Positions 1 through 64,000 of a stretch of DNA of 64,000 nt are shown here, in pieces (position 1 is the first letter of the stretch; the number at the start of each line of letters is the position of its first letter). Origin of the DNA: Verrucomicrobiota bacterium (GTDB lineage Bacteria; Verrucomicrobiota; Verrucomicrobiia; Verrucomicrobiales; Akkermansiaceae); contig RDYP01000008.1 in the NCBI GenBank assembly GCA_004293445.1, positions 62,001 through 126,000 on the forward strand, written 5' to 3'. The notes under the pieces are model-generated. The model saw only the letters and a list, made by a program, of their open reading frames with translations. It made no database searches and was not told the DNA's origin. The position numbers and the translations under genes were made by a program.

Positions 1-791
1 GCGGGGACGTCGGGGTGGCCGAGCGCGGGGATTTTCCAAGCGAGGGTGAGCTTGCTGGCGGGGACGGCGAAGTGGAGGTGTCCGCGTCGTGGTCCGAGCT
101 GGGCGCTGTCTTCCGGGACCACGGGTTCGGCACCGCTGCCGCGGGGGAAGGCGGCGTAGAATTCCTCGACCTTCGCCCGGACCTCCTCGGCATCGAAATC
201 GCCGGAAATGCAAAGGCAGCAGCGGTCCGGGGTATAGCGCGTGCGATGGTAGTCGGTGAGGTCGTTGTAAGTGATCGCGTCGAACAAGGCGCGGTGGCCG
301 ATGACGGGATGGCGTCGGGGGTCGGACGTGAAAGCGGTTGAGAACAGGAGGCGGCTGGCCCGGTCGTCGGGGTCGTCGAGGCCCATATCGATCTCGCGGC
401 GGATGACGTCTTTTTCTTTCTCGAACTCGTGCTCGGGCAAGGCGGGCGCGAAGACCATCGCGGCGAGGACTTCGAGGAAAGTCGTCAGACCGATTGCCGG
501 GCCGTCGATGTAATAAACGGTGCGGTCGAAGGTGGTGTAGGCGTTCCAGTGACCACCGGCGGCTTGGACGGTGGTGGCGAGTTCGTCGGCACCGAAGCGG
601 CCGCCGCCTTTGAAGACCATGTGTTCGAGGAAATGGGAGATCCCGGAGCCGAGCTGGGCACCTTCGTGAATGCTGCCACTCTCGACCCAGAGCTGCGTGC
701 TTACGACCGGCGCGGCGGGGTCGGGGTCGAGGACGAGGGTGAGTCCGTTCGGCAGGCGGTCGAGAAGGGCGGCAGTGGCGGGGTACTCCAT
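1..791 (-). CDS. M16 family zinc metallopeptidase (N-terminal part, runs off the left edge)
   Basis: The first 263 codons of a pitrilysin/mitochondrial-processing-peptidase type protease. The inverted zinc motif HxxEH is seen as HFLEH at residues 53-57, followed by the typical VFKGGGRF segment. A conserved Glu-rich helix (FEKEKDVIRREI) about 75 residues later should supply the third zinc ligand. The start is the ATG at 791; no in-frame start was found in the 19 bases just upstream. No signal peptide is visible, so a cytoplasmic or processing role is more likely than an exported one. The C-terminal half lies outside the window, so whether it is a two-domain protein cannot be judged. Divergent from the small membrane protein at 837. 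Confidence 0.9.
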   Translation of the reverse strand, partial: MEYPATAALLDRLPNGLTLVLDPDPAAPVVSTQLWVESGSIHEGAQLGSGISHFLEHMVFKGGGRFGADELATTVQAAGGHWNAYTTFDRTVYYIDGPAIGLTTFLEVLAAMVFAPALPEHEFEKEKDVIRREIDMGLDDPDDRASRLLFSTAFTSDPRRHPVIGHRALFDAITYNDLTDYHRTRYTPDRCCLCISGDFDAEEVRAKVEEFYAAFPRGSGAEPVVPEDSAQLGPRRGHLHFAVPASKLTLAWKIPALGHPDVP

Positions 792-836
792 GAATTTCCG
801 GCTTGGAGCCAGAGAAATGGAGGATACACCGATGAC

Positions 837-1304
837 ATGCAACGGTGGATCGTGCTGGGAGCTTTGGTTCTGTGTCTTTTAGGCGTCGGATCGGTCGTCG
901 GCTACTGGATGTATCGGCAGAACCTGCCAGATCGACGCTGGGTGCCCCTACCGTTTCATCCGGAAATCGACGCGGAGCAGCGGGATCGCAGTGTGTCGGA
1001 GATGCGGGGTCGCTTGTTGACCGACCCCATTCTGACCGGCGTGGCGCGAGATTGCGACGTCCAGGGTCGATGGGATTTGGCCAGCGAAGAAGCGGCTTTG
1101 GCGGAGCTCAAAGCGCGGGTTTTCGTCGAAGCGGGAGAAATGATTTTCAGCGGCGTTCCGGCGCACACCCTGAATATCGGATTTCGCGGGGTCGCGGGTG
1201 AGAAGGATTATCTCGACCGCTTGTCCGAGAGATTGATGGAGGACGTGAGGCGCTTGGTGGATCCGACCCAGTCGGGTGGTGCGGCGCAGCCGACGAAATT
1301 CTGA
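837..1304 (+). CDS. Small membrane-anchored protein of unknown function
   Basis: A 155-residue protein beginning MQRWIVLG, with one N-terminal membrane helix (about residues 4-24, LGALVLCLLGVGSVVGYWMY) and a soluble remainder. The remainder is charged and largely helical, with a run of Glu/Ala/Leu around residues 85-105 and a Pro/Gln-rich tail. The frame is open far upstream, but that part runs antisense through the M16 peptidase, so the ATG at 837 is preferred. I do not recognise the family. It stands between the divergent peptidase and the convergent metG, so context gives no function. Topology suggests a periplasmic domain tethered to the inner membrane. Confidence 0.6.
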   Translation: MQRWIVLGALVLCLLGVGSVVGYWMYRQNLPDRRWVPLPFHPEIDAEQRDRSVSEMRGRLLTDPILTGVARDCDVQGRWDLASEEAALAELKARVFVEAGEMIFSGVPAHTLNIGFRGVAGEKDYLDRLSERLMEDVRRLVDPTQSGGAAQPTKF

Positions 1305-1319
1305 GCGGCCGCCATCGGC

Positions 1320-2885
1320 TCAGCTTTCTTCGCTCAGGATTTTCGGGAAAACTGGCTTCGGCTTGCCGGTTTCGTGGCCGTCGGCAACGAGTCCCCACTG
1401 GAGGTCGTCGAGCTTAAGGTCGAGCAGGCCGTCCATCCTGAGCTGGGCTGCGATCCGCGCGGCGGGGTCGGGGAGGACGGGTGAAAGCAGCACGGCGCAG
1501 TGGGCGAGGCTTTCGACGAGGTGGGCGAGCACGCTGTCGAGCCGCGGCTTGTGGGCGGGGTCTTTGGCGAGTTCCCAAGGTTTGTTGCGTTCAGCGTAGG
1601 CGTTGCAGACGGTGACGTGGCGGTTGATGGCCTTGAGTGCCTCCGCAATGTCGAAGCTATCCATGGCGGCGCGGTATTCGCCGAGGACGGACTTGAGAGA
1701 GTCGCGCACGAGCTGGTCATCGGGTTCGACCGGGCCGTTGGTGGTGACGATGCCACCGGAGTAGCGGGCGGTCATGTTGAGGGCGCGGTTGCAGAGATTG
1801 CCGAGTTCGTTGGCGAGCTCCTGGTTGTAGAGCATGACCAGCCGGTCGAGATCGAAATCGGCGTCCTTACCGGTGACGATGTCGCGGACGAGATAGTAGC
1901 GGAGGGCATCGGTGCCGAACTTGTCGGCGAGTTCGTCGGGGTCGACGACGTTGCCGAGGGACTTGGACATCTTTTCGCCGCGGATATTCCACCAGCCGTG
2001 GACGAGGATTTGCGGCATTCGCGCATCGGCAAAGCCCATGGCGTGGAGCATGCAGGGCCAGTAGATGCCGTGGGCGGGGACGAGGATATCCTTGCCTATC
2101 ACGTGGACGGGTCCTTGTTGGGGCCAGAGTTGGTCGAAGTCGGGCAGGCCCGCATCGCTCTTGGCGAGGTAACCTGCGAACGAGACGTAGTTGATGAGGG
2201 CGTCGAACCAGACGTAGGTGACGAAGTCGGGGTCGAAGGGAAATTCGATGCCCCAGCGCAGTCGTTCCTTGGGCCTCGAAATGCAGAGGTCGAGTTCGGC
2301 GGAATTGGCCAGTGCGCCCAGCAGTTCATTGCGACGAAAGCCGGGGATCACGAAGTCGGGGTGGTTCGTGGCGAAGGACTTCAGCCACTCCGCGTGGGCG
2401 CTGAGGCGGAAGTACCAATTTTCCTCCTCGATTTCGACGACCTCGCCCCATTCCGCGCCGAATTCGCCGGCTTCGTTGCGGTCGCGGTCGGTGAGGAATT
2501 GCTCCTGCCGAACCGAGTAGTGACCCTTGTATGCCTTCTTGTAGAGTTCGCCGCGCTCTTTGAGATCGCAGAGGATGGCCTGGACGCATACCTTGTGGCG
2601 ATCGTCGGTGGTTTCGGCCCAGCCGTCGTACTGGACTCCGAGCTTTTTCCACAGGTTGAGGAAGAGCTTGGTCTTCTTTTTGGCGAAGGTGGCGGGGTGG
2701 ATGCCTTCCTTTTCGGCGGTTTGCTGGACTTTCTGTCCGTGTTGATCGACGCCGGTGAGGAAATAGGCCTCTTCACCACGGAGCCGCCGGTAGCGGGCGA
2801 TCACGTCAGCGAGCACCTTTTCGTAGGCGTGGCCGATGTGGGGAGCGCCGTTGGTGTAGTCGATGGCGGTGGTGAGGTAGAACAT
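1320..2885 (-). CDS. metG: Methionyl-tRNA synthetase
   Basis: Charges tRNA-Met with methionine in the cytoplasm. The class I signatures are present: HIGH at residues 17-20 (PHIGHAYEK) and KMSKS (GEKMSKSLGN) near residue 300. At 521 residues it is the short form: it ends after the anticodon-binding helical bundle and lacks the C-terminal tRNA-binding (EMAP/OB) domain. The connective-peptide region lacks the usual zinc-binding cysteine pairs (only GHYSVRQEQF is seen where they normally lie), so it looks like the zinc-free type. The ATG at 2885 gives the standard N-terminus MFYLTTAIDYTNG. It is convergent with the preceding small membrane protein, 15 bp away. Confidence 0.97.
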   Translation of the reverse strand: MFYLTTAIDYTNGAPHIGHAYEKVLADVIARYRRLRGEEAYFLTGVDQHGQKVQQTAEKEGIHPATFAKKKTKLFLNLWKKLGVQYDGWAETTDDRHKVCVQAILCDLKERGELYKKAYKGHYSVRQEQFLTDRDRNEAGEFGAEWGEVVEIEEENWYFRLSAHAEWLKSFATNHPDFVIPGFRRNELLGALANSAELDLCISRPKERLRWGIEFPFDPDFVTYVWFDALINYVSFAGYLAKSDAGLPDFDQLWPQQGPVHVIGKDILVPAHGIYWPCMLHAMGFADARMPQILVHGWWNIRGEKMSKSLGNVVDPDELADKFGTDALRYYLVRDIVTGKDADFDLDRLVMLYNQELANELGNLCNRALNMTARYSGGIVTTNGPVEPDDQLVRDSLKSVLGEYRAAMDSFDIAEALKAINRHVTVCNAYAERNKPWELAKDPAHKPRLDSVLAHLVESLAHCAVLLSPVLPDPAARIAAQLRMDGLLDLKLDDLQWGLVADGHETGKPKPVFPKILSEES

Positions 2886-3051
2886 GAGAGGAAAAGGAAA
2901 GGGCGGGGGCGGTCCGGGAATCGGCGGTGGGCCGCGCGCCCCGAGACTCGGAGCCGGAGTGGCGCTTCACAAGTTTTTAGGCACGGGTCCGCGCCGCGTT
3001 TTTGCGGGATGGGTGGGCGTGATCCGAAATCGGTCCCAGTCCCGCGGTCGC

Positions 3052-3870
3052 TCATTCGTGTGGGAGCGGTCCCGATGTTTGGAGTTCTGCGAGCGCGCTG
3101 AGCAGCTGTCGGTTGTTTTCCAAGCCCAGACGCTCGCGAATGGAGGCCATTCGTTTGTCCACGGTATCGCGACGAATTTTCCGGGCGACGCTGATTTGGG
3201 AAATGTTCTTTTTTTGCAGAAGGTCGGTCAGCAGTCGGAGTTCCGATTCCCCGAGGGATTGGATGGGGCCTATTCCGGTTTGCTCGCCCACGATGCTGCA
3301 GAGGCGGAGCCACGCGCGTTCCAGCGTTTGTTTTTCATCGATCGCGCGGGCGATGCGGTCGAGGCAGCGTCCCCCAAAATCCAAGGACTCCTCGTCTTCT
3401 TCTTCAAAATCGGCCTGCTTCCGATTGAGTGTGAGTAGAATTCTGCGGTCGCTCAGGCAACTGGGGGCGAAGGCGATTTGAAAGCGGGAATCGATGTGTC
3501 GATAAACTTCGCGATAGAGCGGATTTTCCCGGAAGCGGGCCGAGGATTGATAGTGGGTGAGCTTCAGGACGGCGGTGGAACTTGCCGCGAACTGATTCGC
3601 CCGCACCACCGGGTGGTGGCTGACCGTTTCGCTGAAAGCATCCAGATGGCGGTGGAATTCCTCGTGGTAGCCGCCGTTCAGCCGACCCGAGATCAGCGAT
3701 TCCCAACTTGGGGCCCAGTTGTTCCAAGCAAGGCATTCTCCCGGAAGAACGGTCAGAGCCTGCTGGACGAAGAGGGACTCCAGTTCCGAAAGATCGGCGC
3801 AGAAGGACAGGTCGGCGATCATGCGTGCGATCTTTGCCGCCTTCGATTCGCTGAGATGTTTATAGGCCAT
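3052..3870 (-). CDS. LuxR-type regulator (second of a tandem pair)
   Basis: A 272-residue protein. The C-terminal 55 residues (LRLLTDLLQKKNISQIS through RERLGLENNRQLL) have the length and spacing of a LuxR/GerE helix-turn-helix, though the usual LTxRExEVL opening is degraded. The N-terminal 200 residues are a globular, sensor-like region without a recognised motif. The ATG at 3870 overlaps the end of the upstream LuxR gene by 11 bp, so the two are very probably translated from one message. The frame extends further upstream, but only inside the neighbour. Whether it binds DNA alone or as a partner of the first protein is unknown. Confidence 0.6.
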   Translation of the reverse strand: MAYKHLSESKAAKIARMIADLSFCADLSELESLFVQQALTVLPGECLAWNNWAPSWESLISGRLNGGYHEEFHRHLDAFSETVSHHPVVRANQFAASSTAVLKLTHYQSSARFRENPLYREVYRHIDSRFQIAFAPSCLSDRRILLTLNRKQADFEEEDEESLDFGGRCLDRIARAIDEKQTLERAWLRLCSIVGEQTGIGPIQSLGESELRLLTDLLQKKNISQISVARKIRRDTVDKRMASIRERLGLENNRQLLSALAELQTSGPLPHE

Positions 3871-4414
3871 CGCCCGCGATGCTGAAATCCAGGATGAGGG
3901 ATGCGCGGTCGTGGACGCCGAGCTTGCGGTAGGAATTGGCAAGGTGCTTTTCGACCGTCCGGGTCGAGCAGTTGAGAATCACTGCCACCTCCGGCGCGGT
4001 CTTGCCGGCGATGGTCCAGCCGGTGATCTCGCGTTCCCGATCCGACAAAGTGGCGATCCTATCGTGCGCGTCCGAGTTGCTGGCGTCGATGCGCCAAACC
4101 ATGAGTTGCTGGGTGGCGATGGCGATGTGTCGCGGGGAGATGCGTTCTTCAAGAGCCTTCCATTCCTCGTTGTCGAGGGTCGTGCGCTTCCTCGCTGTGC
4201 TGCCGAGTCGGATCTTGCCCGTCGTGAGGTCTCGATGGGCGACGCCCCAGCCTGCGGCGTCCAACAAGTCGCAGAGGGCCGCGAGTTTTTCCGCCGTTCG
4301 TTGGTTGCCGGCCCGCATTTTCTGCTCCGCGGCAAGGACTTCCCGATCGGCGGTCGGTGCATGGGACGTGGTCGGCGATCCGGATAGAATCGTGCCCGTT
4401 TTTTGGCGATTCAT
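3860..4414 (-). CDS. LuxR-family transcriptional regulator
   Basis: A 184-residue protein with a clear C-terminal LuxR/GerE DNA-binding domain: LSDREREITGW opens the domain, followed by KTAPEVAVILNCSTRTVEKH and a final YRKLGVHDRASLI. The first 110 residues hold a coiled, Ala/Glu-rich segment and a short region that could be a PAS-like remnant; no receiver Asp pocket is seen. The frame opens at a TTG at 4450, but the ATG at 4414 (MNRQKTG) is preferred. It is the first gene of a two-gene unit and is divergent from a PEP-CTERM protein 130 bp away, which makes that protein's promoter a candidate target (inference). Confidence 0.8.
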   Translation of the reverse strand: MNRQKTGTILSGSPTTSHAPTADREVLAAEQKMRAGNQRTAEKLAALCDLLDAAGWGVAHRDLTTGKIRLGSTARKRTTLDNEEWKALEERISPRHIAIATQQLMVWRIDASNSDAHDRIATLSDREREITGWTIAGKTAPEVAVILNCSTRTVEKHLANSYRKLGVHDRASLILDFSIAGDGL

Positions 4415-4543
4415 CGCCCCTCGCTGTAGCAAAGAGACGAGGCTGGTCAAAGGGAAACCTTGGATCGCTGTTTGTGGCGGGTGGTTTCGTACTGCGTAGT
4501 TTCGGGGGTTTTGGAGGCGGAGGACCTTGGGTATGGCAACGCC

Positions 4544-4819
4544 ATGAAAAAGTTGCGGCCGTGCTGGATCAGAGCGTTGCGAACGAGGGGGTCGTTCAAG
4601 GATCGAGAGCGATCCCGGTGTGCGACACTCCGCTGCGGCGGTCGCTGCGGCGGCCTCGGTTTGGGGCTCTTGTCCTCAGGTCTCCTGATCGCTCAAGCTC
4701 GGGCCGATGGGTTTTCGGTGTCGGGAGGGCTGGATTCGTTCGCAATGCTGTCCGAGCCTGCCGCGCTTGTCTGTGCCGGGCTGCTTGGCTTGATCCTCAT
4801 GCTGCGCCCTCGCAGGTGA
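4544..4819 (+). CDS. Tiny PEP-CTERM-anchored protein
   Basis: A 91-residue protein starting MKKLRPCW. A basic N-terminus leads to a hydrophobic, signal-like stretch (LGLGLLSSGLLIAQARADG). The C-terminus has the layout of a PEP-CTERM sorting signal: an EP dipeptide (LSEPAAL), a short hydrophobic helix (VCAGLLGLILML) and a basic end RPRR. Between signal and sorting sequence only about a dozen residues remain (FSVSGGLDSFAM). Proteins of this class are cut and anchored by an exosortase. A longer start (TTG at 4460) exists. It may be a minimal surface peptide or the shrunken remains of a longer protein. A CPBP protease gene lies 3 kb away. Confidence 0.55.
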   Translation: MKKLRPCWIRALRTRGSFKDRERSRCATLRCGGRCGGLGLGLLSSGLLIAQARADGFSVSGGLDSFAMLSEPAALVCAGLLGLILMLRPRR

Positions 4820-4904
4820 AGGTTTTCGGGCGGGAACGGATGTTTGGAGGATTGGCGGATTCTGCATTCGACACGGCGCGATTTCAGGGCCGTCATTCGC
4901 GGGC

Positions 4905-5384
4905 ATGAGGTACTGGCTGATCAAATCCGAGCCCGATGTGTTTTCGATCGATGACCTGCGGCGTGTGGGTCGCGAGCCTTGGAACGGGGTGCGCAATTAT
5001 CAGGCGCGGAATTTCATGCGTGATGCGATGCAGCCGGGCGACCTCGCTTTGTTCTATCACTCCAATGCAACTCCGCCCGGTGTGGTCGGTTTGGCGCGGG
5101 TGGTCGGGGCACCGTATCAGGACGCGACGCAGTTCGACGCGCAGTCGGAGTATTTCGATCCCAAGTCCACGGTGGAGAGGCCTCGCTGGATGCTGGTGGA
5201 CTTCGAGTTTGTCGCGAAATTCCCCACTCCGGTGACTCTCGCGCAGATGAAGGAGGAGGCCGGGCTTGAGGGAATGCTGGTTTTGCAGAAAGGCACGCGA
5301 CTGTCGATCACTCCGGTGGAGCCGCCGCACTTCGAGCGAATCTGCGAGCTGGGAGCTTGGGATGGCCGGGGTGTCGGGAAGTAG
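4905..5384 (+). CDS. EVE domain-containing protein
   Basis: A 159-residue protein that is a single EVE domain. It has the family opening MRYWLIKSEPDVFSIDDL, the WNGVRNYQARNFMR core, the GDLALFYHSN loop and the closing RLSITPV. EVE/PUA-like domains bind modified bases in RNA or DNA; the bacterial members occur both alone and near restriction systems. The physiological ligand cannot be read from the sequence. The start is the ATG at 4905, which gives the canonical N-terminus. The downstream M42 peptidase gene follows closely or overlaps it, depending on the start used there. Confidence 0.92.
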   Translation: MRYWLIKSEPDVFSIDDLRRVGREPWNGVRNYQARNFMRDAMQPGDLALFYHSNATPPGVVGLARVVGAPYQDATQFDAQSEYFDPKSTVERPRWMLVDFEFVAKFPTPVTLAQMKEEAGLEGMLVLQKGTRLSITPVEPPHFERICELGAWDGRGVGK

Positions 5385-5451
5385 CGGGCTTTCGGAGGCG
5401 CTGCTCCGGATCGGGGTTGCGCGAGATCCGTGGCCCGATAGCCTCGAGCCC

Positions 5452-6531
5452 GTGAAAGAAAAGGCGATTTCTCTATTGCAGGAGCTGACGGAGGCGCACT
5501 CGGTGCCGGGTCATGAGGAAGAAGTCCGCGCGATTTTCGTCAATGAGCTGGAGGATTGCGGCGAGCTGAGCACGGATCGTTCCGGTGGGGTGTTCTGCGA
5601 GCTGGCGGGTGAGGGTCCGCGGGTTTTGGTGGCGGGCCATATGGACGAAGTCGGTTTCATGGTGCAGAACATCACGCCCGACGGTTTTATCCAATTCCTC
5701 GCGTTGGGTGGATGGTGGGAGCACAGTTTGCTGTCGCAGCGTTTGGAAATTCGGACCCGTTCGGGCGAGAAGGTCATCGGGGTGGTGGCTTCGAAGCCGC
5801 CGCACTTTTTGCCGGAAGGTCAGCGGCGGCAGGTGATGGCGCTCGATCAGATGTTTCTCGATGTCGGTGCGACCTCGCGGCAGGAGGTGGAGCGGGACTT
5901 CGGCATTTCGCTAGGAGACCCGATCGCGCCGTGGTCGCCTTTTATGGCGATGAAGCGGGCGGATTGGTTTTTGGCAAAGGCTTTTGACAATCGAGTGGGC
6001 ATGGCGGGGGCGATTCAAGCAGGCCAGCGGCTGGCGTCTGCCGCGCGACCGAATCGAGTGGTGTTGGCGGGAACGGTGCAGGAAGAAGTCGGCTTGCGTG
6101 GGGCTAGGACGGCGGCGGTGCATTCACGGCCGGATGTGGCCGTGGTGCTTGAGGGACCGCCGGCGGACGACACTCCCGGATTTTCTCGACTGGAAAGTCA
6201 GGGACGTCTTGGGGGTGGGGTGCAGATCCGCTTGTTCGACCCGAGTGCCATCATGAATCCGCGTTTGGCCGAACTGGCGATTCGCACCGCGCGCGAGGAG
6301 GGAATTCCTCATCAGATCACGGTGCGGCGTGGCGGTGGGACCGACGCGGGTTCCTTCCATCTCGCAGGCGAGGGGGTTCCGTGCGTGGTGCTCGGCGTTC
6401 CGGCGCGCTACATTCATTCCCACAACTCGATCATCGATCTCAACGACTACCTTCACCTAGTTTCTTTGGCCACATCGCTGGTCCGGCGCTTGGACGATGC
6501 CACCGTGTCCGGTCTGACTCGTTTCCTCTGA
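5452..6531 (+). CDS. M42 family metallopeptidase (aminopeptidase/endoglucanase-like)
   Basis: A dinuclear-metal aminopeptidase of the M42 (FrvX/TET) family, about 359 residues. Expected ligands and catalytic residues are visible: the AGHMDEVG motif (His and Asp), the KAFDNRVG Asp, the QEEVGLRGA catalytic Glu pair and a C-terminal HSHNSIIDLND His. The GTG at 5452 (VKEKAISLL) starts the domain at its normal position. An ATG at 5362 would add 30 residues and overlap the EVE gene by 23 bp, with no clear domain in the addition. These enzymes trim short peptides in the cytoplasm and often form large tetrahedral particles. Confidence 0.93.
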   Translation: MKEKAISLLQELTEAHSVPGHEEEVRAIFVNELEDCGELSTDRSGGVFCELAGEGPRVLVAGHMDEVGFMVQNITPDGFIQFLALGGWWEHSLLSQRLEIRTRSGEKVIGVVASKPPHFLPEGQRRQVMALDQMFLDVGATSRQEVERDFGISLGDPIAPWSPFMAMKRADWFLAKAFDNRVGMAGAIQAGQRLASAARPNRVVLAGTVQEEVGLRGARTAAVHSRPDVAVVLEGPPADDTPGFSRLESQGRLGGGVQIRLFDPSAIMNPRLAELAIRTAREEGIPHQITVRRGGGTDAGSFHLAGEGVPCVVLGVPARYIHSHNSIIDLNDYLHLVSLATSLVRRLDDATVSGLTRFL

Positions 6532-6691
6532 GCGCCCGGGGTTGCGGGGGCGGCTTCGTGTTTGGTGTTCGGAGTATTGGAGTTTCAGTGGCGGGCGGCA
6601 AAACGGGGTTCCTCGGATTCCCCATCCCTGCCGTTGACGCGGCCCGGATTCCCTTCTGAAATGCCGGGCCCGGCGCGGTTCGGGATTGAGT

Positions 6692-7861
6692 ATGGATTAT
6701 TCGCAGAAAATTGCCCATCAGATCGCCAGGATCCCCCGTTCGGGAATCCGCGATTTCTTCGAGCTCGTCCAGGGCCGGGAGGGCGTGATCTCTCTCGGCG
6801 TCGGTGAGCCGGATTTCACGACCCCTTGGCATATCCGCGAAGCCGCCATTTATGCCCTCGAAAAGGGCCATACGAGCTACACCTCGAATCTCGGCCTGCC
6901 CGCGCTGCGCAAATCCATCGCCCGCTACGTCTCGGATTTCTTCCACGTCGAATACGACGCGCTCACCGAGGTGCTGGTCACGGTAGGGGTTTCCGAGGCG
7001 ATCGACATCGCCCTCCGTGCGCTGGTCAATCCGGGTGAAGAGGTCATCTACCACGAGCCCTGCTATGTGTCGTATTCGCCAAGCATCGCGATGGCCTACG
7101 CGGTGCCGGTCGGCGTTCAAACCCGGAAGGAGGACAATTTCTCCCTGAAACCGGAAGAATTGGCGAAAGTGATCACGCCGAAAAGCCGGGTCCTGATGCT
7201 GAATTTCCCGACCAATCCAACGGGGGCTACTGCCAGTCGGGAGGACTTGGAGGGCATTGCCAAGCTCTGCATCGAGCATGACCTGATCGTGCTGACCGAC
7301 GAGATTTACAGCGAGCTGCGCTACGATGTGGCGGAGGAGCATGTGTCCATCGCCTCCCTTCCCGGGATGAAGGAGCGCTGCGTACTGCTGCATGGGTTCT
7401 CGAAGGCTTTCGCGATGACCGGCTTCCGCTTGGGCTATGCCTGTGCGCCGCAGCCGATCACCGAGGCGATGATGAAAATTCACCAGTATTCGATGCTTTG
7501 CGCGCCGATCATGAGTCAGATGGCGGCGATCGAGGCTTTGGAAAATGGTGCTCCGGAGGTTGCCAAGATGCGCGACGCCTACCACCAGCGTCGTGATTTC
7601 CTGGTCAAGCGGCTCAACCAGATGGGCTTGAGTTGCCATTCGCCGGGCGGGGCCTTTTACGTGTTTCCGGACATCCGGGGCACCGGGCTGGGATCGAAGG
7701 AATTCGCCATGCGTCTGCTCGAGGAAGAAGGCGTGGCTGCCGTGCCGGGCAGTGCCTTCGGTGAGTCGGGCGAGGGCTTCCTGCGTTGTTGCTATGCCAC
7801 CGGTTTCGATGACTTGAAGCTGGCGATGGACAAGATGGAGCGCTTCGTGGGCCGACTGTGA
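6692..7861 (+). CDS. Pyridoxal-phosphate-dependent aminotransferase, class I/II
   Basis: A 389-residue fold-type I aminotransferase. It shows the substrate-binding GVGEPDF near residue 40, NFPTNPTG (Asn contacting the cofactor), the DEIYSEL Asp/Tyr pair, the Schiff-base lysine in HGFSKAFAMTGFRLGY and the carboxylate-binding Arg in FLRCCYA. This is the aspartate/aromatic/LL-DAP-like branch; the exact amino donor cannot be told from motifs alone. The ATG at 6692 gives MDYSQKIA; an in-frame TTG two codons earlier is less likely. Followed at 11 bp by the CPBP protease gene, so the two may share a transcript. Confidence 0.93.
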   Translation: MDYSQKIAHQIARIPRSGIRDFFELVQGREGVISLGVGEPDFTTPWHIREAAIYALEKGHTSYTSNLGLPALRKSIARYVSDFFHVEYDALTEVLVTVGVSEAIDIALRALVNPGEEVIYHEPCYVSYSPSIAMAYAVPVGVQTRKEDNFSLKPEELAKVITPKSRVLMLNFPTNPTGATASREDLEGIAKLCIEHDLIVLTDEIYSELRYDVAEEHVSIASLPGMKERCVLLHGFSKAFAMTGFRLGYACAPQPITEAMMKIHQYSMLCAPIMSQMAAIEALENGAPEVAKMRDAYHQRRDFLVKRLNQMGLSCHSPGGAFYVFPDIRGTGLGSKEFAMRLLEEEGVAAVPGSAFGESGEGFLRCCYATGFDDLKLAMDKMERFVGRL

Positions 7862-7871
7862 TGGCGATCTC

Positions 7872-8663
7872 ATGAGCGCGCGCGAGTCGGACCCCGATGC
7901 CCTGCGGCTTGGCCGGACCGACGCTTGGGTCCGCGCCCAGGTTCTGCCCTTTGCGGTGTTTCTGGGCTTCATGCTCGCACTTCAGCTTTTCTCTTCGCTG
8001 TGTGCGTGGGAGCATCCGTCGGCCCCGTGGTGGCGGCATTGGCCGGAGCAGTGGCTCTATCCCGTGCAAACGCTGGTAACGCTCGGCTTGCTGGTCCGCT
8101 GGTGGAAGTACTACGAATTTCGTTGGTCGTGGAGATGGTCGCTGGTCGGTGTCGTCTTCGGCGCGGTGGGGATCGGATTTTGGCTCCTGCCGACGGTGAT
8201 GTACGACCGGCTGGGTCTGACGGGTGAGACCAGCGGTTGGCAGAAGTGGCTGGGTCTGGCGGAGCGGAGTGAGGGGTTCAATCCGGCGGAAGCCTTTGGT
8301 GAGGGGACCGGAGCGTATTGGGTTGCGCTGGCGCTGCGCTTTTTGCGAGCGGTCGTGGTGGTCGCGCTGGTCGAGGAAATCCTATGGCGATCGTACATCA
8401 TGCGCTTCGCCGCCGACTGGGAGGGCGACTACTGGAAACGACCCTTTGGCAAGGCGTCGTGGAAGACCTACGGCATTGTCACCGGGCTCTTCATGCTGGC
8501 CCACGCGCCGGTCGACTATGCCGGTGCTTTGGTTTATGGCTCCTTGACCTACCTCCTCTGCGTGTGGAGCCGGAACCTCGGGGCCTGCGTGGTGATGCAC
8601 GCGGTGGCGAACCTGCTGATGGGCCTCTTCGCGGTGGCCTACGGGAAGTACGGGCTGTGGTGA
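7872..8663 (+). CDS. CPBP family intramembrane protease (CAAX-protease-like)
   Basis: A 263-residue multi-pass membrane protein with the Abi/CPBP signatures: the catalytic EEILWR (ExxxR), a second conserved His in MLAHAPVDY and the final HAVANLLMG. About six to seven membrane helices are visible, starting at VLPFAVFLGFMLAL. Family members cleave membrane-embedded or prenylated substrates. One subgroup (CAAX prenyl protease-related) is found in species that carry exosortase/PEP-CTERM systems, which fits the PEP-CTERM-like protein at 4544 (inference). It ends 4 bp from the stop of the convergent outer-membrane gene. Confidence 0.9.
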   Translation: MSARESDPDALRLGRTDAWVRAQVLPFAVFLGFMLALQLFSSLCAWEHPSAPWWRHWPEQWLYPVQTLVTLGLLVRWWKYYEFRWSWRWSLVGVVFGAVGIGFWLLPTVMYDRLGLTGETSGWQKWLGLAERSEGFNPAEAFGEGTGAYWVALALRFLRAVVVVALVEEILWRSYIMRFAADWEGDYWKRPFGKASWKTYGIVTGLFMLAHAPVDYAGALVYGSLTYLLCVWSRNLGACVVMHAVANLLMGLFAVAYGKYGLW

Positions 8664-8667
8664 GGCT

Positions 8668-9921
8668 TCAGTGGGCGTGCCCGTGCTCCGCGGCGCCGAA
8701 ATTCAGCACGAACTGGAGCCACACGCTGTGTTCGTCGGCATAGCCGCCGAGACGGTCGTAGGAATATTGGAGTCGGGTGTGGATGTTGCTGTTGTCCGCA
8801 AGGTGGAGCTCGCGGCCGAGGTGGGTCGAGGCTCGCCAACGGCGCTCGTTGCCTGAAAGCCGGTTGCCGGATGCCCATTCGAGGCGGCAGCCGACCGTCC
8901 AGTCCTTCACGAACTCGAGGCTGCTGGCGAGGTAGGCGCCGAGCTCGGTGTAGTCGCCGTTCATGCCTGCGGCGTCCCGTGCTTCGACGGAGCGGTGAAA
9001 GAGTTCTCCTTGCCACTCGACTGGTCGTCCGCCGAATTGGGTTCCGCCTTGCAGATCAGCCCCCGAGACCCAGGTGTTGCGCTCGAAGCCGTTGTCGCCG
9101 GTGGCGAAGGACAGACCGACGCGATCGATGCCGCTCATGCCCAGTCTGTGTTCGATCCGTCCGAAAAAGACACCCTTGTCGAGATAGGCCTCTTCCGCGT
9201 CGTACACGCCGCCGTTTCCTGCGAAGCCATGTCCGTGTTCCTCGTGTTCCTCCTCGCCTTCCGTAGGCTCCTCGCCTGCTTCTTCAAAGGCCTCGCGGCG
9301 GAGTTCGCGGGTCGCGCCGTGGCCGTGCTCGCGGCTCCGGCCGCAGCCGAAGCGGAAGACCCAGGATTCCTCCAAGCCGGGGAGCGGCAGGGCAAGTTCG
9401 GCGCCTTGAAGGATGAGTCCTTCCTCGCCGAGGAGGCGGATCATCGAGATCGGAGGCTCGACGAAGGGGCGTTCGTGGAGGTGGTAGGTGTTTTCCTGAC
9501 CGAAGGGGGCGAAGAACTGTCCGCCGCGGAGAACGATGCCGCCGGGGAGATCGAGCGCGGCGTAGGCGTCTTCCCACTCGCTGTCCCAGCCGTCGAAGCG
9601 GTCCCAGAAGACGTTGTGATTCGCCTGTGCCGAAAGCATTTCGCCGAACTCCATCACCGCGCCGAGTTCGATCCCCTGAAGGTTGAAACCGTCGTCGATC
9701 GGCGTGTGGCTACCGGGGATGAGGCTGAAGTTCTTCTCCGCAGTGGATCCGCCGAGAGCGAGCGCGGCATTGAGGTGTGGATGAAACTGGAACCAGCCCT
9801 CTTCCCCTTGCTCCAGATGCGCCTGCTGTGAGCTGCTCGGATGAGCGGGGTGTTCGCAGATCGGCTGCGAGGCGGCGGGAATCAGGGTGGGGGCGAGGAG
9901 GAGTGCGGCGAAGCGGATCAT
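8668..9921 (-). CDS. Histidine-rich outer-membrane beta-barrel protein
   Basis: A 417-residue exported protein. From the ATG at 9921 it has a clean signal peptide (MIRFAALLLAPTLIPAASQ). The mature part has alternating amphipathic strands typical of an outer-membrane barrel (RGGQFFAPFGQENTY, RLEWASGNRLSG, TRLQYSYDRLGGY) and no TonB plug domain. His/Glu-rich segments stand out: CEHPAHP near the N-terminus, a loop EGEEEHEEHGHGF near residue 230 and a tail AEHGHAH. Such loops suggest contact with a transition metal such as zinc (inference). An alternative start at 9957 adds 12 residues and spoils the signal peptide. Function is otherwise unknown. Confidence 0.7.
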   Translation of the reverse strand: MIRFAALLLAPTLIPAASQPICEHPAHPSSSQQAHLEQGEEGWFQFHPHLNAALALGGSTAEKNFSLIPGSHTPIDDGFNLQGIELGAVMEFGEMLSAQANHNVFWDRFDGWDSEWEDAYAALDLPGGIVLRGGQFFAPFGQENTYHLHERPFVEPPISMIRLLGEEGLILQGAELALPLPGLEESWVFRFGCGRSREHGHGATRELRREAFEEAGEEPTEGEEEHEEHGHGFAGNGGVYDAEEAYLDKGVFFGRIEHRLGMSGIDRVGLSFATGDNGFERNTWVSGADLQGGTQFGGRPVEWQGELFHRSVEARDAAGMNGDYTELGAYLASSLEFVKDWTVGCRLEWASGNRLSGNERRWRASTHLGRELHLADNSNIHTRLQYSYDRLGGYADEHSVWLQFVLNFGAAEHGHAH

Positions 9922-10072
9922 TGATGCGAAAAAGGCGCTAAGGCAAAAAAGATGCAAGAACGAATTTGATGCTAAAATTCCGAGCTTGCCTGACTGATGC
10001 CGTTTTTCGCGCCGCTTGTCTCGAAGGCCGGGGGGCGATTCCCGGACGGGGTCCTAAAGAACCGAAGCGGCC

Positions 10073-11356
10073 TCAGTGGGCTGCTTGGGCGAGCTCCGGC
10101 AGCTCGTGGGTCTCGGCTTCGGCGAGAAGCTTTGCCTCTGCCTCGCGCGGGACGTCGATGGTGAAGCGGGTGTCGAGGCCGGGAATCGAGGTGACCGCGA
10201 TGCTTCCGCCGTGGGCTTCGATGGCTCTTTTGACGATCGAGAGGCCGAGTCCGGTCCCTTTGATCTCCTGCTGCGAGTGGTGTTTTTCCACCCGATAGAA
10301 GCGGCGGAAAATGTGGGCGAGGTCGGCGCTGGGGATGCCAACTCCGTCGTCTGCCACCCAGATGCGGGTTCCATGGTCGTCACGGGCGCAGCCGATGGTG
10401 ACGGTGAGGCCTTTTCGCGGATTCTGCTTGAGCGCGTTTTCGACGAGGTTGAAGAGCACCTGGGTCCAGTAGAAGCGGTCGCCCACGAGGTTGAGGTCGC
10501 CAGCCGGCATTTCGATCCGGATTTGAGCCTCTTGCTGGTGAATCATCGATTCGAGACGTTCGAGCACGTCGCTGACGCAGGAGTGCAGGCGGAAGGGTTT
10601 CACCTTGAGGGCTGCGGCCTCGCCCGACTCGAGTCGGGAGATCACGAGCATATCTTCCACGATGCGGGAGATCCGCTCGGTATGCTTGCGCATGATCTTG
10701 AGAAAGCGGCGGCTGAGGTCCTTGTCGTCGAGGAGGTCGTCGTCGATGAGATTCTCCAAGTAGCCATTGATGATGGCCAGCGGGGTGCGCAGTTCGTGCG
10801 AGGCGTTCGCGACGAAGTCCTTCCGGATTTGTTCGGTCTGGTATTCGGGCGTCACGTCACGGATTACGACTCGGGTGGTGGGTTCCTCCGCGGGGCAGTC
10901 GGAGAGACGTGCGGCATCGATCACCCAAGCGTTCATGCCACGGCGTTCCTGATTGCCGAGGGGTGAGGATTGCTGGGCCAGAACCGCCCGCGTCACGGTG
11001 GGCTCGCCGGTTTCCAAGCAGCGCATGAGGGCGGCGGCGAGGCGCTGGTCGAGGAAGGCTTCCTGCACGGTGCGTCCGGTGAGATCGCGACCGTGGAAAA
11101 GGTTTCGTGCCGCCTTGTTGGCGAAGAGCACCCGGGCGTGGGAATCGACCAGAATGAAAGCGTCTCCCAAAGCGTCGAGCAGTTGATCGCGTTCCTCGCG
11201 CGCGTGCCGAAGGTCGAGGTTGGACTTCAGTCGCCACGCCGCCACATCGGCCATGAAGTCTTTCCGGGCTCGCTGCAAGCGCAGTACGGTGAGCCCCAGA
11301 GCCACAAGGGCCGCCAAGGTGGCTAGGATGGAAATGATGACAAAAAGCTCCGGCAT
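10073..11356 (-). CDS. Sensor histidine kinase, PhoR-like
   Basis: A 427-residue membrane kinase. One N-terminal membrane helix (FVIISILATLAALVALGLTVL) is followed by a PAS region (about 60-170), a HisKA dimerisation domain with the phospho-acceptor in ANASHELRTPL, and a HATPase domain with the N box (VENALKQN), G1 (DDGVGIPS), F box (FRRFYRVEKHH) and G2 (GTGLGLSI). Domain order matches PhoR kinases, but no phosphate-transport genes are nearby, so the signal is unknown. The ATG at 11356 lies 2 bp after the stop of the response regulator gene, with GAGG just before it. The C-terminus carries an extra Ala/Glu-rich tail. Confidence 0.92.
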   Translation of the reverse strand: MPELFVIISILATLAALVALGLTVLRLQRARKDFMADVAAWRLKSNLDLRHAREERDQLLDALGDAFILVDSHARVLFANKAARNLFHGRDLTGRTVQEAFLDQRLAAALMRCLETGEPTVTRAVLAQQSSPLGNQERRGMNAWVIDAARLSDCPAEEPTTRVVIRDVTPEYQTEQIRKDFVANASHELRTPLAIINGYLENLIDDDLLDDKDLSRRFLKIMRKHTERISRIVEDMLVISRLESGEAAALKVKPFRLHSCVSDVLERLESMIHQQEAQIRIEMPAGDLNLVGDRFYWTQVLFNLVENALKQNPRKGLTVTIGCARDDHGTRIWVADDGVGIPSADLAHIFRRFYRVEKHHSQQEIKGTGLGLSIVKRAIEAHGGSIAVTSIPGLDTRFTIDVPREAEAKLLAEAETHELPELAQAAH

Positions 11357-11358
11357 CC

Positions 11359-12036
11359 TCAAAGGGAGGACACGCAGTAGCCGATGCCGCGGACTGTTTC
11401 AACCATCGCTGCATGTTCGCCCAATTTCTGGCGGAGCCGTTTCATGTGGGTGTCGAGTGTCCTGCTGTGGACCTCGTCGCTGTAGCCCCAGACCGTGCGG
11501 AGAAGATCGTTGCGATCCTGGGCCTTACCCGCCCGTTCGGTGAGGAAGAGGAGGAGCTTGAACTCGGTGGACGTGAGTTCGACCGGGTGGCCGTCGAGAT
11601 AGAACTTGAGGGCGTTTTTGTCGAAGCGGAAGGGGCCGAAGCTGAACTCGACAAGGCCGGGTGGGCCGTCGGCGCGTTTGAGGACGGCTTGGACCCGGAG
11701 CATCAGCTCCTTGGGGGAGAATGGTTTGGTGAGGTAGTCGTCCGCACCGGCCTCGAGCCCTTGGATGCGGTCTTCGGTCTGGGCGCGCGCGGTCAGCATG
11801 ATGACCGGGATGTCGCGGCTCCGTGAGTCGCGGCGGATTTCCTTGAAGACGCCGTAGCCATCTTTGCCGGGGAGCATCAGATCGAGAATGATCAGATCTG
11901 GCCGCTGCTGGATCGCCATTTCGGCACCGGTGATGCCGTCGTGGGCTTTCAGCACCGCGTAACCCGCTCGCTCCAAATTGAAGCCTACGAGATCCGCGAT
12001 GTCCCGCTCATCCTCGACGATCAGGATTTTCTGCAT
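11359..12036 (-). CDS. OmpR/PhoB-family response regulator
   Basis: A 225-residue two-domain regulator. The receiver domain has the acidic pocket (VEDERD), the phospho-acceptor Asp in LIILDLMLPG, the conserved Thr/Ala (MLTARA) and the Lys in LTKPFSPKEL. The C-terminal winged helix carries ELTSTEFKLLLFL and the recognition helix near SRTLDTHMKRLRQKLG. It is co-transcribed with the kinase 2 bp downstream, and phosphotransfer between them is the obvious inference. The linker and wing agree with the PhoB subgroup. The regulon cannot be inferred; the outer-membrane barrel gene lies downstream of the pair on the same strand. Confidence 0.95.
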   Translation of the reverse strand: MQKILIVEDERDIADLVGFNLERAGYAVLKAHDGITGAEMAIQQRPDLIILDLMLPGKDGYGVFKEIRRDSRSRDIPVIMLTARAQTEDRIQGLEAGADDYLTKPFSPKELMLRVQAVLKRADGPPGLVEFSFGPFRFDKNALKFYLDGHPVELTSTEFKLLLFLTERAGKAQDRNDLLRTVWGYSDEVHSRTLDTHMKRLRQKLGEHAAMVETVRGIGYCVSSL

Positions 12037-12139
12037 GCGGGCTGAGGGATAGGTGGGCTGGCCGATGCCGGGAACGGAAGGCTTGTGACGTTATCGTCGC
12101 ACAGGCGAAGAGCGGGTGTTCGATCCGGAGCGCGGCATT

Positions 12140-13237
12140 TTAGTGGCTTGCGTGCCACTCTTTATAAACGAGAGGGGAAATTTCGGACGGTTTGATTTCC
12201 GAGCGTCCGCCCCAGAAGACATTGGTGTAAGAAACGGGGATGCCGATCGCTTCGAGGTGGCGGTCGATCGCGGCCTTGTGTTCGAGGACGCGGGGTTTTT
12301 CCGTGCCGTGAACTACGCCCATGATATTCACGTCGCCGAATTGTGGCCCGCCCTCGCGCCAGTAGCAATGGGTCATGCAGAAGTGGCGACCGACTTCGGC
12401 ACCTGCTTCGATTTCGCGGCCTTTCGGAACGGCCCAGTGGAAGAGGCCGTTGAAACGGGTGACTCTTTCGCCGGTGGCCGAGGGTTTGACGTGTTCGAGG
12501 AAAGTGGAGAATCGGCCGATGACTTTTTTGGCGTTCAGGCCCTCGGCGATTTCGCAGAAGCGATCGAGTTCGAGACCGAGGTCCGCGGCGCGGCTGTCCC
12601 AGGGGTTGGCGCGGATTTCGTCGGGCTTGAGCTCTTCTTTCAGAGAGAGCAGCACCTGCCATTCTTCAGCGGAGAGTTCGACGGTCGCGGTGGTCATCAT
12701 CACGGCGGGCGCGTCGGACTTGTCGCCGGGTTCGAGCGCCCGTCGGCGGACGTGGCCGACGCCGAGGGCGAAGACGCCGTTTGCGGGCATGAGGAGATAT
12801 TCGGTGGCACCGGTCAGGCGGAGCAGGGCGGTCGCGTGTTCGTCGAGGGATTCGCCGACCGGAACTTTCAGGGTGGTCCAGAGGCGGTATCCCGAGCCGG
12901 AGACTTCGGTATCGGTCGAGCGGATGACGACGTGTCCGGAGAAGGGATCCTCCTTGGACATGAAATCGAAGGCGGCGTTGAGCTTCTCCTCGGGGACTTT
13001 CCAAGCGACGAGGGCTCCGTGGGCGAGTTTGGTGGAAAGGAGGGTTTGGCGGACGCGGCGGATGATTCCGGCTTCGAGCATCGCTTGAATGCGCTGGAGC
13101 ACGGTTTCGAGTGGCACTCCGCTTTGTTCGGCGATGACGTGGAAGGGCTGGCGTTGAAAGCCGGCGACAAGGTCTTCGGAGACCGCAAGGATTTGCGCAT
13201 TGATCGGGTCGTTGTGTTCGACGGGGACGGTGTGCAT
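12140..13237 (-). CDS. Tandem Lrp/AsnC-fold protein resembling siroheme decarboxylase (AhbA-AhbB/NirDL-like)
   Basis: A 365-residue protein made of two Lrp-type halves. The first (about 10-165) has a helix-turn-helix-like stretch (PFHVIAEQSGVPLETVLQRI), then MLEAGIIRRV and VAWKVPEE, a spacing typical of AhbA/NirD. The second (about 190-350) contains MTHCYWREGG followed by NIMGVVHG, which matches the SHCYxR...MIHG pattern of AhbB/NirL. Those proteins decarboxylate siroheme on the way to haem or haem d1. Databases often label the fold as a transcription regulator, which remains the alternative. No other siroheme-pathway gene is adjacent. Fusion of both halves in one chain is the notable point. 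Confidence 0.6.
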   Translation of the reverse strand: MHTVPVEHNDPINAQILAVSEDLVAGFQRQPFHVIAEQSGVPLETVLQRIQAMLEAGIIRRVRQTLLSTKLAHGALVAWKVPEEKLNAAFDFMSKEDPFSGHVVIRSTDTEVSGSGYRLWTTLKVPVGESLDEHATALLRLTGATEYLLMPANGVFALGVGHVRRRALEPGDKSDAPAVMMTTATVELSAEEWQVLLSLKEELKPDEIRANPWDSRAADLGLELDRFCEIAEGLNAKKVIGRFSTFLEHVKPSATGERVTRFNGLFHWAVPKGREIEAGAEVGRHFCMTHCYWREGGPQFGDVNIMGVVHGTEKPRVLEHKAAIDRHLEAIGIPVSYTNVFWGGRSEIKPSEISPLVYKEWHASH

Positions 13238-13365
13238 GGCGGAGAAACTAGGGGGGGAAAGTCGGGCAGGCCACGCGGAATTTGCGGAAAACCGCTTGAT
13301 TCATCGCAAGCCGGGCAGGCGGGTTGGGTCGGGGTGGGAATGATGCTCTTGTCCTTGAGTCGGGT

Positions 13366-14229
13366 ATGGGTCATCTGTCGCCCGCGATGCATCGGACTAC
13401 CGCTGACCTGAGACCCGATCCGGGTTTGGCGCTTTGTCTGTCGTCCTCGTTTTTCGGTTATTACGCGCATTTGGGGTTGCTGGCGGGTTTGGAAGAGCGG
13501 GGTCTCTCGCCGGGACGGATCGCAGGAGCATCGGCCGGGGCCATGGCCGGCGGCTTGTGGGCTGCGGGTTTACGGGGTGCGGCATTGCAGGACATGCTCT
13601 TCGATCCTCGATTTCTGAGGGCATTTTACGAACCGGGGATCCTGGTTCGCGGGGTGGGTGTGCTCACGGGGTTGGCCGGCTCGGGTTTTTTGTCGGGTCG
13701 GCGGATGCGGCGTTATCTTCTGTCGCGGCTTGGCGAACAGCGGATCGAGGATCTGCGGAATCCGCGTTTGGAAATCGCGGTGTCGAATTTGAATACGGCG
13801 CTTCCGGAAATTCGGGACCATGGTCCTTTGGCGGACTTCATGGTCGCGAGTTGTGCGATTCCGGTGTTGTTCCAAGCGCAGGAGATCGGTGGCGAATCAT
13901 TCGTCGATGGCGGGGTGGCGAACGAAAGCCCCTTCGATCACTGGCTGGACGATCCGACGGTACACAGCATTGTGGTTCATCGAATCCGACGCGGTGCGGA
14001 TCGGAGGGCATCCCGACGGTGGACGCCTTTCGGGGTGGTCGCGGCCTGTCATGGCTTGGCTGCTGAGGAATTGCAGCGTCGTCGCAGGGAGCAGGCTGAG
14101 CGTTCCGGCAAGCGCTTGCTGTTTCTGGAGACGATCCACGAGCGTCCCCGGGTCTGGCATGGCGGTCGGGCGCGCGGTTATTTTGCGGCGGGGCGGAAAA
14201 CCGCGAGGGAAGCGGTGCTGTCGATGTGA
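13366..14229 (+). CDS. Patatin-like phospholipase
   Basis: A 287-residue serine hydrolase of the patatin/RssA type. The nucleophile elbow is GASAG (residues 51-55 from the ATG at 13366) and the catalytic Asp is in FVDGGVANESP, giving the usual Ser-Asp dyad. The oxyanion-hole glycine segment that normally precedes the elbow is replaced by LCLSSSFFGYYAHLG, so that region is atypical. No signal peptide is seen, suggesting a cytoplasmic or membrane-associated lipase. The frame opens at a TTG at 13324, and a second ATG lies at 13387. It is divergent from the Lrp-fold gene, with about 130 bp between them for promoters. Confidence 0.88.
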   Translation: MGHLSPAMHRTTADLRPDPGLALCLSSSFFGYYAHLGLLAGLEERGLSPGRIAGASAGAMAGGLWAAGLRGAALQDMLFDPRFLRAFYEPGILVRGVGVLTGLAGSGFLSGRRMRRYLLSRLGEQRIEDLRNPRLEIAVSNLNTALPEIRDHGPLADFMVASCAIPVLFQAQEIGGESFVDGGVANESPFDHWLDDPTVHSIVVHRIRRGADRRASRRWTPFGVVAACHGLAAEELQRRRREQAERSGKRLLFLETIHERPRVWHGGRARGYFAAGRKTAREAVLSM

Positions 14230-14286
14230 TCGGCGTGGCGCAGCCCGGCCTTGAAAGTAGGGGTGGTTCCGGTTTGTAGTCGGCAC

Positions 14287-15309
14287 ATGATGAAAAGCTC
14301 CCTGCTCGCATTGTTGCTAGTTCTTCCGCTCGCTGCGGACGAGGCATCGTCCATCGACGCGATGAAGGCCGCCGCCGAGTCATTCCTAGGGACTCTGGAC
14401 GAGGCTGGTCGCGGCAAGGCGTCGTTCCCGTTTCAAAGCGAGCAGCGCGAGAATTTCCGCTTCACGCCGCAGGTTCGCAGCGGTCTGCCGCTGAAGGAAA
14501 TGAACGATCTCCAGCGTGCCGCGGCCATGAAGTTGCTGGATGCCGTGCTGAGCGAGCGAGGCAAGCTCAAGGCGATGCAGATCATCACGTTGGAAAGCGT
14601 TTTGCGTGAGATCGAGCAGAGGCCCGATGTGCGGGATCCGGAAAAGTACTATGTTTCCGTTTTTGGAAAGCCCGGTGATCCGGTCGCATGGGGCTGGAAA
14701 TTCGAGGGGCATCATTTGGCGCTCAACTACACGGTGGTCGGGGGCAAAGAGGTGGCGGTCACGCCATCGTTCTACGGATCGAACCCGGGAGAGGTTCGAG
14801 AGGGCGAGCACAAGGGATTGCGGGTGCTGCGGGCGGAGGAAGAGTTGGCCCGCGCCTTGGTCCTGGTGTTGCTGAAGGAGGGGAAGAAAGAGGTGATTTT
14901 CAGCGATCGTCCACCCGCCGAAATCCTGAGTGCGGAGCATCGCGAGGCCAAGGCCTTGGAGCCGGTGGGGATTGCGGCCGCCGAGATGAGCGCGGCTCAG
15001 AAGAAGGCCTTGTTTGATCTGATTTCGGAATACAGCGGTCGGCATCGCAAGGATCTGGCGGAGGCCGATATGGCGAGGATCGCCAAGGCGGGGATTGGCA
15101 AGATTCGTTTTGGCTGGGCGGGCGGTGTGCGGCCGGGGGAGGCGTGGTATTACCGAATCCAAGGTCCGACTTTTTTGATGGAGGCGGCGAACACTCAGAA
15201 CGACGCGAATCATGTCCATGCGACCTGGCGTGATTTTACGGGCGATTTCGGTCGCGACCTGTTGGGTGAGCACTATCGCCAGCATGGTGTGGACGGCGGC
15301 GGACACTGA
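14287..15309 (+). CDS. Secreted DUF3500 family protein
   Basis: A 340-residue protein with a signal peptide (MMKSSLLALLLVLPLAADEAS). The body matches DUF3500: FRFTPQVRSGLPLKEM, the YYVSVFGKPGDPVAWGW stretch, the GHHLALNYT core, and a C-terminal HVHATWRDF followed by the HYRQHG...GGH ending. The family is common in Verrucomicrobiota, Planctomycetota and Bacteroidota; its biochemical role is unknown. Conserved His residues near both ends suggest a metal site (inference). It follows the patatin gene by 57 bp in the same direction, so it may belong to the same transcript. Confidence 0.88.
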   Translation: MMKSSLLALLLVLPLAADEASSIDAMKAAAESFLGTLDEAGRGKASFPFQSEQRENFRFTPQVRSGLPLKEMNDLQRAAAMKLLDAVLSERGKLKAMQIITLESVLREIEQRPDVRDPEKYYVSVFGKPGDPVAWGWKFEGHHLALNYTVVGGKEVAVTPSFYGSNPGEVREGEHKGLRVLRAEEELARALVLVLLKEGKKEVIFSDRPPAEILSAEHREAKALEPVGIAAAEMSAAQKKALFDLISEYSGRHRKDLAEADMARIAKAGIGKIRFGWAGGVRPGEAWYYRIQGPTFLMEAANTQNDANHVHATWRDFTGDFGRDLLGEHYRQHGVDGGGH

Positions 15310-15429
15310 GACGCTGGGATTTCTGGAACGATTTTACGATTGCGGGATTCTTCCCTTTGTCGCGCCGCGCATCCGGTCCATGGTGCGGTGCCCGGCCGTT
15401 TGCGCCGGGGATCCAACCAGAATTCAACG

Positions 15430-15870
15430 ATGACCGCCGCCAAAGATCTCTCGAAAGAAGCCCCTGCAAGCCCTCGTCTCCGCACTCGCGGTTACGCCAT
15501 TCTCTCCCGCATGGCGGACAAGGGGCGCGCGGAAATCGCCGGGACCTTGGGCGATTATCACTTCGACTGCCCGCTCGATAAGGCGCTGTTTGAGTTCAAA
15601 GGTGTGAAGGTCGAGGACGTGCGGGCGGTCATCGCCGAAGGGTCGAACGACCTCGAGGTCGCCGGATGGTTCGATTCCCATGGGAAGTCGAAAAGCACGG
15701 CTGACATCAACAACTGGTCCGACAAGATGGAGAAATCGATGCCTTTCGAGGATCCTGAGATGAAGGACTGGTTCGTTGGCGTTTGCGCTGAAGTCGGGAT
15801 CGATCCCGAGGCGAGCAGTTTGTTCGATTTCTTGGAAGCGGACGATCGACGGAGTTTTCCGGGCGTTTGA
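15430..15870 (+). CDS. DUF5069 domain-containing protein
   Basis: A 146-residue cytoplasmic protein of the DUF5069 family, recognised from RTRGYAILSRMADKGRAEIAG followed at once by the DYHFDCPLD segment and the later GWFDSHGKSK. No enzymatic motif is known for the family; it occurs widely in Verrucomicrobiota and Planctomycetota. The ATG at 15430 gives MTAAKDLS and leaves 120 bp to the preceding DUF3500 gene. The downstream sigma-factor gene begins 60 bp after its stop. Confidence 0.85.
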   Translation: MTAAKDLSKEAPASPRLRTRGYAILSRMADKGRAEIAGTLGDYHFDCPLDKALFEFKGVKVEDVRAVIAEGSNDLEVAGWFDSHGKSKSTADINNWSDKMEKSMPFEDPEMKDWFVGVCAEVGIDPEASSLFDFLEADDRRSFPGV

Positions 15871-15880
15871 GCATTTTCCC

Positions 15881-15907
15881 GGAACTTTCCCTGAAAGATT
15901 TCGAGAG
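15881..15907 (+). promoter_or_regulatory. Possible ECF-type promoter of the sigma-factor cluster
   Basis: A GGAACTT box at 15881-15887 followed 14 nt later by TCGAGA resembles the GGAAC-type -35 and CG-rich -10 used by many ECF sigma factors. It lies 23 bp upstream of the ECF gene's ATG, which would leave a very short leader. Autoregulation is common for such factors. This is pattern matching only, and the motif of this sigma subgroup is not known to me. Confidence 0.22.
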
Positions 15908-15929
15908 AATCCGGTAATTCCCGGTGGAG

Positions 15930-16454
15930 ATGTCTGCCGCACCGCACACTGCCGAGGAGAGAATCGTCGGTCTGATCGCCCGCCATCAGGCGGAATTGCA
16001 TCGTTACGTTCTGTCGCTTTTGCCGGATCGGATGCTTGCGGACGACGTGGTGCAGGAGACGAATCTGGTCTTGTGGCGGAAGGCTGCGGACTACGATCCG
16101 GCGGAGCCTTTTCTGCCGTGGGCGCTGACGATTGCTTGGTATCAAGTGAAAGCAGCGCGCCGGGATGCGGGTCGCGATCGTCATGTGTTCGATGATTCGC
16201 TCGTGGAAATTCTCGCTGCGGAGCATCGCGTGGCGGATCCGGCGGAGGGTGATCTGGAGCGGGCGCTCGATGGCTGTCTCCGCGAGTTGCCGGACAGGCA
16301 GCGCCAACTGATTCTTGCGCGCTACGCTCCCGGTGCTTCGGTCCGGGAATTGGCGGCGGAGCGCAAGCAGAGCCCGACTGCTCTCTCGCTGGCTTTGTTG
16401 CGGATTCGCAAGGCCTTGGAACAATGCGTTGAACGCAAGCTCGCGATGTCATGA
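15930..16454 (+). CDS. ECF-type RNA polymerase sigma factor (Rhodopirellula/Verrucomicrobium subgroup)
   Basis: A 174-residue sigma factor with region 2 (residues about 12-80: RHQAELHRYVLSLLP, ADDVVQETNLVLWRKA) and region 4 (about 105-165: LPDRQRQLILARYAPG, VRELAAERKQSPTALS). The PFLPWALTIAWYQVK stretch is typical of the planctomycete/verrucomicrobial subgroup. The ATG at 15930 is preferred over an in-frame GTG two codons upstream. Its stop overlaps the start of the FecR-like gene (ATGA), so they are translationally coupled. This makes the FecR-like protein its probable anti-sigma or signalling partner. Confidence 0.92.
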   Translation: MSAAPHTAEERIVGLIARHQAELHRYVLSLLPDRMLADDVVQETNLVLWRKAADYDPAEPFLPWALTIAWYQVKAARRDAGRDRHVFDDSLVEILAAEHRVADPAEGDLERALDGCLRELPDRQRQLILARYAPGASVRELAAERKQSPTALSLALLRIRKALEQCVERKLAMS

Positions 16455-17758
16455 AGGAGGACCGGATCGATCACTTGTTGCACGCGCTGTTCGAGGAGAG
16501 TCTCGATGAGGCGGAGCGTGGGGAATTGAACGCCCTGCTTGCGGCTGATCCGCTGGCCCGTGCCCGTTATCGTCGGGCGTCTGCGCTTCATGCCGCTTTG
16601 TCGCGCAAGGTGGCGGAGCCTTCGTTTTTTGAGGCACCGAGTCCCCCTCGGCCTCTGCCTTTTCGTGGAAATCGAATGGCTGTGGCGGCGCTGCTTGCCT
16701 TGCTTGTGAGCTTGGCGGGTTTTTTCGCGATGCGGTCGCGGGTGCCGGTGGCCCGTGTCTTGGAGGTTGGCGGGATTTCGTGGACGGAGGGTTCTGCCGC
16801 GCCGGAATCGGGCCGAGTGCCTGCGGCGGTGCCGCTCGAGTTCGGCAGGGGTTACCTGCGGCTCGGTTTCCCAAGCGGGGCAGAGGTAACCTTGGAGGGG
16901 CCGTGCCGCTTCCGGCTCGATGAAAATGAAGCGCTTTCCGTGCTTCATGGTCGGGCATCGGTTCACACGCCGGAGGGTGCCGAGGGATTTCGCATCGACA
17001 CCCCTGGTGGCCGATTTGTTGATCTCGGCACCGAGTTCGGGCTAGCGGTCGGCAGCGACGGCAGCGCGCCGGTCGTGCTCACCGAGGTGTTCAAGGGTGA
17101 GGTCGAGGTTCAGTCTTCGCCGCGCGACAGCACGCGGCTGACCGTCGGCGAGAGCCGGGCCTTGGTGCGCGAATCCGGGCGGCCGACTTTGCTGGCGTCG
17201 CTCGACGAGTCGCCAGTCACCTTGGTCAATCATCGTGAGGTCCGGCGCGGTTCGTCGGCGGAGGATGGCAATCTGGCCTTGGGCAAGCCGGTCTTCAGTC
17301 CCGGCTACTGCACCCGCCCGCATGGCTCGGTTTTTCCGCCGGACAATCTAACAGACGGTCGCCTCGACGATGGTGGTGTGCCCGGCGACTGGTCCTTTTG
17401 GCTCGCGCCGGACGGAGTGGGTGGTGAGTTCACGGTGGATTTGTTGAAGGTCGAGACGGTGGGCCGGTTGTCGCTGCAGAACACCGACAACCGTGGGATC
17501 GGCGATCGTGGCACGGCGGCCTTCGAGGCATATGGTTCGCTGGATAACAAGTCGTTCTTCCCGCTGGTCGCCGCCGAATTGCCGAGGGTCGTCGCCGAGC
17601 GCGGGGAGGGTTTTCCGTTCCATGACTTCCACTTCGATCCCGTCGGAGTCCGCTACGTCAAGATCGTGGTGATCCGGCATTTCCGCCATCCGGCTCGCGC
17701 TGCCGATGATCCTCATCAAAGCGGGGGGCTGAACGAAATCCGCATCTTTGCCCGATGA
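16451..17758 (+). CDS. FecR-like membrane protein with C-terminal discoidin-like domain
   Basis: A 435-residue single-pass membrane protein. Residues 1-60 form an acidic helical anti-sigma-like region (ESLDEAERGELNALLAADP). A membrane helix follows at about 75-94, then a periplasmic FecR domain (about 100-210) with DTPGGRFVDLGTEFGLAV. Residues about 275-435 look like an F5/8 type C (discoidin) carbohydrate-binding module, beginning NLALGKPVFSPGYC and ending LNEIRIFAR. The layout suggests that a glycan sensed outside controls the ECF sigma factor encoded just upstream (inference). Its last codons overlap the PSD1 start (ATGA). Confidence 0.87.
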   Translation: MKEDRIDHLLHALFEESLDEAERGELNALLAADPLARARYRRASALHAALSRKVAEPSFFEAPSPPRPLPFRGNRMAVAALLALLVSLAGFFAMRSRVPVARVLEVGGISWTEGSAAPESGRVPAAVPLEFGRGYLRLGFPSGAEVTLEGPCRFRLDENEALSVLHGRASVHTPEGAEGFRIDTPGGRFVDLGTEFGLAVGSDGSAPVVLTEVFKGEVEVQSSPRDSTRLTVGESRALVRESGRPTLLASLDESPVTLVNHREVRRGSSAEDGNLALGKPVFSPGYCTRPHGSVFPPDNLTDGRLDDGGVPGDWSFWLAPDGVGGEFTVDLLKVETVGRLSLQNTDNRGIGDRGTAAFEAYGSLDNKSFFPLVAAELPRVVAERGEGFPFHDFHFDPVGVRYVKIVVIRHFRHPARAADDPHQSGGLNEIRIFAR

Positions 17759-20634
17759 TCCGCATGATTCCGAGAGTCTCTGTCGTGCTGCTATTGGCGA
17801 CCGTCGCGAACGCCAAGGTCGACTTCGCCCGCGAGGTGCGGCCGATCCTCAACGCGCACTGTACCGCCTGTCATGGTGGAGTGAAAGAAGCGGGCGAGGT
17901 GTCATTCATTTATCGTGAGCAGGCGCTCGGCGAGGGAGAGTCCGGCAAGCGGATCATCGTGCCCGGCGATCCCGATGGCTCGGAGATGATGCGGCGCATT
18001 CTTTCGGAGGATCCTGACGAGGTGATGCCGAAGCCCGCGCATGGTCCACGTTTGCCGGATGCTGAGATTGCGATCCTGCGCCGATGGATCGAGGAAGGCG
18101 CGGAGTGGGGTGAGCATTGGGCATTTGTCGCGCCGCAGGAACATCCGGCACCCGTCGTGAAAAATGCCGCGTGGCCGCGCAACGACATCGATCGCTTCCT
18201 TCTCGCGCGGATGGAGCGGGAGGGGATCGAGCCCGCCAAGGAAGCTGATAAGGCGGCCTTGCTGCGTCGCTTGTCGCTCGATCTAACAGGACTGCCTCCG
18301 TCATTGGCAGAGCTCGATGCCTTTCTCACCGACACCTCGCCGGACGCCTACACAAAGCAGGTCGAGCGCTTGCTGGCATCGCCGCGTTTCGGGGAACGCT
18401 GGGCCAGTGTGTGGATGGATTTGGCGCGTTACGCCGATTCGGAAGGCCTTGGCTTGGACAAGCGGCGGGACGTTTGGAAATACCGCGATTGGTTGATCTC
18501 CGCCTTCAATCGGGATCTGCCGTATGACCGATTTACCATCGAGCAGTTGGCGGGGGATTTGATTCCGTCCGCCACGCTTGAACAGCGCATCGCCACGACC
18601 TTCCACCGCCTGACTCAAGCGAACAACGAGGGAGGCACCGATGACGAAGAGTTCCGGGTGGCCGCGGTGATGGATCGGGTGGCGACGACTTGGGAAGTTT
18701 GGCAAGGGGTGACCATGGGGTGTGTGCAGTGCCACAGCCATCCGTATGATCCCATCCGCCACGAAGAATACTATTCGTTCATGGCTTATTTCAACCAAGC
18801 GGCGGACAGCGACGTACCGGAAAATCATCCGCTGCTGAGAGTGCCGCTGGATCCCGCCCGATACGATGAAGCGGGCGATTTGCAAGATAGGATCGCCTCG
18901 CTGGAAGAAGATCTTTTCCGCAGTCGGATGACCCTCGCTGCGCGGAGTCGTTGGATCCCTGCGTCCGGCATGTCGGCCAGCGCGACCAGAGCGAAGCTGG
19001 AGCTTGTCAAAGTCGATGGTGTCGAAGAATTCCGCACCGTCGGCAACGTCGCGGCAGGAGCGGTTCACAGCTTGGACATCCCGCGTCCTGCCGATCTGGC
19101 GGCGCTGACCGCTTTTCGGATCGAGCTTCGCCCGCTTGACGAAGCAAAGGCCCGTCATAGCCCGGAGTGGGGTGCGATGATCCGCAAGATCGAGCTGAAA
19201 GCGGTGCTCGCCGATGGCTCGGTGAGTTCCGTGCCACTGGCGGAGGTGATTGCGGACGAACCGCATCCGGCCTTCGATCCCAACGCGTCTCTCGTCGGTT
19301 CCGATCGTGGCTGGGGACAATACACCAAGATTTTCAAGCCTCGGCAGGCCATCGTCACGCTGCGGCAGCCGCTCGCGCTGCCAGAGGGCTCCACGCTTCG
19401 CCTCGTTCTCGCCCATGCGAATGACGCTGCCGGTGGTTCCTTTCCCCTGATCGCCAAGCGCGGTCGCATCGCGCTGAGCGACGAGCCGGGGTGGACTGAG
19501 GCGAAGCCTTCGCATGATGCCTTGAAGACCGAGATTGCTGCGCTCCGCAAGACGCTGGCGGCGATTCCTTCGACCACCACTCCGGTGATCCGCGACTTGC
19601 CGGCTGGGCAGGCGCGTGAAACCCGGATGTTCGTGCGAGGTAACTGGCTTAATAAGGGTGAAATCATCGGAAAGCCGGGCACTCCCGCCTTGTTCCCGCC
19701 GCTTGCTGAAGAAGGTCGTGCGCCTCGATTGGCGATGGCCGAGTGGATGGCATCGCCGGAAAATCCGCTGACCGCTCGGGTCGCAGTCAATCGTTTCTGG
19801 CTGGAGCTGTTTGGTGTTGGCATCGTGCCGACCCCTGAGGACTTCGGCTCTGCGGGTGAGGCTCCGACCCATCCCGAGTTGCTCGATACCCTTGCGGTCC
19901 GTTTCCAGACCGGGATGAAATGGAGTGTGAAGTCGCTCCTGCGTGAACTCGTTGGCAGTGCGGCCTACCGTCAGGACGCCACGATTTCCTCCGAACTTGC
20001 CGCGCGCGATGGCGACAACCGTCTGCTGGCTCGCGGCCCTCGGCAGCGGGTGAGCGCTGAGATGGCCCGCGACCAGGCGCTGGTGGCGAGCGGGCTGGTG
20101 GCGCATCGCGATGGAGGGCCGCCCGTTCATCCGCCGCTACCGGACGGCGTGTGGCGGCCCTTCGACGCTGGAGATGCGTGGACTACGCCACCACCGGGTG
20201 CGGCCGATCGCTATCGTCGGGCGGTTCACACTTACTGGAAACGTAGTATCCCGTATCCGGCGCTGACGACCTTCGACGCTCCTGCCCGGGAGCTTTGCTC
20301 GAAGCGACGGATTTTATCGAACACGCCGCTCCAAGCCTTGGCCGTTCTGAATGATCCGGCATTCCACGAGTGCGCCCAAGGTTTGGCTCGGCGGATGAAG
20401 TATGAGGCGGAGGGCGATCTCGAGGCCCGGCTTTCCTTTGGCTATCGGATTGCCACCTCGCGAATGATCACCTCCGAGCGGCTCGCGGAGTTGCGCGGGC
20501 TCTTCCTGAAGCTGGAGAAAACGTATGCCACTGACCCCGCCCTGAAGCAGGGTATGGCCGGTACATCAGATGGCGCTGCCTACACGGTGGTCGCCTCCGT
20601 TCTCCTCAATCTCGATGAGGCGCTGATCCGATGA
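17755..20634 (+). CDS. PSD1-type cytochrome c / DUF1549 / DUF1553 protein
   Basis: A 959-residue exported protein with a short signal peptide (VSVVLLLATVANA). Domains in order: planctomycete cytochrome C with the haem motif CTACH at residues 36-40; DUF1549 at about 140-345, containing a second CxxCH (CVQCHSH near residue 323); a beta-rich middle region; and DUF1553 at about 655-930 (RLAMAEWMASPENPLTARVAVNRFW is split over the domain start). These proteins are hallmarks of Planctomycetota and Verrucomicrobiota and usually sit in polysaccharide-related loci beside a DUF1501 gene, as here. The redox partner and substrate are unknown. Start ATG 17755 overlaps the FecR gene; ATG 17764 is an alternative. 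Confidence 0.95.
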   Translation: MIRMIPRVSVVLLLATVANAKVDFAREVRPILNAHCTACHGGVKEAGEVSFIYREQALGEGESGKRIIVPGDPDGSEMMRRILSEDPDEVMPKPAHGPRLPDAEIAILRRWIEEGAEWGEHWAFVAPQEHPAPVVKNAAWPRNDIDRFLLARMEREGIEPAKEADKAALLRRLSLDLTGLPPSLAELDAFLTDTSPDAYTKQVERLLASPRFGERWASVWMDLARYADSEGLGLDKRRDVWKYRDWLISAFNRDLPYDRFTIEQLAGDLIPSATLEQRIATTFHRLTQANNEGGTDDEEFRVAAVMDRVATTWEVWQGVTMGCVQCHSHPYDPIRHEEYYSFMAYFNQAADSDVPENHPLLRVPLDPARYDEAGDLQDRIASLEEDLFRSRMTLAARSRWIPASGMSASATRAKLELVKVDGVEEFRTVGNVAAGAVHSLDIPRPADLAALTAFRIELRPLDEAKARHSPEWGAMIRKIELKAVLADGSVSSVPLAEVIADEPHPAFDPNASLVGSDRGWGQYTKIFKPRQAIVTLRQPLALPEGSTLRLVLAHANDAAGGSFPLIAKRGRIALSDEPGWTEAKPSHDALKTEIAALRKTLAAIPSTTTPVIRDLPAGQARETRMFVRGNWLNKGEIIGKPGTPALFPPLAEEGRAPRLAMAEWMASPENPLTARVAVNRFWLELFGVGIVPTPEDFGSAGEAPTHPELLDTLAVRFQTGMKWSVKSLLRELVGSAAYRQDATISSELAARDGDNRLLARGPRQRVSAEMARDQALVASGLVAHRDGGPPVHPPLPDGVWRPFDAGDAWTTPPPGAADRYRRAVHTYWKRSIPYPALTTFDAPARELCSKRRILSNTPLQALAVLNDPAFHECAQGLARRMKYEAEGDLEARLSFGYRIATSRMITSERLAELRGLFLKLEKTYATDPALKQGMAGTSDGAAYTVVASVLLNLDEALIR

Positions 20635-20683
20635 CTTCCCGACATTCTCTCGACAAGCAGCGAACCCTGGCCGCCGCACTTCC

Positions 20684-22156
20684 ATGATTCACCAACTCCG
20701 TTCCAAAGAACTCCATCACATCACTCGCAGGCGTTTCCTGCGCGATTGTCCGACCGGTCTCGGCGCGATTTGGCTGGCGACTCAAGGACTGTCGGCGGGC
20801 GCGGGTAAATTGCGGATTGCGCACGATCCCTCCGCACCGCTTGCCCCGCTACTGCCATCCTTCGCGCCGAAGGCCAAGCGGGTGATCTTTCTCCACATGG
20901 ACGGAGCGCCGAGCCAGTTGGAGCTCTTCGACTACAAGCCTCAGCTTGTCCGCTACAACGGCAAGGAGTGCCCGCAGGAATACCTCGAAGGCCAGCGTTT
21001 TGCGTTCATCCAAGGAGTGCCGAAAATGCTGGGCCCGCAGTTCTCTTTCAAGCAGCACGGCCAGTCCGGCGCTTGGATCTCCGACCGCCTGCCGGAGCTG
21101 GCGAAGCACGCCGACAAGCTGTGCTTCATCAAGACGATGCAGACCGATCAGTTCAACCACGGCCCGGCCCAATTGCTACTGCACACCGGGAACCAAAATT
21201 TGGGCTACCCCGCCATGGGGTCTTGGCTGACCTGGGGGCTCGGTACCGAAAATCAAAACCTGCCGGGCTTCATGGTGCTGATTTCCGGCGGCCGATTCCC
21301 GCGTGCCGGAGCTTCGCTTTGGGGCAGCGGCTTTTTGCCATCGGTCTATCAAGGTGTGCAATGTCGCTCCGTCGGAGATCCGGTCCTCAACACCACCAAT
21401 CCCGCTGGGATCAATCGCGAGATCCGCCGCGCTGCGCTCGACTCGCTGGCCCGTCTCAATGCCAAGGCGCACGAGGATTTCGGCGACCCGGAGACCATTA
21501 CCCGCATCGCCCAATACGAAATGGCCTATCGCATGCAGGTTTCGGTCCCCGAGGTGATGAGCATCAAGGACGAGCCGCCCGAAATTCACGCGATGTATGG
21601 CACCGAGCCGGGCAAGGATTCCTTCGCGAACAACTGCTTGCTTGCCCGTCGGCTTGCCGAGGCCGGGACTCGCTTCATCCAGCTCTTCGACTGGGGCTGG
21701 GATTCCCACGGATCGAACGCAGGCGAGTCCTTGAACGATGGCTTTGTCAAAAAATGCCGCGACATCGATCGGCCGATCGCCGCCTTGCTCAGCGATCTCG
21801 ATCAGCGGGGCATGCTCGAAGACACCTTGGTCGTTTGGGGGGGCGAGTTCGGTCGCACGCCGATGCAGGAGAATCGCGGGGGTTCCGGCAATGCCTTTAC
21901 CGGCCGCGACCACAATCCGAATGCTTTCACCATCTGGATGGCCGGTGCGGGGGTGAAGCCGGGAATGACTTACGGTGAGACGGATGAAATGGGCTATCAC
22001 GTCGCCTCCAATCCCGTCCACTTGCGCGATCTCCATGCGACGCTGCTCCACCTGTTCGGCTTCGAACACCAGCGGCTCGCCTTTCCGTTCCAGGGGCTCG
22101 ATCAAAAGCTGACCGGAGTCAAACCGGCGAAGCTGGTGAAGGGCATTCTCGCCTGA
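20684..22156 (+). CDS. Tat-exported DUF1501 family protein
   Basis: A 490-residue protein with a twin-arginine signal (RRRFLRD at residues 15-21, then a modest hydrophobic stretch). The mature part is the sulfatase/alkaline-phosphatase-like DUF1501 domain: RVIFLHMDGAPSQLELFDYKP, the FNHGPAQLLLHTG loop, FDWGWDSHGSNAG and WGGEFGRTPMQ, with His/Asp residues able to bind metals. It is the constant partner of PSD1 proteins in this phylum. The gene begins 50 bp after the PSD1 stop on the same strand. Its reaction is unproven; a hydrolase on sulfated or phosphorylated sugars is the usual guess. Confidence 0.94.
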   Translation: MIHQLRSKELHHITRRRFLRDCPTGLGAIWLATQGLSAGAGKLRIAHDPSAPLAPLLPSFAPKAKRVIFLHMDGAPSQLELFDYKPQLVRYNGKECPQEYLEGQRFAFIQGVPKMLGPQFSFKQHGQSGAWISDRLPELAKHADKLCFIKTMQTDQFNHGPAQLLLHTGNQNLGYPAMGSWLTWGLGTENQNLPGFMVLISGGRFPRAGASLWGSGFLPSVYQGVQCRSVGDPVLNTTNPAGINREIRRAALDSLARLNAKAHEDFGDPETITRIAQYEMAYRMQVSVPEVMSIKDEPPEIHAMYGTEPGKDSFANNCLLARRLAEAGTRFIQLFDWGWDSHGSNAGESLNDGFVKKCRDIDRPIAALLSDLDQRGMLEDTLVVWGGEFGRTPMQENRGGSGNAFTGRDHNPNAFTIWMAGAGVKPGMTYGETDEMGYHVASNPVHLRDLHATLLHLFGFEHQRLAFPFQGLDQKLTGVKPAKLVKGILA

Positions 22157-22242
22157 AGTCGCCGGAGGTCAGCCGATGGCCGGATGACTTGGACGAAAGG
22201 AATGTCTCGCCGAACATTCGTCCCGAGCCTTCAATTCAAAGC

Positions 22243-23100
22243 ATGATGAAACGTCGTTCGCTCCTCACCATGATCCCCGCTGCCTCCGCCCTGCTCGGTC
22301 TTCGTTCGCGGGCAGAGGAGACGGTTCCCTCTCCGAAGCCGGCCGCTTTCAGCATCGCGGTGCAGTGCTGGTCGCTGAAAAAATTCACTTTGTGGGAAGC
22401 GATCGAAATGTCGGCCGCCGCGGGTGCCGATGGCGTTGAGATCTTCGCCGGCCAGCGCATCGGTGGGCCGATTGGCGACATCGTGTTGGATCCCTCGCTC
22501 GCGGATGCCCACATCGCGACTTTGCTCGAACACGCCGCGAAGCATGAGATCAAGCCGCTCAACTTCGGGGTGGTTGCGATTTCCAAGGAGGAAGCCGAGG
22601 CACGAAAGACCTTCGACTTTGCCAAGAAACTCGGCCTCTATGGCGTGACTACCGAATCGATCGGCTCGATCGACATCCTTGAGAAACTGGCGAAGGAATA
22701 CGACATCAAGGTCTGCTTCCACAATCACCCGAAGCCGACCTTGCTCTGGCATCCGGATCGAATTTCCAAGGCGCTGGAAGGCCGCGATGCCCGGCTCGGA
22801 TTTTGCGCCGACGTCGGCCACTGGGCCACTTCGGGGCTGGAGCCGCTGGAGGTGATCCGTAAGATCGCGCCGCGTGTTCTCGCCTTTCACATGAAGGATC
22901 GCGAAGCCGTTGGCAGGCCGACCCACGACCGTCCCTTCGGCACGGGGGTGATTGATCAGGCGGCGATTCTCGACGAGGTCCGCAAGCATGGCTTCGCCGG
23001 TAACGTGACGATCGAATACGAGCACAACTGGGATCACAATGTTCCGGAGATTGCCCAGTGCGTTGGCTTTCTTCGTGCCTATTCGAAAATGAGGGCTTGA
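22243..23100 (+). CDS. Sugar phosphate isomerase/epimerase-like TIM-barrel protein, exported
   Basis: A 285-residue xylose-isomerase-like (AP endonuclease 2 superfamily) barrel. Metal-binding motifs are seen: the Glu in GADGVEIFAG, VCFHNHPKP, FCADVGHW, LAFHMKDRE and the terminal TIEYEHNW. The N-terminus MMKRRSLLTMIPAASALLG looks like an export signal, with the Ser/Leu after the basic residues giving a weak Tat/Sec character. ATG 22243 is preferred over an upstream in-frame start at 22189. As the last gene of the PSD1/DUF1501 cluster it probably handles a sugar released by that system (inference). Confidence 0.9.
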   Translation: MMKRRSLLTMIPAASALLGLRSRAEETVPSPKPAAFSIAVQCWSLKKFTLWEAIEMSAAAGADGVEIFAGQRIGGPIGDIVLDPSLADAHIATLLEHAAKHEIKPLNFGVVAISKEEAEARKTFDFAKKLGLYGVTTESIGSIDILEKLAKEYDIKVCFHNHPKPTLLWHPDRISKALEGRDARLGFCADVGHWATSGLEPLEVIRKIAPRVLAFHMKDREAVGRPTHDRPFGTGVIDQAAILDEVRKHGFAGNVTIEYEHNWDHNVPEIAQCVGFLRAYSKMRA

Positions 23101-23177
23101 GCGGTTCTCGTGAGGCCGAGGCTGGCAGCTAGGGAATTCTTTCCCATCGGCGGAGCAGCTGTTAAGGTAACTTCATC

Positions 23178-23597
23178 ATGAACCTTCACTCTACTCCGCC
23201 CAATTCGGTGCCGCCGCCTCCGCCGTTTTCCGGGAGGTCTTCCGATGAACGCTTGTGGGGCATGCTTGGCCATTTGTCCGCACTCAGCGGTCTGATGACC
23301 TGCGGTGTCGGGAACATAGTCGGGCCTTTGATCGTGTGGCAGGCGAAGAAGGACAGCCTGCCTTTTGCCGCGGCCGAGGCGAAGGAAGCGCTGAACTTCA
23401 ATATCTCGTGGCTCCTTTGGGGGCGCGTTCTGGGGTGCGTGACTGCTGTCCTGATGCTCGTGCTTATCGGATTCCTTCTGCTGCCGATCCTCTATCTGTT
23501 AGGTCTTGTATGGCTCGTACTGACCATCATCGCGGGCATCAAGGCGCACGAGGGTAGGTCCTATCGCTATCCCCTGACGATCCGTTTCATTTCGTGA
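23178..23597 (+). CDS. DUF4870 membrane protein (Tic20-like)
   Basis: A 139-residue protein with a Pro-rich N-terminus (NSVPPPPPFSG), followed by the DUF4870 core: LWGMLGHLSALSG, GPLIVWQAKKDS, FAAAEAKEALNFN, then two membrane helices (VTAVLMLVLIGFLLLPIL, YLLGLVWLVLTIIAGI) and the closing HEGRSYRYPLTIRFI. Proteins of this type are small membrane proteins of unknown role. Its stop overlaps the start of the next gene by 4 bases (GTGA), so the pair is likely coupled. Confidence 0.9.
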   Translation: MNLHSTPPNSVPPPPPFSGRSSDERLWGMLGHLSALSGLMTCGVGNIVGPLIVWQAKKDSLPFAAAEAKEALNFNISWLLWGRVLGCVTAVLMLVLIGFLLLPILYLLGLVWLVLTIIAGIKAHEGRSYRYPLTIRFIS

Positions 23598-24091
23598 GAG
23601 AGTGCCACATCGTCACCGGTCCTGCCGCGGCAGGGAAATCGTCACACGCGAGGGACTTGGCGGCATCGATCGGCGCCTGTCTGATCGATAGCGATACCGC
23701 AACCGAGCGCTTGGTGCGCGCGGGTCTTGCGCTGGCCGGCATGGACCCGGACGATCGCGATTCAGCGGCTTACAAGCGGGCTTTTCGCGATGCAGTTTAC
23801 GAGGCAATGTTTGATCTCGCCGTGGCGAATTTGCCGCAGGTTCCCGTGGTTCTGGCGGGGCCTTTTACCCGTGAGGGTGGCGAGACCGACTGGCCCGATC
23901 GCTTGGCGGCGCGACTCGGGGTGAGGCCGCTGCTGCACTTTGTCTGGTGTGAGCCCGAGGTCCGACGTTTGCGAATGCTGGCTCGCGGGGAAGAGCGTGA
24001 TTTGCCAAAGCTTCGAAACTGGGAAGCCTATGCTGCATCTTGCAGGGAAGACCGACCGGTGTGGGCGCATCACTTCGTCTGCTCGGTCTAA
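23594..24091 (+). CDS. P-loop kinase-like protein (AAA/zeta-like)
   Basis: A 165-residue nucleotide-binding protein with a Walker A loop at the N-terminus (TGPAAAGKSSHARDLA) and a Walker-B-like VVLAGPF. Size and order fit the AAA_33/gluconate-kinase/zeta-toxin-like group of small kinases. The start is GTG at 23594, overlapping the DUF4870 stop. No antitoxin-like partner is adjacent, so a metabolic or tRNA/sugar kinase is at least as likely as a toxin. Its stop (TAA 24089-24091) overlaps the TAG of the convergent glycosyltransferase gene. Confidence 0.75.
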   Translation: MRECHIVTGPAAAGKSSHARDLAASIGACLIDSDTATERLVRAGLALAGMDPDDRDSAAYKRAFRDAVYEAMFDLAVANLPQVPVVLAGPFTREGGETDWPDRLAARLGVRPLLHFVWCEPEVRRLRMLARGEERDLPKLRNWEAYAASCREDRPVWAHHFVCSV

Positions 24092-25194
24092 CGGCACACG
24101 CTCAGGAGTTCGGCATAGACCGCAAGCGTACCGTCGAGCATCGCCTCCAATGTGAAGGGATGCTTGGTGGGGACTGGCGGCGGACTTTCTAACAGTCGTC
24201 GAATCACCGGCAGCGCCGCGGTCGGATCGTTCGGTGGGATTCGGCCCTCGGGGTAAAGAAGGGCGAGTTGCTCGCCCACGCCGCCGTGGTCGTAGCCAGC
24301 GACCGGCACGCCGAGACCGAGTGCTTCCAAGGTGGTACGGCCGAAGCTTTCTGGCTGGGTGGTCAGTGAAAGCACCAAGGTGGATGCGGCGAGGATCTCG
24401 CGGAGATCGGAGCGCCCGCCGGTGAAGGTCACGCGGTCCGCCAGTCCTTCCTTGGCGAAGATCGCCTGAACTTCGGCGAGGTAGGCGGTCTTCCGCGGGT
24501 GTGCGCCGCCGGCGATGAGGGCGTGCAGGCTATTGTCATCCGATAGCGCTTTGAAAATTTGGGAGAAATCTTCGTGGCCTTTCAGGCGGGTGATCCTGCC
24601 GGGCAGGGTGATGAGCCGCTTGCCGATGGTCGCCGGAAATTCCTTCGCGAAGGATTCCCGCCAAGCGGCGCTGGGCTGGTAGCCGTGAGGGTATTCTGCC
24701 GGATCGATCCCACGATGGATGACCCTCAGCTTGTCCGGCGTGGCGCGTGGGTAGTGTTTCAGGACGTGGTCGCGAACGCATTCCGATACGCAGATGACCC
24801 GCTCGCCGCAGGTCATGATTTCCGAGTAGCGGCTGACGGAGTTGAAGCCGTGAACGGTGCTCACCAGTCGTGGTCGGGTGGCCGGGTCCATACCGCGCCA
24901 GGCGAGAAAGGTCAGCCAGGCTGGGACTCGCGAGCGGACGTGGACGATGTCGGGCCGCTCTTTCCTGAAAAGTCGGCGGAGCTGCGGGATGAGAGCGAGC
25001 GAGCTAAGTCGCTTGCGTCCGATGGGTAGGCTGAGGTGGCGGGTACCGCAGGACTCGAGCGCTCCGACCAGTCGTCCGCCGCCGGAAATGACCAGTGACT
25101 CGTGTCCGAGTGCGCCGAGGTGGCGGGCGAGTTCTAGGGTGCCGCGTTCGACGCCACCGGATTCCATTTCAGGGATGAGCTGGATGACTTTCAT
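24088..25194 (-). CDS. Glycosyltransferase family 4
   Basis: A 368-residue GT-B glycosyltransferase. It has the N-terminal MKVIQLIPEMESGGVERGTL (glycine-rich acceptor loop), the VSTVHGFNS hinge and the C-terminal nucleotide-sugar motif ESFGRTTLEALGLGVPVAGYDHGG with its EX7E glutamates. It is the third gene of an operon: its ATG overlaps the stop of the ELM1-like gene (ATGA). With the LpxL-like acyltransferase upstream, assembly of lipopolysaccharide core or a related envelope glycan is the likely role. The sugar is unknown. Confidence 0.93.
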   Translation of the reverse strand: MKVIQLIPEMESGGVERGTLELARHLGALGHESLVISGGGRLVGALESCGTRHLSLPIGRKRLSSLALIPQLRRLFRKERPDIVHVRSRVPAWLTFLAWRGMDPATRPRLVSTVHGFNSVSRYSEIMTCGERVICVSECVRDHVLKHYPRATPDKLRVIHRGIDPAEYPHGYQPSAAWRESFAKEFPATIGKRLITLPGRITRLKGHEDFSQIFKALSDDNSLHALIAGGAHPRKTAYLAEVQAIFAKEGLADRVTFTGGRSDLREILAASTLVLSLTTQPESFGRTTLEALGLGVPVAGYDHGGVGEQLALLYPEGRIPPNDPTAALPVIRRLLESPPPVPTKHPFTLEAMLDGTLAVYAELLSVCR

Positions 25195-26108
25195 GCGCGC
25201 AGCAGGCGTTTGATCACGATTTCCGCGCAGCGGTCGGCCTCGCGCAGAATCCGCGGTGGCGCGGAAAGGTCGCTGTCGGGCGACCAGTCGGCGAAGCGGG
25301 TGACAAAGCCTTCGTCCACCAATCGGGCGATTCCCCGTGCGATGCGCCCCGATTTTTTCAAGGCGGGTGCTGGCAGCAGTCCGACCCGTGCGCCACTACT
25401 AAGAGCCTCGTAGATCATCGATACACTGTCTTCGGTGACCCAGACTTCCGCTGCTTCGGCCAATCGTTGCGGCAACCAGTCGCGGCCGGTGGAGGCATGG
25501 GGGTAGGCTGCCAGCGCCGGGCAGGCACGGGAGAGTGCTTCCAAGCATCCAGCCGGACTCCGTCGCGAATCGGTGATCCGCCAAGGACGGTCCTTGCCGG
25601 CGAGAACGATGGCATCGATCGCCGACCGCAGAGCCTCTGCGTCCCATCCGTGGGAGGCGGAGGGGCCGCCCAGGAGGATGAGACCGCCGTGGCGTGGTGC
25701 TGTGCCCGGGGGCGGCACTCGATTGAGGGCTCCCTTGGTGGGTATCACGCAATCCGCGCCGCGGCGGCCCCGGAGATCGTGTTCGGGGATCAGACAGAGG
25801 TCGAAGAATGCTGACGGCAGGGTCGGCTTCATTAAAAGCACGCAGGGGACTCCGGTTTTTCGCGTGAGTCCGAGCATCGCAGCGTGGGTAGCATGTCCCG
25901 CGCCGATGATCAGCCCCGGCGGACGCAGTGCCTCACTGGCGAGCCAAGCGGTTTTCAAGCAGGACAGATGACTGTTCTTGCCGCCGAGCTTGATTTTGGA
26001 AATCCGCACCTCGCGACGGCGGCCGAGTGCTTCGGTCAGTCCCAGCGATTGATTCTCATGACCTGGTTTGCCGTCGGACAGGATCCAGATGTGAAGGGGT
26101 GCTGTCAT
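25191..26108 (-). CDS. ELM1-like (DUF1022) putative glycosyltransferase
   Basis: A 305-residue protein of the mitochondrial-fission ELM1/DUF1022 family. It starts MTAPLHIWILSDGKPGHENQ, has the GAGHATHAAML loop, LLMKPTLPSAFFDLCLIPEHD, LLGGPSASHGW and VTEDSVSMIYEALSSGARVGLL. The last segment is a GT-B-like UDP-binding motif. Bacterial members are thought to act on envelope glycans; the eukaryotic name refers to a plant homologue. ATG 26108 overlaps the preceding acyltransferase stop (ATGA), and its own stop overlaps the GT4 start. The three genes therefore form one coupled operon. Confidence 0.85.
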   Translation of the reverse strand: MTAPLHIWILSDGKPGHENQSLGLTEALGRRREVRISKIKLGGKNSHLSCLKTAWLASEALRPPGLIIGAGHATHAAMLGLTRKTGVPCVLLMKPTLPSAFFDLCLIPEHDLRGRRGADCVIPTKGALNRVPPPGTAPRHGGLILLGGPSASHGWDAEALRSAIDAIVLAGKDRPWRITDSRRSPAGCLEALSRACPALAAYPHASTGRDWLPQRLAEAAEVWVTEDSVSMIYEALSSGARVGLLPAPALKKSGRIARGIARLVDEGFVTRFADWSPDSDLSAPPRILREADRCAEIVIKRLLRA

Positions 26109-27496
26109 GCGTTGGCGCCTTTGTGGTTGAAGACCAGTGCGCTCGCAAGTTCGCGCCATTCGTCCGCGCTTTCGGGGTGTGGGAATGAGCGTGTCCAAGG
26201 CTTGCCGGAGACCCCGGCGCCGATGATGCCGCGCAGGTGCAGGCGACGGGCGGCACGGGCGAGGGCTTTGTTGCCATCGAGCAGTAATACGAAGTCCAAG
26301 GGAGCGGGATGGGCTGCATCGCATCGCTGAAGAAAGCCATCCATCTGCTCATCCGGGGTCGATGGATCGTATGGGACAAGTACGATCCGGGGATCTCCCG
26401 GCAGGCCGGTGATCGCTTCGCCGTGCTCGAGGAGGTCGATGCGGATATCCGGCCGTAATTCGAGCAGCGTGGTGAGGCATGCGATCGCGTCCGTTTTTCC
26501 CGTTGGCAGACTTGCGAGCAAGCGAGTCGGGACGGTCGCGTGTCCTGCCGATTCGCTTGGGCTCTCCTTGGTGTAAAAGCTCAGCGGACGGGTTGAATCG
26601 ACACGCCATCGATCATGGAACCAGAACACGTCCGGGAGGCTGTCGCGCATCGCGAGCTCAAGGTGTTTCATCACGACCGGCGTTCCCGATTTGTCGGGGA
26701 TCGGTCGTAAGGTCAATCGCCAGTGTCCGGAGCTTTGCGACGCGATCGCTAAGCTAACCATGGCGGCTCCGGTGCGACGCGCCAAGAGGCTTGGCAGGGG
26801 GGTGCAGGAGGACAGGCGTCCGAAGAAGGGACAGAGGTCGCCATGGCCGCCGGCGCGTTGGTCGCTCATCACACTGAGCACTCCACCACTGCGCAAGAGT
26901 GCGGCGGGGCCCATGAAGCCGTCCTCTTTGCTGAATACGATCGCTCCCTGACGGGTGCGGCGTTGCAGCGTCAATTGGTCGAGGAGTGGATTGGAAAGCG
27001 GTCGATAAATCGGGCCGCCGCGGATCATCGGACCCAGTTCCGGGACCAATTGCGCAAGGACCTCCCAATTGCCCATGTGCGACCAAACGATGATCACTCC
27101 TCGGCCGGTTTCGACCGGATTTTGCAGATGTTCCAAGCCTTCGATCGTGATGTGATCGCGCAACTGCTTCGGGTCCATGATCACCGCGCGCAGGCTTCCG
27201 AGCAAATTCCCGCCAGCCTGGCGGAAGGTTTCGCGGACGCATTGCTGCAAGGCGATGGGCGATGGTGCGGCGTTAGCGGTTGCGATCCGGATGTTTCGCG
27301 TCACCAGACGTCGGTGCTTTCCTGAGAGAGCCCAAGCGGCAAGTCCGAGGATTTGGCCGACACGGACCACTGTCGTAAGCGATGCCAGCCCGAGCAGTTT
27401 TTCTGCCGCTCGGTAGAGGATGAATTCCACCTTGTGGGCGAGGGTGGGGATTCTCCGGTGGTCACTGGCCTTGCGCATCGTTCCGAGACTCTCCAT
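26105..27496 (-). CDS. LpxL/HtrB-like acyltransferase fused to a GT9-like half-domain
   Basis: A 463-residue protein. Residues about 20-310 are a lysophospholipid/lipid A acyltransferase with the HxxxxE catalytic motif in VWSHMGNWEVL, the GPIYRPLSNPLLD substrate region and the SDQRAGGHGD loop. The last 130 residues (from RLLASLPTGKTDAI) resemble the N-lobe of a heptosyltransferase-type GT9 (LRPDIRIDLLEHG, then RIVLVPYD and FVLLLDGN) but lack the C-terminal nucleotide-binding lobe. The start is ATG 27496, supported by a strong GGGAGGGG ribosome site 6-7 bases upstream. First gene of the envelope operon; it lies divergent from tRNA-Arg. Confidence 0.85.
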   Translation of the reverse strand: MESLGTMRKASDHRRIPTLAHKVEFILYRAAEKLLGLASLTTVVRVGQILGLAAWALSGKHRRLVTRNIRIATANAAPSPIALQQCVRETFRQAGGNLLGSLRAVIMDPKQLRDHITIEGLEHLQNPVETGRGVIIVWSHMGNWEVLAQLVPELGPMIRGGPIYRPLSNPLLDQLTLQRRTRQGAIVFSKEDGFMGPAALLRSGGVLSVMSDQRAGGHGDLCPFFGRLSSCTPLPSLLARRTGAAMVSLAIASQSSGHWRLTLRPIPDKSGTPVVMKHLELAMRDSLPDVFWFHDRWRVDSTRPLSFYTKESPSESAGHATVPTRLLASLPTGKTDAIACLTTLLELRPDIRIDLLEHGEAITGLPGDPRIVLVPYDPSTPDEQMDGFLQRCDAAHPAPLDFVLLLDGNKALARAARRLHLRGIIGAGVSGKPWTRSFPHPESADEWRELASALVFNHKGANA

Positions 27497-27567
27497 GGCG
27501 ACCCCTCCCTCGGCAAGCTCCGGGGCTTGCATGTCAATGATCCCCGCGCGTAATCTCCCGCCGCTCC

Positions 27568-27639
27568 GCTCCCGTAGTTCAACGGATAGAACAAGGGTTT
27601 CCTAAACTCTAGATCTGGGTTCGATTCCCGGCGGGAGCA
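27568..27639 (+). tRNA. tRNA-Arg(CCT)
   Basis: A complete cloverleaf is visible: acceptor GCTCCCG/CGGGAGC, D-arm GTTC/GAAC, anticodon stem AGGGT/ACTCT with loop TTCCTAA (anticodon CCT), and T-arm CTGGG/CCCGG with loop TTCGATT. The discriminator is A and CCA is not encoded. It reads codon AGG. The type I restriction locus begins 12 bp past its 3' end, the usual position of island integration, but no second copy of the tRNA 3' end was found at the other side. Confidence 0.95.
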
Positions 27640-27650
27640 TGTTTCTCCGA

Positions 27651-30600
27651 TCAGACAGCCGCTTGATCGGGTTCGAGCGCCCGCAGACGGTCGAAGATCC
27701 CTTCGATGACGCTGTCTTTGCCTGCGAAAAGTTCATCGGGGCCACCCGCGTGAACATCGCTAAATGGCGGTTCGTAAAGTGCGGAAGCATCGACGATCCC
27801 GCGGGCGGCGAGTTGGTCGACCAAGGTTCCGATGAAGCGGATCTGAGCGGGATTGAGGTCGCGGATTTCGAGGAAGTCGGAGAACAAGGCCAGCACCGCG
27901 CTCCGGTCGAGGCCGACGGTCCGCCGCACGAAATGCGCGAGGGACGGCGATTCGGTCCGGCGCAGCAGGCCGTCGAGAAGGACCGGGCCGTGAGTTTCCC
28001 CGATCTCGACCAGCAAGGTCTCCAGCTGCTCCAGATCGGTCGGCGTCAGCGGCTGGTTCTGCCGCAGCTTGCCGATGACGAAGTGGTCGAGGTGGTTCCG
28101 CAGGTAGTCGCGGACCTTCTTCTCATACTGCGCGCCGGTCATCGTCGGGATCGGGATTGGCTCGCCTTCGCGGATGCCCTGGATCTCGTCCTTGAAGTTG
28201 GAATAGACGTTGCGGCGCTTCGACTTGTCGATGAAGCGGGTGAGGTCGCGCAGCCGCAGACGGACTTCCTCCAGCAGGTCGAGGTCGATGCCTTCCCAGA
28301 ACGACGGCTCCTGGATGGCCTGCAAATAGGCGAGCTGGGCCTTCACCGCGGGAATGGCGGTCTTCTCTTCCAACTGTGAGGCGATGCCGGTGACCTGATT
28401 GCGCAAGGTCTCGAAATGGCCGCCCATGCCCTCGACGTGGGCCAGTTGCATCCTCAGCAGGGTAAGGTCGAAGAGCCTCGGCTCGATGTCGTCCATCGGT
28501 GCCGCGCTCGGCAGTCCGGCAACCTCGTTGGCGAGCTGGTGGAGCGAACTCTTGTCGATCGCTCCTTCCCAGGTGCCGTCCTGCTGGAATCGCTCGACCG
28601 TCCGCAGATGCATCCGGACCAGGAAATTGTCGCGGTTCATCCCGGCGATCTCCGTCCGCAGGGTCTCCTTGACCGAGCCCAGCAGCTCGCCCTTGGGTGC
28701 GAGTTCGGGCTGTCCTTGCAGGTGGCCGATCAAGCGGACGCGCGAGTGGAAAAGCCGCACGCCGAGCGGTTGGGCGACGCTGCCCTCGATGCCTTCCGGG
28801 TTCTCGCGGAAGAAGTCGAAGTTGAAGCAGAAGTCGAAGACCCGGAAGTCCTGCTTGTCGAGGCCGGGGCCGTAGAGATCCGGGCAGAGGCGGGTGCCGC
28901 GGCCGATCATCTGCCAGAACTTCGTCCGCGAATAGACCGGCTTGAAAAATACCAAGTTCACCACCTCCGGCACGTCGATCCCGGTGTCGAGCATGTCGAC
29001 CGAGATCGCGATGTGCGGATTTTTGTCCGGGATCGAAAAATCGTCGATCAGGCTCTGCGGATACTTCGCCTTGTTGTCGATGATCCGTGCGAAGTGGCCC
29101 TTGAGGTGCGGGTAGTGGAAATTGAAGCGCTCCTCGATGAAGACCGCGTGGTCGTGGTTGCGGGCGAAAAGGATGGTCTTCCCGAGCCGATCGCCCTCCG
29201 CCACCTTGTGGCCGCGTTCCATCAGGGTCTGGAGCACCTTGTCCACCGTGTCGGCGTTGAAGAGCCACTTGTTCACGGCGGACGCGTTGACGGCGTCGGG
29301 CAGCCCCTCCTCGCCTTCGTCGCCCCAGTCGAGGCTTTCCCAGTGGGCCTTCTCCTCGTCGGAAAGCTGGTCGTAGCGGATGCCCTCGCGCGGGAACCGC
29401 ATGTCGATCTGCTCCGCGCGGGGCGGCACGAGGAAGCCGTCCTCCACGGCGCGCGACAGCTCGTAGGCATCGGTCGGGACGCCGGGCTCCAGGTCGAACA
29501 GCTCGTAGGTGTTGCGGTCGATCTCCTCGCGCGGGGTGGCGGTCAGGCCGACCAGCAGGCAGTCGAAGTAGGAGAAGATCGCCCGGTATTTCTGGTAGAT
29601 CGAGCGGTGGGCCTCATCGATGACGATGAGGTCGAAGTGCCCGACCGAGAAGCGGGCGGTGCCGTTCTTCGCGTCGTCGATCAGCCCGATCATCGTCGGG
29701 TAGGTGCAGGCATAGACGCGGCCCTCCTTGTCCTTCTCGGTCACCAGATTGACCGGGCTCGATTCCGGCAAGTGCTTCTTGAAGGCGTTCACCGCTTGGT
29801 TCACCAGCGAGACCCGGTCGGCGAGGAACAGCACGCGCTTCGCCCAGTTCGCGCGTTGCAGCAGATCGACCAGCGCGATCGCGGTGCGGGTCTTGCCGGT
29901 GCCGGTGGCTTGGACCAGCAGCGACTTGCGGCGGCCGGACATGAAGGTTTCGCCGATGCAGCCGATGGCGCGCTTCTGGTAGTAGCGGTCGATGATTGCG
30001 GCGTTGATCGCCGAGACGGCGAGTGCCTTGCGCGAGGTCCGCCGCTGGATCAGGCGTTCCAGCTCGTCCTTCTTGTAGAAGCCCTGCACCCGGCGCGGCG
30101 GGTAGAAGGCATCGTCCCACAGCCAGGTGTCGTAGCCGTTGGTGTAGAAGATCAGCGGACGTCGGCCGGTCATCGCTTCCAGGCAGTCGGCGTAGAGCTT
30201 CGCTTGCTGCTGGCCGGCGCGGGCATCGGCGGTCGTCTTCTTGGCCTCCACCACCGCCAGCGGCAGGCCGTCGTCGCCCCACAGCACGTAGTCGGCGTAA
30301 CCGATGCCTTTGGCGTTCGGCATGCCGCGGAGTTCGAATTCCCGGTCGCGCGGCTGGTCGAGCGGCCAACCGGCGCGCTTCAGTTCCAGGTCGATGAGAT
30401 GGGTTCTCGTCTCGGCTTCCGAGTAGTCGTGCGGATCGGGCTGCTGCTGGTTGGCGGCCTTCGCGGCGGCCAGTTCCGCGCGGAGCTGTTCGAGTTCGGC
30501 ATCCAGCTCTCCCAGCCGCTTGTCCTTCTCCGCCGCCGCCCGTGCGGAAGCTTCCAGCTCCGCTTCGAGTTCCGCCAAGCGTTTGCGGTCGAGCGGCGGG

Positions 30601-31052
30601 GCCGCCGCTGCGGTCGGGACCAGGGCCGGATCGTAGACCACCGCGGCGAAGCGGGCGGCGCCCTGCCGGGTGTAGGTGCGGGCCAGCCAATAGAGCACGT
30701 GGTGCAGCTCCTTGAGCGTCTGGAGCGCCTCGAACTGCGTGACCGGCCGCTGCTGGTGGACCGCCTGGTTGCCGGAGCGCTGGATGACCCGGGTCTTCTG
30801 GAAGACCGCCTCCGGCACCGCGGCCTGGAAGCTCGGCTCGTGGATCAACGCGCCGAGGGCCTGGTCGTAGGGCATCCGCAGCGAGCGATCGTGCTGGTAG
30901 AGCCACCGCACCGCCGCCTCCAGCGCGAAGCGGGCGTAAAAGCAGGCCGCCCGCGGGTCCGGCATCGCCAGCCGCTCCGCCCGCCGGCAAGGCTCCGCCA
31001 GTTCGGCGAACTCCGGGGAGAGGAAGGAGAAGTTGGAAGCGTCCGGTGGCAT
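27651..31052 (-). CDS. hsdR: Type I restriction enzyme, R subunit
   Basis: An 1133-residue restriction motor subunit. Residues 1-130 look like a DUF4145-type HEPN-like domain. A coiled-coil at about 150-200 (LAELEAELEASARAAAEKD) comes before the endonuclease domain with the D...ExK pattern (YADYVLW, LAVVEAKKTT). The helicase follows: Walker A ATGTGKTRTAI, DEAH in IVIDEAHRS, TATP in GLTATPREE, and motif VI QMIGRGTRLCPD. The C-terminal EcoEI-R-type domain fits the EcoEI/EcoR124 class. It cuts unmodified DNA after ATP-driven translocation, together with HsdM and HsdS. In this locus it is separated from hsdS by three accessory genes. Confidence 0.95.
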   Translation of the reverse strand: MPPDASNFSFLSPEFAELAEPCRRAERLAMPDPRAACFYARFALEAAVRWLYQHDRSLRMPYDQALGALIHEPSFQAAVPEAVFQKTRVIQRSGNQAVHQQRPVTQFEALQTLKELHHVLYWLARTYTRQGAARFAAVVYDPALVPTAAAAPPLDRKRLAELEAELEASARAAAEKDKRLGELDAELEQLRAELAAAKAANQQQPDPHDYSEAETRTHLIDLELKRAGWPLDQPRDREFELRGMPNAKGIGYADYVLWGDDGLPLAVVEAKKTTADARAGQQQAKLYADCLEAMTGRRPLIFYTNGYDTWLWDDAFYPPRRVQGFYKKDELERLIQRRTSRKALAVSAINAAIIDRYYQKRAIGCIGETFMSGRRKSLLVQATGTGKTRTAIALVDLLQRANWAKRVLFLADRVSLVNQAVNAFKKHLPESSPVNLVTEKDKEGRVYACTYPTMIGLIDDAKNGTARFSVGHFDLIVIDEAHRSIYQKYRAIFSYFDCLLVGLTATPREEIDRNTYELFDLEPGVPTDAYELSRAVEDGFLVPPRAEQIDMRFPREGIRYDQLSDEEKAHWESLDWGDEGEEGLPDAVNASAVNKWLFNADTVDKVLQTLMERGHKVAEGDRLGKTILFARNHDHAVFIEERFNFHYPHLKGHFARIIDNKAKYPQSLIDDFSIPDKNPHIAISVDMLDTGIDVPEVVNLVFFKPVYSRTKFWQMIGRGTRLCPDLYGPGLDKQDFRVFDFCFNFDFFRENPEGIEGSVAQPLGVRLFHSRVRLIGHLQGQPELAPKGELLGSVKETLRTEIAGMNRDNFLVRMHLRTVERFQQDGTWEGAIDKSSLHQLANEVAGLPSAAPMDDIEPRLFDLTLLRMQLAHVEGMGGHFETLRNQVTGIASQLEEKTAIPAVKAQLAYLQAIQEPSFWEGIDLDLLEEVRLRLRDLTRFIDKSKRRNVYSNFKDEIQGIREGEPIPIPTMTGAQYEKKVRDYLRNHLDHFVIGKLRQNQPLTPTDLEQLETLLVEIGETHGPVLLDGLLRRTESPSLAHFVRRTVGLDRSAVLALFSDFLEIRDLNPAQIRFIGTLVDQLAARGIVDASALYEPPFSDVHAGGPDELFAGKDSVIEGIFDRLRALEPDQAAV

Positions 31053-31130
31053 GGGGGCGGGATGGTCGGCCGGGCAAGCGCATGTGCCCTCCGACCAGCG
31101 CCCTTTCCCTACATGTTAGGAAGGAGGGCG

Positions 31131-31457
31131 TCAACGAAGCGCCTGCCGCGGTTTGGCGGCTTCGCCGTGATTCATCAGACCGAGTTCAATCGCGCCCTGC
31201 ACCAGCACTTGAACAGCTGGCAGGCATCCTTTGAAGGTGATGCGGCGCAACAGCCCTTCGCCATGCTCCGCGAAGAGTCCGCGCAGCAAGCCGTTGACGA
31301 AGGAGCTGTTGGCCGACCGAATGCCGGAGAAATCGAGAATGACATCGTCAACGCCATCAAGCAGCGGGGCGAGGATTGCCTGTTTGAAGGCGTGCGCTTC
31401 CGCTCCGTCGGCAACCGAAGGGCCGAAGCTATCGCGGAGAATGAGGAGACGCTTCAT
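31131..31457 (-). CDS. STAS-like (DUF4325) domain protein
   Basis: A 108-residue protein that matches the STAS-like DUF4325 fold: MKRLLILRDSFGPSV at the start, DDVILDFSGIRSANSSFVNGL in the middle (the SANSSF segment is where the switch serine sits in STAS domains) and GCLPAVQVLVQ near the end. Such proteins usually accompany an HATPase-type kinase in bacterial defence or signalling operons; no such partner is present here. ATG 31457 is preferred over a TTG one codon upstream. It lies between DUF3800 and hsdR, with a repeat-rich 339-bp gap before it. Confidence 0.72.
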   Translation of the reverse strand: MKRLLILRDSFGPSVADGAEAHAFKQAILAPLLDGVDDVILDFSGIRSANSSFVNGLLRGLFAEHGEGLLRRITFKGCLPAVQVLVQGAIELGLMNHGEAAKPRQALR

Positions 31458-31516
31458 CAAAGCTCTGAAGATGACCGCAGGTCCGGAGATTTCAAGGTTG
31501 GGGGTGCGGGAGTCGT

Positions 31517-31550
31517 CAAATCTTCGGACCTCCTTCCCAAATCTGTGGAC
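31517..31550. repeat. Pair of 13-bp direct repeats, 21-bp period
   Basis: CAAATCTTCGGAC at 31517-31529 and CAAATCTGTGGAC at 31538-31550 match at 11 of 13 positions and lie two helical turns apart. Placed upstream of the STAS-like gene (minus strand), they have the geometry of a regulator binding site. No helix-turn-helix regulator is encoded in the island, so the binding protein would be encoded elsewhere. Confidence 0.4.
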
Positions 31551-31768
31551 CCTGGTGGTGAGCCGTGAAGATTTCTGCCGGCAGCGCTTTCGACAGATTC
31601 AGCACTAGCCGGCTAAGACTTCGGGTCGACCGCTGATTGGCTCTTCTGTTGATTCATCAAGATTCTGGTGAATCGAAAAAATAGAGCTTGATGCTTGCCG
31701 ATCGCGGCGCCGGCGGTATCGTGCCGGCGAATCTGAACCCCGGCTCGACTGGTCAGTAGGATTCAACC

Positions 31769-31788
31769 GGGGATCCGAAAGGATCCCC
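31769..31788 (-). terminator. GGGGATCC/GAAA hairpin after the DUF3800 gene
   Basis: A perfect 8-bp stem with a GAAA tetraloop on the plus strand begins 8 bases beyond the DUF3800 stop codon. No U-run follows on the minus strand, so intrinsic termination is uncertain; a processing or stability hairpin is the alternative. Confidence 0.4.
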
Positions 31789-31796
31789 TTACTCTT

Positions 31797-32564
31797 TCAA
31801 AGACGGACGATTCCATGCGGGTCACGGGGCGACGCATGACGGCAGAGAATGGGTTCTAAGCGGTTGAAGTAGTTCTGGCCCGACTTCTTCCGCATGTAGG
31901 CGGATGGGGCGAGTTGCTGGTAAAGCAGGAAGGCGCAGAGATCGGCGGACTGGATGAGGTAGGAGGTTTCGGAGTTCCTGAAGTTGGCGTCCTCGATGAT
32001 GGTCCGGAGCTGGAGGTTCCGGTAGCCTGGCCCATGCTGCGCTTGGTTCGCGACGGGATTGTAGGATCGCATCCGGCGTAGGAGCTGATTCAGTTTTTTC
32101 TGATCGGTGGCATCAGGGAAGAGCATCCCACGCTCGTCCGCGTAGCGCGGGCCGGGGAAGTTTCTCGCTGAGATCGTGTTTTCGAACCGCTGGACCAGTG
32201 CCTGCCACGCCCGGTCAAAAACGGGGTAGTCGGATGCCTTTCCCTGCTTGTCCACGACGATGTTGATGACCGCAAGATCGGGAAAGCCGGCGAGAACGTC
32301 CGCATAGAGCCGGAGGATCTCGAGTCGTTGATGCTTCGGAATACGGACCAGCTCTCCCGGGCTGTTGAGCATTTTGCCAGCGTGGATCTCCTCGCGCAGC
32401 TTGAAGCCAAAGCGTGCCTTGATGTCGCGCCGGAAAGCGATGAGTTCCTCGATCAATGCTTTCCACCTGAGTTCGTGAACCACCAACCCGGACAGCACGA
32501 AGTAGCGGGTCGGCGAGGCGCCCAAGCCCGCATCACCGCTCTCGTCGACATACATCAGATACAT
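31797..32564 (-). CDS. DUF3800 domain-containing protein
   Basis: A 255-residue protein of the DUF3800 family, recognised by MYLMYVDESGDAGLG at the N-terminus, NIVVDKQGKASDYPVFDRAW and the closing LIQSADLCAFLLYQ. The conserved Asp residues (VDES at the start and the C-terminal SADLCA) suggest an RNase-H-like metal-dependent nuclease fold. Members are frequent in mobile and defence islands. It lies between the protease-like gene (82-bp gap) and the STAS-like gene. Its function in the type I locus is unknown. Confidence 0.88.
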   Translation of the reverse strand: MYLMYVDESGDAGLGASPTRYFVLSGLVVHELRWKALIEELIAFRRDIKARFGFKLREEIHAGKMLNSPGELVRIPKHQRLEILRLYADVLAGFPDLAVINIVVDKQGKASDYPVFDRAWQALVQRFENTISARNFPGPRYADERGMLFPDATDQKKLNQLLRRMRSYNPVANQAQHGPGYRNLQLRTIIEDANFRNSETSYLIQSADLCAFLLYQQLAPSAYMRKKSGQNYFNRLEPILCRHASPRDPHGIVRL

Positions 32565-32645
32565 GTCGGGAGATTTTGGATTCCGGGCTTATGGGTCGAG
32601 CGCGTTTGTCGGGAATCTGCACGCGGTCAAAGCCGTTCACCTGCG

Positions 32646-33608
32646 CTACCTCATGAAACGCGGGTGACCGAGCAGGCTTCTCCCGTAGGCCCGGCGGCCG
32701 GCATCGGATGGATAGCTCTCGGTGCCGGAAAGGATGCCGAGGAGAGTTCCGTCGCGGCCGAAAGCGGGCGATCCGGGGCGGAGAATTCGGCCCGAGAGGA
32801 CTCCCGTGACGAACGTCTTCAATGATTCGGAGGTGGACTGGCGGAAGTGCGAGATCACGCTGGCGTCGAATTGCACGGGAGAGAATGACCGCTCGCCGGA
32901 CATCACGTCGACCGCCTCGCCGGAATGGATAAAGCCGATCTCCTGACCCATCCACGTGGAGGCGGCAAATTGCACCGGCGTGCGGATGAGATTCGATTCA
33001 AGTTCGCCAAGCCCATGTTCGCGCCAGAGTTCCCGGACATGCTGCCACGCGGCTTCATCTCGTGCGCCCAAGGGAAACACGCGCAAGCCGAGCGCGCGAT
33101 TACCAGCCCCCGGATCGAATTCAAACCTCTCCATGCCTGCCGAGATGACGACCCGGCCACCCTTCGTTTCAGCAACCCGCGTCGCCAGTTGCAATGCTTC
33201 GTCGCCGACGAGAATTTCCGTTGCGGAGAGGATGCAGCCGTGTGCCACCGACTGGACGAGTTCCCTTCCTGCCAGCTCGCGGGAATGGAAGCCGCCATCA
33301 TAGACTACAGTCAGATCGATCGTTCGCTGGAGGTATTCAGCGACAGCGGTGGACCAGTCGCTGAGGCCGGGATCAGGTCGGGCAACCGACTCCTCGAGTT
33401 TCTTGAGAAGGGCCGCAGCTTTGGGTTCCGATTCCAGGGCTGCAATCCGTTGGTCGATCTCCTGACCCGCGAGTTGGTTCGCCATTTCGACCGCTGCAGA
33501 GACCCCGGGAATCTGAGTGCCGATGGTCTTTGCGAGATTCTCCGGCTGGAGTAGGAACTTGGCCTTGTCCCTGATCGATGGTTTGGGGGGATTATCGGGA
33601 GTGCTCAT
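32646..33608 (-). CDS. Trypsin-like fold protein with apparently degenerate active site
   Basis: A 320-residue protein starting MSTPDNPPKPS. Residues 1-90 are helical, with no signal peptide. From about residue 100 the pattern of a chymotrypsin-fold protease can be followed: GCILSATEILVG where the His (LTAxHV) should be, GNRALGLRVF where the Asp should be, and RPGSPAFGRDGTLLGILSG, which matches the GxSGSP...GxLVGI serine region. The serine is kept, but His and Asp appear replaced (Glu and Asn in my alignment), so it may be inactive. It starts 2 bp after hsdS stops, clearly in the same operon. A sensor or scaffold role in defence is possible. Confidence 0.55.
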   Translation of the reverse strand: MSTPDNPPKPSIRDKAKFLLQPENLAKTIGTQIPGVSAAVEMANQLAGQEIDQRIAALESEPKAAALLKKLEESVARPDPGLSDWSTAVAEYLQRTIDLTVVYDGGFHSRELAGRELVQSVAHGCILSATEILVGDEALQLATRVAETKGGRVVISAGMERFEFDPGAGNRALGLRVFPLGARDEAAWQHVRELWREHGLGELESNLIRTPVQFAASTWMGQEIGFIHSGEAVDVMSGERSFSPVQFDASVISHFRQSTSESLKTFVTGVLSGRILRPGSPAFGRDGTLLGILSGTESYPSDAGRRAYGRSLLGHPRFMR

Positions 33609-33610
33609 GG

Positions 33611-34762
33611 TCAAAGTTCCCCGCGGAAGGCGCGGTGCTGGAGGGAGGCGAAGAGGGCGTCCAGTTCGGCGAGGTGGGCGCGCTGCTGGGCCTTCTGACG
33701 CTCCACGGATTCCACGATGGCGGCGAAACGGCGTTGGAGGGGAAGCGGGGGAAGTGGGATTGCGACTTTTCGGAATTCTTTGGAGCGAATTCCAGTGACG
33801 GTTGATCCCGTGGACCGCTGATCCATTTGGCGAGTCGCAAATGGCATCGTGAGTGCCCACATCAAATAAATCGGCTCTAGCAGATCGCGCTTTGGTTGGA
33901 GAACAAGTAGGCGCTGGGCAAAAGCAGCCTTGTAGTCGGGAACCAAAGCAACCTCACCCATCGGTGCTTCTGTTGTGATGATCACGTCCTGAGGTGACGG
34001 TATCCCGCGGCGCATCCAAGATTCATAGGCTTCCGTAGCGATGAACTCGCTCGGTTCGTCCACGCCTTTGTTCTTCACGATTTTAGCTGTGATCAAAGGG
34101 ATTCCCGAAGGAGTCTTGTCCGGAGATTTGCCTCGGTAGTCGATGATCCGACCGACGGATTCTTCGATGGACATCGTCGGATGGGTTGGATTCGAGACGG
34201 GATCGCCGAAGAGGGTGAGGAAGGTGGATTGGAGGAGGGAGTCGAGTTGGGCGAGGGACTCGCGGCGCTTGGCCCGCAGCGCGTCCGCCGCATCCAGGAT
34301 GCCCGCGATCCGCTTTTGCTCGGCGAGGGGCGGGAGGGGGATTTCGATCTCAGCAAGCGCTGTTGGGCTTAGGCGAGGGAGGTTTGCGCCGGATGTCCGA
34401 GAGTTTGCATACTCAACCATCGAGGGTTGGCGCAGGAAGTAGCAGAGGAATCTTCGGTCCAAGTTCGAACCGGGAAGGATTGGAAGAATGTCCGTGCTAC
34501 AGATCCCGGTGAAATCGGGGCAGGTGATCTTGGCCAGATAAGGGCGAAGCTTCCCGTATAGCACGTGCTTCGCCGAGAATCTGAATTTCGAGCTGGCCAG
34601 CTCTCCGGCGTCGACAGGCTTCGCGCCGAGAATCTTGCCGCCGCTCTCGATGTGCTCAAGGCCGAGGTAAGGCGTTCCTTCTTCGATCTCTGCTGGTTGA
34701 ATCGCTGACCGTTCAATGACAGCGACCTTTGAGAGCGCGGTGGATTTCCAGCGAGAGATCAT
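33611..34762 (-). CDS. hsdS: Type I restriction-modification specificity subunit
   Basis: A 383-residue HsdS with the usual two-fold layout. TRD1 (about 1-150) is followed by the central conserved helix (PLPPLAEQKRIAGIL, RAKRRESLAQLDSLLQ). TRD2 (about 195-335) is followed by the second conserved helix (PLPPLPLQRRFAAIV, AQQRAHLAELDALF). Together they recognise a bipartite DNA site; the site cannot be read from sequence. ATG 34762 overlaps the stop of an upstream bridging frame (ATGA) and sits behind GGAGGGG, provided by the duplicated hsdM tail. The longer open frame upstream is that duplicated sequence. Confidence 0.94.
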   Translation of the reverse strand: MISRWKSTALSKVAVIERSAIQPAEIEEGTPYLGLEHIESGGKILGAKPVDAGELASSKFRFSAKHVLYGKLRPYLAKITCPDFTGICSTDILPILPGSNLDRRFLCYFLRQPSMVEYANSRTSGANLPRLSPTALAEIEIPLPPLAEQKRIAGILDAADALRAKRRESLAQLDSLLQSTFLTLFGDPVSNPTHPTMSIEESVGRIIDYRGKSPDKTPSGIPLITAKIVKNKGVDEPSEFIATEAYESWMRRGIPSPQDVIITTEAPMGEVALVPDYKAAFAQRLLVLQPKRDLLEPIYLMWALTMPFATRQMDQRSTGSTVTGIRSKEFRKVAIPLPPLPLQRRFAAIVESVERQKAQQRAHLAELDALFASLQHRAFRGEL

Positions 34763-34810
34763 CCCAGCAACCCCTCCAGTTCCTTCCGCCCGGCGGCGAT
34801 TTCTTCTTCG
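34759..34810. repeat. 52-bp direct repeat, copy A (duplicate of the hsdM 3' end)
   Basis: Identical to 35085-35136 except for one base (position 27 of the repeat, C versus G). It encodes, on the minus strand, the last residues EEEIAAGRKELEGLLG of HsdM plus the stop, and supplies the hsdS ribosome site. Confidence 0.95.
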
Positions 34811-35088
34811 TGCCTCATCGTGATTCTCTTCAGTGCCAAGGGCGCGGGATTCCTCAGCCCGGGGTATCGCCCCGGGTGGCAGCCCCCCGAAACATCCCCG
34901 CGCCCCAAGGGGGTGCGATCCGGGGGCGTGATGCCGGGCCGGGAAGCGTGTCGCAACCCTTCGGGCCGCCGGTCGTCGTGGGTTGCGAACCCGGGGCGAT
35001 GCCCCGGGCTGAGGGATGATGGCCCTTTGGGCCGGGAGAGTCGGTGGCGGCGACACCGCATTCCCTGGTGGCGGTGGTTCACGCTCAT
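34759..35088 (-). CDS. Bridging reading frame through the inserted element
   Basis: A 109-codon frame whose ATG overlaps the hsdM stop (ATGA at 35085-35088) and whose stop overlaps the hsdS start (ATGA at 34759-34762). The interior is Arg/Pro/Gly/His-rich and reads like translated repeat DNA. The last 17 residues repeat the HsdM C-terminus. It is probably not a functional protein, but its translation could carry ribosomes from hsdM to hsdS. Confidence 0.35.
   Translation of the reverse strand: MSVNHRHQGMRCRRHRLSRPKGPSSLSPGHRPGFATHDDRRPEGLRHASRPGITPPDRTPLGRGDVSGGCHPGRYPGLRNPAPLALKRITMRHEEEIAAGRKELEGLLG
34811..35084. mobile_element. Palindromic REP/MITE-like element between hsdM and hsdS
   Basis: A 274-bp GC-rich segment flanked by the 52-bp direct repeats. 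It carries 25-bp inverted arms at 34853-34877 and 34989-35013 (one mismatch), each itself nearly palindromic around CCCGGGG..CCCCGGG, with weaker complementarity further out (CCAAGGGC against GCCCTTTGG). No transposase is encoded, so it would have to be moved in trans. The type resembles interspersed palindromic repeats common in Verrucomicrobiota genomes (from memory, not checked). Confidence 0.6.
34853..35013. repeat. Inverted repeat arms of the element
   Basis: Left arm 34853-34877 and right arm 34989-35013 are reverse complements at 24 of 25 positions. The whole interval could fold into one long cruciform with small side hairpins. Confidence 0.85.
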
Positions 35089-35136
35089 CCCAGCAACCCC
35101 TCCAGTTCCTTGCGCCCGGCGGCGATTTCTTCTTCG
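35085..35136. repeat. 52-bp direct repeat, copy B (3' end of hsdM)
   Basis: The in-place copy of the repeat. Together with copy A at 34759-34810 it brackets the 274-bp palindromic element. Confidence 0.95.
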
Positions 35137-36617
35137 AGTTTCGCGAGGCGGGCGAGGATGTCGCCCGGGGTGTCGTGCTCGATGCTTTCGTGGACGACTT
35201 CCTTGTAGCGGTTGAGCGAGAGGTCGTAGTCGTTGGCGGCGATCTCGGCTTTCGGCACCAGGAAGCTTTGATCCGTGCGCTGGCGCTCCGTCTCCGCCAT
35301 CTTCGATCCACCATCTCCCATCTGCCATCCCTTCCACCGCTGGAGCAGGTCGGGGAGGTCGGACTTGTCCTGCGGAGTGCGCTTGTCGTCGAGGCTGAAG
35401 CCGTCGGCCTTCATGTCGTAGAACCAGACCCGGTCGGTGCCGCCGGAGTTGGTCTTGGTGAAGAGCAGGATGGCGGTGGAAACGCCGGCGTAGGGCTTGA
35501 AGACGCCGGAGGGCATGGAAATGACGGCGTCGAGCTTCTGCTCCTCCACCAGCAGGCGGCGGAGCTGCTTGTGGGCCTTGGACGAGCCGAAGAGGACGCC
35601 ATCCGGCACGATGACGGCGGCGCGGCCGCCGGTTTTCAGCAGGCGGAGGAAGAGGGCGAGGAAGAGCAGCTCGGTCTTCTTGGTTTTGACGATCTGGAGC
35701 AGGTCCTTGGCGGTGGCCTCGTAGTCGAGGCTGCCGGCGAAGGGCGGATTGGCGAGGAGGACGGTGTAGGCTTCCTCGTCGCCGGCGTGGGCTTCCTCCA
35801 GGCTGTCCTTGTAGCGGATGTCGGGGTTTTCCACGCCGTGGAGGAGCATGTTCATGCTGCCGATGCGGAGCATGGTGGAATCGAAGTCGTAGCCGTGGAA
35901 GGTCTGCTCGTTGAAGCGGCGGCGGGATTTCTCGTCGGCGAAGATTTCCGCGCCGTGGTGCTCCCGCAGGTGCTCGGCGCTGGCGACGAGGAAGCCGCAG
36001 GTGCCGCAGGCGGGATCGCAGATGAGGTCCTGCGGCTTGGGGTCGATCATTTCCACCATCAGCCGGATGATGTGGCGCGGGGTGCGGAACTGACCGTTCT
36101 GCCCGGCGGCGGCGATCTTGCCGAGCATGTATTCGTAGAGGTCGCCCTTGGTATCGCGGTCGGCCATGTCGATGCCGTCGAGCTGGTCGATGACGTTGGC
36201 GAGGAGACGGGGCGAGGGGAACATGAAGAGGGCGTCCTTCATGTGGTGGGCGTAGGTGGAGTCGCTGCCGTCCTCGCCGGTGCCCTTGCCGAGGGTCTTG
36301 AGGAAGGGGAAGACCTCGTCGCGGACGATCTCGAAGACGGTCTCCGGGGCGTAGTCGCGGAAGCGGGACCAGCGGAGGTCGTCGTAGCGCCGGCCTTCGC
36401 GGGAGGCGGGATTGAGGCCGAAGGGGAAGATCGGGTCCTCGATCAGCTGACCGGTGCGGGCGGCCTTGCGCTCGCGCAGGGTGTGGAGTTCGTCGAGCCG
36501 CTTGATGAAGAGCAGGTAGGTGAGCTGCTCGATGACGGTGAGCGGGTTGGCGATGCCGCCGGCCCACATGGCGTCCCAGATGCGGTCGATTTTGGATTTG
36601 AGTTCCCCGGTGATCAT
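35085..36617 (-). CDS. hsdM: Type I restriction-modification DNA methyltransferase subunit
   Basis: A 510-residue N6-adenine methyltransferase. The N-terminal HsdM helical domain (IDRIWDAMWAGG, YLLFIKRLDELHT) occupies about 1-140. The catalytic domain has the SAM-binding DPACGTCGFLV (motif I) and the NPPF catalytic motif (LLANPPFAGSL). The C-terminal coiled tail (LARLAKLEEEIAAGRKEL) contacts HsdS. The start is ATG 36617 (MITGELKSK); the longer frame upstream overlaps the divergent LamG-like gene. The stop overlaps a bridging frame, and a second copy of its last 52 bp follows 326 bp downstream. It methylates host DNA and, with HsdS and HsdR, forms the restriction complex. Confidence 0.95.
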   Translation of the reverse strand: MITGELKSKIDRIWDAMWAGGIANPLTVIEQLTYLLFIKRLDELHTLRERKAARTGQLIEDPIFPFGLNPASREGRRYDDLRWSRFRDYAPETVFEIVRDEVFPFLKTLGKGTGEDGSDSTYAHHMKDALFMFPSPRLLANVIDQLDGIDMADRDTKGDLYEYMLGKIAAAGQNGQFRTPRHIIRLMVEMIDPKPQDLICDPACGTCGFLVASAEHLREHHGAEIFADEKSRRRFNEQTFHGYDFDSTMLRIGSMNMLLHGVENPDIRYKDSLEEAHAGDEEAYTVLLANPPFAGSLDYEATAKDLLQIVKTKKTELLFLALFLRLLKTGGRAAVIVPDGVLFGSSKAHKQLRRLLVEEQKLDAVISMPSGVFKPYAGVSTAILLFTKTNSGGTDRVWFYDMKADGFSLDDKRTPQDKSDLPDLLQRWKGWQMGDGGSKMAETERQRTDQSFLVPKAEIAANDYDLSLNRYKEVVHESIEHDTPGDILARLAKLEEEIAAGRKELEGLLG

Positions 36618-36735
36618 TCGATGTGGGGGATGAAAGGGGAGAAGGGTCTTTGGTGCAAGGCGGGGCTGGTTTTTTGGGGGGTGTGGAAATTTGCTGAGTT
36701 GATGAAAATGGGGAGGTCTGGGCGTATTGAGGCTG

Positions 36736-37569
36736 ATGAAGGTGGCACTGGGACTTTGGGTTTGTATGGTTGCGGTGCTCGGTGCGGCGGACCTGCCATC
36801 GGCCGGTCTGGTGATCGATCTCGATGCGGCGAAGGGCTTGCGGGTGGAGGACGGGAACCGGGTTGCGGGCTGGACCAGCCAAGGCGAGGGCGGGTACATC
36901 TTTGTCCAACGTGACGAGGGACGAGTGGAGCCGGGCGGTGGCCGGCCGACCTTGCGCAAGTCGGTTCCGGAGCTGGGCGGCAAGCCGGCGCTGGTGTTTC
37001 GCCAGCAGGAGCTGGTGTGCTTGGACGAGGACGCCTTCGACGGCTTGAGCACGGGCAAGGGTCACACGTGGATCGCGCTGCTGGCCGCCCACGAGCAGCG
37101 GGTCGGGCTCGAAGATGTGAACTCGTTCTTTGGCAACCTGCGCAACCAGGGTGGGAAGTTCGAGGGCATTTGGGGATGCCTGAACGACGACAACACGGTG
37201 TGGTGGGGCGCGCGCAACGGCGTGACCTTCGGCCGCTTCGATGCGAACAACCCGAAGCTCCAAGGACCGCGTCTGGAGCTTGGCAAGTTCCATCTCCTCG
37301 CCGGCAGGATGGGTGCGGGGACGGGAACGGTGAAGCTGGAGCTTTTCGTCGACGGGGGGTGCCCGGTTGCGGTCGGCGAGGTGCGGGTGAATCCCGCGGC
37401 GGATCCGTCGCGGATGGCGATCGGCCAAGAGCGGGATGCGATCCAGCATCCGGGCCACGAGTCTTTCGACGGTGAGCTGGCGCGCTTTCTGGTTTGGGCG
37501 CGTCCGCTCGCGGATGACGAGTTCGAGTCCGTAATGAAGCAACTCCGCGCGTCGTACTTCGCGCGCTGA
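36736..37569 (+). CDS. Secreted concanavalin A-like (LamG-type) protein
   Basis: A 277-residue exported protein with signal peptide MKVALGLWVCMVAVLGAADL. The mature part is a jelly-roll domain of the LamG/concanavalin type: LVIDLDAAKGLRVEDGNRVAGW at the start, KPALVFRQQEL, TWIALLAAHEQ, VKLELFVDGG and the closing FDGELARFLVWARPL. Such domains bind glycans or act as adhesion modules. The start is ATG 36736; a TTG at 36727 is also in frame. It is divergent from hsdM with a gap of about 120 bp and convergent with galK. Confidence 0.82.
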   Translation: MKVALGLWVCMVAVLGAADLPSAGLVIDLDAAKGLRVEDGNRVAGWTSQGEGGYIFVQRDEGRVEPGGGRPTLRKSVPELGGKPALVFRQQELVCLDEDAFDGLSTGKGHTWIALLAAHEQRVGLEDVNSFFGNLRNQGGKFEGIWGCLNDDNTVWWGARNGVTFGRFDANNPKLQGPRLELGKFHLLAGRMGAGTGTVKLELFVDGGCPVAVGEVRVNPAADPSRMAIGQERDAIQHPGHESFDGELARFLVWARPLADDEFESVMKQLRASYFAR

Positions 37570-37584
37570 GTGTTCGTTTTCGCC

Positions 37585-38763
37585 CTACAGGAGGTGGGCT
37601 CCGTTCGATGGGCGTGAAGCGAAGATCTGGGGTCGGATGCCGGTGGCGGCCTGGTATTCGGCGGCGAGGGTCGCGGCGATGGCTGGTGCCTTGCTCGATT
37701 CGCAAAGGGTGACGGTGGAACCGCCGAATCCTCCCCCGGTCATTCTGGCTCCGATGACGCCGCCGGCGCGACCGATGGCGCGGGCGATGTCGACCATCAG
37801 ATCGAGTTCCTGGCAGGAGACTTCGAAGTCGTCGCGCAGGGAATCGTGGCTGGCAGCCATGAGGGGGCCGAGGGCTTCGAAGTCGTTTTTGGCAAGAGAT
37901 TGTGCCGCGCTGATGGTCCGCGCGATCTCCCCTACGACGTGGCGGGCGCGGCGATTTACCGGCGAGCCGAGTTGTTCCCAATGGGTTTCGACATCGAGCG
38001 GGCTGACATCGCGCCACGAGGTCTTGCCGATTGTGGCGAGACCATCTTCGGTGTTTTTCCGGCGAGCGGCGTAGCCTCCATCGGAGAGCTGGTGGTGGAC
38101 CATGGTGTTCGCGATGAGCACAGTGAGGTCGGGATTTTCAAAGGGGATCAATTCGGGTTCTCCGCTCTGGCAATCGATGAGAACGAGCCGGTTGGTCTTG
38201 CCGAAGGCGGAGGCGAACTGGTCCATGATGCCGCAGGGAACGCCGGCGAAGTCGTGTTCGGCCTTTTGGCAGAGGAGGGCCTTTTCGCGGGTATCGAGGA
38301 CGGTATCGAGCAGTCCTTCGAGCAAGGTGGCGATGGCGCACTCGAGGGCGGCGGAGGAGGAAAGTCCTGCACCGCCGGGGACGGAGGAGAGGATGAAGGC
38401 GTCGAACCCGGGCAGATGGTGGCCGCGGTTTTGAAAGCCTTGGATGACGCCGCGGAGGTAGTTCGCCCAGCTCGGATCGGAGATTTTCTGGGCTTGATCG
38501 AGCTCGATTCTCGCGTGTTCTCCGCCCAGCGCGGTGGCGATGCGTGCCTCGCGGCTGCCGTTGAGAGCGGCCGCGATCACGATGTAGCGGTCGATCGCGA
38601 AGGGCATCACGAAGCCGTCGCAGTAGTCGATGTGCTCACCGATCAGGTTGACGCGGCCGGGGGCGGCGGCGGTGATGGATGCTTCGCAGCCGAAGCGTTG
38701 TTGGAGGCCGACGGCGGCGTCGGCGGCGAGATCGGCGAGGGATGGTGCGAGGTCGAGGGACAT
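37585..38763 (-). CDS. galK: Galactokinase
   Basis: A 392-residue GHMP kinase that phosphorylates galactose at C1 with ATP (Leloir pathway). The three signatures are present: PGRVNLIGEHIDYCDGF (galactose-binding), VPGGAGLSSSAALE (ATP loop) and the C-terminal ARMTGGGFGGSTV. The catalytic Asp lies in GIMDQFASAFG. Last gene of the minus-strand galactose unit (galM, symporter, small protein, galK). galT and galE are not in the window. Confidence 0.96.
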   Translation of the reverse strand: MSLDLAPSLADLAADAAVGLQQRFGCEASITAAAPGRVNLIGEHIDYCDGFVMPFAIDRYIVIAAALNGSREARIATALGGEHARIELDQAQKISDPSWANYLRGVIQGFQNRGHHLPGFDAFILSSVPGGAGLSSSAALECAIATLLEGLLDTVLDTREKALLCQKAEHDFAGVPCGIMDQFASAFGKTNRLVLIDCQSGEPELIPFENPDLTVLIANTMVHHQLSDGGYAARRKNTEDGLATIGKTSWRDVSPLDVETHWEQLGSPVNRRARHVVGEIARTISAAQSLAKNDFEALGPLMAASHDSLRDDFEVSCQELDLMVDIARAIGRAGGVIGARMTGGGFGGSTVTLCESSKAPAIAATLAAEYQAATGIRPQIFASRPSNGAHLL

Positions 38764-38890
38764 GGCTTGGAGACCTAGAAGGAATGAATCAACGGGCGGC
38801 TGGCATGCTGAGTGGCGAGCGTGTGCGAGGGGCGAATGTCGTAGGGATGCTCATCTCGTGCGAGGTTTCAGGCTTCCCCGGGCTCCGCGT

Positions 38891-39091
38891 TCAAGCGTCG
38901 TTTTTACCGGTTTTTTTCGCGAAGTAGAGCATGATCAAACCGAACACGAGCATCACCACGCCCCAGACGGAATTGATGTTCATGCCGAGCGATTTGCTAT
39001 ACATCGCGTCGCCTTCGGTGAAGAGGCCGTAGCCAGCGAGCATGAGCCCATAGATGGTGAAGACGTAGCCAATGGGAAGACGGAGATCCAT
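38891..39091 (-). CDS. Small two-helix membrane protein associated with the sodium symporter
   Basis: A 66-residue protein with two membrane helices (PIGYVFTIYGLMLAGYGLF and VWGVVMLVFGLIMLYFA) and a basic end KKTGKND. It begins 22 bp after the stop of the sodium/galactose-type symporter gene on the same strand. Small two-helix proteins next to SSS-family symporters are a known pattern (symporter small accessory protein). A role in assembly or activity of that transporter is the best guess. Confidence 0.75.
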   Translation of the reverse strand: MDLRLPIGYVFTIYGLMLAGYGLFTEGDAMYSKSLGMNINSVWGVVMLVFGLIMLYFAKKTGKNDA

Positions 39092-39113
39092 GATCGTGCG
39101 GGGTTGGGGTTTC

Positions 39114-40865
39114 TTACCAGAAGATGAGGTTCAGGATAACAACGGCGACCATGACGATCGACCCGAGGACGGCTGGACGGAAGATCCAATGCTCGTTCTC
39201 GTCGCGATGCTTTGGCGTCAGCGAGTAAACGAGGCCGCGCAGTTCCTCGTCGGTCTTGCTGCGCTTGGTGACCAACGAGAGGCCTGCATTGATCAAGAAG
39301 GTCGCGCTGAAGGCCACAATGGCGATCCAGAAGTTCTGCGACATTTCCTTCGGGAAATCGATGGACTGGCTGATCCAGCCGCCTTTGACGCCTGGTGGGT
39401 TGCCGATGGCGTAACTGAGGCCGTGGAAGGTTACCGCTGAGGCGGTGCCGACGACGAGTCCCCAGAAAGAGCCCGTGCCGTTCGATCGCGTGGTGAACAT
39501 GCCGAGCAGGAAAGTCGCGAAGAGCGGTGCGTTCACGAAGCCGAACACGAGCTGCAGGACGGACATGATGTTGTTGTATTTCGAGGCCACCAAGGCGAAG
39601 CCCATGGCGGCGATGATGCCGAAGATCGTGGCCAGCTTGCCCATGGTGAGCAGTTGGGCGTCAGTCTGGTTCGGCTTCATTGTTTTGTAGAGGTCGTAGG
39701 TCCAGACCGTGTTGAAAGCGGTCACGTTGGCAGCCATCCCCGACATGAAGGAGGCCATCAGGGCGGTCAGTGCGAGTCCCAGCAGTCCGTTGGGGAAGTA
39801 GTGGAAGATCATCGACGGCAGCACCTGATTGTAATTGGGAACTCCGTCCTTGAGCGGGATCGAGTAGCCGCCAGCGACCGCGTCGCTGGTCAGCCCGTAG
39901 GCGATCATGCCTGGCAGGATGACGACCGCGGGGAAGAGCATCTTGGGGATGGCACCGATGATCGGGGTCCGGCGTGCGGCTCCCATGGAATTGGCGGCCA
40001 GCGCGCGCTGCACTTCCGCGAAATTCGTGGTCCAGTAGCCGAAGGAAAGCACGAACCCGAGGCCGAGCAGGATGCCGTACCAAGGGACTCCCATCGGGTT
40101 GTCGGTGCCGCCGGTTTGCGCCCACGAATGGAGGGCTCCTTGGCCTTGCTCGGACGCTTGCAGTTTGCCGATCAGTCCCTGCCATCCGCCAACGTCCTTG
40201 AGCGCGATATAAGCGAGCGGAGCGATACCGAAAACGATCATGAAGAACTGCAGCACCTCGTTGTAGATCGCCGAGCTCAGGCCGCCCTTGAGCACGTAAG
40301 CGAGGACGATCACTGAGGTGATCACGAGAGAGAAGTAGTAGTCCCACCCGAGCAGCGCGTGGAGTAGGTCGGCGAGCGCGTGCATCGAGATGCCAGACGA
40401 GGCTACCGTCATGAATGCGAAGGAGACCGAGTTGAAGACGCGGGTCGGCTCGTTGTAGCGCATCTTCAGGTATTCGGGCACCGACTTGGCCCTAGAACCG
40501 TAGTACATGGGCATCATAAACACACCGAGGAAGACCATGGCGGGGATGGCTCCGACCCAGTAGAAGTGGGAGGTCATGATCCCGTATTCCGCGCCGGAGG
40601 CAGCCATGCCGATGAGTTCCTGTGCGCCGAGATTAGCGGAGATGAATGCGAGGCCGCAGACCCAGCCGGGGATGGAACGGCCGGACAGGAAGAAGTCGTC
40701 CGCGCTGTTCATATACTTCTTTAGGGCGAAGCCGATGCCTAGGACGAAGGCTAGGTAGATCCCCATGATCAACCAGTCGATCAGGTTGAGATCGGGTCTG
40801 GCCATTCCTTCTACAGAGACGGCCCCACCGATGGAGGCGAGATATGAGGTGATTTCGATGAACAT
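39114..40865 (-). CDS. Sodium:solute symporter (SSS family), probably galactose/glucose
   Basis: A 583-residue membrane protein with about 14 helices and the SSS/SGLT signatures: ADDFFLSGRSIPGWVCGLAFISAN is split across the first conserved region, GSRAKSVPEYLKMRYN, GGLSSAIYNEVLQF, and GYWTTNFAEVQRALAA near the sodium site. The position between galM and galK makes galactose the likely substrate (inference from context). The ATG at 40865 adds about 30 residues before the first helix core (LIDWLIMGIYLAFVLGIGF). About 100 bp separate it from the upstream galM. Confidence 0.93.
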   Translation of the reverse strand: MFIEITSYLASIGGAVSVEGMARPDLNLIDWLIMGIYLAFVLGIGFALKKYMNSADDFFLSGRSIPGWVCGLAFISANLGAQELIGMAASGAEYGIMTSHFYWVGAIPAMVFLGVFMMPMYYGSRAKSVPEYLKMRYNEPTRVFNSVSFAFMTVASSGISMHALADLLHALLGWDYYFSLVITSVIVLAYVLKGGLSSAIYNEVLQFFMIVFGIAPLAYIALKDVGGWQGLIGKLQASEQGQGALHSWAQTGGTDNPMGVPWYGILLGLGFVLSFGYWTTNFAEVQRALAANSMGAARRTPIIGAIPKMLFPAVVILPGMIAYGLTSDAVAGGYSIPLKDGVPNYNQVLPSMIFHYFPNGLLGLALTALMASFMSGMAANVTAFNTVWTYDLYKTMKPNQTDAQLLTMGKLATIFGIIAAMGFALVASKYNNIMSVLQLVFGFVNAPLFATFLLGMFTTRSNGTGSFWGLVVGTASAVTFHGLSYAIGNPPGVKGGWISQSIDFPKEMSQNFWIAIVAFSATFLINAGLSLVTKRSKTDEELRGLVYSLTPKHRDENEHWIFRPAVLGSIVMVAVVILNLIFW

Positions 40866-40963
40866 GGTGGGCGGTCTTGAATCTTCGAGGTTTGGACAGT
40901 CAGGGTCTGCTCAGGGACAGGGACAAGGCGGGAACGCGTTTGCCACCCGAATTGGCGGGTGCT

Positions 40964-42025
40964 TCAGTGGGCGGAGAAGCGGTGGATCAGGGTGTGGCAG
41001 TAGGTTTCGCCGGGGCGTAGGATGCAATTGGGGAAGCCGGGTTGGTTGGGTGCGTCGGGGAAATTTTCGGTCTCGAGGCAAAGGCCGCCGCGGTGGGAGT
41101 GGTGGACGCCGCCCTTGCCGGGCGGGCCGTCGCCGAGGAAGTTGCCGCCGTAGAATTGAATGGCGGGTTGATCGGTGAGGACTTCGAGAGTGCGGCCGCT
41201 GGCTGGGTGGAAAAGCCGGGCGGCGTAACGGACGCCGGAGCCAGGGCGCAGCACCCAAGCGTGGTCGTAGCCGCCGGCGAGCTGCAGGGCGGCGAAATCG
41301 GTATCGATGCGGTCGCCAATGCGGGTGGGGTTGGTGAAATCGAGCGGGGTCCCGGCGACCGGACAGATTTCTCCGGTCGGGATGAGTCCGGCGTCGGTGG
41401 GCAGGAAGTGATCGGCTTCGATGCTCAGCAGGTGGTCGTTGATCGTGGCGGCGGGATTGCCGTCGAGGTTCCAGTAGCTGTGATGGACGATGTTGACGAT
41501 GGTCGGCGCGTCGGTAGTGGCGCTGACTTCCCACTTCAACTCATCGTCGGCGGTGAGGGTGTAGGTGACGCGGGTGAGGAGGGTGCCGGGGTAGGCCTCA
41601 TCGCCATCGGGCGAGAGGTGGATGAAGGTCACTGCATTCGCGGCTTCGTCCACTTCGCTGGTCCAGAGAACGCGATTGAAGCCGATCTCACCGCCGTGGA
41701 GGTGGCAGGGGATGCCACCGGGTTGATTGTTGGTCGCGAGTTGGTGTCGTTTGCCGTCGAGGCTGAATTTCCCGTCGCGGATGCGATTGGCGAAGCGTCC
41801 TGCGGTGGCACCGAGGTAGGGGTTTGCGGGGTCGAGGTAGCTGGCGGCGTCGTCGAAGCCGAGGGTGATGTCGGCGAGGTCGCCATGGCGGTCGGGCGTT
41901 TCCATGGCGACGAGGGTGGCTCCGAAGTCACTGATACGGGCACGGAGGCCACGGGCATTGACGAGGGTGAAGAGTTGCGCCTCGCGGCCGTCGGGGAGCT
42001 TACCGAAAGATTCGACGTGGATCAT
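40964..42025 (-). CDS. galM: Aldose 1-epimerase
   Basis: A 353-residue mutarotase that interconverts alpha and beta anomers of galactose/glucose. It shows ARISDFGATLVAMETPD, the GRFANRIRDGKF substrate loop, the catalytic His in VHHSYWNLDG and the catalytic Glu in CLETENFPDAPNQPGFP. ATG 42025 (MIHVESFGK) is preferred; the longer frame runs into the divergent GAF gene's promoter. First gene of the galactose unit galM, SSS symporter, small accessory protein, galK. Confidence 0.95.
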   Translation of the reverse strand: MIHVESFGKLPDGREAQLFTLVNARGLRARISDFGATLVAMETPDRHGDLADITLGFDDAASYLDPANPYLGATAGRFANRIRDGKFSLDGKRHQLATNNQPGGIPCHLHGGEIGFNRVLWTSEVDEAANAVTFIHLSPDGDEAYPGTLLTRVTYTLTADDELKWEVSATTDAPTIVNIVHHSYWNLDGNPAATINDHLLSIEADHFLPTDAGLIPTGEICPVAGTPLDFTNPTRIGDRIDTDFAALQLAGGYDHAWVLRPGSGVRYAARLFHPASGRTLEVLTDQPAIQFYGGNFLGDGPPGKGGVHHSHRGGLCLETENFPDAPNQPGFPNCILRPGETYCHTLIHRFSAH

Positions 42026-42140
42026 GATTCTGTGCCGCAGCTTGCGGCGTGGGGTGGGGTGCTGGCAAGGCAAGCGATTGGCATGGCCTCGGCTTGGGAT
42101 TTGCTTGTCGATTCGGGCTGGGGGCGGCGGAATCACGGGC

Positions 42141-42608
42141 ATGACGCATGACTTCGAGCGGGCGGTGGACGCCGCGAACTGGCTGGCACAGGTGCTGGCG
42201 GACTTTGGTTGCGAGACGGGTACCCTGCATCGGGCGGATGGTAGTTTTCTCGATCTGGTCGTTCACCGCGGGGTGCCGGATTTCCTGCTGCCAAAGATTG
42301 TGCGCATTCCTTTCGGCAAAGGGATCGCGGGGGTGGCGGCGGAGCGGCGAGGCCCGGTGGAACTGTGCAATCTTCAGGAGGACCTGGGCGGGGTGGCGCG
42401 GCCGGATGCGCGTGAAACCAAGGTGGCGGGATCTCTGGCGGTGCCGGTTTTTTCGCCGGATGGCTCGCGGGTGCTGGGGACCTTGGGGGTAGGGATGCGG
42501 GAGCCGCATGATTTTTCGGACGAGGAAAAGGCGCGCTTGGCCGAGGTCGCGGCTTCGGTGGGGAGGGCTTGGGCGGCGAATTCCGGCATGGGCGAGCCCG
42601 GTCATTGA
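42141..42608 (+). CDS. Free-standing GAF domain protein
   Basis: A 155-residue single GAF domain: NWLAQVLADFGCETGTLHR, then IPFGKGIAGVAAERRGPVEL, SLAVPVFSPDGSRVLGTLGV and FSDEEKARLAEVAASVG. It lacks the fRMsr cysteine trio in its usual positions, so a methionine-sulfoxide-reductase role is doubtful; ligand binding is more likely. It is divergent from galM at 115 bp, and the KhpB gene follows in the same direction 31 bp downstream. Confidence 0.85.
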   Translation: MTHDFERAVDAANWLAQVLADFGCETGTLHRADGSFLDLVVHRGVPDFLLPKIVRIPFGKGIAGVAAERRGPVELCNLQEDLGGVARPDARETKVAGSLAVPVFSPDGSRVLGTLGVGMREPHDFSDEEKARLAEVAASVGRAWAANSGMGEPGH

Positions 42609-42639
42609 CCGGCGGGTGGGGGATGGTTAGATAAACGAC

Positions 42640-43128
42640 ATGAGACCCGTCGAGGCAGCGAAGAAGATACTCGACACGATGCTCGGGCATCTCGGCTTCC
42701 ATCCGGAAATCGAGGTGCACGACAGCGAGGACGAGCCGTGCCTGCAAATCCTGACGCCGCGGAGCGAGTTACTGATCGGCAAGGATGGCGAGCGTTTGGA
42801 CGATTTGCAGTATCTGGTGAACCGGGTGCTGCGGAAGCATTTCCCCAAGGCCCCGCGGGTTCGAATTGATTGCGAGCACTATCGGGCGATCCAGGAGGAC
42901 AAGCTGTCCGCTGAGGTGCGCGCGGCTGCGGATAGCGTCCGTGCGACCGGCAAGCCTTACAAGATGCGGCCTTTGAACGCCTATTACCGGCGTCTGGTCC
43001 ACAACGCTTTGGTCGATGAAAGCGACATTGAAAGCGTCTCCCCGAGTGGGGACGATCGCCTCAAGCGGATCCTGATCCGGGCACGCGGGAAGGGTGAGGT
43101 GGAGACTCCGACTCCTGGTCACGAATGA
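42640..43128 (+). CDS. KH/R3H RNA-binding protein (Jag/KhpB-like)
   Basis: A 162-residue RNA-binding protein. The KH domain has the GxxG loop as LIGKDGERLDDLQYLVNRV (residues about 46-64). The R3H domain follows with MRPLNAYYRRLVHNAL (R-x3-H as RRLVH) near residue 115. The Jag N-terminal domain of Firmicutes proteins is reduced to the first 30 residues. Family members bind many RNAs and influence cell division and envelope growth. Its stop overlaps the DoxX start (ATGA), so the two are coupled. Confidence 0.9.
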   Translation: MRPVEAAKKILDTMLGHLGFHPEIEVHDSEDEPCLQILTPRSELLIGKDGERLDDLQYLVNRVLRKHFPKAPRVRIDCEHYRAIQEDKLSAEVRAAADSVRATGKPYKMRPLNAYYRRLVHNALVDESDIESVSPSGDDRLKRILIRARGKGEVETPTPGHE

Positions 43129-43592
43129 AAAAGTTCCTCTTTGATTGCGGCACGCGGGATGCGGTCGCTTCGTCCGGCCTGCTTTTCCTGCGTTTGGCCA
43201 CCGGTTTGATGATGCTCTTCGGTCATGGGATTCCGAAATGGCAGAATTATGGCACCATCGTGGGTAACTGGAAGACGGTGCCCGGTATCTGGCCGCTGTC
43301 CTATCTCACGGAGCCGATGAGTTTCATGTCGGTGATCGCGGTGGAGGTCTTCGCCGCGGCCTTGCTGGCGCTCGGTTTGTTGACCCGTCCGGCGGCTTTC
43401 GCGCTGGGCTTCGCAATGGTGGTGGCGGCGTTCCAGCATCATGGGAGCGATCCGTTTTTCTCCAAGGGTGGCGCTGCCAAGGAGTTGGCCGTGCTTTACC
43501 TCGTGCCCTGCTTCGTCCTGATCATCACTGGCGCTGGCAGATGGTCGTGCGATGCGAATTTCGCCCTTGGGAAACGCCGGCGTCGGCGCTGA
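43125..43592 (+). CDS. DoxX family membrane protein
   Basis: A 155-residue four-helix membrane protein of the DoxX family: LLFLRLATGLMMLFGHGIPKWQN at the start, VEVFAAALLALGLLTRPAAFAL, MVVAAFQHHGSDPFF and a final helix LAVLYLVPCFVLIITGAGRWS. Family members are linked to redox or thiol stress, but this one's role is unknown. It overlaps the KhpB gene by 4 bp and is followed 3 bp later by a thioesterase gene. Confidence 0.92.
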   Translation: MKKFLFDCGTRDAVASSGLLFLRLATGLMMLFGHGIPKWQNYGTIVGNWKTVPGIWPLSYLTEPMSFMSVIAVEVFAAALLALGLLTRPAAFALGFAMVVAAFQHHGSDPFFSKGGAAKELAVLYLVPCFVLIITGAGRWSCDANFALGKRRRRR

Positions 43593-43595
43593 GTC

Positions 43596-43943
43596 ATGGA
43601 AACGCATCGACTGGTCCTTCCGGAAGACTTGAACCATTTCGGGTTCCTGTTTGGCGGGCGTTTGTTGGCGTGGGTTGACGAGGCGTGCTGGATCGCGGCG
43701 TCGTTGGATTTTCCGCATTGCCAGTTTGTCACCATCGGCATGGACAAGGTGGAGTTCCGGCATTCGGTGAGGCAGGGGACGATTCTCGCGATTCGCTGCC
43801 TGCGCGAGCGGGAGGGGCTGAGTTCGGTGACTTATCAAGTGGAGGTGTTCGATCGTCGCCAGCTTGGATCGCCGCCGATTTTCGCGACTTCGGTGACCTA
43901 TGTCAGTGTGGACGACGCCGGCCGCAAACGTTCGATCCGATGA
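43596..43943 (+). CDS. Acyl-CoA thioesterase (hotdog fold)
   Basis: A 115-residue hotdog protein of the YciA/BFIT type: LPEDLNHFGFLFGGRLLAWVDEAC holds the NxxGxxFGG signature and the catalytic Asp (VDE), followed by FVTIGMDKVEFRHSV and YVSVDDAGRKR. It hydrolyses acyl-CoA esters in the cytoplasm; chain-length preference is not predictable. Its TGA overlaps the ATG of the next gene (ATGA), making the pair coupled. Confidence 0.92.
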   Translation: METHRLVLPEDLNHFGFLFGGRLLAWVDEACWIAASLDFPHCQFVTIGMDKVEFRHSVRQGTILAIRCLREREGLSSVTYQVEVFDRRQLGSPPIFATSVTYVSVDDAGRKRSIR

Positions 43944-44578
43944 TGTCCCGTGTCTGTTCCTGGTTTGCCGCGGCCTTTCCTTTTTGGATCGTGCTCGGTT
44001 GTGCTTGGGCATGGTTTCGCCCGGCGGATTGGATTTGGTTCAAGCCATGGATCGAGCCCGGCCTTGGGTTGGTGATGCTGGGGATGGATCTGCCGATCGA
44101 TGCCTTGGGTTTGTTCCGATCGATGCTGTTGGTCGTCCTCTTGCCCTTGCTTGTGGGTTTGCTGGTGAACACGGCGGTTGGTCGCATGAAACGACCGGAG
44201 CCGGTGCGGCGGGCGGTGGGCCTGCTTGGGCCGGTGCTCAGCGTGGTGGTGATCGTGCTCATCGTCGGCTGCATCTTCGCGTTGAAGAAAGCAGAGATCG
44301 CCGCGGCGGCCGCTCCGCTGTTCCTCTCAGTGTTTCTGCTGCACGCATCCGGTTTCGGGTTCGGTTACCTTGCGATGTGGTTGGCGGGGCGGGACGAGCC
44401 GATGCGGCGGACGGTGTCGATCGAGGTTGGGATGCAGAACAGCGGGCTGGGGAGCGCCTTGGCGACCCGGCATTTCGCGGAGTATGCCTTGGCACCGGTG
44501 CCTTCGGCGATCTCTGCCGTGTATCATTGTCTGATCGGCAGTCTCTTGGCGGCTTGGTGGCGTTGGCGCGATTCTTGA
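43940..44578 (+). CDS. Half-size bile acid:sodium symporter (SBF)-like protein with apparent internal deletion
   Basis: A 212-residue membrane protein. The N-terminus (AAFPFWIVLGCAWAWF, then GLGLVMLGM) matches the first helices of SBF/BASS transporters. After LGM the sequence jumps to DLPIDALGLFRSMLLVVLLPLLVGLLVN, which in full-length members comes about 110 residues later, and then runs normally to the end (SVFLLHASGFGFGYL, IEVGMQNSGLGSALA). The missing part holds the helices with the first sodium/substrate motifs. The frame is intact and the gene overlaps the thioesterase gene by 4 bp, so it is expressed if the operon is. It is either a pseudogene-like deletion or a distinct short variant. 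Confidence 0.65.
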   Translation: MMSRVCSWFAAAFPFWIVLGCAWAWFRPADWIWFKPWIEPGLGLVMLGMDLPIDALGLFRSMLLVVLLPLLVGLLVNTAVGRMKRPEPVRRAVGLLGPVLSVVVIVLIVGCIFALKKAEIAAAAAPLFLSVFLLHASGFGFGYLAMWLAGRDEPMRRTVSIEVGMQNSGLGSALATRHFAEYALAPVPSAISAVYHCLIGSLLAAWWRWRDS

Positions 44579-44592
44579 TCGCTGGGCACGAA

Positions 44593-44624
44593 AAAGCCCG
44601 GCTCCGCGAAGGATGCCGGGCTTT
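44593..44624. terminator. Bidirectional intrinsic terminator between the SBF-like gene and ndk
   Basis: A perfect 10-bp stem AAAGCCCGGC/GCCGGGCTTT with a 12-base loop lies 15 bp after the SBF-like stop and 21 bp from the convergent ndk stop. A-runs on one side and T-runs on the other support termination in both directions. Confidence 0.85.
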
Positions 44625-44644
44625 GGAAAAAGTGGAGGGGTGGC

Positions 44645-45076
44645 TTAGAACACTTCGCCGTCTTTGAAGAAGCGCTTGATCTCTTCAGCGGCGGCTTCCG
44701 GGCTGTCGGAGGCATGGCAGACGTTGCGCATCTTGGCATCGCCTTCCTTATCGCCGAAGTCGCCGCGGATGGTGCCGGCGGCGGCTGCCTTCGAATCGGT
44801 GGGGCCGAGGAGGTCGCGGACGCGGCCGATCACATCGTCGCCTTCGAGGGCCAGTGCAATGACTGGGGTCTCTTGCATGAACTCGCGGACGGAGGGAAAG
44901 AAGGGCTTGTCGGCGATGTGCGAGTAGTGGTCGGCGAGGATTTCGTCGCTGAGAAAGAGCATCTTCATGCCGCGGATCTTGAAGCCTTGGGCTTCGAAGC
45001 GGGACAGCACGGTGCCGACGATGTTTTTCGCGACGGCGTCTGGTTTGAAAAGAATCAGGGTGGTCTCGAGAGCCAT
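44645..45076 (-). CDS. ndk: Nucleoside diphosphate kinase
   Basis: A 143-residue NDK that balances nucleoside triphosphates by phosphate transfer through a histidine. The active-site His is in NVCHASDSPE. Other conserved pieces are LILFKPDAVAKN at the N-terminus, DHYSHIADKPFFP and the FGDKEGDAK stretch that stands where most NDKs have the GTxRGDF/NxxH region. ATG 45076 gives MALETTLIL; the frame continues upstream without family similarity. Convergent with the SBF-like gene across a strong terminator. Confidence 0.97.
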   Translation of the reverse strand: MALETTLILFKPDAVAKNIVGTVLSRFEAQGFKIRGMKMLFLSDEILADHYSHIADKPFFPSVREFMQETPVIALALEGDDVIGRVRDLLGPTDSKAAAAGTIRGDFGDKEGDAKMRNVCHASDSPEAAAEEIKRFFKDGEVF

Positions 45077-45184
45077 GGGGGGGGAGTAGGTGGCGGGGGG
45101 CAGGCTGGCAAGCCTTTTGAAAAGAGCGCTCGGGACCACGTCGTCGTCGAGGTGGGCGATTTTTCAGTTGCGAGTCGGGCGGTG

Positions 45185-47326
45185 TCAGGGGCTGCCCAGA
45201 TGCTGGCGGATGAAATCTTGCAGGTATCCGGCGCTGAGGACGGTTTGGGTGATGTGCGGCTGGGGCTTTCCTTTGGCGTAGAAGACATTGACCGGGATGG
45301 CGACCTGCCCAAGGCGGGTCAGCTCGGCGTCGATCTCCGGGTTGTCGGTGGTCTTGTCGGCCTTGAGGGCGACGATGCCGTGTTCTTGGAAGAGCCGCGC
45401 GGTGGCCTCGGTGTAGGCGGCGGCCTTGTTGGTTTGGCAGGTCAGGCACCAGCGGGCGGTGAAGTCGACATAAACCGACTTGCCGTCTCGCAGCAGGGCG
45501 TCCTGCTTTTCCTTCGACCAGTCTTGCCAGTGGATCACCGGGGCGTCGGCGACAACCGGTGCTGCGGGTGAGGGCTTGCTGAGAAGGAAGCCGCCGAGCA
45601 GGAAGGCGGTCGCGAAGATGCGGCCGAGGATACGGGCTTTGGGGGATCGGTAGGGGACCGACCAGCGGCCGTAGATCCAGAAGCCGGCGGCGATCACGGT
45701 GAGGCCGAGCAGGACGTGGAGGCTCTTTTGTCCGGCGAGTTGGTCGCCGACCTGAAGCAGATAGACCCAGGTGAGGAAGGCGACGGTGCCGAAGAGGAGG
45801 AAGGACATGCCTTGCTTGAAGGACTCCATCCAGGGGCCGGGGCGTGGTAGCTTGTCGACCAGCGAGGGGAAGAATGAGAGCAGCAGGTAGGGCAGGCTGA
45901 GGCCGAGGGCCATGCAGGTGAAGCTGGTGACAAAGAGTGGCGGCGGCAGGGCGACGGTGGCGGCGAGTCCGCTGCCGAGGAAGGGGGCGGAGCAAGGAGT
46001 GGCGACGACGGTGGCGAGCACACCGGAGAAGAAACTGCCGGAGAGGCCGTCCTTGTTGGCCAACTTACCGCCGACGCCGGTGGCGGAGCTGCCGAGTTCG
46101 AATACGCCGAACATGCTCAGGCCGAAGACCAGCATGACAAGTAGCAGCGAAAGAACGACCCAGGGGTTTTGAAGCTGGCCGCCCCAGTTGCGGATGCCGC
46201 CCGCGAGGAGGAGTGCGCAGAGGATCCAGAAGGAGAAAAGGACGCCGGAGGTGAAGCTGAGTCCGTGTTTGACGACTTGTTTGCGGTCGTGGCCGGATTG
46301 CTGGACGAAGCCCATGATCTTGAGGCCGATGACCGGGAAAACGCAGGGCATCAGGTTGAGGATGAGGCCGCCAACGAACATCAGGGCGAGGGTTTTCAAA
46401 AGGCCGGGCGGGATGGCCGGTGCATCGGTCGCGGTGGTGGACGCCGGGTTACCGGGCGGATTTCCGATGACGAGGTCGCGGACATCGATGCCGGTGGAGG
46501 GATTTCCTTCGGTCCAGCCGGTGTCGGACTTCAAGATGCCGTTGAGCGCGGTAGGGCGAGGATCGGTTTCGGGGTTGCGGGTGATGGCGAGCTTCCAGGC
46601 ATCGCCTTCTTTGGTGAGGGTTTGGGCTTGGGTGGCGTCCTCGATGGAGTCGCGGCTGAAAAAGTGGACCTTTTCCGGGCTGGCCACCGCGCCGGGACCG
46701 GGTCGTAGGTGGAGGGTCACGGTATCGCCGCTTTCACTGGCGGTGAGGGTCCACGCGGGGTGGGATTGCGGCAGGGAGGCATCGGCCGCCGCGAAGTCGG
46801 CGAAGCGGGTGGGATCGATTTCGGTGGTGGTGGCGACCGGCAGGGTAAGTTCGAGCGCGGCGCGGCCTGGGACGCATTGTTCCTTGCAGGCGAGCCATGA
46901 GGCTTTTCCGGTCAGGGTGATGCGTTCGCCGGCTTGGATGGAGTCGGGCGCGGTGAGGGTTTGGAGGAAATAGGTCTCGCCTTCGTAGCCGTAGAAAGGC
47001 GCACCGGCGAAGCTGCCGAGCAAGGGGACGGGGAAGAGGAGGGGGCTGGCGCTGAAGCCGGCGGGTAGTTCCCATTTCACGGCAGGGGGCATGCCGACTT
47101 GGCCGGGATTGAGGAAGTAGGTGTGCCAGTGGGGAGCGTGCTTGATTTTGAGTGCCACGCGAAAGGGTTCGCCTGGTGCGATGCTGAGGACCTCGGAGAT
47201 CAGTTCGGCCCGGGCGGGGGCTTCCTTTGCGGGGGCGAAGGCGAGGGATGGCGCTGCGGCATCGGCAGAGCGGGCAGGGCATGCGGTGACGAGGGCGGCG
47301 ATGAGGGTGGGAAGGGTCAGGCGCAT
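45185..47326 (-). CDS. dsbD: Thiol:disulfide interchange protein DsbD
   Basis: A 713-residue inner-membrane reductase that carries electrons from thioredoxin to periplasmic thiols. It has a signal peptide (MRLTLPTLIAALVTACPARS), a periplasmic N-terminal domain of the DsbD/ScsB type (APHWHTYFLNPGQVG, with the cysteine pair in LACKEQCVPG) and eight or so membrane helices with the redox cysteines in LNLMPCVFPVIG and ATPCSAPFLG. The C-terminal thioredoxin domain has WCLTC (TARWCLTCQTNK). All six functional cysteines are present. The start is ATG 47326; the upstream frame extension crosses a terminator. Confidence 0.95.
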   Translation of the reverse strand: MRLTLPTLIAALVTACPARSADAAAPSLAFAPAKEAPARAELISEVLSIAPGEPFRVALKIKHAPHWHTYFLNPGQVGMPPAVKWELPAGFSASPLLFPVPLLGSFAGAPFYGYEGETYFLQTLTAPDSIQAGERITLTGKASWLACKEQCVPGRAALELTLPVATTTEIDPTRFADFAAADASLPQSHPAWTLTASESGDTVTLHLRPGPGAVASPEKVHFFSRDSIEDATQAQTLTKEGDAWKLAITRNPETDPRPTALNGILKSDTGWTEGNPSTGIDVRDLVIGNPPGNPASTTATDAPAIPPGLLKTLALMFVGGLILNLMPCVFPVIGLKIMGFVQQSGHDRKQVVKHGLSFTSGVLFSFWILCALLLAGGIRNWGGQLQNPWVVLSLLLVMLVFGLSMFGVFELGSSATGVGGKLANKDGLSGSFFSGVLATVVATPCSAPFLGSGLAATVALPPPLFVTSFTCMALGLSLPYLLLSFFPSLVDKLPRPGPWMESFKQGMSFLLFGTVAFLTWVYLLQVGDQLAGQKSLHVLLGLTVIAAGFWIYGRWSVPYRSPKARILGRIFATAFLLGGFLLSKPSPAAPVVADAPVIHWQDWSKEKQDALLRDGKSVYVDFTARWCLTCQTNKAAAYTEATARLFQEHGIVALKADKTTDNPEIDAELTRLGQVAIPVNVFYAKGKPQPHITQTVLSAGYLQDFIRQHLGSP

Positions 47327-47368
47327 GGTGCAGAGTGGGAATCGGAATTTGGGGGAGGGCCTGGGGGC

Positions 47369-47408
47369 AAAAAAGACGCCGGGCGGGCCCTGCTGGGCTG
47401 CCCGGCGT
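47369..47408 (-). terminator. Intrinsic terminator after the glycine-zipper gene
   Basis: On the minus strand a stem ACGCCGGGC/GCCCGGCGT with an inner GGGC/GCCC hairpin is followed by TCTTTTTT, a classic rho-independent terminator. It lies 28 bp past the glycine-zipper stop and 43 bp before the dsbD start, so dsbD needs its own promoter or read-through. Confidence 0.85.
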
Positions 47409-47435
47409 GAAGATGGAGCAGGGAAGCGCTTGAAA

Positions 47436-47678
47436 TCAATAGCCGCGCTGTTCCTGATCGCGAGCGGTGCCGAGGGCTCCACCCATCAGGGCACCGGCAC
47501 CGGCGCCGATGAGGGCGCCTTCGCCCGAGCGGCCGGATTGGTTGCCGATGATGGCTCCGCCGATGGCGCCTGCGGCGGCCCCGATGGCGGCGTTGCGATT
47601 CGCGTTGGGGCCGTAGTTTTGGCAGCTGGGGCCAAGGAGAGCGGCGGCGATGGCGGCGATGGCGAATGACTTCTTCAT
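47436..47678 (-). CDS. Glycine-zipper envelope protein, possibly a lipoprotein
   Basis: An 80-residue protein with a signal peptide (MKKSFAIAAIAAALLGPSC). The cysteine at residue 19 gives an imperfect lipobox (LGPSC). The rest is one glycine-zipper unit: AAIGAAAGAIGGAIIGNQSG, then GALIGAGAGALMGGALG, and a charged end DQEQRGY. Such proteins (YMGG/Gly-zipper type) sit in the outer membrane or periplasm and respond to envelope state, but a precise role is unknown. It is a single-gene transcript ended by a strong terminator. Confidence 0.85.
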   Translation of the reverse strand: MKKSFAIAAIAAALLGPSCQNYGPNANRNAAIGAAAGAIGGAIIGNQSGRSGEGALIGAGAGALMGGALGTARDQEQRGY

Positions 47679-47778
47679 AGGTCTGGTGCGATGTTTGCGT
47701 TTGGATATTTTCCCCGAATGACGTCGGGCGCAAGTGGGGAAATGGTCCTGCTTCGGGACGTGAACGGCGGGAATTTAT

Positions 47779-48816
47779 TCAATCGGGCAGAAGATCGAGA
47801 GCATCGACGCAGTCGCGGACGAGGCGCGGGCCTTGAAAGATGAAAGCGGAGTAGATTTGCACGAGGCTGGCACCGGCGTGGATTTTGGCGACGGCGTCGG
47901 CTGCGCAGGAAATGCCGCCAACGCCGATGATGGGGATGCGGCCTGCGAATTCGCGGGCGAAGGCGCGGATGATCTCGGTGCTGCGCTGCGTGAGTGGCTT
48001 GCCGGAGAGTCCGCCGGCTTCGCTGGCGCGTGGGTGGCTGGCGACGGGCGTGCGGTCGAGGGTGGTATTGGTTGCGATCAGGCCGTCGAGACCGCCGTCT
48101 AGGAAGACGCGGGCGAGGTCGGTGATGTGTGGTGGGTCGAGGTCGGGCGCGACTTTGAAAAGTAGGGGGACCTGTTTGCCGTGTTCTGCCGCCAGGCGGG
48201 CCTGTTCGTTTTTGAGTTGCTCCAAGAGGCGGGCGGAGGCCTCGGCTCCTTGGAGGTCGCGGAGGCCGGGGGTGTTGGGTGAGGAGAGATTCACCGCGAT
48301 GTAATCGGCGACGGGGTAGGCGGCTCGGAGGCAGGCGAGGTAGTCGTCGGCGGCGTTTTCGTTCGGGGTGTCCTTGTTTTTGCCAATGTTGAAGCCAATG
48401 ACTCCTTTGAAGTGTTTGGATCGTCGGACGTTTTCAACGCCAGCGGCGATGCCGGGGTTGTTGAAGCCCATGCGGTTGATGATGGCTTCGTGTTCGACGA
48501 GGCGGAAGAGCCGTGGCTTGGGGTTTCCGGCCTGGGGGCGTGGGGTGATGGTGCCGATTTCGACGAAGCCAAAGCCGAGGCGGCCGAGGGCGTCGATGGT
48601 GTTCCCCTCCTTGTCGAGCCCGGCGGCGAGGCCGACTCGATTGGGGAATTTCAGGCCCATGACTTCGACTGGTGCGATGCACTCCCGGGCGGGAAAGAGC
48701 AGGGGGAGGAGTCCGGATTTCTCGGCGATGCGGAGGCCGCGAAGGCTGAGGTGGTGGGCTGTTTCGGCGTCGAGGCGGAACAGCAGCGAGCGGGCGAAGT
48801 CGTAGGCGTCGGGCAC
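47779..48816 (-). CDS. pyrD: Dihydroorotate dehydrogenase (quinone), class 2
   Basis: A 345-residue FMN enzyme of pyrimidine synthesis that oxidises dihydroorotate to orotate with a membrane quinone. Class 2 features: an N-terminal amphipathic helix (FARSLLFRLDAETAHHLSL), GLAAGLDKEGN, the INRMGFNN loop, NLSSPNTPGLRDLQG with the catalytic Ser, LFKVAPDLD, ATNTT and the phosphate site GVGGI. No ATG fits; GTG at 48816 (VPDAYDFARS) gives the normal length. The start is therefore tentative. The hemW gene ends 62 bp upstream. Confidence 0.93.
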   Translation of the reverse strand: MPDAYDFARSLLFRLDAETAHHLSLRGLRIAEKSGLLPLLFPARECIAPVEVMGLKFPNRVGLAAGLDKEGNTIDALGRLGFGFVEIGTITPRPQAGNPKPRLFRLVEHEAIINRMGFNNPGIAAGVENVRRSKHFKGVIGFNIGKNKDTPNENAADDYLACLRAAYPVADYIAVNLSSPNTPGLRDLQGAEASARLLEQLKNEQARLAAEHGKQVPLLFKVAPDLDPPHITDLARVFLDGGLDGLIATNTTLDRTPVASHPRASEAGGLSGKPLTQRSTEIIRAFAREFAGRIPIIGVGGISCAADAVAKIHAGASLVQIYSAFIFQGPRLVRDCVDALDLLPD

Positions 48817-48878
48817 GGCGCGAAGCGTGAATGAGGGAGGCGGGCGGTCCAATCCCGAACTTGCGAGTGATGACGGCG

Positions 48879-49964
48879 TCAGGCGAGTTCGGCGGCTATG
48901 GGGTCGACGAGTGGTGAGCCGGCGAGGGTGAGGACGAGGTTTTCGCCGCGGATTTCGGCGAGGTGGTGATCGAGCAGTCCTTGTATGGCTGCGGGATCGG
49001 CGAGGGAGAGGGGGATGCCTTCGTCGGTGCGCAGCATGAGGGCGAGGCGTTCGAGGCGGCGTTGCTCGGCATCGAGCGCTTCGCTTTCGACGGTGGCGTG
49101 GCCGAGGGAGTTCACCATGCGGACATAGCCCGCGGTGTCGGGGATGTTTTTGACGCGGATGTTGCCAACGGTCGACACCGCGGAGGGGCCGAGGCCGAGG
49201 TAGTCTTCGCCGCGCCAATAGCCTCGATTGTGGGAAGAACGGTGATCGGGGCGGGCGTAGTTCGAGGTTTCGTAGTGCTCGAAACCGGCGGCTGTTAGAA
49301 GCTCGTGGGCGAGGAGAAATTGCGAGGCGTCGCGGTCTTCATCGGCGTCGAGATCGCCGCGGCGGAGGCCGTCGAAGAAGGCGGTGTCCTCCTCGTAGGT
49401 GAGGTTGTAGGCGGAGATGTGGTCGGGCCGTAGATCGATGGCGCTTTGCAAGGTGGCGCGCCAGTCGTCGAGCGAGAGACCGGGGATGGAGAACATGAGG
49501 TCGATATTCACGACCGGCATTTCGGCATCGCGCAGGGTGTGGACGGCTTCCGCGGCTTGGGCGGGATCGTGCTCGCGGCCGAGGGTTTTCAAGACGTGGG
49601 GGGCGAAGGACTGGATGCCCAGGGAGATGCGGGTCACGCCGAGTTCGCGGAAGATGCGGGCTTTGGCGACGTCGAAAGTGGCGGGGTTCGCCTCCAGAGT
49701 GACCTCGTCGAGGGATGAGAGATCGAGCAGTTCGGCGAGACCGCCGAAGAGCTTGCGGAGGTGGGTGGGCGAGAGCATCGAGGGCGTGCCGCCGCCCAGG
49801 TAGAGGGTGCGTGGTTTTTCCGGCAAGTCGGCGATGCGGTGGCGCGCTTCGGCGAGCAGGGCGTCGATGAATTCGCCGATCGGCGTATCGCCCGGGGTGT
49901 GCTTGTAGAACGAGCAGTAGGGGCAGACCCGGTGGCAGAAAGGAATGTGGAGATAGAGCAGCAT
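48879..49964 (-). CDS. hemW: Radical SAM haem chaperone HemW
   Basis: A 361-residue radical SAM protein of the HemN/HemW group. The iron-sulfur motif is CHRVCPYC near residue 10 (LHIPFCHRVCPYCSFYK), followed by the SAM-binding YLGGGTPSML and the ISLGIQSF segment. The short N-terminus before the first Cys and the absence of HemN's extra residues point to HemW, which handles haem rather than oxidising coproporphyrinogen. Its start is 8 bp from the stop of thiG, in the same direction, so the genes thiG, hemW and possibly pyrD form one operon. Confidence 0.93.
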   Translation of the reverse strand: MLLYLHIPFCHRVCPYCSFYKHTPGDTPIGEFIDALLAEARHRIADLPEKPRTLYLGGGTPSMLSPTHLRKLFGGLAELLDLSSLDEVTLEANPATFDVAKARIFRELGVTRISLGIQSFAPHVLKTLGREHDPAQAAEAVHTLRDAEMPVVNIDLMFSIPGLSLDDWRATLQSAIDLRPDHISAYNLTYEEDTAFFDGLRRGDLDADEDRDASQFLLAHELLTAAGFEHYETSNYARPDHRSSHNRGYWRGEDYLGLGPSAVSTVGNIRVKNIPDTAGYVRMVNSLGHATVESEALDAEQRRLERLALMLRTDEGIPLSLADPAAIQGLLDHHLAEIRGENLVLTLAGSPLVDPIAAELA

Positions 49965-49971
49965 CGGGTGC

Positions 49972-50754
49972 TCACGGGTGGAGGAAGCCGGTGAGCGGGC
50001 TGGTGGCGGAGGCGTGGTCGCTGGATTCGGGCAGGCCGAGTTCGTAGGCCTCGCGGCCGGCTTCGACGGCCTTTTTGAAAGCGATGGCCATGCGGACGGG
50101 ATCCGACGCGATGGCGATGGCCGTATTGATCAGGACGGCATCTGCTCCGAGTTCCATCGCTTCTGCGGCATGGCTGGGAGCGCCGATCCCGGCATCGACG
50201 ACGACCGGGACGATCGCCTGCTCGACGATGATGCGGATTTGGTCGCGGGTGGTGAGGCCTTTGTTGGATCCGATGGGTGAGCCGAGGGGCATCACGGTGG
50301 CGGTGCCGACTTCTTGCAAGCGCTTCGCGAGGACGGGGTCGGCGTTGATGTAGGGGAGGACGGTGAAGCCTTCTTTGACCAGGATTTCGGCGGCCTTGAG
50401 GGTCTCGATGGGATCGGGAAGAAGGTAGGTGGGGTCCGGGTGGATCTCGAGTTTGATCCATTTCGGCAGGCCGGCGGTGGCGGCGAGGCGGGCAAGGCGG
50501 ACGGCTTCCTCGGCGTTCATCGCGCCGCTGGTGTTGGGGAGGAGCAAGTATCTTTCGGGATCGATGAAATCGAGGATGTTCGCGTAGGGATCGGCCGTGC
50601 CGGTGAGGTCGGCGCGGCGCAGGGCGACGGTCACGATCTGGGTGCCGGAGGCGGCGAGGGCATCGCGCATCGACTCGTTGGAGGGGAATTTCCCGGTGCC
50701 GGTGAAGAGGCGGGATGAGAACTCGCGGCCGGCGATGACGAGAGGTTGGGACAT
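49972..50754 (-). CDS. thiG: Thiazole synthase
   Basis: A 260-residue TIM-barrel enzyme that forms the thiazole phosphate of thiamine from DXP, dehydroglycine and the ThiS thiocarboxylate. It shows [12 protein letters not shown], the Schiff-base Lys in [36 protein letters not shown] and the final [17 protein letters not shown]...LINTAI (phosphate site). ATG 50754 (MSQPLVIAG) is used. No thiS, thiH or thiO gene and no TPP riboswitch-like leader is adjacent. Confidence 0.96.
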
Positions 50755-50821
50755 CGGCGGCGGACTGTAGGAAAGGCGACCGCTCATGCAAGCGGCGTGT
50801 GAGTGGTCGGCGAGCCAGCGA

Positions 50822-51562
50822 TCATGTGCCGGGCGGGAGGGTCATGGCGGGGACTTGGTGCCAGTCGTGGGAGATGTCCCGCATGATCAGGGCGTGGTCG
50901 AAGAGGACGCTGCCGGGAGGGAATCCGGCGGAGTGCTCGAAGAACGAGGACTCGAGGGATTCGATGGCGAGGTTGCGGACTTGCCACTGGTGGGCTTCGA
51001 GGCGGATGCCATCGAGTCGGTGACTGTCTCGGGTCACGGAGAATCCGACGCGACCGGGTTCGAAGAATGCGGAGGATTCCTCCAATGAGCGGAAGCAGGA
51101 GCTTGAGGGGAATCCCGGGCTTTCGTTGGCGGCGAGGCGGATCTGCATCGATCCATCGCGAGACTGGATCGAGAGCTTGATGCGGCCTTCGTGGTCGTGG
51201 ACATCGAAGTCCGCGAGATGGTGTTCGCCGGGAAAGATGCGGCCGCCTGCGAGGTGGTTCGGAAGGGAACCGGTGTCGCGGCGAGGAACGAAGACGCCCT
51301 CCTGTTCGCGGCCATGGGCATCGGTCCAGCGCACGGCGATGCGGTGAGCGGCGTTTTCACTGGCGATGCCGGCCCAAACTGGCCAGCCGCGGGGGCGGAT
51401 GGATTCGAGACGGATCAAGCAAATACCGGCGATCGCGTGGTCGCCATGGAGTTTCGGTCGGAAGGGTGAAGGGAGGATTTTCTCAAGCGCGGAGGGATCG
51501 ACCCGGTAGTTCACCAGTAGGCGGCGTCGGATCAGGCCGGTGATGGTGGGGAGCTTGAGCAT
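50822..51562 (-). CDS. DUF2071 domain-containing protein
   Basis: A 246-residue protein of the DUF2071 family (acetoacetate-decarboxylase-like fold): [49 protein letters not shown], and [18 protein letters not shown]. No catalytic lysine could be assigned. ATG 51562 starts just 20 bases past a strong terminator that closes the upstream mdh transcript, so its promoter must overlap that region or it depends on read-through. Function unknown. Confidence 0.85.
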
Positions 51563-51581
51563 CTGCCGGGCAATAAAGCAG

Positions 51582-51607
51582 AAAGCCGCGAGGTGTCCCG
51601 CGGCTTT
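51582..51607. terminator. Intrinsic terminator downstream of mdh
   Basis: A perfect 9-bp stem AAAGCCGCG/CGCGGCTTT with an 8-base loop lies 65 bp after the mdh stop. On the minus strand it is followed by CTGC; on the plus strand by TTT. It should end mdh transcripts (minus strand). Confidence 0.75.
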
Positions 51608-51671
51608 TTTCGGAGTGGAGGCATGGACTACGGCAGCCTGCTGCCGCAGTCCAAGGTCAGCGGCTGAGAGC

Positions 51672-52664
51672 TTAGGCGGGGATGAGGTCCTTGACCGCCT
51701 CGCGCTCTTCGAGGAGTTCGCCAATCGTGGCGTCGATCTTGCCCTGGCTGAAGGCATCCACTGGCACGCCATCGACGACTTCCCAGTTGCCGTTGGCGAG
51801 GGTGCGGATGGGCATCGAGGCCATGATGCCTTTTTCGATGCCGTAGTGGGTGCCGTCGGAATAAACCGCCACGCTGTGCCAGTCCCCGGTCGGGGTGGGA
51901 TTGCAAAGGCTGACGACGGTGTCGATGGCGGCATTGGCGGCGGAGGCCGCCGACGAGGCTCCGCGGGCGGCGATGATGGCGGCACCGCGTTGTTGAACGG
52001 TTTTGATGAAGTCACCCTTGAGCCAATCGTGGTCGGCGATGACTTCGGTGACGGGGGTGCCTGCGATCTTCGCGTTGGTGAAATCGGGGTATTGGGTGGC
52101 CGAGTGGTTGCCCCAGATGCAGAGGTTGGTGACCTGGGAGTGGTGGGTACCGGCTTTGGCGGCGAGTTGGCTTTTCGCGCGATTCTCATCCAAGCGGGTC
52201 ATCGCGAAGAAGCGGTCTTTAGGCACGCCGTCGGCGTTGGATGCGCAGATCAGGGCATTGGTGTTGCAGGGATTTCCGACGACGAGGGTGCGGACGTCCG
52301 CCGCGGCATTGCGGGCGATCGCTTGGCCTTGGCCGGTGAAGATCTTGCCGTTGATCCCGAGCAGGTCGCCGCGTTCCATCCCGGCCTTGCGAGGGACCGA
52401 ACCGACGAGTAGGGCCCAGTTGCTGCCGCGGAAGCCCTCGTTCAGATCGCAGGTGGGGACCACTTCGCGCAGCAGTGGGAACGCGCAGTCATCGAGCTCC
52501 ATCACCACACCTTGGAGTGCGGGCATGCCGGGTTCGATTTCGATCAGGCGGAGATTCACCGGTTGGTCGGGGCCAAAGACGGCACCGGAAGCAATGCGGA
52601 AGAGAAGGGCGTAGCCGATTTGGCCGGCGGCGCCGGTCACGGAGACAGTGATGGGAGCTTTCAT
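51672..52664 (-). CDS. mdh: Malate dehydrogenase
   Basis: A 330-residue NAD-dependent malate dehydrogenase of the type 2 (cytosolic-like) group. It has the Rossmann loop [13 protein letters not shown], substrate Arg residues in [12 protein letters not shown] and [13 protein letters not shown], and the catalytic His in [11 protein letters not shown]. It interconverts malate and oxaloacetate in the TCA cycle. Monocistronic: it has its own terminator downstream and is divergent from the FtsB-like gene. Confidence 0.97.
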
Positions 52665-52833
52665 GAGTGGCGGAGCGAATGGAACGGCGAAGGGTCTAAG
52701 CTTCGCGGGCGTAGCCGGTCAATCGCGGACGAGAGAGGCTCGCTCTTGGGAGCGCTTTCACGGATGAATGGTGGGAGGGAAGAAGCTCAATAGGCGCGGA
52801 TTTTTTTCTATCGTCGATATTCCGGTGATGCTA

Positions 52834-53199
52834 ATGAAACGCCTGCGAATGGCTGCGCGGCGAAAGACCACTCCGAATGTGAAGCTGAAGCGACTGGAGG
52901 CCCAGACGCAGGCGATTCGCACATTCAATCGAGTGTTGCTCGCGGTGATGGGGCTGGCTCTCGGTCTGCTGGTGGTGGGCTTGGCTTTGCCGCAGAGGCG
53001 GGATCTGGCGGATTTGCAGGAGCGGCTTGCCGAGACGCTTGAGCGCGAAAAGGCCATTTTGATCGAGAAGGAATACCGCGAGACGGAGTATCGCGCGCTC
53101 AAGGAGGACCTTGCGTTCATGGAGCTGAAAGCGATGGACCGGCTCAATCTTCGCCCGAGTGGTCAGAAGGTTTATCGGATCAAACGTGGCGAGCATTGA
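52834..53199 (+). CDS. FtsB/DivIC-like septum formation initiator
   Basis: A bitopic protein of about 121 residues: a basic cytoplasmic start (MKRLRMAARRK), one membrane helix (LLAVMGLALGLLVVGLAL) and a periplasmic coiled coil (RRDLADLQERLAETLEREKA) that ends in the short FtsB-like domain. This layout is that of FtsB/DivIC, which joins FtsL and FtsQ in the divisome. Its ATG could also be 52768 or 52828; the extra N-terminal residues from 52768 look like untranslated leader (T-rich). The stop is about 50 bp before the hpt start. Confidence 0.78.
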   Translation: MKRLRMAARRKTTPNVKLKRLEAQTQAIRTFNRVLLAVMGLALGLLVVGLALPQRRDLADLQERLAETLEREKAILIEKEYRETEYRALKEDLAFMELKAMDRLNLRPSGQKVYRIKRGEH

Positions 53200-53249
53200 G
53201 TGGGGACTTGTCGCTTGATCGGTCCAGCGGCCGCGAGAATTCTGCGGTC

Positions 53250-53783
53250 ATGGAAAACGACATCGAGAAAGTGCTGGTCGACGAGCAGGAGATTCAGCGG
53301 CGTCTCGACGGGATGGCCCTGGAGCTTGAGGGTGATTTTCCGGGTGAACCGCTCTTGGTGGTGGTCCTTCTAAAAGGTGCCCTGGTGTTCGCTGCGGACC
53401 TGCTTCGCCGGATGCCGCGTATGTTGGAGATCGAGTGCCTCAGCGTCGCCAGCTATCATGGTGGGCTCGATAGCTGTGGCGTGGTGAGTTTTTTGGATCG
53501 GGAGCTGCCGGACGTTCGTGGGCGGAGGGTCTTGGTGCTCGATGACATTCTCGATACCGGGCGCACTTTGCGGGCCGTGGTGGATCGTTTGCTGGGCGAT
53601 GGTGCGCTGGAGGTGAGGACTGGGGTCTTGTTGGCGAAGGCCAAGCGGCGCGCCGCGGATGTGGAAGCGAACTACGTCGGGTTTCACATCGCGGATGAGT
53701 TCGTGGTGGGCTACGGTCTCGACTACCGAGGTCGCTATCGGAATCTGCCTTATGTTGGAGTTTTGGGTCGAGCTGCGCGTTGA
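53250..53783 (+). CDS. hpt: Hypoxanthine phosphoribosyltransferase
   Basis: A 177-residue type I phosphoribosyltransferase for purine salvage. The PRPP-binding loop is VLVLDDILDTGRTL, the LLVVVLLKGALVFAADL segment holds the Lys of the pyrophosphate loop, and the base-binding region ends FVVGYGLDYRGRYRNLPYVG, all typical of Hpt. ATG 53250 (MENDIEKVL) is used; a frame beginning at 53196 overlaps the FtsB-like stop but adds unrelated residues. Confidence 0.95.
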   Translation: MENDIEKVLVDEQEIQRRLDGMALELEGDFPGEPLLVVVLLKGALVFAADLLRRMPRMLEIECLSVASYHGGLDSCGVVSFLDRELPDVRGRRVLVLDDILDTGRTLRAVVDRLLGDGALEVRTGVLLAKAKRRAADVEANYVGFHIADEFVVGYGLDYRGRYRNLPYVGVLGRAAR

Positions 53784-53899
53784 GGATGGCGGAGGATGTT
53801 TTGAAATTAGCGTGATTGTCGCAGGCGATCTCGGATGAGATTGTAAAAATTCCTTTAGTTTTCGTCGTGGGTGTGAGATGCGTTTACTGCTTAACTCCT

Positions 53900-54457
53900 A
53901 TGAAAACGATCATTCCCCAATTCGCGTCGATGGTGGTGGCGGTGCTGGTTTCATCTTGTGGTTCACAAATGACGAATCCGGCTTCTGCGGCATCGTCCGC
54001 TGACACTCCATTGGCTGCGACCATCTACACCAAAGTGAACGAACATCGTTCCTCGGTCGGTGCGAAAGCGCTTGGTCGGCACCCGGGGCTGGACCGGTTG
54101 GCTCGTGAACACAGTGAGTACATGCGGCAAAATCGCGGCAAATTCCGACTCGGGGATTCCGCGGATATCAGCCACGTCGGATTTGAAGAACGCACGCTTG
54201 CGGCGCAGCGTTTGATGGGAATGCAAAACGTGGCGGAGAATATCGGAACCTGCGGTGGTCGCTACAGCAATCCCGCCGCGACTTTGATCCAAGCGTGGCA
54301 GAAGTCTTCGGGGCATGCGAAAAACATGCGTGGGAACTGGGAACTGACGGGAGTGGGGGTGGTGGTCGATGCTGATGGCGCCGTGTTTGCGACCCAGATT
54401 TTCGCATCGAAGAATCATTCGCACATGACAACCGTCGATCGAATGCGGCAGTTCTAG
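53900..54457 (+). CDS. CAP/SCP-domain lipoprotein
   Basis: A 185-residue secreted protein. The signal peptide ends in a lipobox-like VLVSSCG (Cys 20), suggesting a lipid anchor. The CAP domain (about 40-170) has the helix VNEHRSSVGAKALGRHPGLDRLAREHSEYM, broken here only by the usual loop residues, the QNVAENIG motif and WQKSSGHAKNM with the conserved His. Bacterial CAP proteins are extracytoplasmic with unclear biochemistry. It stands alone, 116 bp after hpt, and is followed 9 bp later by rnhB. Confidence 0.88.
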   Translation: MKTIIPQFASMVVAVLVSSCGSQMTNPASAASSADTPLAATIYTKVNEHRSSVGAKALGRHPGLDRLAREHSEYMRQNRGKFRLGDSADISHVGFEERTLAAQRLMGMQNVAENIGTCGGRYSNPAATLIQAWQKSSGHAKNMRGNWELTGVGVVVDADGAVFATQIFASKNHSHMTTVDRMRQF

Positions 54458-54466
54458 CTGCATCCG

Positions 54467-55090
54467 ATGCCTGATGACTTGTTGGAACGCGCGCTTCGTG
54501 CCCGGGGAATGAAATCGATCGCTGGTATCGACGAGGCCGGGCGTGGTCCTCTAGCAGGTCCAGTGGTGGCCGCCGCGGTGGTCTTGCCGAAAGCTTGGCG
54601 CTGCGACGGACTCGACGACTCCAAGAAGCTCGGAGCGGCCCGGCGGGAGCGTCTTTACGAGCGGATCACCGCGGATACCCGCGTGCGTTGGGCCTTTGCG
54701 GTCGTTGATGCGGATGAGATCGATCGCGTCAATATCCTGCGGGCGACCCATATGGCAATGGCACGTGCGGTGGAGGCTTTGTCGGTGAGAGTGGATCACT
54801 GCTTGATCGATGGTCTGCCGGTGCGGGGTTTCGGGTGGGAGCACGATGGGGTGGTCAAGGGAGACGGCAAGTCCTTGTCCATCGCTGCGGCGAGCATCAT
54901 TGCAAAGGTCACGAGAGACCGCTTGATGCTCGAGTTTGCGCGGGAGTTTCCGCAATACGGCTTTGAACGGCACATGGGGTATGGTACGAAACTGCATCTT
55001 GAAGCGCTCCGTGTCCATGGGCCTTGTCGCCTTCATCGTCGCTCGTTTCAGCCGGTTGCTCAACTCGCCCTGTCGTTTGACGGGGCCTGA
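54467..55090 (+). CDS. rnhB: Ribonuclease HII
   Basis: A 207-residue RNase HII that removes ribonucleotides and RNA from RNA-DNA hybrids. The catalytic acids are in GIDEAGRGPLAGP (Asp 22 and Glu 23), CLIDGLPV and the later KVTRDRLM Asp. DDSKKL and the C-terminal YGFERHMGYGTKLH are also typical. The start is ATG 54467. Its 3' end overlaps the yraN frame by about 74 bp, the usual rnhB-yraN gene order. Confidence 0.95.
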   Translation: MPDDLLERALRARGMKSIAGIDEAGRGPLAGPVVAAAVVLPKAWRCDGLDDSKKLGAARRERLYERITADTRVRWAFAVVDADEIDRVNILRATHMAMARAVEALSVRVDHCLIDGLPVRGFGWEHDGVVKGDGKSLSIAAASIIAKVTRDRLMLEFAREFPQYGFERHMGYGTKLHLEALRVHGPCRLHRRSFQPVAQLALSFDGA

Positions 55091-55457
55091 TGGACGCGGC
55101 ATTGGATCGGCGGCGATCGGGGTGCTGGGTGAACGTATTGCAGGGGCGTGGCTGCGGGCACGCGGCGCGAGAGTGCTTTATCGAAATTTCAAGGCACCCG
55201 GTGGTGGCGAGGTGGATATTGTGGCGCGTGAGGGTCGATTGTTGCTTTTCACTGAGGTGAAGACGCGTCGTTCGGGTGGGGCCGGGCGTCCCCTGGATGC
55301 GGTTGATCGGGATAAGCAGCGGCTGATCGAGCGTGGAGCGAATGAGTGGTTGCGTTTGTTGGGAACGCGGGAGCTGCCGTGGCGATTCGATGTGATCGAG
55401 GTGATTTTAAGCGACGGCCAGCCGCCTCTGGTGAGACGGGTCGAGAATGTTTTTTGA
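55017..55457 (+). CDS. YraN family endonuclease-like protein (UPF0102)
   Basis: A protein of about 146 residues with the UPF0102 core: LGERIAGAWLRARGARVLYRNF, GGGEVDIVAREGRLLLFTEVKTRR (the D...ExK nuclease-like signature) and RLIERGANEWLRL. ATG 55017 overlaps rnhB by 74 bp; a TTG at 55077 would give a more usual N-terminus. The family has a Holliday-junction-resolvase-like fold, with function not settled. It stands directly after rnhB as in many genomes. Confidence 0.87.
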   Translation: MGLVAFIVARFSRLLNSPCRLTGPDGRGIGSAAIGVLGERIAGAWLRARGARVLYRNFKAPGGGEVDIVAREGRLLLFTEVKTRRSGGAGRPLDAVDRDKQRLIERGANEWLRLLGTRELPWRFDVIEVILSDGQPPLVRRVENVF

Positions 55458-55531
55458 GAGTGTCAGTGCCATGCTGAGGGCCCGGGGATTTCTGCATTGA
55501 GCCCCGCGTTCGGGCTATCAAGCTTGGCGGC

Positions 55532-56092
55532 ATGGCAAACGGCTTCAAGGAATGGCAAGTGGTATGCGATGCACTGGCGAGCGGGCGGCAGTCATTGATC
55601 CTGCGCAAGGGGGGGATTCATGAGGGTCGAGCTGGGTTCTCGTTTGCCGAGGAGTCCTTCTTTTTATTCCCGACCCGATTTCATAATCAGGATCAGTTCG
55701 TGCGCGAGGGACGGGTGGAACTACTGCCCGAATGGGTTCCGGGCGAGACGGTCCGAATCACTCATTGGTGTGAGGCGTCCTGGGCGAGGACCTTGAACGA
55801 TTGGGAGCAGGTGGCCGCGTTGGCTCCATTTCACGTGTGGACGGAAGACACGATTCGCCAGCGTTTCGATTGGGAGGGCAAGGGGATGTCGGCAGGTAGC
55901 ATCCATGTCGCCTTGGTGCGGGTGTTCAAGTTGGCGGAGCCTTGGGAGTTCGCCTACGAGGCCAAATACGGCGGATGTCGTAGTTGGGTCGCATTGCCCG
56001 AGCCTTCCTCGGACCTGTTGGATCAAGCCGCGCCAGTAATGGGGGAGGAGGCGTTTGCAAGCCTTGCCTTGGAACTGGGCCGGATGGTATGA
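55532..56092 (+). CDS. DUF1802 family protein
   Basis: A 186-residue cytoplasmic protein of the DUF1802 family. The opening GFKEWQVVCDALASGRQSLILRKGG and its next residues GIHEG...FFLFPTRFHNQ are diagnostic, as is the later HVALVRVF. The Lys-Glu-Trp near the start and the RKGGI stretch are invariant in the family, but no activity is known. The ATG at 55532 is 75 bp after yraN. It ends 3 bp from the convergent isochorismate synthase stop. Confidence 0.88.
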   Translation: MANGFKEWQVVCDALASGRQSLILRKGGIHEGRAGFSFAEESFFLFPTRFHNQDQFVREGRVELLPEWVPGETVRITHWCEASWARTLNDWEQVAALAPFHVWTEDTIRQRFDWEGKGMSAGSIHVALVRVFKLAEPWEFAYEAKYGGCRSWVALPEPSSDLLDQAAPVMGEEAFASLALELGRMV

Positions 56093-56094
56093 GA

Positions 56095-57108
56095 TCAGAA
56101 GCCGAAGCGTGTTTTCACCGCTTCGCGTTTCAGCCGTAATTCGCGCCATTCGTTCACGAGACGGCTGGCCTCGATCACGCCACAGCCGGCGGGTAGCAGG
56201 ACCTCGCGGTCCTTCCACCAGATCCCGCGGATGGCGACGATGGCGTGGAATTCGTCATCGACAAGCGCACCAAAGGGGGCACCGAAGCCATCGGGCGTGC
56301 CGAGTCGGCGTCGCCACTGGATGAGTCGTTCCAGTGTTTCGGGCGTGCGGGGCAGTGGGCCGAGGGCAGGGGTTGGATGAAGGCGGCGGATCAGGGAATC
56401 GGGGTTTTCGTCTGCGGCAAGGGCGACTTCGAAAGGGGTATGGAAATGGACGATCGATCCGAGTTCCATGATCTCCCTTGGCCCGCGGGTCACGTGGCCG
56501 ATGTCGCCGAGCTTGGAGAGGAGGGATTGGGCGACGTATTCGTGTTCGCGAATTTCTTTTTCGTCCACCGCCAGCACGTCGCGTTCCTCGGTGCGCGCGG
56601 TACCGGCGAGTGCCATGGTTCGCAGCAAGCGTCCTGTGAGCGAAAAGAGTCGTTCCGGAGTGGCTCCGGCGAAGCCTTCCTGACCGTCCGAAAAGCCGTA
56701 GCCGATCAGGGGCGGGCGGCATCCGGCAGCAGCGGCGAGCAACGAATGGCCGGGGGAGGATGCGAGTTGTCCCCGCTCGACGGCGACGGGTACGGTTTTT
56801 TCGAAAGTTCCGGCGCGGATCGATGCACTGATTTCTTGGAAAACGGCGGCGAAGGCGGATGCGTCCGGCGCTTCCCAGTGGCATGCCGAGGAGCGCTGAC
56901 TGTCGGCGGGCAGGCGGCTGGTATCGGAGCGATCCCGGATTTCCCAGTGTTCGGGAATCCACCAAGGCTTGCTCGATCCGAGCCCGAAGTCGTTGCGATA
57001 GAAAGCGGCACCACTTGCGGGCGGCGTAGGCGCGACACGAAAGGGTCCGTGACCGACAATCGAGCGGCCGTCCGGTAGGTCGAGAAAGGCGATGCTTTGT
57101 GGACTCAC
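56095..57108 (-). CDS. menF: Isochorismate synthase / chorismate-binding enzyme
   Basis: A 337-residue member of the chorismate-utilising family. Catalytic motifs are GATPERLFSL, LAGTARTEERD, EKEIREHEYVAQSL, the STL/HF-like IVHFHTPFEV, HPTPALGPLPRTPETL, and the C-terminal PAGCGVIEASRLVNEW. These fit MenF/DhbC and point to menaquinone synthesis. The N-terminal non-catalytic region is short (about 75 residues). The start is GTG 57108, which overlaps the preceding membrane-protein stop (GTGA). Confidence 0.88.
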   Translation of the reverse strand: MSPQSIAFLDLPDGRSIVGHGPFRVAPTPPASGAAFYRNDFGLGSSKPWWIPEHWEIRDRSDTSRLPADSQRSSACHWEAPDASAFAAVFQEISASIRAGTFEKTVPVAVERGQLASSPGHSLLAAAAGCRPPLIGYGFSDGQEGFAGATPERLFSLTGRLLRTMALAGTARTEERDVLAVDEKEIREHEYVAQSLLSKLGDIGHVTRGPREIMELGSIVHFHTPFEVALAADENPDSLIRRLHPTPALGPLPRTPETLERLIQWRRRLGTPDGFGAPFGALVDDEFHAIVAIRGIWWKDREVLLPAGCGVIEASRLVNEWRELRLKREAVKTRFGF

Positions 57109-57482
57109 TTCGTCGTCCCTCCTTCTCTCAGGCGGGTGATTTCCTCCGACATCGCGCTGGCGAGGTTCTCCAGTTCCGCCAAGCGATCAGCAGCGCGTGC
57201 TGCGCGCAAACCGTGGAGGGTGAAGCCGATGGCGAATATGAGAGAGGAGAAAAGAGGCAGGCTGAAGGCGATCGTCAGAACCATCGGGACGGTGGGAATG
57301 ATCCCCAAGGCGAATGATGCCAAAACGCTGACGGCTTGAAGGATCAATCCGGCACACATCGTCCACCACGCCGCGTTTTTTCCGGCACGTCGGAGGCCGA
57401 TGAGTCCGATGCACTGCGCGATCAAAGCGGCGATGCTGAGCGACTTGAGGAGCAGGAGCGAGCCGAAGACGCCGTAATGCAT
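57105..57482 (-). CDS. Small four-helix membrane protein of unknown function
   Basis: A 125-residue protein with about four membrane helices (FGSLLLLKSLSIAALIAQCIG, AAWWTMCAGLILQAVSVLAS, ALGIIPTVPMVLTIAF, LFSSLIFAIGFTLHGL) and a C-terminal amphipathic coil (LAELENLASAMSEEITRL). I do not recognise a family. ATG 57482 (MHYGVFG) is used; a GTG at 57548 would add 22 residues and nearly touch rbfA. It is coupled by a 4-bp overlap to the isochorismate synthase gene, which hints at a role near quinone synthesis. Confidence 0.7.
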   Translation of the reverse strand: MHYGVFGSLLLLKSLSIAALIAQCIGLIGLRRAGKNAAWWTMCAGLILQAVSVLASFALGIIPTVPMVLTIAFSLPLFSSLIFAIGFTLHGLRAARAADRLAELENLASAMSEEITRLREGGTTK

Positions 57483-57553
57483 GTCAGGAACAAATTCGGC
57501 GCTGCCTGCTTCGTCAAGGCCGCCTGGCAAGGCTTTGATCGAAGCCACGATGT

Positions 57554-57913
57554 TCAGGAGCTTTCCTCGTCGCGGGCAGTAGGGAGCTTCGCGACCTCGT
57601 CGAGCAGATTGACGATTTCCACGCCGCGCTCGGCCGACCCGTCGTGTCGGAAAGAAAGAACCGGCGTTGATTTCAGCACCACCCGCTTGGAGACCTTTTT
57701 TTGGATGCTCCCATGGTCGTGGTTGAGTTTTTCGAGCACCGGCTCCACTCGGCCACCGAGCACGCCGATCCAAACCTTCGCTTCCTTGATGTCCTGAGTC
57801 GTCTCCACTGCGTTCACGGTAACGAGTGCACCATGCCATTCGTAATCCTTCTGGACCACGGTGCCGATTTCGCGCTTCAGCAGTTCGTTGACCCGGTTGA
57901 TGCGGTGGGACAT
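57554..57913 (-). CDS. rbfA: Ribosome-binding factor A
   Basis: A 119-residue KH-fold protein for late 30S maturation. It begins MSHRINRVNELLKREIG, has the VTVNAVETTQDIKEAKVWIGVLG beta strand pair and the KRVVLKSTPVLSFRHDGS end with the conserved Pro/Arg. The C-terminus has a short acidic extension (ARDEESS). ATG 57913 is preferred over 57949. It lies in the nusA-infB-rbfA order, 105 bp downstream of infB. Confidence 0.94.
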   Translation of the reverse strand: MSHRINRVNELLKREIGTVVQKDYEWHGALVTVNAVETTQDIKEAKVWIGVLGGRVEPVLEKLNHDHGSIQKKVSKRVVLKSTPVLSFRHDGSAERGVEIVNLLDEVAKLPTARDEESS

Positions 57914-58018
57914 AGGGAGAAACTCAAGACTTGGAGACGCAAGACGCAAGAGAAGAAGCAGATAAACCGATCGGAGGACTCAAGTCTTCAGTCGTGAGTC
58001 CTGCCGTCTTCAGTCTCT
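57914..58018. repeat. Degenerate heptanucleotide repeats in the infB-rbfA gap
   Basis: One side shows AC(T/G)CAAG units, including two perfect tandem ACGCAAG copies (57937-57950). The other side shows, on the minus strand, GACTGAA/GACTTGA-like units with a 10-bp direct repeat GTCTTCAGTC (57984-57993 and 58006-58015). A 7-bp dyad GGACTCA/TGAGTCC sits at 57976-58001. The gap has no gene. Confidence 0.55.
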
Positions 58019-60175
58019 TCAAAGCGACTGAGGGATTTTCTCGAGCGTGTAGCACTCGATGACATCGCCTTCCTGATACTCGTTGAACTCTCCGAGGCGG
58101 ATACCGCATTCCACGCCCGACTTGACCTCTTCCACTTCGTCTTGGAAGCGGCGGAGGGTGGACATCTTGCCGTCGAAGACCGGAACACCTCCGCGGAGAA
58201 CGCGGGCGTGGGCCTTGCGATGAACTTTGCCGTCCTTGACGTAGCAACCGGCGGCACGGCCTTTGGACTTGGAGAGTTTGAAGATCATCTTCACCTCGGC
58301 GTGACCGATGATCTTTTCGCGGGTCAGCGGTTCAAGGAGGCCGAGCATGGCCTCGCGGACCTGGTCGATCAGCTCATAAACGATCGAGTAGAGCTTCACC
58401 TGCACGCCTTCGGATTTGACCACCTTGACGGCGTTCGCCTCGACCTTGACGTTGAAACCGAGGATGATCGCATCTGCCGAGCTGGCCATCTGGACGTCGC
58501 CTTCGGTGATGGGACCGGCACCTGCGATGATGATCTGAGTGTTGACCTTGTCGGACTGGATGTCGCCGATGGCCTTGCGGATGGCCTCCACCGACCCTTG
58601 CACGTCGCACTTCAACACGAGCTTGAGAACGGCTTTCTCGGTGCCAGCGATCACGTTGGAGAAAAGATCCTCCATTCGGCTCTTCTGCGGCATCTTAAGC
58701 CGGTCGGCACGGCGCTCGAGCTGGCGTTCATCGGCCAGCTTTTGCGCGGCGCGGACCGAGTCCATTTCGACCAATTCGTCGCCGACGTGGGGCATTTCTT
58801 CGAAACCCACGACTTCGACCGGGGTGCCCGGCTTGGCTTCCTTGACCGACTCGCCGCGGTCGTTGATGAGGGATTTCACCCGACCGGCGAATGGTCCGCA
58901 GATGAAAGGAGTGCCGACCTTGAGGGTGCCGGTTTCGACGATTGCCGAAGCTGTGGCGCCGCGGCCGGGTTGGACGCGGGCTTCAATGATCGCGGCGCGG
59001 GCGTTGCCCTTGGGGTTAGCCTTCAGTTCAAGAACTTCGGCTTGAAGCGCGAGAAGTTCGAGGAGGTCGGGGATGCCGGAGCCCGTGAGAGCGGAAATTT
59101 CGACGCATTCGACGTCGCCGCCGAAATCCACGGTCTGGAGTCCCTTTTCGGCCAGCTGGGTTTTGACCCGCATGACGTTTGCGGCAGGAAGGTCACACTT
59201 GTTGATGGCGACGATGACCGTTTTTTTCGCCTTCTTCGCGTGTTCGATGGCCTCCAGCGTCTGCGGCATGATGCCGTCGTTGGCGGCGACTACCAGAACC
59301 ACGATGTCGGTGATGTCGGCACCACGGGCCCGCATGTCTGAGAAGATCGCGTGACCAGGGGTGTCGATGAAAGTGATCGGCTTGCCCTCGTGTTCCACCT
59401 TGTAGGCGGCGACGTGCTGGGTGATGCCACCGGCTTCGCCTTTGGTGATCGAGGACTTGCGGATGTAGTCGAGGAGGGAGGTTTTCCCGTGGTCGACGTG
59501 ACCCATGATCGTGATGATCGGTGGACGAAGTTGCAGCACGTCTTCGGGTTCGTCCTGAGGAGCCTCGGGCTCGACAATGACTTCCTCGACCTTGTGGACG
59601 CCACCGCCCTTTTCGCGCTTTTCGCGTTCGAAGAAGAATCCGTGAAGTTCACAGACCTTCGCGGCGATATCGGGTTCGATCGCTTGGTTGGGAGCGACGA
59701 AAACTTGCAGCTTGATCAGATCGGCGAGCAACACGAAGGGCTTGAGGCCCATGCGCGCGGCGAGTTCGCTGACGATGATCGGTGGCTTGATGCTGATGTA
59801 ATTTTCGCCCTGCTCGCCCGCGCTGTCCTCAACGCTTGCGACGGGTTCGCTCACGGGGATCGGTGCAGGTGGCGGCGTGAGGTCCACCGCGGGAGCGGCA
59901 GGTTCCTCATCGTCGAGCAATTTCGAGATCACTGGCAGGACAGGCTTGCCCGACTGCTCGGTTTTCCTGACTCCACTGCGCTTTTTCTTTCCGCTGTCGT
60001 CGAAAATGTCCAAGGCGTTCGCTTTGGCGGTATCGAGCGCACTCGTTACCGGGACCTCCGGTTTGGCCGGGGCGGCAGCGGAGCGCTGGCGCTCGCGGCG
60101 CGACGGTGCTTTGGCAGGCTCGATGAGATCGAGAACCTTGCGCTTCGGAGGAGTGCTATCGCTGTCTTTGGCCAT
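58019..60175 (-). CDS. infB: Translation initiation factor IF-2
   Basis: A 718-residue GTPase that places initiator tRNA on the 30S subunit. GTPase motifs are G1 GHVDHGKTSLLDYI, G3 DTPGHAIF and G4 NKCDLP. Domains II-IV follow, with the IF-2 core ending LKCDVQGSVEAI and the C2 tRNA-binding domain. The N-terminal part is short (about 200 residues, Pro/Ala/Lys-rich with one IF2-N motif, KPFVLLADLIKLQVFV). Second gene of the nusA operon, about 56 bp after nusA. Confidence 0.97.
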   Translation of the reverse strand: MAKDSDSTPPKRKVLDLIEPAKAPSRRERQRSAAAPAKPEVPVTSALDTAKANALDIFDDSGKKKRSGVRKTEQSGKPVLPVISKLLDDEEPAAPAVDLTPPPAPIPVSEPVASVEDSAGEQGENYISIKPPIIVSELAARMGLKPFVLLADLIKLQVFVAPNQAIEPDIAAKVCELHGFFFEREKREKGGGVHKVEEVIVEPEAPQDEPEDVLQLRPPIITIMGHVDHGKTSLLDYIRKSSITKGEAGGITQHVAAYKVEHEGKPITFIDTPGHAIFSDMRARGADITDIVVLVVAANDGIMPQTLEAIEHAKKAKKTVIVAINKCDLPAANVMRVKTQLAEKGLQTVDFGGDVECVEISALTGSGIPDLLELLALQAEVLELKANPKGNARAAIIEARVQPGRGATASAIVETGTLKVGTPFICGPFAGRVKSLINDRGESVKEAKPGTPVEVVGFEEMPHVGDELVEMDSVRAAQKLADERQLERRADRLKMPQKSRMEDLFSNVIAGTEKAVLKLVLKCDVQGSVEAIRKAIGDIQSDKVNTQIIIAGAGPITEGDVQMASSADAIILGFNVKVEANAVKVVKSEGVQVKLYSIVYELIDQVREAMLGLLEPLTREKIIGHAEVKMIFKLSKSKGRAAGCYVKDGKVHRKAHARVLRGGVPVFDGKMSTLRRFQDEVEEVKSGVECGIRLGEFNEYQEGDVIECYTLEKIPQSL

Positions 60176-60231
60176 CAGGCGGGTCGTGTCGTCGTTTCGA
60201 GGCCTCGGATCGGACTCGGATCAAATGAAAA

Positions 60232-61497
60232 TCAGGCGGATGCAGTCCCGGCCTTCGCGCGGGAGAGGATGTCTTCGGCGCGCTCTTCGGAAACTCCGAT
60301 CGCTTGGGAAATGTAGTCCACATCCATGTCGGCGACAAGTTCCACGCTCATGCCACCCGCGCGGAAGAGTTTGTCGGCGAGGTCGTCGTCAAGACCGAGT
60401 TGCTCGGCAATCGAGTGGGCCGCACCAGCAATCTTTTTCTCGAATTGCTCCAGCTTGCTCTCGTCCTTGCGAACCTGCACGTCCCAGCCCATGAGACGGG
60501 AGGAAAGGCGAGCATTTTGGCCGCGGCGGCCGATGGCCTTGCTGAGGTCTTCCTCGTCAACGGTGACGTGAAGGACGCGATTCTCTGTATCGACCTTGAT
60601 GCTTCGCAGCACCGCCGGCTTGAGGGCCTCGCGGACAAATTCTTCCGGATCCTCGCTCCAGCGGATGATGTCGACCTTCTCGTTGTTGAGTTCGCGGACG
60701 ATGTTTTTGACGCGTGCTCCGCGGAGTCCCACGCAGGCGCCGACGGGATCGACCTTGTCGTCATTGCTCCAGACGGCGACCTTGGTGCGGTAGCCCGCTT
60801 CGCGAGCGATGCCTCGGATTTCCACAGTGTGATCGGAGATCTCGTTGACTTCGGCTTCGAAGAGACGGCGCACGAAGTTGGGGTGGCTTCGGGAAAGAAT
60901 GATCTCAGGTCCCCGGCCCTCGTTTTCGACGGCTACGACGTAGGCGCGGATGCGGTCGCCGATATTGTATTCCTCCGTCTGGACGCGCTCGCGGGACGGC
61001 ATCATTCCCTCGAATTTACCGAGATCGACCAATACATCGCTGCGATCGAAGCGGCGGACGGTACCCGAAACGATATCGCCGGCACGGTCCTTGAATTCTT
61101 CGTAGATCATCTCCTTCTCCGCCTGGCGGAGCCGCTGCATCATCGTCTGCTTGGCGGTCTGGACGGCAATCCGGCCGAAGTCTTTCGGAGTGACATCGAA
61201 CTCAAGCTGAGTTTCCGGCGCAGCGTCCGGATTGCGCCGCTGGGCGAGCTTGAGCGGGACCTCGTTGAACTTGTCGCGATAGTCCTCGTCGGGCACGACT
61301 CGGAGGCTGGCGAAAATGCGGGTCTCGCCTTTCTTGGTGTTCACGTCGGCGCGCAGGGTCTCGATGGCGTCAGCCCCGGGAACCATTTTGCGGTAGGCGG
61401 AAATGAAGGCGTACTCGAGAGCGGCAACGACCTTATCACGGTCGATGCCTTTTTCTTTCTCGTAGTAATCGATGAGTGCGACGATGTCGTTGGTCAT
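60232..61497 (-). CDS. nusA: Transcription termination/antitermination factor NusA
   Basis: A 421-residue protein: the N-terminal RNAP-binding domain (1-130), an S1 domain (about 135-205: GDIVSGTVRRFDRSDVLVDLGKFEG in parts), two KH domains (PVGACVGLRGARVKNIVREL and AIGRRGQNARLSSRL) and a C-terminal helical piece with one AR-like repeat (AEDILSRA). It lacks the long acidic C-terminal repeats of E. coli NusA. The start is ATG 61497. Its usual upstream neighbour rimP is absent; instead there is a 730-bp gap with a strong hairpin. Confidence 0.97.
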   Translation of the reverse strand: MTNDIVALIDYYEKEKGIDRDKVVAALEYAFISAYRKMVPGADAIETLRADVNTKKGETRIFASLRVVPDEDYRDKFNEVPLKLAQRRNPDAAPETQLEFDVTPKDFGRIAVQTAKQTMMQRLRQAEKEMIYEEFKDRAGDIVSGTVRRFDRSDVLVDLGKFEGMMPSRERVQTEEYNIGDRIRAYVVAVENEGRGPEIILSRSHPNFVRRLFEAEVNEISDHTVEIRGIAREAGYRTKVAVWSNDDKVDPVGACVGLRGARVKNIVRELNNEKVDIIRWSEDPEEFVREALKPAVLRSIKVDTENRVLHVTVDEEDLSKAIGRRGQNARLSSRLMGWDVQVRKDESKLEQFEKKIAGAAHSIAEQLGLDDDLADKLFRAGGMSVELVADMDVDYISQAIGVSEERAEDILSRAKAGTASA

Positions 61498-62231
61498 GGC
61501 TGGCAGTGCGGCGCTGAGCGCTCCGTATGTCCAGAGACGCGAAAGAGCGGATTTTGTGACCCGCTCTTTCGTGTCGGAAGATTGATCTGCGGCGAATTAG
61601 GAGGAAACGCTTTGCCATGCAAGCCGAATCTCGGTCGGGCTGGCGGCTGCGTGGGAGAGGATGATGAAGGGGGCGGTGACGCGGGGCGTGGTGATGGGAG
61701 GGAATCGGTCGAGCGCCTGCTGGATTTTCCGCTCCCGGTGCGAGCTTGGTGCTGATGATCCGACCTGATGGTTGATGAATCCGCGACTTCCGGAACGGGG
61801 GAGGCACCCCTCCTGCGTTTTTTGCGGCGCTGGTGATCGGGGATTTTGAGTGGGTCGATCTTTCCGGTGATTGTCCCGTGCGTTGCCTGCACGCGAGGAG
61901 AGTCGTTCCATCAGGGGTAGGAGAAAAAGGGTGGGGACTCGTTTTTCGGAAGGAGGGGGGCCTCCTCCGGTTTTGATGGAAAGGGCTGTGTCGAGTTCTT
62001 TGGAGCTGCAGAGAAACCACGGCGGGGTCGAAAGCGGGGGACTTGCGGCTTTGAAGGATGCCATCGATCAGGTCCTTTGATGCCTTGGATGCCGATTTCC
62101 GGGATTTCCCGATCTTTTCCTGAAATGAGGCGATCCTGAATTCGATCGAAAATGAACTTGCCAAGCCCGGGGTGCCTCATTACCCATCGCCGCCCCGACC
62201 GCTGGCATCCGCCTAAGTCGGCCCACCGAAG
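61498..62231. other. Gene-poor region between nusA and tRNA-Lys
   Basis: No coding frame with protein-like composition on either strand; the longer frames are Pro/Arg/Ser-rich shadows. It holds the nusA leader, including the 15-bp hairpin at 61536-61575, a short GGAGG..CCTCC dyad near 61952-61968, and the tRNA-Lys promoter region, in which I could not pick a convincing promoter. It is the place where rimP would stand in many bacteria, but no RimP-like frame is present. Confidence 0.6.
61536..61575 (-). promoter_or_regulatory. Long hairpin in the nusA 5' leader
   Basis: GACGCGAAAGAGCGG and CCGCTCTTTCGTGTC form a 15-bp stem (one G-U pair) around a 10-base loop (61551-61560). The core 11 bp at 61540-61571 is perfect. 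It lies about 40 bases upstream of the nusA ATG on the minus-strand transcript. No U-run follows on either strand. It could be an attenuator, an RNase III site, or a protein-binding structure for feedback by NusA. Confidence 0.5.
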
Positions 62232-62304
62232 GCGAGGATAGCTCAGTCGGTAGAGCAGTTGGCTTTTAACCAATTGGTCCTGGGTTCGAGTCCCAGTCCT
62301 CGTA
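62232..62304 (+). tRNA. tRNA-Lys(TTT)
   Basis: A full cloverleaf: acceptor GCGAGGA/TCCTCGT (first pair G-U), D-arm GCTC/GAGC, anticodon stem GTTGG/CCAAT with loop CTTTTAA (anticodon TTT), T-arm CTGGG/CCCAG with loop TTCGAGT. Discriminator A; CCA not encoded. It reads AAA/AAG. A tyrosine recombinase gene starts 75 bp downstream, so its 3' end is the probable attachment site of an integrated element. Confidence 0.96.
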
Positions 62305-62378
62305 TTTCTTCGGCATCGACTCACCTTCAATAGGTTGCGAGTCTTGGTTGCCGCCCAAGTCGACACCAAATCCGGGTC

Positions 62379-63731
62379 ATGAGCACGGATGGTTACAAAA
62401 TGGTGACAAATGTGGGAAATGCTTCTGCAAGTTCCGAAAAATCAAAGCGTGCCGAAGGGAGGAAGAAGCGCGGGCCGTTCGCGGAGGTAAAATTCGGCTC
62501 GGCGGTGGTTCCGATCTATCGAACGGAATCCAAGGGCAGGGTGCGCTACATGCTGAGCTTCCACCGCGAGGGTCGGCGGGAACGAATGATTTTCAGCCAA
62601 TTGGACGAGGCGAAGAAGGAGGCGAAGTTCGTGGCGCAGCGGATCCAGTCGGGGATGCAGCACGTGACCGATCTCAAGCCGCACGAGCGCGACAATTATA
62701 AGAAGGCGGTCGAGCTGCTCGATCAGCTCGGAATCCCGCTGGTTGCTGCGGTGGAGGACTACGTCCAGGCCCGCAAGCTGGCCGAGAACGAGTCCCTCAC
62801 CTCGATGGCCAATGACTACCGTCGGGTCTTCAAACCGCTGACACGCCGCGCCACCGTGCCCGAACTGGTCGCGGAAATGCTCGCTGCCAAGAAGCAGGAC
62901 GGGGCGAGCAAGGCCTACCTCGCCAACCTGAAGACGGTGCTGACCCGCTTTGGCATTGCGTTCCCCGGAGAGATCCTCGGCATCACCTCGTCGGAGAACG
63001 ACGGCTGGCTGCGCGGTCTCAATCTCGCGCCCAAGGCCCGCAGTGGCATGCTGATCTGCGTCAAGGTGCTGTTCTCCTTCGCCCGCTCCCGGAACTGCCT
63101 GCCCGCCGAGCAGATGACGGCGGCCGAGCAGATCAAGAAAATGAAGGTCAAGAACGACGAGGACATCTCGACCTTCACCCCGGCGGAGATGCGGAAGATC
63201 CTTCACGCCGCCCCGCCGCACATCGTCCCGATCCTCGCCATCGGAGCGTTCACCGGGATCCGCATGGCCGAGTTGAACCGGATCAGCTGGTCCGCCTTCG
63301 ATCTTGACCGGGGCATCATCGAGCTGCGGGCGGGGCAGGCGAAAACAGCCTCCCGCCGGCTCATCCCGATCACCGACAACCTGCGGGCCTGGATCGAGCC
63401 GCTGCCGCGCTCGGGCAAGGTGGTCCGGACGGAGTTGCTGCACCGGGAAGTCACCGCGCTCGTCCGCGCCTTGAAGATGGAATGGCCGCGCAACGTGCTG
63501 CGGCACTCCTTCATTACCTACCGGGTGGCCAAGGTGAAGAGCGCCGACCAGGTGGCCCTCGAAGCGGGCAACTCGCCGTCGGTGATCTTCAAGAACTACC
63601 GCGAGCTGGCGACCGAAGAGCAGGCGGACGAGTGGTTCGGCATCCTGCCCAAGGAGGGCCAGTGGGAAAACACCTACCAGTGGGACCACCGGGCGAGGAT
63701 TGTCACGCTGCCCGGCCAGGCGGACTCCTGA
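62379..63731 (+). CDS. Tyrosine recombinase / phage-type integrase
   Basis: A 450-residue site-specific recombinase. Residues 1-230 hold an N-terminal Lys-rich region and a SAM-like DNA-binding domain (VPELVAEMLAAKKQDGASK). The catalytic domain follows: first Arg in FTGIRMAELNRISW (about residue 295), the beta-hairpin Lys region AGQAKTASRRLIPI, the second Arg in NVLRHSFITYR (R375, H376), GNSPSVIFKNY with the nucleophile Tyr (Y407). The usual HxxR His is Asn and the GHS His is Asn, a variant I associate with Verrucomicrobiota integrases. It lies next to tRNA-Lys, probably as the first gene of an integrated element. Confidence 0.9.
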   Translation: MSTDGYKMVTNVGNASASSEKSKRAEGRKKRGPFAEVKFGSAVVPIYRTESKGRVRYMLSFHREGRRERMIFSQLDEAKKEAKFVAQRIQSGMQHVTDLKPHERDNYKKAVELLDQLGIPLVAAVEDYVQARKLAENESLTSMANDYRRVFKPLTRRATVPELVAEMLAAKKQDGASKAYLANLKTVLTRFGIAFPGEILGITSSENDGWLRGLNLAPKARSGMLICVKVLFSFARSRNCLPAEQMTAAEQIKKMKVKNDEDISTFTPAEMRKILHAAPPHIVPILAIGAFTGIRMAELNRISWSAFDLDRGIIELRAGQAKTASRRLIPITDNLRAWIEPLPRSGKVVRTELLHREVTALVRALKMEWPRNVLRHSFITYRVAKVKSADQVALEAGNSPSVIFKNYRELATEEQADEWFGILPKEGQWENTYQWDHRARIVTLPGQADS

Positions 63732-64000
63732 ACCATCCGTTCAATCCGCGCGCCAACGAGGCCGGAGAGATGCGGAATGGTTTTGTGAGGGGTCGGAATA
63801 ACGGCATCCCTTGCTTGGGCGGCACCTGCTTCCACGCGATTCCAAACGCTCAATTCGAGGGAAGCAATTGGATGGCACAATCTCCTGTCGCCCGCCAGCA
63901 CGCTTTCAGTGGCTCGGGCCGGGCCCTGCCTCGGCTTGTCTGCGGTTCCCGGGCGGCGGGCATTCTGCTGCACCGGAGGCGCAAGATTTGCATGAATAGC
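63732..64000. other. Right-edge region without a recognised gene
   Basis: 269 bases after the integrase stop. A 62-codon frame on the plus strand (63811-63999) runs to the edge, but its composition is not protein-like. An att-like copy of the tRNA-Lys 3' end was not seen here. Confidence 0.4.

Follow-up and report, generated by a model that had tools for sequence, protein, structure and literature searches.

What would a trypsin-like protein without a catalytic triad do inside a type I restriction-modification operon? This question is raised by a gene, here called X, located in a window of 64,000 nucleotides (the whole stretch of DNA that was analyzed), in which the genes on the minus strand follow the order hsdM, hsdS, X, DUF3800, STAS/DUF4325 and hsdR (Table 1). 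Judging from the catalytic motifs recognized in the translated genes, the type I restriction-modification operon formed by hsdM, hsdS and hsdR is apparently intact. The DUF3800 protein, of a family that the literature presents as nucleases with an RNase H fold (PMC10910872, PMC12669027), carries the invariant Asp7 and Asp208.

The sequence-only reading that drew attention to X described it as an inactive trypsin-like protein in a type I operon, tightly coupled to hsdS and acting inside the cell, and all of this was sustained. No intact triad is found on proper alignment, only 2 bp separate the hsdS stop from the ATG of X, and neither a signal peptide nor a transmembrane segment is evident in the Kyte-Doolittle profile (19-residue window; highest mean of 1.36, with 0.78 in the N-terminal region), in agreement with a cytoplasmic protein. 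The open reading frame had also been correctly delimited, but without a strand: it is open on the minus strand, and the plus-strand frame in this region contains stops and is not open. X is a real coding gene: a 53% identical relative (L003) exists in another Verrucomicrobia MAG, and the two differ mostly at third codon positions (see below).

Table 1. Features of the restriction operon and of gene X, in window coordinates.
Feature	Position	Strand	Basis or remark
hsdM, type I methyltransferase	35085..36617	minus	domain searches; catalytic motifs kept, no internal stops
hsdS, type I specificity subunit	33611..34762	minus	domain searches
X, pseudo-protease gene, 320 aa	32646..33608	minus	uninterrupted 320-codon ORF; relative L003
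N-terminal helical segment of X, residues 1-78	33375..33608	minus	alignments; helices in low-confidence model
Trypsin/HtrA-like pseudo-protease domain of X, residues 79-320	32649..33374	minus	homology to L004/L069 domains, L069 fold, profile comparison
Ala138 codon of X, at catalytic His57 position	33195..33197	minus	alignment
Gly174 codon of X, at catalytic Asp102 position	33087..33089	minus	alignment
Pro278 codon of X, at catalytic Ser195 position	32775..32777	minus	alignment
DUF3800 gene, 81 bp behind X; putative nuclease with RNase H fold	31797..32564	minus	Pfam E 1.8e-18
STAS/DUF4325 gene, conserved hsdR partner in several related operons	31131..31460	minus	domain searches
hsdR, type I restriction subunit, N-terminal DUF4145	27651..31052	minus	nuclease and helicase motifs kept, no internal stops

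Fold and catalytic positions of X

No credible match to X was returned by Pfam, NCBIfam, PADLOC or PDB sequences, and an AF2 model of the full-length protein, built from two sequences, was poor (pLDDT of 38), so that its ranking of HtrA proteins first (E of 2.5e-3) is only suggestive. The homologous domain of a distant relative, L069, was modeled with AlphaFold from four sequences to a mean pLDDT of 53, with a confident first barrel (strand-strand-strand-helix-strand-strand-strand; block means of 65-89 over residues 11-100) and a second barrel of low confidence. When this model was compared with the PDB using Foldseek, 199 matches were obtained at E <= 0.001 (best E of 5e-6), and the best 50 of these 199 were all of the HtrA/DegS type. 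A second structural comparison placed the MamO protease domain first (Z of 10.0, rmsd of 3.0 A, 127 aligned residues), in an effective tie with DegS, MucD and HtrA, since all lie within one Z unit.

Moreover, a profile of the four family domains was compared with the trypsin-like domains of the source genome and of one related genome. It scored 31.9 locally and 24.7 globally, against 12.6 +/- 2.5 (maximum 24.5) and 3.3 +/- 2.1 (maximum 10.8), respectively, in 200 shuffled-column controls, with much of the score coming from the C-terminal SGxP...DGxLVGI stretch, which is CBS-domain-like too. The matches of the family profile to PDB sequences were in fact CBS domains and were rejected, as they rest on this short generic stretch. 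For the same reason, the N-terminal half of the profile was compared alone, which put the His57 region in register and scored 16.3, only slightly above the null (maximum of 15.2 in 60 shuffles). Overall, homology to the L069 domain and the profile comparison make it very probable that X adopts a chymotrypsin/HtrA-like fold (PA clan), and the fold originally proposed is thus retained.

Among proteins of this fold, MamO (PDB 5hm9) resembles X in lacking a working triad, and its role is non-catalytic (PMC4794232). However, X departs from HtrA, DegS and MamO in having no evident signal peptide and no recognized PDZ domain, in its location within a restriction operon, and in its very low identity to HtrA proteins.

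Triad positions were read from MAFFT and HH-suite alignments, in which the surroundings of His57 and Asp102 are less certain than those of Ser195. At these three positions X has Ala138, Gly174 and Pro278, and therefore lacks the His-Asp-Ser triad of an active S1 serine protease. The replacement of His and Asp had been recognized from the sequence, but the sites named for it, TEIL and NRAL, are a few residues off: Ala138 lies in LVGDEAL and Gly174 in NRALGL. The Ser of GSPAF, in turn, had been taken for the retained catalytic residue, which proved mistaken, as RPGSPAF aligns with GNSGGP in such a way that Pro278 falls at Ser195 and Ser280 at residue 197, and L003 has Ala at 195. An intact triad assembled from the TEIL, NRAL and GSPAF placements was also considered and rejected, because it disagrees with the alignments. 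The corresponding residues are Ala/Gly/Ala in L003, Ser/Asp/Ser in L004 and His/Gly/Glu in L069, so that the triad is intact in none of the four family members and broken differently in each. Since each member retains a different remainder, the pattern fits loss of catalysis as a condition of the family, and not as one accident. That X is a catalytically dead pseudo-protease, by loss of its triad, is well supported.

Relatives of X

The family is rare, with four members, X included, in everything searched. A single close relative, L003, with 53% identity over 293 residues, emerged from a scan of a species-genome collection (84,980 species); beyond residue 293 its predicted protein diverges from X, perhaps via an insertion. 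L003 follows, after 11 bp, an incomplete hsdS that is broken across frames, in a locus that is eroding. Profile searches of genomes, sampled within one phylum, added two distant relatives, L004 (for which the reciprocal match was confirmed) and L069. The N-terminal segment of X (residues 1-78) is common to L003; in L004 and L069 its place is taken by an HNH nuclease domain (Pfam HNH, E of 4e-7 and 2e-8, respectively), fused to a C-terminal domain with homology to residues 79-320 of X. Pairwise blastp gave single-comparison E-values of 4e-9 for X and L069, 6e-9 for X and L004, and 2e-28 for L004 and L069.

Neither the L004 nor the L069 locus has adjoining restriction genes: L069 sits between genes of an apparent efflux operon, with a convergent DUF3800 gene 89 bp away, and L004 has no DUF3800 nearby. 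The linkage of homologues to restriction, which the sequence-only reading had named as a check, is thus confirmed for L003, which follows an hsdS remnant, and fails for L004 and L069. As relatives occur outside restriction loci, the pseudo-protease domain needs no type I system.

The loss of all three catalytic residues, together with the eroding L003 locus and the active trypsin-nuclease pairs known from other systems (PMC12799240), would also agree with X being a decaying remnant of such a defense pair that is no longer functional. We regard this as improbable. The frame of X is intact over its 320 codons, the differences between X and L003 fall mostly at third codon positions (0.35/0.28/0.60 for first, second and third), the two proteins keep long identical blocks such as WMGQEIGFIHSGEA and QFDASVISHFR, and inactive domains are maintained in the HNH fusions as well.

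Other candidate relatives were discarded. Searches of plasmids, phages and viral contigs with X, and of plasmids with its N-terminal segment, gave no credible relative; the plasmid matches to residues 178-258 (E. coli, E. fergusonii and Salmonella, E of 0.06-5) are mostly unannotated stretches immediately upstream of DUF4942 genes and were attributed to chance. Weak genome matches such as G016 and G023 are short and were not confirmed as relatives, the G023 protein having only the SGxP...DGxLVGI stretch in common with X. Separately, the apparent efflux (MacA/MacB-like) operon at L072 (7804-9725) encloses a DUF3800 gene together with an HNH-pseudotrypsin gene convergent to it, in the manner of an inserted cassette, and this DUF3800 protein is 47% identical to the one encoded between hsdM and hsdS in L051. 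Related HNH proteins of approximately 165-190 aa (L020, L073, L074 and L077) have short, differing C-terminal parts and no pseudotrypsin domain, from which the C-terminal module of these HNH proteins appears to be exchanged.

Cargo slot and possible function

Operons with the same backbone were collected from genomes of the same family through HsdM orthologues at 67-80% identity, and the slot was surveyed from hsdS to hsdR or to the contig end (the sequence ends too early in L054 and L058). No recognizable X was found in these operons, and near relatives of the X operon hold other effector-like genes in the slot: a HipA-like kinase in L052, and another with DUF3037 in L056; a SIR2-like protein with STAS in L053; HATPase with STAS in L057; a 438-aa protein with HATPase and STAS in L050, and a split relative of it with HATPase, STAS and DUF3037 in L051; a helicase with other genes in L059; and, on our reading of the sequence, what may be an AlbA/Schlafen-like protein in L055. 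X behaves as embedded cargo, lying between hsdS and hsdR and varying among orthologous operons. Because unrelated effector-like genes fill the same slot in operons of the same family, we consider X to be cargo of this slot, and its description as a pseudo-protease in a cargo slot is highly likely to be correct.

The tight spacing behind hsdS, and the same gene order in L003, could also be explained if X regulated the type I enzyme, for instance by restraining HsdR or HsdMS during establishment or stress. Nevertheless, nine near operons, with HsdM 67-80% identical, are devoid of X, so the type I enzyme does not need it, and family members exist without hsd genes, which makes such a regulator rather unlikely. 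The specificity modulator that had been suggested for X found no support.

It had been stated, in addition, that no role was described for such a protein in type I systems. This misses the context, as the slot is known for embedded defense genes. PrrC of EcoprrI (type IC) is ordinarily kept sequestered by the type I complex until infection with T4 releases it; like X, it is encoded by an accessory gene of a type I operon, and it is a possible restriction guard (PMC3874165, PMC12707154). However, PrrC is a tRNA anticodon nuclease, whereas X has no recognizable nuclease; searches of Pfam, NCBIfam and PADLOC did not find the anticodon nuclease domain in X, and no sequence relation was found between the two. 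Genes darTG2, precisely between hsdS and hsdR at a site that its authors suggest to be a recombination hotspot (PMC12255303), and tgvAB, inside a Vibrio type I operon (PMC11411939), are likewise defense genes embedded in type I loci, but differ from X in their proteins and mechanisms.

Two further comparisons concern the protein itself. In the trypsin-nuclease pairs of Hachiman, AVAST, Lamassu and DRT, a trypsin-like protein is encoded beside a nuclease gene in a defense locus, as here, but the active protease cleaves an MBL-fold pro-nuclease (PMC12799240), whereas the triad of X is lost and its neighbors are hsdS and DUF3800, with no adjacent MBL-fold nuclease. Kaur et al. proposed that inactive trypsin domains in conflict systems act as dominant-negative regulators or peptide-binding domains (PMC7159879). 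Those of the vWA-MoxR systems share the loss of catalysis with X but are fused to vWA proteins (PMC7159879), and no vWA or MoxR gene was recognized among the genes of the X operon (hsdM, hsdS, X, DUF3800, STAS and hsdR).

Beyond the well-supported gene, fold, triad loss and cargo position, we infer a binding role for X, its pairing with DUF3800 and a trigger. Since catalysis is lost and long conserved blocks are kept, the simplest view is that X still has the ability of its ancestors to bind peptides or proteins. In relatives the same domain is fused to HNH, which suggests control over a nuclease; as a helical segment replaces HNH in X and a DUF3800 gene with Asp7 and Asp208 follows, a sensor or adaptor of DUF3800 is favored. 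Our preferred reading, to which we give a probability of roughly 0.4, is therefore that X is a non-catalytic sensor/adaptor cargo controlling an effector, most likely the adjacent DUF3800 nuclease, as a second line of defense to restriction. The target recognized by the pseudo-protease domain would be a peptide or protein of phage origin or else a subunit of the type I enzyme, and the helical N-terminal segment would relay the bound state to the effector, for which DUF3800 is the likeliest candidate by analogy with the HNH-fused relatives. The module would add its defense to that of restriction and, by analogy with PrrC, may fire once restriction is inhibited; plausible cues are a phage protein and a blocked type I complex. 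The sensor or second effector for failed restriction that the sequence-only reading had offered is therefore still plausible. The sensor-of-nuclease mechanism in itself is tentative. DUF3800 adjoins the domain in the window and at L069, but these are two loci only, one of them convergent, and the DUF3800 proteins are only distantly alike.

It is somewhat unlikely, if less so than the regulator discussed above, that X is an independent embedded defense gene, for example toxic or phage-binding, with the slot serving as a shared integration or expression site without any tie to restriction or DUF3800. The unrelated cargo in related operons and the occurrence of the domain outside restriction loci agree with this, as does the finding that TgvAB protects without the restriction activity of HsdR (PMC11411939). 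However, X has no recognizable effector domain, unlike its HNH-fused relatives, and its linkage to hsdS is common to L003, at 53% identity.

The hsdS-hsdR slot, pseudo-trypsin domains in conflict systems and trypsin-nuclease pairs with an active protease are already known. In the published, openly accessible literature searched, we found no description of a pseudo-HtrA protein in a type I operon, nor of an HNH-pseudotrypsin fusion. It is unlikely, though conceivable, that these proteins form a new class, namely a restriction-coupled pseudo-HtrA sensor in which a phage peptide or an inhibited type I complex would activate DUF3800 in trans, with the HNH relatives acting in cis. If the sensor/adaptor reading is true, antiviral loci, a type I restriction operon among them, would have put a protease fold stripped of catalysis to new use in binding or sensing on behalf of nucleases, the concept of genes that, like PrrC, guard restriction would be extended, and DUF3800, whose role in defense has so far merely been suggested, would gain a testable partner.

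Further observations on the operon

Among the slot proteins, the SIR2-like cargo of L053 (7899-9500), inside its type I operon, strongly matches the PADLOC candidate family PDC-S25 (E of 1.9e-145). The 438-aa protein of L050 (9187-10503) has no Pfam or PADLOC match, and its relative in L051 (4693-6018), split in two frames, has no Pfam match. The STAS/DUF4325 gene of the window stands alone, and in L050, L051 and L057 a HATPase partner precedes STAS; the gap upstream of the window gene showed no remnant of a HATPase. Just downstream of DUF3800 there is a strong GGGGATCC hairpin (31769-31788), but it is no clear terminator of the operon, because its T-rich tail is present only on the plus strand.

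Moreover, the space between hsdM and hsdS also holds genes in related operons: a YhcG-type nuclease in L053, L056 and L057 (by Pfam) and in L054 (by sequence likeness), and DUF3800 in L051. The window carries the 3' end of hsdM in duplicate (34762-35130), with one copy at the hsdM stop and the other just before the hsdS start, flanking approximately 320 bp of GC-rich sequence. As hsdM and a similar repeated hsdM tail enclose the YhcG-type gene in L053 and L054, the window may hold an emptied second cargo slot.
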